A DNA stretch of 10,818 bases from assembly GCA_003451645.1 (NCBI GenBank), contig DMER01000111.1:845-11662 (forward strand). Direction: 5' to 3'. The notes beneath the pieces are model-generated. The model saw nothing but the letters and a program-made list of their open reading frames with translations. It did no database searches and had not been told where the DNA came from. Below, piece by piece: positions 1 to 10,818 of this stretch; positions within the stretch are counted from its first letter, which is position 1, and each line of letters opens with the position of its first letter. Position numbers and translations under genes: made by a program. The DNA is from Alphaproteobacteria bacterium. GTDB lineage: Bacteria; Pseudomonadota; Alphaproteobacteria; Micropepsales; Micropepsaceae.

Positions 1-440
1 CGGTCCCAGCGCGTCGCCCAGCCATCCCGCCCCTTGGAGGCGCGCCACACACCATGCTGGCGATACTCCTGAACCGGCACACCGGTGCGGCGCGCCCAAG
101 CCCGGACGCGCCGGTCCCGCGCATAGGTCCACAACAGGCCGGTTTCCTCATGCGCATGGATCTCCGAGATCGCATGGGTCCGGTGCAACCGTGCAAAGAC
201 CTCGACGGCGTCGCCGGTCTCGACCGTCAGCGCCGGCCCGCGCGCCCGCAATGCAGCGTCGAGCGATGTGAGCGACTCGATGAGAAAGGCGAAATGCCGA
301 CCCGCCATCTCCGGCTGCCGCCAGAGGTCCGGCTCAAAGATGTAAAGGGGCAGGACGGCGCGATCGCCCGCGCAGGCGGCGGTGAGGGCCGCATGATCCT
401 CGACCCGCAGGTCGCGCTTGAACCAGACGACCTGAACCAT
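1..440 (-). CDS. DNA photolyase/cryptochrome family protein, N-terminal part
   Basis: The 146 visible residues form the N-terminal alpha/beta antenna domain of the photolyase/cryptochrome family. The opening reads MVQVVWFKRDLRVEDHAAL, the family signature, followed by VLPLYIFEPDLW and by HEETGLLWTYARDRRVRAW near residues 98-116. Family members use a reduced FAD, and often an antenna pigment, to split UV-induced pyrimidine dimers with light; cryptochromes use the same fold for light sensing. The FAD-binding helical domain lies beyond the left edge, so repair enzyme and cryptochrome cannot be told apart. The ATG at 438-440 is chosen because the fold begins directly after it. The gene follows the alkyltransferase-like gene on the same strand after 6 bases, so it is probably translationally coupled to it. 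No good ribosome binding site is visible. The family call is firm; the subclass is unknown. Confidence 0.93.
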   Translation of the reverse strand, partial: MVQVVWFKRDLRVEDHAALTAACAGDRAVLPLYIFEPDLWRQPEMAGRHFAFLIESLTSLDAALRARGPALTVETGDAVEVFARLHRTHAISEIHAHEETGLLWTYARDRRVRAWARRTGVPVQEYRQHGVWRASKGRDGWATRWD

Positions 441-446
441 GGGGGC

Positions 447-812
447 TCAGGGCCCCGGCGCCGTCAAATCAGCGCGGCACAGATCGAGCATCACCTCGCC
501 ATAGTGGGAGACCGGCACTCCCTCGGCCGCCAGAAGGGAGACTTGCGAGTAACCATCGCGATCCGTCTGCGCTGGCCGGATCAGGCCATTGTCGGGCACC
601 ACGCGATGCCAGGGCGTGCAGGACGGGCGATAGACGGTCTTGGCGCTCGCAAGGCGCAAGACGCTCTCGGCGGGCATCCGGGCGGCGGCGGCAAGATCGC
701 CCACTGTGGTGACATGGCCCGGCCCGACACGGTCGAGCAGTTTCAGGACTGTGCGTGCCGCAAGGGTATGCGAGGGGAGTGGTTTGGTCAGGCGCGTGGC
801 TCCGGTGAACAT
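447..812 (-). CDS. Alkyltransferase-like protein (ATL), MGMT DNA-binding fold without active-site Cys
   Basis: This 121-residue protein matches the C-terminal DNA-binding domain of O6-alkylguanine-DNA alkyltransferase. A helix-turn-helix region (residues about 30-58, VGPGHVTTVGDLAAAARMPA) is followed by the active-site motif. In true transferases the motif is P-C-H-R-V; here it reads TPWHRVVPDN, so Trp replaces the methyl-accepting Cys. That is the hallmark of ATL proteins, which bind alkylated guanine without repairing it and flag it for nucleotide excision repair. The tail (LLAAEGVPV) also fits the family, and the length is close to its usual 100-120 residues. The first ATG is used. No convincing Shine-Dalgarno precedes it, so a leaderless message or another start is possible. 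Its stop codon lies 6 bases before the photolyase start, which makes the pair a likely DNA-repair operon. Confidence 0.9.
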   Translation of the reverse strand: MFTGATRLTKPLPSHTLAARTVLKLLDRVGPGHVTTVGDLAAAARMPAESVLRLASAKTVYRPSCTPWHRVVPDNGLIRPAQTDRDGYSQVSLLAAEGVPVSHYGEVMLDLCRADLTAPGP

Positions 813-1079
813 TGTTGATGTGGATATACGCCGTAACGAGACAACCGGATCGCAGAGCGGGGGAGAACCTGTTCGTTGCGTGCGTATGATGAGGTCCGTT
901 CGTAGCCAATGGCGCTAGGGGAGGACGCGCGGACGGCCGGAGCATTCGGGGTATGCCGTGCTGATAAACTCGGCAATTGCTCAGCACCATCATGCAATGG
1001 CTCTGCCAATGCGTGGATCGGTGAGGCGGTTCATGTCAGTCCGGACAAACTGAGAATGACGCGATCAGGGACGAATGTT
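813..1079. other. Intergenic region between the repair genes and the conflict locus
   Basis: The 267 bases between the 3' end of the WD40 gene and the 5' end of the ATL gene contain no supportable gene. They should hold the ATL promoter and the end of the large operon, since both neighbours are on the minus strand. I see two short inverted repeats: 7-bp arms GTGCTGA/TCAGCAC at 958-964 and 981-987, and 5-bp arms TCAGT/ACTGA at 1036-1040 and 1049-1053. The second lies about 27 bases past the WD40 stop codon. It has no following T-run on the minus strand, so it is a poor terminator. No clear -35/-10 pair or LexA site was found. Confidence 0.5.
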
Positions 1080-4000
1080 TCAGTCGAGCACCCAAATCTG
1101 AGCCTTTCCACCGTAGGAGGTCGTCACCAAGCGTTTGCCATCGGAGGAGAATTCCAGACCATACACCGCACTATCATGGTTCAAAGTTGCGACGGGTTCG
1201 TAAGTCCCTGTACGCCAAATCTTCACTGTCTTGTCGCGAGACGCCGTCCCGATATAGCGACCGTCTCCGGAAAAGCGGGCTGACAAAACCGCGTCAACAT
1301 GGGCGGAAAGGTGAGCTTTGACCTGGCCGGTCGACACATCCCAGACCTTTGCTGTGCTGTCGGTCGAGGCGCTGAGGATGGTTTTCCCGTCCGGGGAATA
1401 GTGAGCTTGGAGGACAGCCCCTCTGTGACCCTCGAGGGTAGTCTGCAGGGCGCCCGTTCCCGCATTCCAAATTCTTGCGGTCCCATCCCGGGAACCGGTC
1501 ACGAGGGAGAGACCATCTGGAGAGTAAGCCACGGTCAGGACGCTTTCGGTGTGCCCCTTAAGCCAAACCTTTGGATTGGCCGAGAATAAACTCCAGATCA
1601 CGCCCGTCCCATCTGAATGGACTGTCGTCAGCGAGCGTCCGTCAGGAGAAAACTCGGCATCACGTGCGGCACTCGGACCTATGGACCAAGTCGTTTGCGG
1701 TCCAGAGAGAGGCACCATCTCCCCGGTTACCGCGTTCAATAGAGCGAATGCCGTCCTACTATAAGTGTACGCTATAAGAGTGTCCTTTGTTGGAGAGAAT
1801 TCTGCAAATCGTGCAGCATCAATATCACCGAGGAATGAACTTAATAGATTTTCGTACTCAAAATAGCTCAATGAAAGTTTTTTGCGCAACTTGCCGGTAA
1901 CGGAGTCCCAAATGCCGACGGTGCCGTCCTCTGATGTTGTTGCGATCAATTGACCATCAGGGGAGAATTGGGCACTGGTCACGCGCCGCGAATGTCCTTT
2001 GAGGTCAGCTATCATGGCGCCAGTTTGCGTATCCCAAACTCGGGATGAATAGGCGGCCGATACAGTGACAAGCTTTCGACCGTCAGGTGATAGAAGTTTC
2101 TGCCCACGAGCGGCCGAACGTTGCTCCAAAGGTCCCCCCTGCTTGACAACCCGGATCAGATTGACGGCTACCGCTGGTCCAAGCCGGAGAAGCGGAGAAT
2201 TTTCCACATTCATCACCAATGAACCATTGGGGGATTCTCTCTTTGTGACTGCTCTCATTACCGTGCCGTCGTCGCCAATGGCCGTGATCGTTCCATCCCC
2301 GTTGAGCTTCAACTCCCGCGCCCGGCCGGGCAAGCGGATGTCGCTGTCCTCGACGAATTTAGGTTCGCCACTTGCCGGAAACTCGACGATCCGGACACGG
2401 CCATCGAGCGTCGCCACCGCCGCCCGCCTTTGCGGCAAGGCCAACAAGGCGGTCACGGGGCCGGAGTTCCGGATTTCCAGTCCTTTGTCGCCTTCGCCTG
2501 CGGTAACCAATTGATTGCCTGGATCTGTCTCCAAGACCTCAACGTCGAATTTTGAGCCATCGCTCGCTTGCCGGACAATTCTGCCAGCCGTGAACTGTCC
2601 GGGTATCGCTGGCCCAAACACCTTCCATCCATCTTGCGTAGAGCTTAGCACCATGAGGCCAGGTGCGCTGGTGATAAGACTGAGGTTGGGGCGAGGGGTG
2701 CCGCCGGTTTGCTCGTTTGAAGCGGACGAGATTGAGACTTGCATGATTGCCCCGTTTACAGGGGGCGTGAGCAATGGCTCCACATGCAAATTTCTCGTAT
2801 CGAGCAGTCTAACCCGTCCATCCCCGCCGCCCAAGGCAATCCACCGCCCATCCGCGCTCTCGGCCATCGCCGTCACGCCCCCAGGAATGTCGGGCAGGCG
2901 GATGCTGGAGCGCGCCACGATGACTGCCAGCCCGATCGCGGCAGCGGCCGGGATCACAGCGGCGATGGCGCGCAAGGGCAGAACCGCACCCGCCGGCAGC
3001 ACGCGGCGCGCCATGCGCTGCATCGCGGGCCACAGCGCCAAGGGACCGAGCAGCCCCACACCAAAGATGAGTGCGATCACGGGCAACCATGCGCCGGTCA
3101 GCAAGGCGCCGTCACTAGGTTTTGGAATGACCCAATAAGCCGTCGCCGCATAGAGGAGGGCGAGGGCCAGGGCCGCCGCCTCCGGCTTGCTGAGCCAGCG
3201 TGTCCAGCCCTCTGGCAGGATGCGGTTCAGCCAGGGAACCTTGAAATCGCCCGCTTGACCGCGCGCCAGAAAATCCAGCATCACCTCATCGCGCGCCACA
3301 TGATCGGCCATCATCCGGTCGCCGATTGCCTCAAGCCCGATGCGCAGATCGATCCCAGCCGCCGGCGCCGCTGCGGCGGGACCGCGCCGTTCCTCGAACA
3401 ATTTGTTCAAATGGGTTTGGACGCGAGCCGCAAATTCGGGCTCCATCTCCGCGATCAGCGCGACACGCAGCCAATTGGGCATGGTCCCTTCGCGCAGCCA
3501 GGGCAGGCGCGTGAGGGCCGCCACGCGATCCTCCCGGTAGAGCGGTGCGCGCGCCGGATCGCCGCCCGGCTCGGCCGCCAGACTGACGCCCAGATAGAGC
3601 GTCAAATCCCACTGCACCGCCGGATAAACGGCCAGCGCGCACAGCCAATCAAAAGTGGGGCCATCGAGATAGTTCCTCAGCTCACGGATGACCTCTTCGG
3701 CTGGGGTGTCGGAAGGCGGCGCGGCATAGAGCCATTTCTGCGGCGTGACGCGCAGGATCGCGGGGACAGGGCGTGCAAGGCCATCCCCGCCCATGTCCAG
3801 GCGGCGCCCCATCTCCTCATTCTCCAGGCCCAGATTGCGGCCCAAGGATTGCAGGCCCTCCGGCGTCGCGCGGCCGATGGCCATGTTGAGATGGTTGGCG
3901 ATGGCGAATTCGGTGCGCCCCCATTCGGCCAGCGGGCGAGGGGTCAGCATGGTCCGGCGGGTCCAGGTCTTGACCCATTCGGTTGCGGGCCGGGGGCGCT

Positions 4001-5609
4001 GCGTCAGCGGATCGAGAAGCCCGTCGCCAGCGCCCAGGATGATCAGCCTGTGCTCCGGATACCGGGCGGCGAGGTCCTGGATGGCCAGCGGCTTCTTGCC
4101 GTCCTCGGGCTGCAGATGCGAGGGATCGAGCCGGAAGTAGAAGACCTGCGGCGCCGGGAGATAATTGCGCAAACTGCGCAGAAGTTGGCGCAAGCCCTGC
4201 GCCTCCTGGTCCAGCGCATTGCGGCGCTCGATGAGCACGAGATAGTCCGGCGCGCGGCGTGCGGTCTCATAGACCGGGATCACCAACTCCCCGCCCTTGG
4301 CGATCGTCTCGCGAATGGTCGCGTGAACATCGACGCGCTGGGTCGCGGTGATGGTCCGCAGACGGAGTTTTCGGCCCAAGGCCTGAATGGCGCTGTTGGT
4401 TTCGATCGCCCGCATGGCCTCAGGCGCTTTGACGTGCTGATAGTTGGGCTGATAGCGCGGCGGGCGTTGCCGCAGGAACGCTTTGCGGATTGAGAGACGA
4501 TGCCGGAAGGCATAGAGCGCGGCCAGGAGCGGCAAGAGCGCACCGAGCCACGCGGCCCACCACGGCGCGCGCGGGGCGGGATCAGCCTCGGCCCAGGGAG
4601 GGTCTTTGGGATAGCGCCGGATGCGCGGGTCATCCGACATGGCAAAGGCGCGGGCGATTTGCGCGTCTGTTGGTGCCCCAACCCCGGCTGTCAATCGCGC
4701 ACGGGTCTGAGCGAATAGATCCGCGTCGCTGCCGGGCAGGGCGCCTGGAAACCATTGGGGCAATTGCTTCGCGATCCGGGCAGCCGGACCGCGCGGTTCG
4801 CCGGCGGTTCCTAATGCTGTGTTAGCGGCGCGCAGAAGATCACTATAGCTGCTTTCCCGCCCCGGCCGTTCGATCCGCTCCAGTGCCAGCGCAAGGCGGG
4901 CCCAGGTCGCGCCAGAGGGCGTTTGGATGCCGTAAAGGTCCAAGGGCCACGTCTTGGGCAAGGCGGAGAGCTCGTTCAAGCGCACCGCATAGCCGCGCGC
5001 ATCCCATGCAATGGGCGAGGCCTTGGCCAACTCTCGAGCGAGCTCGAGGATCGTCGGCGCGCCGTAATACTTGTCCGCTGCGGTGCGGATGCGGTCGAGG
5101 GATGGGTAATTTGTCTTGGCTTCGGATTGAGGGGTGGCCAGAGCTGCAGGCCCTGTTTGTCTGGACGCCGGTGCCGCGCCGCTCTCAGCGGGCGCCTCAG
5201 GTACAGGCGCGGCTGGCTGCTGTGTGTGCTGCGTCCACAACAGCGCCACGGTGATCACGATGACAACTGCACTAGCAACCAGCCAGGGCCACAGCGGCGG
5301 CTTCGCCAGCGGTGGCTGCGGTGGATCGACCTCGCCGCCGGGACCCTGCAAACCTGCAGGCCGCTGGACGTCATCGAAGGCGCGAAAATAGAGCGCCCGG
5401 TCGTCCGGACTGCGCGCCAGCAATGGCGCCAGCACCGGCCGCAAATCCGCAAAGCGCGTCAAGCCGCCGCGCTCGGCGAGTTCAAATACCAATGTCGTGG
5501 CGAGGATGCGCTCCCGCATCCCGATCTTCAGGCCCTTGACCGCGAGCAGGTCCAGCAAGTGGCCGAGGTGCCGGCCCCACGGCTCCTCTGCGGCCACAGG
5601 CGTGCTCAT
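1080..5609 (-). CDS. Multi-domain membrane protein: CoxE-like N-terminus, degenerate vWA-like domain, WD40 propeller
   Basis: No characterised 1509-residue relative is known to me. Residues 10-85 are helical and resemble the N-terminus of CoxE-type vWA proteins (ending SPDDRALYFRAFDD). Membrane segments are predicted near 107-126, 350-367, 808-828, 838-861 and 877-898. Residues about 400-600 look like a vWA fold (PDYLVLIERRN, HRLIILGAGDG), but the D-x-S-x-S metal site is reduced to Glu461. A helical module follows, with DWLCALAVYP at 654-663, DLTLYLG at 668-674 and LPWLREGTMPNWLR at 702-715. Residues about 905-1509 are WD40 repeats, clearest from 1165 on (SPDGRKLVTVS, GHTESVLTVAYSPDG). The start overlaps the MoxR stop as ATGA, with AAAGG 3 bases upstream of the ATG. 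MoxR AAA+ ATPases usually act with vWA proteins, so the two probably form a complex at the membrane. The 3' WD40 half is clearly more AT-rich than the 5' half. Domain calls are solid for WD40, moderate for vWA-like. Confidence 0.9.
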   Translation of the reverse strand: MSTPVAAEEPWGRHLGHLLDLLAVKGLKIGMRERILATTLVFELAERGGLTRFADLRPVLAPLLARSPDDRALYFRAFDDVQRPAGLQGPGGEVDPPQPPLAKPPLWPWLVASAVVIVITVALLWTQHTQQPAAPVPEAPAESGAAPASRQTGPAALATPQSEAKTNYPSLDRIRTAADKYYGAPTILELARELAKASPIAWDARGYAVRLNELSALPKTWPLDLYGIQTPSGATWARLALALERIERPGRESSYSDLLRAANTALGTAGEPRGPAARIAKQLPQWFPGALPGSDADLFAQTRARLTAGVGAPTDAQIARAFAMSDDPRIRRYPKDPPWAEADPAPRAPWWAAWLGALLPLLAALYAFRHRLSIRKAFLRQRPPRYQPNYQHVKAPEAMRAIETNSAIQALGRKLRLRTITATQRVDVHATIRETIAKGGELVIPVYETARRAPDYLVLIERRNALDQEAQGLRQLLRSLRNYLPAPQVFYFRLDPSHLQPEDGKKPLAIQDLAARYPEHRLIILGAGDGLLDPLTQRPRPATEWVKTWTRRTMLTPRPLAEWGRTEFAIANHLNMAIGRATPEGLQSLGRNLGLENEEMGRRLDMGGDGLARPVPAILRVTPQKWLYAAPPSDTPAEEVIRELRNYLDGPTFDWLCALAVYPAVQWDLTLYLGVSLAAEPGGDPARAPLYREDRVAALTRLPWLREGTMPNWLRVALIAEMEPEFAARVQTHLNKLFEERRGPAAAAPAAGIDLRIGLEAIGDRMMADHVARDEVMLDFLARGQAGDFKVPWLNRILPEGWTRWLSKPEAAALALALLYAATAYWVIPKPSDGALLTGAWLPVIALIFGVGLLGPLALWPAMQRMARRVLPAGAVLPLRAIAAVIPAAAAIGLAVIVARSSIRLPDIPGGVTAMAESADGRWIALGGGDGRVRLLDTRNLHVEPLLTPPVNGAIMQVSISSASNEQTGGTPRPNLSLITSAPGLMVLSSTQDGWKVFGPAIPGQFTAGRIVRQASDGSKFDVEVLETDPGNQLVTAGEGDKGLEIRNSGPVTALLALPQRRAAVATLDGRVRIVEFPASGEPKFVEDSDIRLPGRARELKLNGDGTITAIGDDGTVMRAVTKRESPNGSLVMNVENSPLLRLGPAVAVNLIRVVKQGGPLEQRSAARGQKLLSPDGRKLVTVSAAYSSRVWDTQTGAMIADLKGHSRRVTSAQFSPDGQLIATTSEDGTVGIWDSVTGKLRKKLSLSYFEYENLLSSFLGDIDAARFAEFSPTKDTLIAYTYSRTAFALLNAVTGEMVPLSGPQTTWSIGPSAARDAEFSPDGRSLTTVHSDGTGVIWSLFSANPKVWLKGHTESVLTVAYSPDGLSLVTGSRDGTARIWNAGTGALQTTLEGHRGAVLQAHYSPDGKTILSASTDSTAKVWDVSTGQVKAHLSAHVDAVLSARFSGDGRYIGTASRDKTVKIWRTGTYEPVATLNHDSAVYGLEFSSDGKRLVTTSYGGKAQIWVLD
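1083..2897 (-). repeat. WD40 repeat array (beta-propeller coding region)
   Basis: The last 605 codons of the large membrane protein encode about ten WD-type blades. Each canonical one has a GH near its start, a SPDG turn and a closing DGT-x-x-IW. The best preserved start near residues 1204, 1350, 1392, 1434 and 1476; those between 905 and 1160 are degenerate. Codon use differs between blades, so they are not recent tandem copies. The array probably forms one or two propellers and is the likely ligand- or partner-sensing part. Confidence 0.85.
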
Positions 5610-6637
5610 TTGCCTTTCAGAGTGTTGGTGGCAAAGGTCAGGATGGCCTTTTGGTCGTCGCTGGTCTTGCCCAAAGTGGTGATGGTTTCCAGAACAAGCG
5701 GCGCCAACGCCTGCAGATCGTCACCGGGTTTGGCGTCGCGGATCATCAAAATCTGCAGCCAGTTGATGAACTCGGCCGTGCTGGGCATCCGGTCGAATTG
5801 GATACCGCTCGCCGTTTGCGATCTGAGATCATAGAAAAACCGGACCGCGCTCGCCAGCAGCGTTGAGCCTTCGGCCAGCCCCGCCACACGCATGGCCACG
5901 ATCCGCTCCATATCGGCCTGTGCAGGAAAGTCGATGTGGTAATAAATGCACCGGCGCAGGAACGGCTCGGGCAAGTTCTTTTCCGAATTCGACGTGACGA
6001 TAATAATGGGCCGCAGCTTCGGCGGGATTTCGATCCTGCCGCTGTCCGCGCCCGGCGTGCCGATGTTGCGCAGCTCTGGCACCCGAAAGTAGAGCCGCTC
6101 GATCTCGTTCAGCAGATCATTGGGAAAGTCGCGCGGCGCCTTGTCGACCTCGTCGATCAACACGACGGAGCGCCGCGGCCCGTTGTGCTTGAAGGCGGGC
6201 GCGTCCCCGCCCGGCAGAAAGGCGCGGATGCCCGGATGATCCGCTGCAAAGGCCTCCAAAATGGCGCGGCCCAGCGGCCCATATTCGATGAAGTGCCTGG
6301 GGTCGTACGCCTCGCGCACCTTAAAGGCGGTAAGCGCGTCAAACGTATAGAACAGATCGCGCGCCGCGCTAGTCGATTTGGTCTCGAACTTCAGGACCGG
6401 CTCGGCTTGCAGTTCATGCGCGAGCGCAAAGGCGAGCTGCGTTTTGCCGCAACCGGGCTCTCCCGTCACCAGCAAGGGCATGCCGAGCGTCAGCGCCACA
6501 TTGACCGCATGGCTCAGGCCCTCCGGCACAACATAATTGGCCGCATCGTCCATCTGCGCGCGGTCGAGCGTCGCGATCTCCCGCGCAGGCGTGGAGGGCC
6601 GGTCCGACAATCCTTTGGTGAAATAGGGATAGGTCAT
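5606..6637 (-). CDS. MoxR-type AAA+ ATPase
   Basis: This 343-residue protein is a complete, apparently active AAA+ ATPase of the MoxR group. It has Walker A GEPGCGKT at 59-66, Walker B VVLIDEVDKA at 158-167, sensor 1 TSN at 215-217 and an arginine-finger region FLRRC at 226-230. The sensor-2 area includes PSTAEFINWL at 285-294. MoxR ATPases act as chaperone-like remodelers, typically on a vWA-domain partner encoded next to them. Here that partner is probably the downstream vWA-like/WD40 protein, whose start overlaps this stop as ATGA. The start likewise overlaps the stop of the upstream TIR gene as ATGA, so all three genes are one translationally coupled operon. No membrane segment or signal peptide is seen. 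It is probably the ATP-driven switch between sensor and TIR effector; that role is inferred, the family is not in doubt. Confidence 0.95.
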   Translation of the reverse strand: MTYPYFTKGLSDRPSTPAREIATLDRAQMDDAANYVVPEGLSHAVNVALTLGMPLLVTGEPGCGKTQLAFALAHELQAEPVLKFETKSTSAARDLFYTFDALTAFKVREAYDPRHFIEYGPLGRAILEAFAADHPGIRAFLPGGDAPAFKHNGPRRSVVLIDEVDKAPRDFPNDLLNEIERLYFRVPELRNIGTPGADSGRIEIPPKLRPIIIVTSNSEKNLPEPFLRRCIYYHIDFPAQADMERIVAMRVAGLAEGSTLLASAVRFFYDLRSQTASGIQFDRMPSTAEFINWLQILMIRDAKPGDDLQALAPLVLETITTLGKTSDDQKAILTFATNTLKGK

Positions 6638-8007
6638 GACTGGGCTGCTGTGAGGCCGTTCGCTTGCGTCAGAACGCCCGCCATTTCGGCCGCAAAGAGC
6701 TTCATGGATACTCCCATCTTCCGCTCATTGGCCGCAAACATTTCCTTGAGCGCTGCGTCTGCCCGCTTGGACAAAGGCGCGCCCAATTTTGGCTTGTGCT
6801 CGATTAACCAGTCCCACCCATGATTGGGCAGGATTGGATGCAGAATGGGTGTTATCCTCACCGGCTCCTGCGTTGCACTAGGGGCATTTCGTGCGCTTAG
6901 CCATGGGAAGAATCCTGGCTTCTGAACCGACAACCTCTTGATTTCCCGGAAAACGTCGCGGCATTTCAACCTTGTTTCTGGGATGACAATGTCTGGGCAA
7001 TCTTGCCAACCAGGATCGGCGGCCGGCATTTGGATGCATAGGACTGGTACCGCCCTTAACTCGTGCGTACCGCTTTTGGCAAGCTCCACCCAAAAGCTGG
7101 ACCATGCGCGAATGCGGTTGACATTCTGCGGACACCAACCAGTCATCCCAAAGCAGGTGAAGAGGGCCACTGGTGCTTTAAAGGACGCCAGCTTTTCGCG
7201 AATACTGTCGATGGTCCCTATGTCGAACGCATCAATCTTTTCTCCAACGGACTCCTGAAAGGTTTCCTTGAATTTGCTTACCGGAGTTGTGCCAGGCCAG
7301 TTCGGCCGAAAGACCTCCCATCTTGTCTTCCCAGCATGTTTCGGAATAGTGTAGTTTTCCAAGCGTTCCAAAAATTCATTCAGGCACTCATTTTCAGGTC
7401 CCATTATCATAATCGGCTTAACGCCGGGTTTGTCTCGAACGGTCTGCAGCGCTCTGATAACGGGATTTTCCTGCTCGTCGCGATTGACGAGATAGGGAAT
7501 GAAGGGGTCGATGGAATTCGGCTGCTCAGTCCGATCTCTTGCTTGAGTCTCGGTTTGGCGCTTGATGATGTCTCGGACGTCGTCAATGAAGCACGCTAGG
7601 TTTGTGGCGTATGTGGCCGCCTGGTCCGACCGCAAATCCTCTGCATGATTGCGTTGGTAGAGTGGCAGCAGATTGAGGTCGATGTCATCGATCCGGCAGG
7701 GCGCAATCTTTCCTTGATATGCCGCGATGGCCGCTTCGGAATGCCAGACACCGCGGTTGGCCTCGAGCGCATGCTGTGACCAGCACACGACGACCGCCGC
7801 CGCTTGCTGAAGGCCCAGATGGATATTCTTCTCCCAGTCTTCGCCAGCGCGCAGACGATAAAACTGCGCGTCGATCTCCTTTTTTGAATAGCCCATGTGT
7901 TGGGGCTTATCGAGCCAAACCTTCATGCCCGCCTTGATCAGCGCATCGACGATGGGTTTGATCTTTGCCTTGTCGGCATTGGCGTGGCTAACAAAGACAA
8001 AGGACAT
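6634..8007 (-). CDS. TIR domain protein fused to a degenerate STAND-like (iSTAND-type) domain
   Basis: Residues 1-145 are a TIR domain: MSFVFVSHANADK starts strand A, WLDKPQHMGYS is the loop after strand B, and Glu91 in GVWHSEAA sits where NADase TIR domains carry the catalytic Glu. Residues about 165-395 resemble the inactive-STAND family: entry motif PYLVNRDEQE at 171-180, then PIMIMGPENECLNEFLERL at 198-216 in the P-loop position but without GK[ST], and PVALFTCFG at 279-287 in the Walker B position without acidic residues. The C-terminus (400-457) is helical. A 472-residue reading from a TTG at 8052 is possible, but the ATG at 8005-8007 begins exactly at the TIR fold, and the TTG falls inside an inverted repeat. 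First gene of the operon; its stop overlaps the MoxR start. Likely output enzyme or adaptor of the system. TIR is certain, the iSTAND assignment rests on remembered motifs. Confidence 0.9.
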   Translation of the reverse strand: MSFVFVSHANADKAKIKPIVDALIKAGMKVWLDKPQHMGYSKKEIDAQFYRLRAGEDWEKNIHLGLQQAAAVVVCWSQHALEANRGVWHSEAAIAAYQGKIAPCRIDDIDLNLLPLYQRNHAEDLRSDQAATYATNLACFIDDVRDIIKRQTETQARDRTEQPNSIDPFIPYLVNRDEQENPVIRALQTVRDKPGVKPIMIMGPENECLNEFLERLENYTIPKHAGKTRWEVFRPNWPGTTPVSKFKETFQESVGEKIDAFDIGTIDSIREKLASFKAPVALFTCFGMTGWCPQNVNRIRAWSSFWVELAKSGTHELRAVPVLCIQMPAADPGWQDCPDIVIPETRLKCRDVFREIKRLSVQKPGFFPWLSARNAPSATQEPVRITPILHPILPNHGWDWLIEHKPKLGAPLSKRADAALKEMFAANERKMGVSMKLFAAEMAGVLTQANGLTAAQS

Positions 8008-8045
8008 GCGGAAGGCCTGGGCAATGGCGGGATGCAAGCGACCAT

Positions 8046-8065
8046 AGCGCAACCACAGTTGCGCT
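8046..8065. promoter_or_regulatory. Perfect inverted repeat, candidate operator
   Basis: The arms AGCGCAAC (8046-8053) and GTTGCGCT (8058-8065) are exact reverse complements around a 4-base spacer CACA. A 20-bp dyad of this shape, centred 49 bp upstream of one TIR start and 95 bp upstream of the other, is typical of a dimeric repressor site. No regulator gene is present in the window to pair with it. Confidence 0.5.
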
Positions 8066-8084
8066 GACTAGGCCTTGCATTTGC

Positions 8085-8096
8085 CTTGGGCCCAAG
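8085..8096. promoter_or_regulatory. Perfect 12-bp palindrome CTTGGGCCCAAG, candidate operator
   Basis: An uninterrupted 12-bp palindrome lies 20 bases from the dyad at 8046-8065, nearer the right-hand TIR gene. It could be a second operator half of a shared control region. Short GC-rich palindromes also occur by chance, so the case is weaker than for the longer dyad. Confidence 0.3.
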
Positions 8097-8150
8097 ATTT
8101 TCTGGCCCTCTCCAATCCAGGCGGACACCGCGAGCGGGAGTGGCCTAGCC

Positions 8151-10178
8151 GTGTCTTATGTTTTTGTTTCATACGGCCGCAAAGATTCGGATCGTTTGCG
8201 TCCCGTTGTCGACGCGCTCATTGCCGCGGGATTGAAGGTCTATCTCGACCGGCCCCAGGACCTGGGTTATTCCGATGCGGAGGTCGCGCGCCATTTCGTG
8301 CCCATCCGCGCGGGCTCCGACTGGCGGCACCAGGTGTCGGAAGCAATTGAAGACTCAGCGTGTGTCCTCGCCTGCCTCTCAAGCCGCTCCCAAAGCTCGC
8401 GCTTCTTCGAAGCCGAATGGAGAATGGGTGCTGATAAAGGAAAACTCTTCCTTTGTGCTTTTGACGACCTTCGCATCGAGGACTTGCCGTCGGCAATACA
8501 GAGCTATCATGTTTACGATGTTCGCGATCCACGCGACCTGTTCAATTTGGTTGAAGGTATCCGACAGAAATGTGAGGCGCATCGCCTCGCACACCCCGAG
8601 GCGATGGATACTAGGAGAGAAATAGAAAATGATACGAACAGAAGGGTTCAACGTTTAGCTTACTATGTCTTAATTATTTCGGCAATTATCGGCCTGACTT
8701 CATTAATATTCGTAGCGCAAGTGTTGTACGATGTTTTGAAGACAACTGAAGAGATCGTGACAAACGCATCTAATTTATTTGATCAGTATTCCATAAGTAA
8801 AACTGAGTTCTGGGTCGCTGTTATCTCAGCGTTGATCGCACTTGGGTCAGTGGTGCTAATTCGGCCAGGCCGGCTGGATCGTATTCGCGCCGTCCTGGGA
8901 AACACTAGGGAAACGATCTCGTCTGCTTGGATGGCGCTGACTTCCCGCCAAAACACCGGATTGCGCAGCGCTAAGTCGGTCGCATCATCGATTCGGGCCT
9001 TCTTCGCGAATTCGGCAGCCGCCCACTGGACCGGCCGCGTGCTCATGCCCGTGTTGGGCATTTATGCCGGTTTGGGGCTGGCGGTTTATGGCTTGGCGCT
9101 TCTGGCGCGCTGGGAGGAGATGCCGCGCGCGCCGCGCCCCTTGCCCGCGATTGCGGGCGCAGCCGTGGCGGGCCATGACGCGCCGCTGGTCTCCGCCGAT
9201 CAGGCCGTGGCGGCGGGCGGGGTAATTACCTCCGCGCAGGATGGCTCGGTCCGCTGGACCAGCACCACGGCCATCGCCTGGTTTGACATGAGCTGGGCGG
9301 AGCGCCTGGCAGACAGCGCCTATCGCGACCTCTGGCGGCCTTATGGGCTGCCCGTCGCGCAAATGGCGAGACGAGTCGTGGACGATATTGAAGCGTATTC
9401 GAATCGCTCAAACTCGCTAAGGGAAATGGCAGACCCTGGCACTTTATCCACACCTAGCGGGTCTAAGCGGGAACTTGAAGAAATTCAAGGACTCCTAATC
9501 TTGCGAGAAAGGTCAGTCCGGGATTTGGCATACAATCTCAAAAAGCAAACTTATACATTGCAAAGAGTAATAGAAGAGGTTCGGAATACTGAAGAAAGGC
9601 TGCGCTTTAGCAGCGTAAAAATCGCGCAAGGAGACCTGGAGGATGGCATAAAAGATTACCTATACAGTCTCGATATTGCGCTGAGAAATAAGGACGAAAT
9701 GATTAGGCTGATGAAACAAATTGCATTCTTCAATTTCGAGATTCGTAAGGAAAAAGTTTACCTCGACGCATTACGAGCACGGGTCTCAGAAAACCTTAGA
9801 ATTGCGCGCCAAAGCGCCAAATCCCTTGGCACAACTGAAAGCGAACGCCGCGTTTCCATCGCACTTGACGCTGTCGCACGCATCGAGCGGGCCCATCTCG
9901 ACCTAAAGGCGCTTGAGAAGGCCTCTGCCGAGGTCGATGGCACACTCCGAAAAATACAGGCCATGCAAACAGCGTCGATGGCCGAGGAAGATCTCGCGCT
10001 AGCGCTCGCGAGACGGGCGGAGTCGGCGCTAGAGGAGAACAACCTGGCTGTTGCTTGCTCAGTTTTGGCAAAGGCGCGCGCCCGCGCCAAAATCGAACCT
10101 GACCGCAGCGGCACGCCGGGAGCGAAAACGACCTCCGATTATCTCGAAACGCTTGTCCGCCGCGCAAAGTGCAATTGA
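8151..10178 (+). CDS. Membrane-anchored TIR protein with coiled-coil C-terminus
   Basis: Residues 1-140 form a TIR domain paralogous to the one encoded divergently: MSYVFVSYGRKDSD, VDALIAAGLKVYLDRPQ, LGYS and IRAGSDW all align. Glu89 in FFEAEW aligns with the catalytic Glu of the partner. Three membrane segments follow (about 169-192, 218-237, 296-320). After the last comes a lone WD-like blade (AGHDAPLV, then SAQDGSVRW at 361-369), then long charged helices from about 435 to 640, probably coiled coil. With the TIR domain inside, three segments put the C-terminal half in the periplasm. The start is GTG at 8151, right before the TIR fold, with GGGAG ten bases upstream. The SLOG-like gene follows after 39 bases on the same strand. 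Base composition swings from about 35% GC near 9541 to about 82% at 9121-9180, so the gene looks assembled from pieces. Role: probable effector or signal generator; the C-terminal function is unknown. Confidence 0.9.
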   Translation: MSYVFVSYGRKDSDRLRPVVDALIAAGLKVYLDRPQDLGYSDAEVARHFVPIRAGSDWRHQVSEAIEDSACVLACLSSRSQSSRFFEAEWRMGADKGKLFLCAFDDLRIEDLPSAIQSYHVYDVRDPRDLFNLVEGIRQKCEAHRLAHPEAMDTRREIENDTNRRVQRLAYYVLIISAIIGLTSLIFVAQVLYDVLKTTEEIVTNASNLFDQYSISKTEFWVAVISALIALGSVVLIRPGRLDRIRAVLGNTRETISSAWMALTSRQNTGLRSAKSVASSIRAFFANSAAAHWTGRVLMPVLGIYAGLGLAVYGLALLARWEEMPRAPRPLPAIAGAAVAGHDAPLVSADQAVAAGGVITSAQDGSVRWTSTTAIAWFDMSWAERLADSAYRDLWRPYGLPVAQMARRVVDDIEAYSNRSNSLREMADPGTLSTPSGSKRELEEIQGLLILRERSVRDLAYNLKKQTYTLQRVIEEVRNTEERLRFSSVKIAQGDLEDGIKDYLYSLDIALRNKDEMIRLMKQIAFFNFEIRKEKVYLDALRARVSENLRIARQSAKSLGTTESERRVSIALDAVARIERAHLDLKALEKASAEVDGTLRKIQAMQTASMAEEDLALALARRAESALEENNLAVACSVLAKARARAKIEPDRSGTPGAKTTSDYLETLVRRAKCN

Positions 10179-10217
10179 ACCCAACAACCCAGCCAGCTCA
10201 CCAACTAAGGCCAACCC

Positions 10218-10818
10218 ATGCCCGCCATCACCCCCACTGACGCCCGGCCGCAAATGACCATCCGCGTTGGCGTCTCCGGCCATCGCAGCTTTGCCGACCC
10301 CGCCGCACCCGAGCGTATCCAGAAGACCATAAAGCGCATCCTTGCGGATTTGCGGGCCGCGCTAACCGCCACCCACGCGCTTGCGCGCAGCGCCATCCCC
10401 CGCCCGGTGAAAAATTCGCCCACGGACGAAGAGAGGCGCCTGATCCAGGCGGCCGAAAACCTGAAAGCGGCGGCGCAGATCTATTCCGATCAGCAGCCCC
10501 CCCGCCTGGCCGTCTTGTCGCCCCTGGCCGAGGGCGCCGACCGCCTGGTCGCGGAGGCGGCGCTGGCGCAGGGCGCCTTCGCGCTCCAATTGGGCTTGCG
10601 CCTCAACGGTGAACCGGGTCCACGGGATGGCTTCCAGCCGGGCCCGAGGAATGGGTTTGCTCGTCAGTTCGCAAACACCGTAGGTGCCGCGCTCGATGCG
10701 CTTCAGTGCTTCTTCAATCTCATAGACGGCGTCTTGATCCGACGAGAGCAGGCTGAGCGCGAAATCACGATCGAAATTGTCCGTGCCGGAATCCGCCATG
10801 TGCAGGCTGTAACCGGGA
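10218..10818 (+). CDS. SLOG-like nucleotide-binding protein, N-terminal part; frame open to the right edge
   Basis: The frame starts at ATG 10218 with AAGG seven bases upstream. It opens with TIRVGVSGHRSF at residues 14-25 and continues to LAVLSPLAEGADRLVAEAAL at 97-116. A glycine-rich G-x-S-G-H-R turn plus S-x-L-A-E-G-A-D-R is the pattern of SLOG (DprA/LOG-type Rossmann) proteins often found beside TIR genes; these bind nucleotides or their derivatives. A second possible start is the Met at residue 13. Family-like sequence stops near residue 120 (about 10578). Beyond it the frame stays open to the edge only as the antisense of a DksA/TraR fragment, so the last 80 residues are probably not real SLOG protein. 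It is the likely second gene of the right-hand operon. In Thoeris systems a SLOG domain senses a TIR-made signal, which makes a similar role here plausible but unproven. Confidence 0.65.
   Translation, partial: MPAITPTDARPQMTIRVGVSGHRSFADPAAPERIQKTIKRILADLRAALTATHALARSAIPRPVKNSPTDEERRLIQAAENLKAAAQIYSDQQPPRLAVLSPLAEGADRLVAEAALAQGAFALQLGLRLNGEPGPRDGFQPGPRNGFARQFANTVGAALDALQCFFNLIDGVLIRREQAEREITIEIVRAGIRHVQAVTG
10560..10595. other. Head-to-head junction between SLOG-like and DksA/TraR coding sequences
   Basis: Left of this point the plus strand carries SLOG family sequence (LVAEAALAQG). Right of it the minus strand carries DksA family sequence (VEAQAQLEREG). Both are intact up to about 10575, so two converging genes are joined inside their coding parts. 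The exact base cannot be set because both readings tolerate the same short stretch. No transposase, target duplication or inverted repeat is visible at the joint. Confidence 0.7.
10573..10818 (-). pseudogene. DksA/TraR family protein fragment, both ends missing
   Basis: The minus strand from the right edge encodes GYSLHMADSGTDNFDRD, then YEIEEALKRIERGTYGVCEL and PIPRARLEAIPWTRFTVEAQ. This is the core of DksA/TraR-type proteins, which bind RNA polymerase through its secondary channel. The Met read from 10799 is internal: PGYSLH before it is also family sequence, so the gene starts beyond the window. Only one Cys of the zinc-finger C4 set is left (in GVCEL), as is common in DksA-like proteins of the Planctomycetes-Verrucomicrobia group, which this resembles most. 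Family resemblance ends around AQLEREG (about 10575). The frame then runs on to 10362, but only as antisense of the SLOG gene. It therefore appears cut at its 3' end by the joint described separately. Family firm; whether broken in the cell or by assembly is open. Confidence 0.85.

Follow-up and report, generated by a model that had tools for sequence, protein, structure and literature searches.

MoxR-vWA ternary conflict systems are a predicted class, and subsystem 2 of Kaur et al. 2020 (PMC7159879) consists of a TIR-iSTAND protein, a MoxR ATPase and a vWA protein. As presented in the available parts of that paper, its MoxR lacks the VMAP-type N-terminal motif and its vWA protein has a CoxE-like N-terminus, transmembrane (TM) segments and a variable C-terminus, for which PEGA, OmpA, PASTA and Sel1 are listed and wall hydrolases are not. 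Subsystem 4 of the same source, again as far as the available parts go, has a divergent vWA component with a C-terminal beta-propeller, a third component of the TPR/propeller type and a MoxR P-loop that is often, but not always, GXXXTAKS. Finally, the accessible portion of a study of DGR-diversified MoxR and STAND sensor systems (PMC10907252) describes vWA and STAND proteins with FGE/CLec ends and TIR or trypsin partners, some of these ends being already predicted periplasmic. In the literature searched, we noticed no experiment on the role of such systems in conflict.

We evaluated a locus at 1080–10590 of a 10,818-nt window (i.e., the whole stretch of DNA analyzed; Table 1). Open reading frames and Pfam matches indicated that all five of its reading frames are real, and together with the coordinates they bore out the layout given by the first-pass annotation: five genes in divergent arms, with 4-base ATGA overlaps between the minus-strand genes at 5606–5609 and 6634–6637. 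The shared promoter region proposed there stood in its geometry (divergent starts 143 nt apart), but a promoter scan of 8008–8150 found no sigma-70-like or promoter-like site. The same annotation had regarded the gene set as undescribed, whereas the three minus-strand genes correspond to subsystem 2 of Kaur et al. 2020 (PMC7159879); its broader suggestion of a predicted MoxR-vWA-centered conflict system was upheld for this arm, with TIR-iSTAND as the third component. Judged from sequence, the minus-strand arm (1080–8007) is probably, with a probability of about 0.7, an iSTAND-type MoxR-vWA ternary conflict system of the abortive-infection type, in a membrane-spanning form. We assigned it so because the gene set is a described one, with Pfam matches to iSTAND and MoxR, a vWA-like fold, a CoxE-like N-terminus and MoxR consistently upstream, and because its MoxR differs from those of the VMAP and propeller subsystems in having a canonical P-loop without TAKS and no W among residues 1–50.

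Table 1 Features of the locus, in window coordinates.
Feature	Position	Strand	Details
Membrane vWA-like-WD40 protein P0001	1080..5609	-	1509 aa; C-terminus hypervariable among relatives
WD40 region of P0001	1086..2063	-	Predicted periplasmic; Pfam WD40 5e-54
TM3-TM5 of P0001	2913..3179	-	Residues 811-899; odd number; C-terminus predicted outside
Conserved core of P0001	3180..4502	-	Residues 370-810; vWA-like fold; predicted cytosolic
TM1, predicted periplasmic loop and TM2 of P0001	4506..5294	-	TM1 106-124, TM2 350-368; from hydropathy and charge
CoxE-like N-terminal region of P0001	5295..5588	-	Residues 8-105; relatives' profile matches N-termini of CoxE-like vWA proteins
MoxR-type AAA+ ATPase P0002	5606..6637	-	343 aa; AAA_5 1.6e-9; ATGA overlap with both neighbors
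TIR-iSTAND protein P0003	6634..8007	-	457 aa; TIR 7624-7998; inactive STAND 7081-7497
Divergent intergenic region	8008..8150	.	143 nt between divergent starts
TIR-3TM protein P0004	8151..10178	+	675 aa; charged C-terminal region; GTG start; TIR_2 2e-13
Parts of P0004		+	TIR 8160-8525; TMs 8667-8723, 8805-8861, 9051-9107; predicted N-in, C-out
SLOG-like gene, 5' part	10218..10574	+	Continues outside the window after chimera and gap
Probable assembly chimera	10575..10818	.	Antisense of DksA/TraR-type gene, then N gap

The TIR-iSTAND protein P0003 matched only TIR_2 (2e-15) and iSTAND (PF19995) among Pfam families (E up to 1), the latter at 24.7 bits against a cutoff of 24, compared to 25.7–85.4 bits in the relatives scanned. 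Its ATG at 8007 is in line with relatives, whose proteins begin with MSFVF. Glu91, which we take to be the catalytic TIR NADase position, was invariant across six aligned TIR-iSTAND sequences, P0003 among them, while GxxxxGK[ST] was absent from P0003, with GPENEC at residue 203 in its place. P0003 thus joins a TIR domain, in which this Glu is conserved, to a STAND-like domain lacking a P-loop, and it is a candidate NADase. Foldseek linked it best to the plant TIR-NLR RPP1 (E 3.8e-7) and also to the TIR of AbTir (3.7e-4); by sequence, the TIR-iSTAND profile drew three weak TIR matches from the PDB. PF19995 gave three matches in 385 genomes of the class, two above cutoff and the own genome included, a count that says little about absence given how weak this model is for the P0003 branch. 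TIR-iSTAND had no match among the plasmids searched, and none of five viral contig stretches fitting a pattern held a relative.

The MoxR protein P0002 displayed Walker A (GEPGCGKT at residue 59) and Walker B motifs and was 58.5% identical over 335 aa to the MoxR of a syntenic Hyphomonadaceae locus. TAKS was absent, as was any W in residues 1–50 and hence the WxhapG N-terminal motif. The VMAP ternary system was rejected on this ground and for lack of a VMAP match in P0003, and the beta-propeller subsystem for the missing TAKS and for a third gene that is TIR-iSTAND. With that subsystem's vWA component, P0001 does share a C-terminal propeller and a divergent vWA-like core. In all eight loci with readable flanks, the vWA gene was immediately preceded by MoxR; five of these loci reached the Pfam iSTAND cutoff, and the gene before MoxR carried TIR, trypsin or CHAT in relatives. 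The P0001-type core was sporadic: of 96 genomes in the own family, one had it, with up to 8 candidates scored per genome. Misses are soft in the genome searches generally, the others having scored up to 2, 3 or 14 candidates per genome. PADLOC returned partial matches only.

For P0001, the vWA-like domain of the first-pass annotation survived in part: the core showed a weak fold match to vWA, NorD vWA being the best, and the N-terminus is CoxE-like, but the metal site appeared degenerate by eye. A vWA profile search of the PDB by sequence gave nothing useful. Of the 21 other genomes with matches, 19 matched at profile positions ~7–109, i.e., in the CoxE-like N-terminus; the two of these that were read each held a CoxE-like vWA gene, which in one case immediately followed a MoxR gene. 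Overall, these features weakly suggest that P0001 is vWA-like.

Next, we considered how P0001 and its relatives might sit in the membrane, using a home-made hydropathy scan rather than a trained predictor and leaving aside 11 of 101 proteins with incomplete core matches. P0001 has 2+3 TM segments, while relatives mostly have 2+7 (42 of 90 proteins have seven TMs C-terminal to the core), and the number after the core was odd in 51 of 74 proteins with a C-terminal tail of ≥200 aa. K/R residues were more frequent on the predicted inner than the outer side in 55/59 odd-count proteins, but in just 9/20 even-count proteins with more than two TMs, as if these were missing a segment. With two TMs before the core and an odd number after it, the core would lie on the cytosolic side, and the TM1-TM2 loop would be periplasmic, as would the variable module at the C-terminus (WD40 in P0001). 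C-termini varied widely: of 100 relatives, at least 15 bore peptidoglycan-hydrolase-family domains, and in several the motifs were intact. Among the relatives checked, such domains were C-terminal to the TM run in nine and in the TM1-TM2 loop in one; P0031 carries a SleB domain inside this loop. An even count preceded the C-terminal TIR of a second copy in G476 (six TMs). The locus thus differs from the iSTAND subsystem, as described in the available parts of PMC7159879, in its 2+3 TMs, predicted periplasmic C-terminus and degenerate vWA-like core, its relatives adding wall-hydrolase-family domains to the modules listed there; from the DGR-diversified systems, in the accessible portion of PMC10907252, it differs by its WD40 end. 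What appears to be new is a vWA component that is a membrane protein with a hypervariable, predicted periplasmic C-terminus.

The likely overall reading is a MoxR-vWA switch that works across the envelope and is coupled to the assembly of a TIR NADase in the cytosol. Specifically, the P0001 core would dock on the MoxR ring in the cytosol; a trigger acting either on the propellers or on iSTAND would allow MoxR to remodel, across the membrane, the vWA protein; TIR-iSTAND would then assemble and its TIR cleave NAD+, with the TIR membrane protein P0004 perhaps recruited through contact between the TIR domains. Where relatives carry wall hydrolases, this switch might free or activate a periplasmic lysin. 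For the family as a whole, we tentatively propose, at slightly less than even odds, a trans-envelope 2+7 TM immune switch through which TIR-iSTAND sensing in the cytosol is linked to periplasmic self-lysis or sensing. Its TM parity would follow the compartment of the module: peptidoglycan hydrolases would come with an odd number of TMs, and TIR or phospholipase modules with an even number or with none. For this member, outside-in signaling with TIR as output is possible, though somewhat short of an even chance; inside-out signaling with the periplasmic part as effector ranks below it and seems unlikely. If true, MoxR-vWA immune systems would not be solely cytosolic threshold devices: one branch would span the inner membrane and could direct wall-cutting enzymes, lectin-like domains or propellers to the periplasm, and whether its variable end senses or kills would become directly and cheaply testable.

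A rather doubtful but still competitive alternative is that the C-terminal module of the vWA protein serves as sensor or wall anchor only, never as effector, leaving the N-terminal TIR as sole output. The WD40, FGE and OmpA modules are of the binding type, and the catalytic motif is missing from five of 10 M23 domains; the other five are nonetheless intact, the carboxypeptidase and amidase domains of P0029 both have their motifs, and the vWA protein of G507 ends in a Tle1-like phospholipase domain. The accessible portion of PMC10907252 contains a close proposal for lectin-bearing targets. This alternative overlaps the outside-in option and does not exclude the trans-envelope switch.

It is quite improbable that all five genes act together as one conflict system, in which a nucleotide signal would be produced or sensed by SLOG. 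The first-pass annotation had read them as one compact unit. In favor of this are the compact divergent layout, the 39 nt between P0004 and SLOG, and P0004 itself. Indeed, the P0004 TIR is nearest by BLAST to TIR-iSTAND TIRs and scored 113.8 bits with the TIR-iSTAND profile, against 41 bits for the next match outside TIR-iSTAND (61 genomes), with a Glu aligned to Glu91 of P0003; a sister relationship was not supported by the TIR tree. The Hyphomonadaceae locus L004 has a divergent TM-module gene in the equivalent place (36.6% over 71 aa to the P0004 middle, E 1e-4). P0004, whose loop charges (K/R 2 vs 10) accompany its predicted topology, may bridge both arms.

SLOG, in contrast, appears to travel separately. 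The name is presumptive and based on motifs; Pfam matched neither the window piece (E up to 1) nor an intact paralogue on the own contig (E up to 0.001), whose N-terminus the 5' part resembles (29% over 106 aa, E 1e-5), and the PDB gave no match by sequence. SLOG matches fell in 11 genomes, of which seven plus the own were read (G128, G179 and G388 were left out). In the stretches fetched, all seven other genomes lacked MoxR, the vWA core and full TIR-iSTAND near SLOG, which was followed by a TIR gene in two and a patatin gene in one; in G254 (a 6.7-kb contig) and G342, a SLOG-TM gene precedes the TIR gene. On the own contig, SLOG precedes a TIR-nSTAND1-FGE gene twice, and together these look like a neighboring, separate module of a defense island. 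Among the loci read, the five-gene set occurred on the own contig only and the arms were apart in most genomes, and we rejected the five-gene unit on these neighborhoods. Domain-by-domain reading can thus fuse adjacent island modules into one apparent system.

Slightly less probable still is that MoxR and the vWA protein are a conventional chaperone pair of the CoxD/CoxE or NorQ/NorD kind that matures an envelope enzyme, the TIR fusion being incidental, as the CoxE-like N-terminus and NorD fold match might suggest: the TIR, trypsin or CHAT before MoxR and the widely varying C-termini fit conflict systems better, and the next window genes named by Pfam are a photolyase and an MGMT-like gene.

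The SLOG-like gene stands from its start at 10218 through its 5' part, but its reading past ~10575 was rejected. From there to the window end the frame is antisense to a DksA/TraR-type gene (zf-dskA_traR 1.4e-7, Pfam), followed by 15 N, beyond which SLOG sequence resumes; for these reasons ~10575–10818 most probably represents a chimera where a scaffold ends. A search of the own genome (83% complete) for another copy of the dksA-like sequence found none. The P0001, P0003 and P0004 clusters each span two contigs, the longest of 73,113 b compared to 28,140 b for the own contig, which speaks against these genes being an assembly artefact.

The reading frames, strands and 4-base overlaps of the first-pass annotation proved correct on re-reading the sequence, which comes from a genome of 255 contigs and 83% completeness. 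Pfam identified TIR_2 and iSTAND in P0003, AAA_5 in P0002 (MoxR), WD40 in P0001 (the vWA-like membrane protein) and TIR_2 in P0004 on the plus strand; the SLOG-like frame of the window had no Pfam domain match. From ~10575, this frame runs antisense to a gene of the DksA/TraR type, followed by a 15-N gap beyond which SLOG sequence picks up again. In an intact SLOG paralogue on the same contig, the LAEGADR and EYKRDF motifs start 29 residues apart, leaving room for a few missing residues only, not for ~80 foreign ones. The end of the window is thus probably a chimera at a scaffold gap and doubtful as real biology, and since the contig holds several N gaps, other joins may also be wrong.

Coordinates of features in the window, its contig and other genomes
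Feature	Coordinates	Remarks
Window	C136:845-11662	
Photolyase and O6-methylguanine methyltransferase-like gene, adjoining the system	window 3-812	Pfam 8.2e-31; 1.5e-8
Probable chimeric dksA-like antisense stretch	window 10575-10818	
N gaps (among others)	C136:224-411, 603-844, 11663-11677, 12661-12916	
TIR-nSTAND1-FGE type gene, first copy (own contig)	L003:2574-5825	identified by eye; contains N gaps
TIR-nSTAND1-FGE type gene, second copy	L003:12466-15219	identified by Pfam
Island genes (own contig)	L003:6331-12365	Pkinase 1.4e-21
vWA-core protein, genome G507	L058:6127-8985	PF09994 2.4e-37
Locus of the second vWA-core copy, genome G476	L053:4945-15604	PF11860 1.5e-58 (muramidase, in the WD40 protein)
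SLOG-TM gene beside a patatin-like phospholipase gene, genome G105	L081:3327-6259	PF01734 1.8e-23 (patatin)

The vWA core was detected in 1/96 genomes of its own family, in 3/60 of the family of the Hyphomonadaceae genome G476 (itself included) and in 4 of 72,556 plasmid records. Across the class, 22/385 genomes gave a match, the full core being restricted to its own genome and 19 of the other 21 matching the CoxE-like N-terminus alone. Excluding the G490 locus, whose contig stops within the gene, MoxR lay directly upstream in all eight remaining loci of the nine found. The gene before MoxR carried iSTAND at or above the Pfam cutoff in five of these eight (the window, G476 copy 1, Nostoc, Azospirillum and Cylindrospermopsis). 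In Haliscomenobacter the iSTAND score fell short of the cutoff (19.6 against 24 bits), and Pfam detected no iSTAND in G507 or G476 copy 2. Close relatives of the TIR-iSTAND were few: four besides itself in a word-based protein search, a single locus in the genome-contig scan and no full-length match among 60 relatives. The second G476 copy comprises a TIR fragment, MoxR split over two frames and a 1697-aa vWA protein, followed by a WD40 protein in which two stretches match muramidase.

Around this core (residues 360-860 of P0001), 100 relatives have very different ends. Hydropathy counts over 90 proteins, P0001 included, placed two transmembrane segments (TMs) ahead of the core in 71. Behind the core they gave seven in 42, six in 16, one in 9, two in 6, five in 5, none in 5 and other counts in 7. 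For tails ≥200 aa (n = 74), the count was odd in 51, even in 20 and zero in 3; all 20 even-count proteins contained marginal extra segments, exactly one in 12 (which would turn them odd) and two in 8. K/R was more frequent on the predicted inner than the outer side in 38/42 seven-TM and 55/59 odd-count proteins, but in only 9/20 even-count ones. Module positions independently support a membrane-spanning topology: a wall-hydrolase domain lies behind the TM run in 9/10 relatives with position checked (in the tenth, P0031, SleB sits between TM1 and TM2), P0061 and G476 copy 2 carry WD40 in the TM1-TM2 loop, the C-terminal TIR of the latter comes after six TMs and has a positive flank, and no TM precedes the Tle1-like phospholipase that ends the G507 protein. 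However, G490 has an FGE end and six TMs, the count is even in 4/14 wall-hydrolase relatives and odd in 5/9 of those bearing a caspase, with caspase behind seven TMs in P0014, P0061 and P0071.

By precomputed Pfam, whose counts are minima, the ends of the 100 relatives include FGE (at least 27), M23 (at least 10), OmpA (at least 9), caspase (at least 9) and trypsin (at least 4), as well as GH19, GH25, SleB, Amidase_3, S11, CHAP, DUF900, subtilase, Sel1 and PEGA, with peptidoglycan-hydrolase-family domains in at least 15. The M23 catalytic motif was found in 5/10. One polypeptide, P0029, joins the MoxR-partner core to a D-Ala-D-Ala carboxypeptidase (S11, with SxxK, SxN and KTG), a degenerate M23 without HxH and an amidase (Amidase_3) whose motif residues are, by eye, present. 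We take this amidase beside an M23 without HxH to be reminiscent of the EnvC-amidase pairing.

What we observe is anatomy. Going by the named families, MoxR would remodel the vWA protein, TIR would cleave NAD+ and P0004 would be recruited, and the direction of signalling is likewise read from them. Kaur et al. 2020 (PMC7159879) treat the vWA end as effector. In PMC10907252 it is proposed to act as sensor for lectin-bearing targets, and a periplasmic location is already predicted there for some ends. Titles and abstract openings in the open-licence literature yielded no experiment that tests an iSTAND system.

The proposal that all five genes form one unit did not hold, the plus arm being something else: in the SLOG-flanking stretches of seven genomes examined besides its own, none had MoxR, the vWA core or a full TIR-iSTAND. 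The SLOG paralogue was matched in 11/385 class genomes. A TIR gene directly follows SLOG in G254 and G342 (in the latter TIR-WD40 with TM segments), and in G105 a patatin-like phospholipase gene lies beside a SLOG-TM gene, with no MoxR match in the stretch; by eye, the remaining four neighbourhoods held nothing telling.

Still, P0004 may link both arms. Its TIR scored 113.8 bits against the TIR-iSTAND profile (next match among 61 genomes, 41 bits), had the six TIR-iSTANDs as its nearest BLAST matches (80-97 bits, against 59 for the next) and has in common with them a GYS..E..F insert missing in most other TIRs compared. Against this, a 15-sequence tree grouped it with P0011 and SLOG-linked TIRs (support 0.77). 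We lean towards reading P0004 and TIR-iSTAND as adaptors matched to each other, in the manner of the effector-associated domains in Kaur et al.

On the contig of the window, a SLOG gene is twice followed by a TIR-nSTAND1-FGE type gene, resembling STAND-lectin sensors of multicellular bacteria. The island there also includes a gene with a protein kinase domain; reading by eye adds a frame with FHA plus trypsin-like sequence, several TPR-like ones and one resembling an IS5 transposase.
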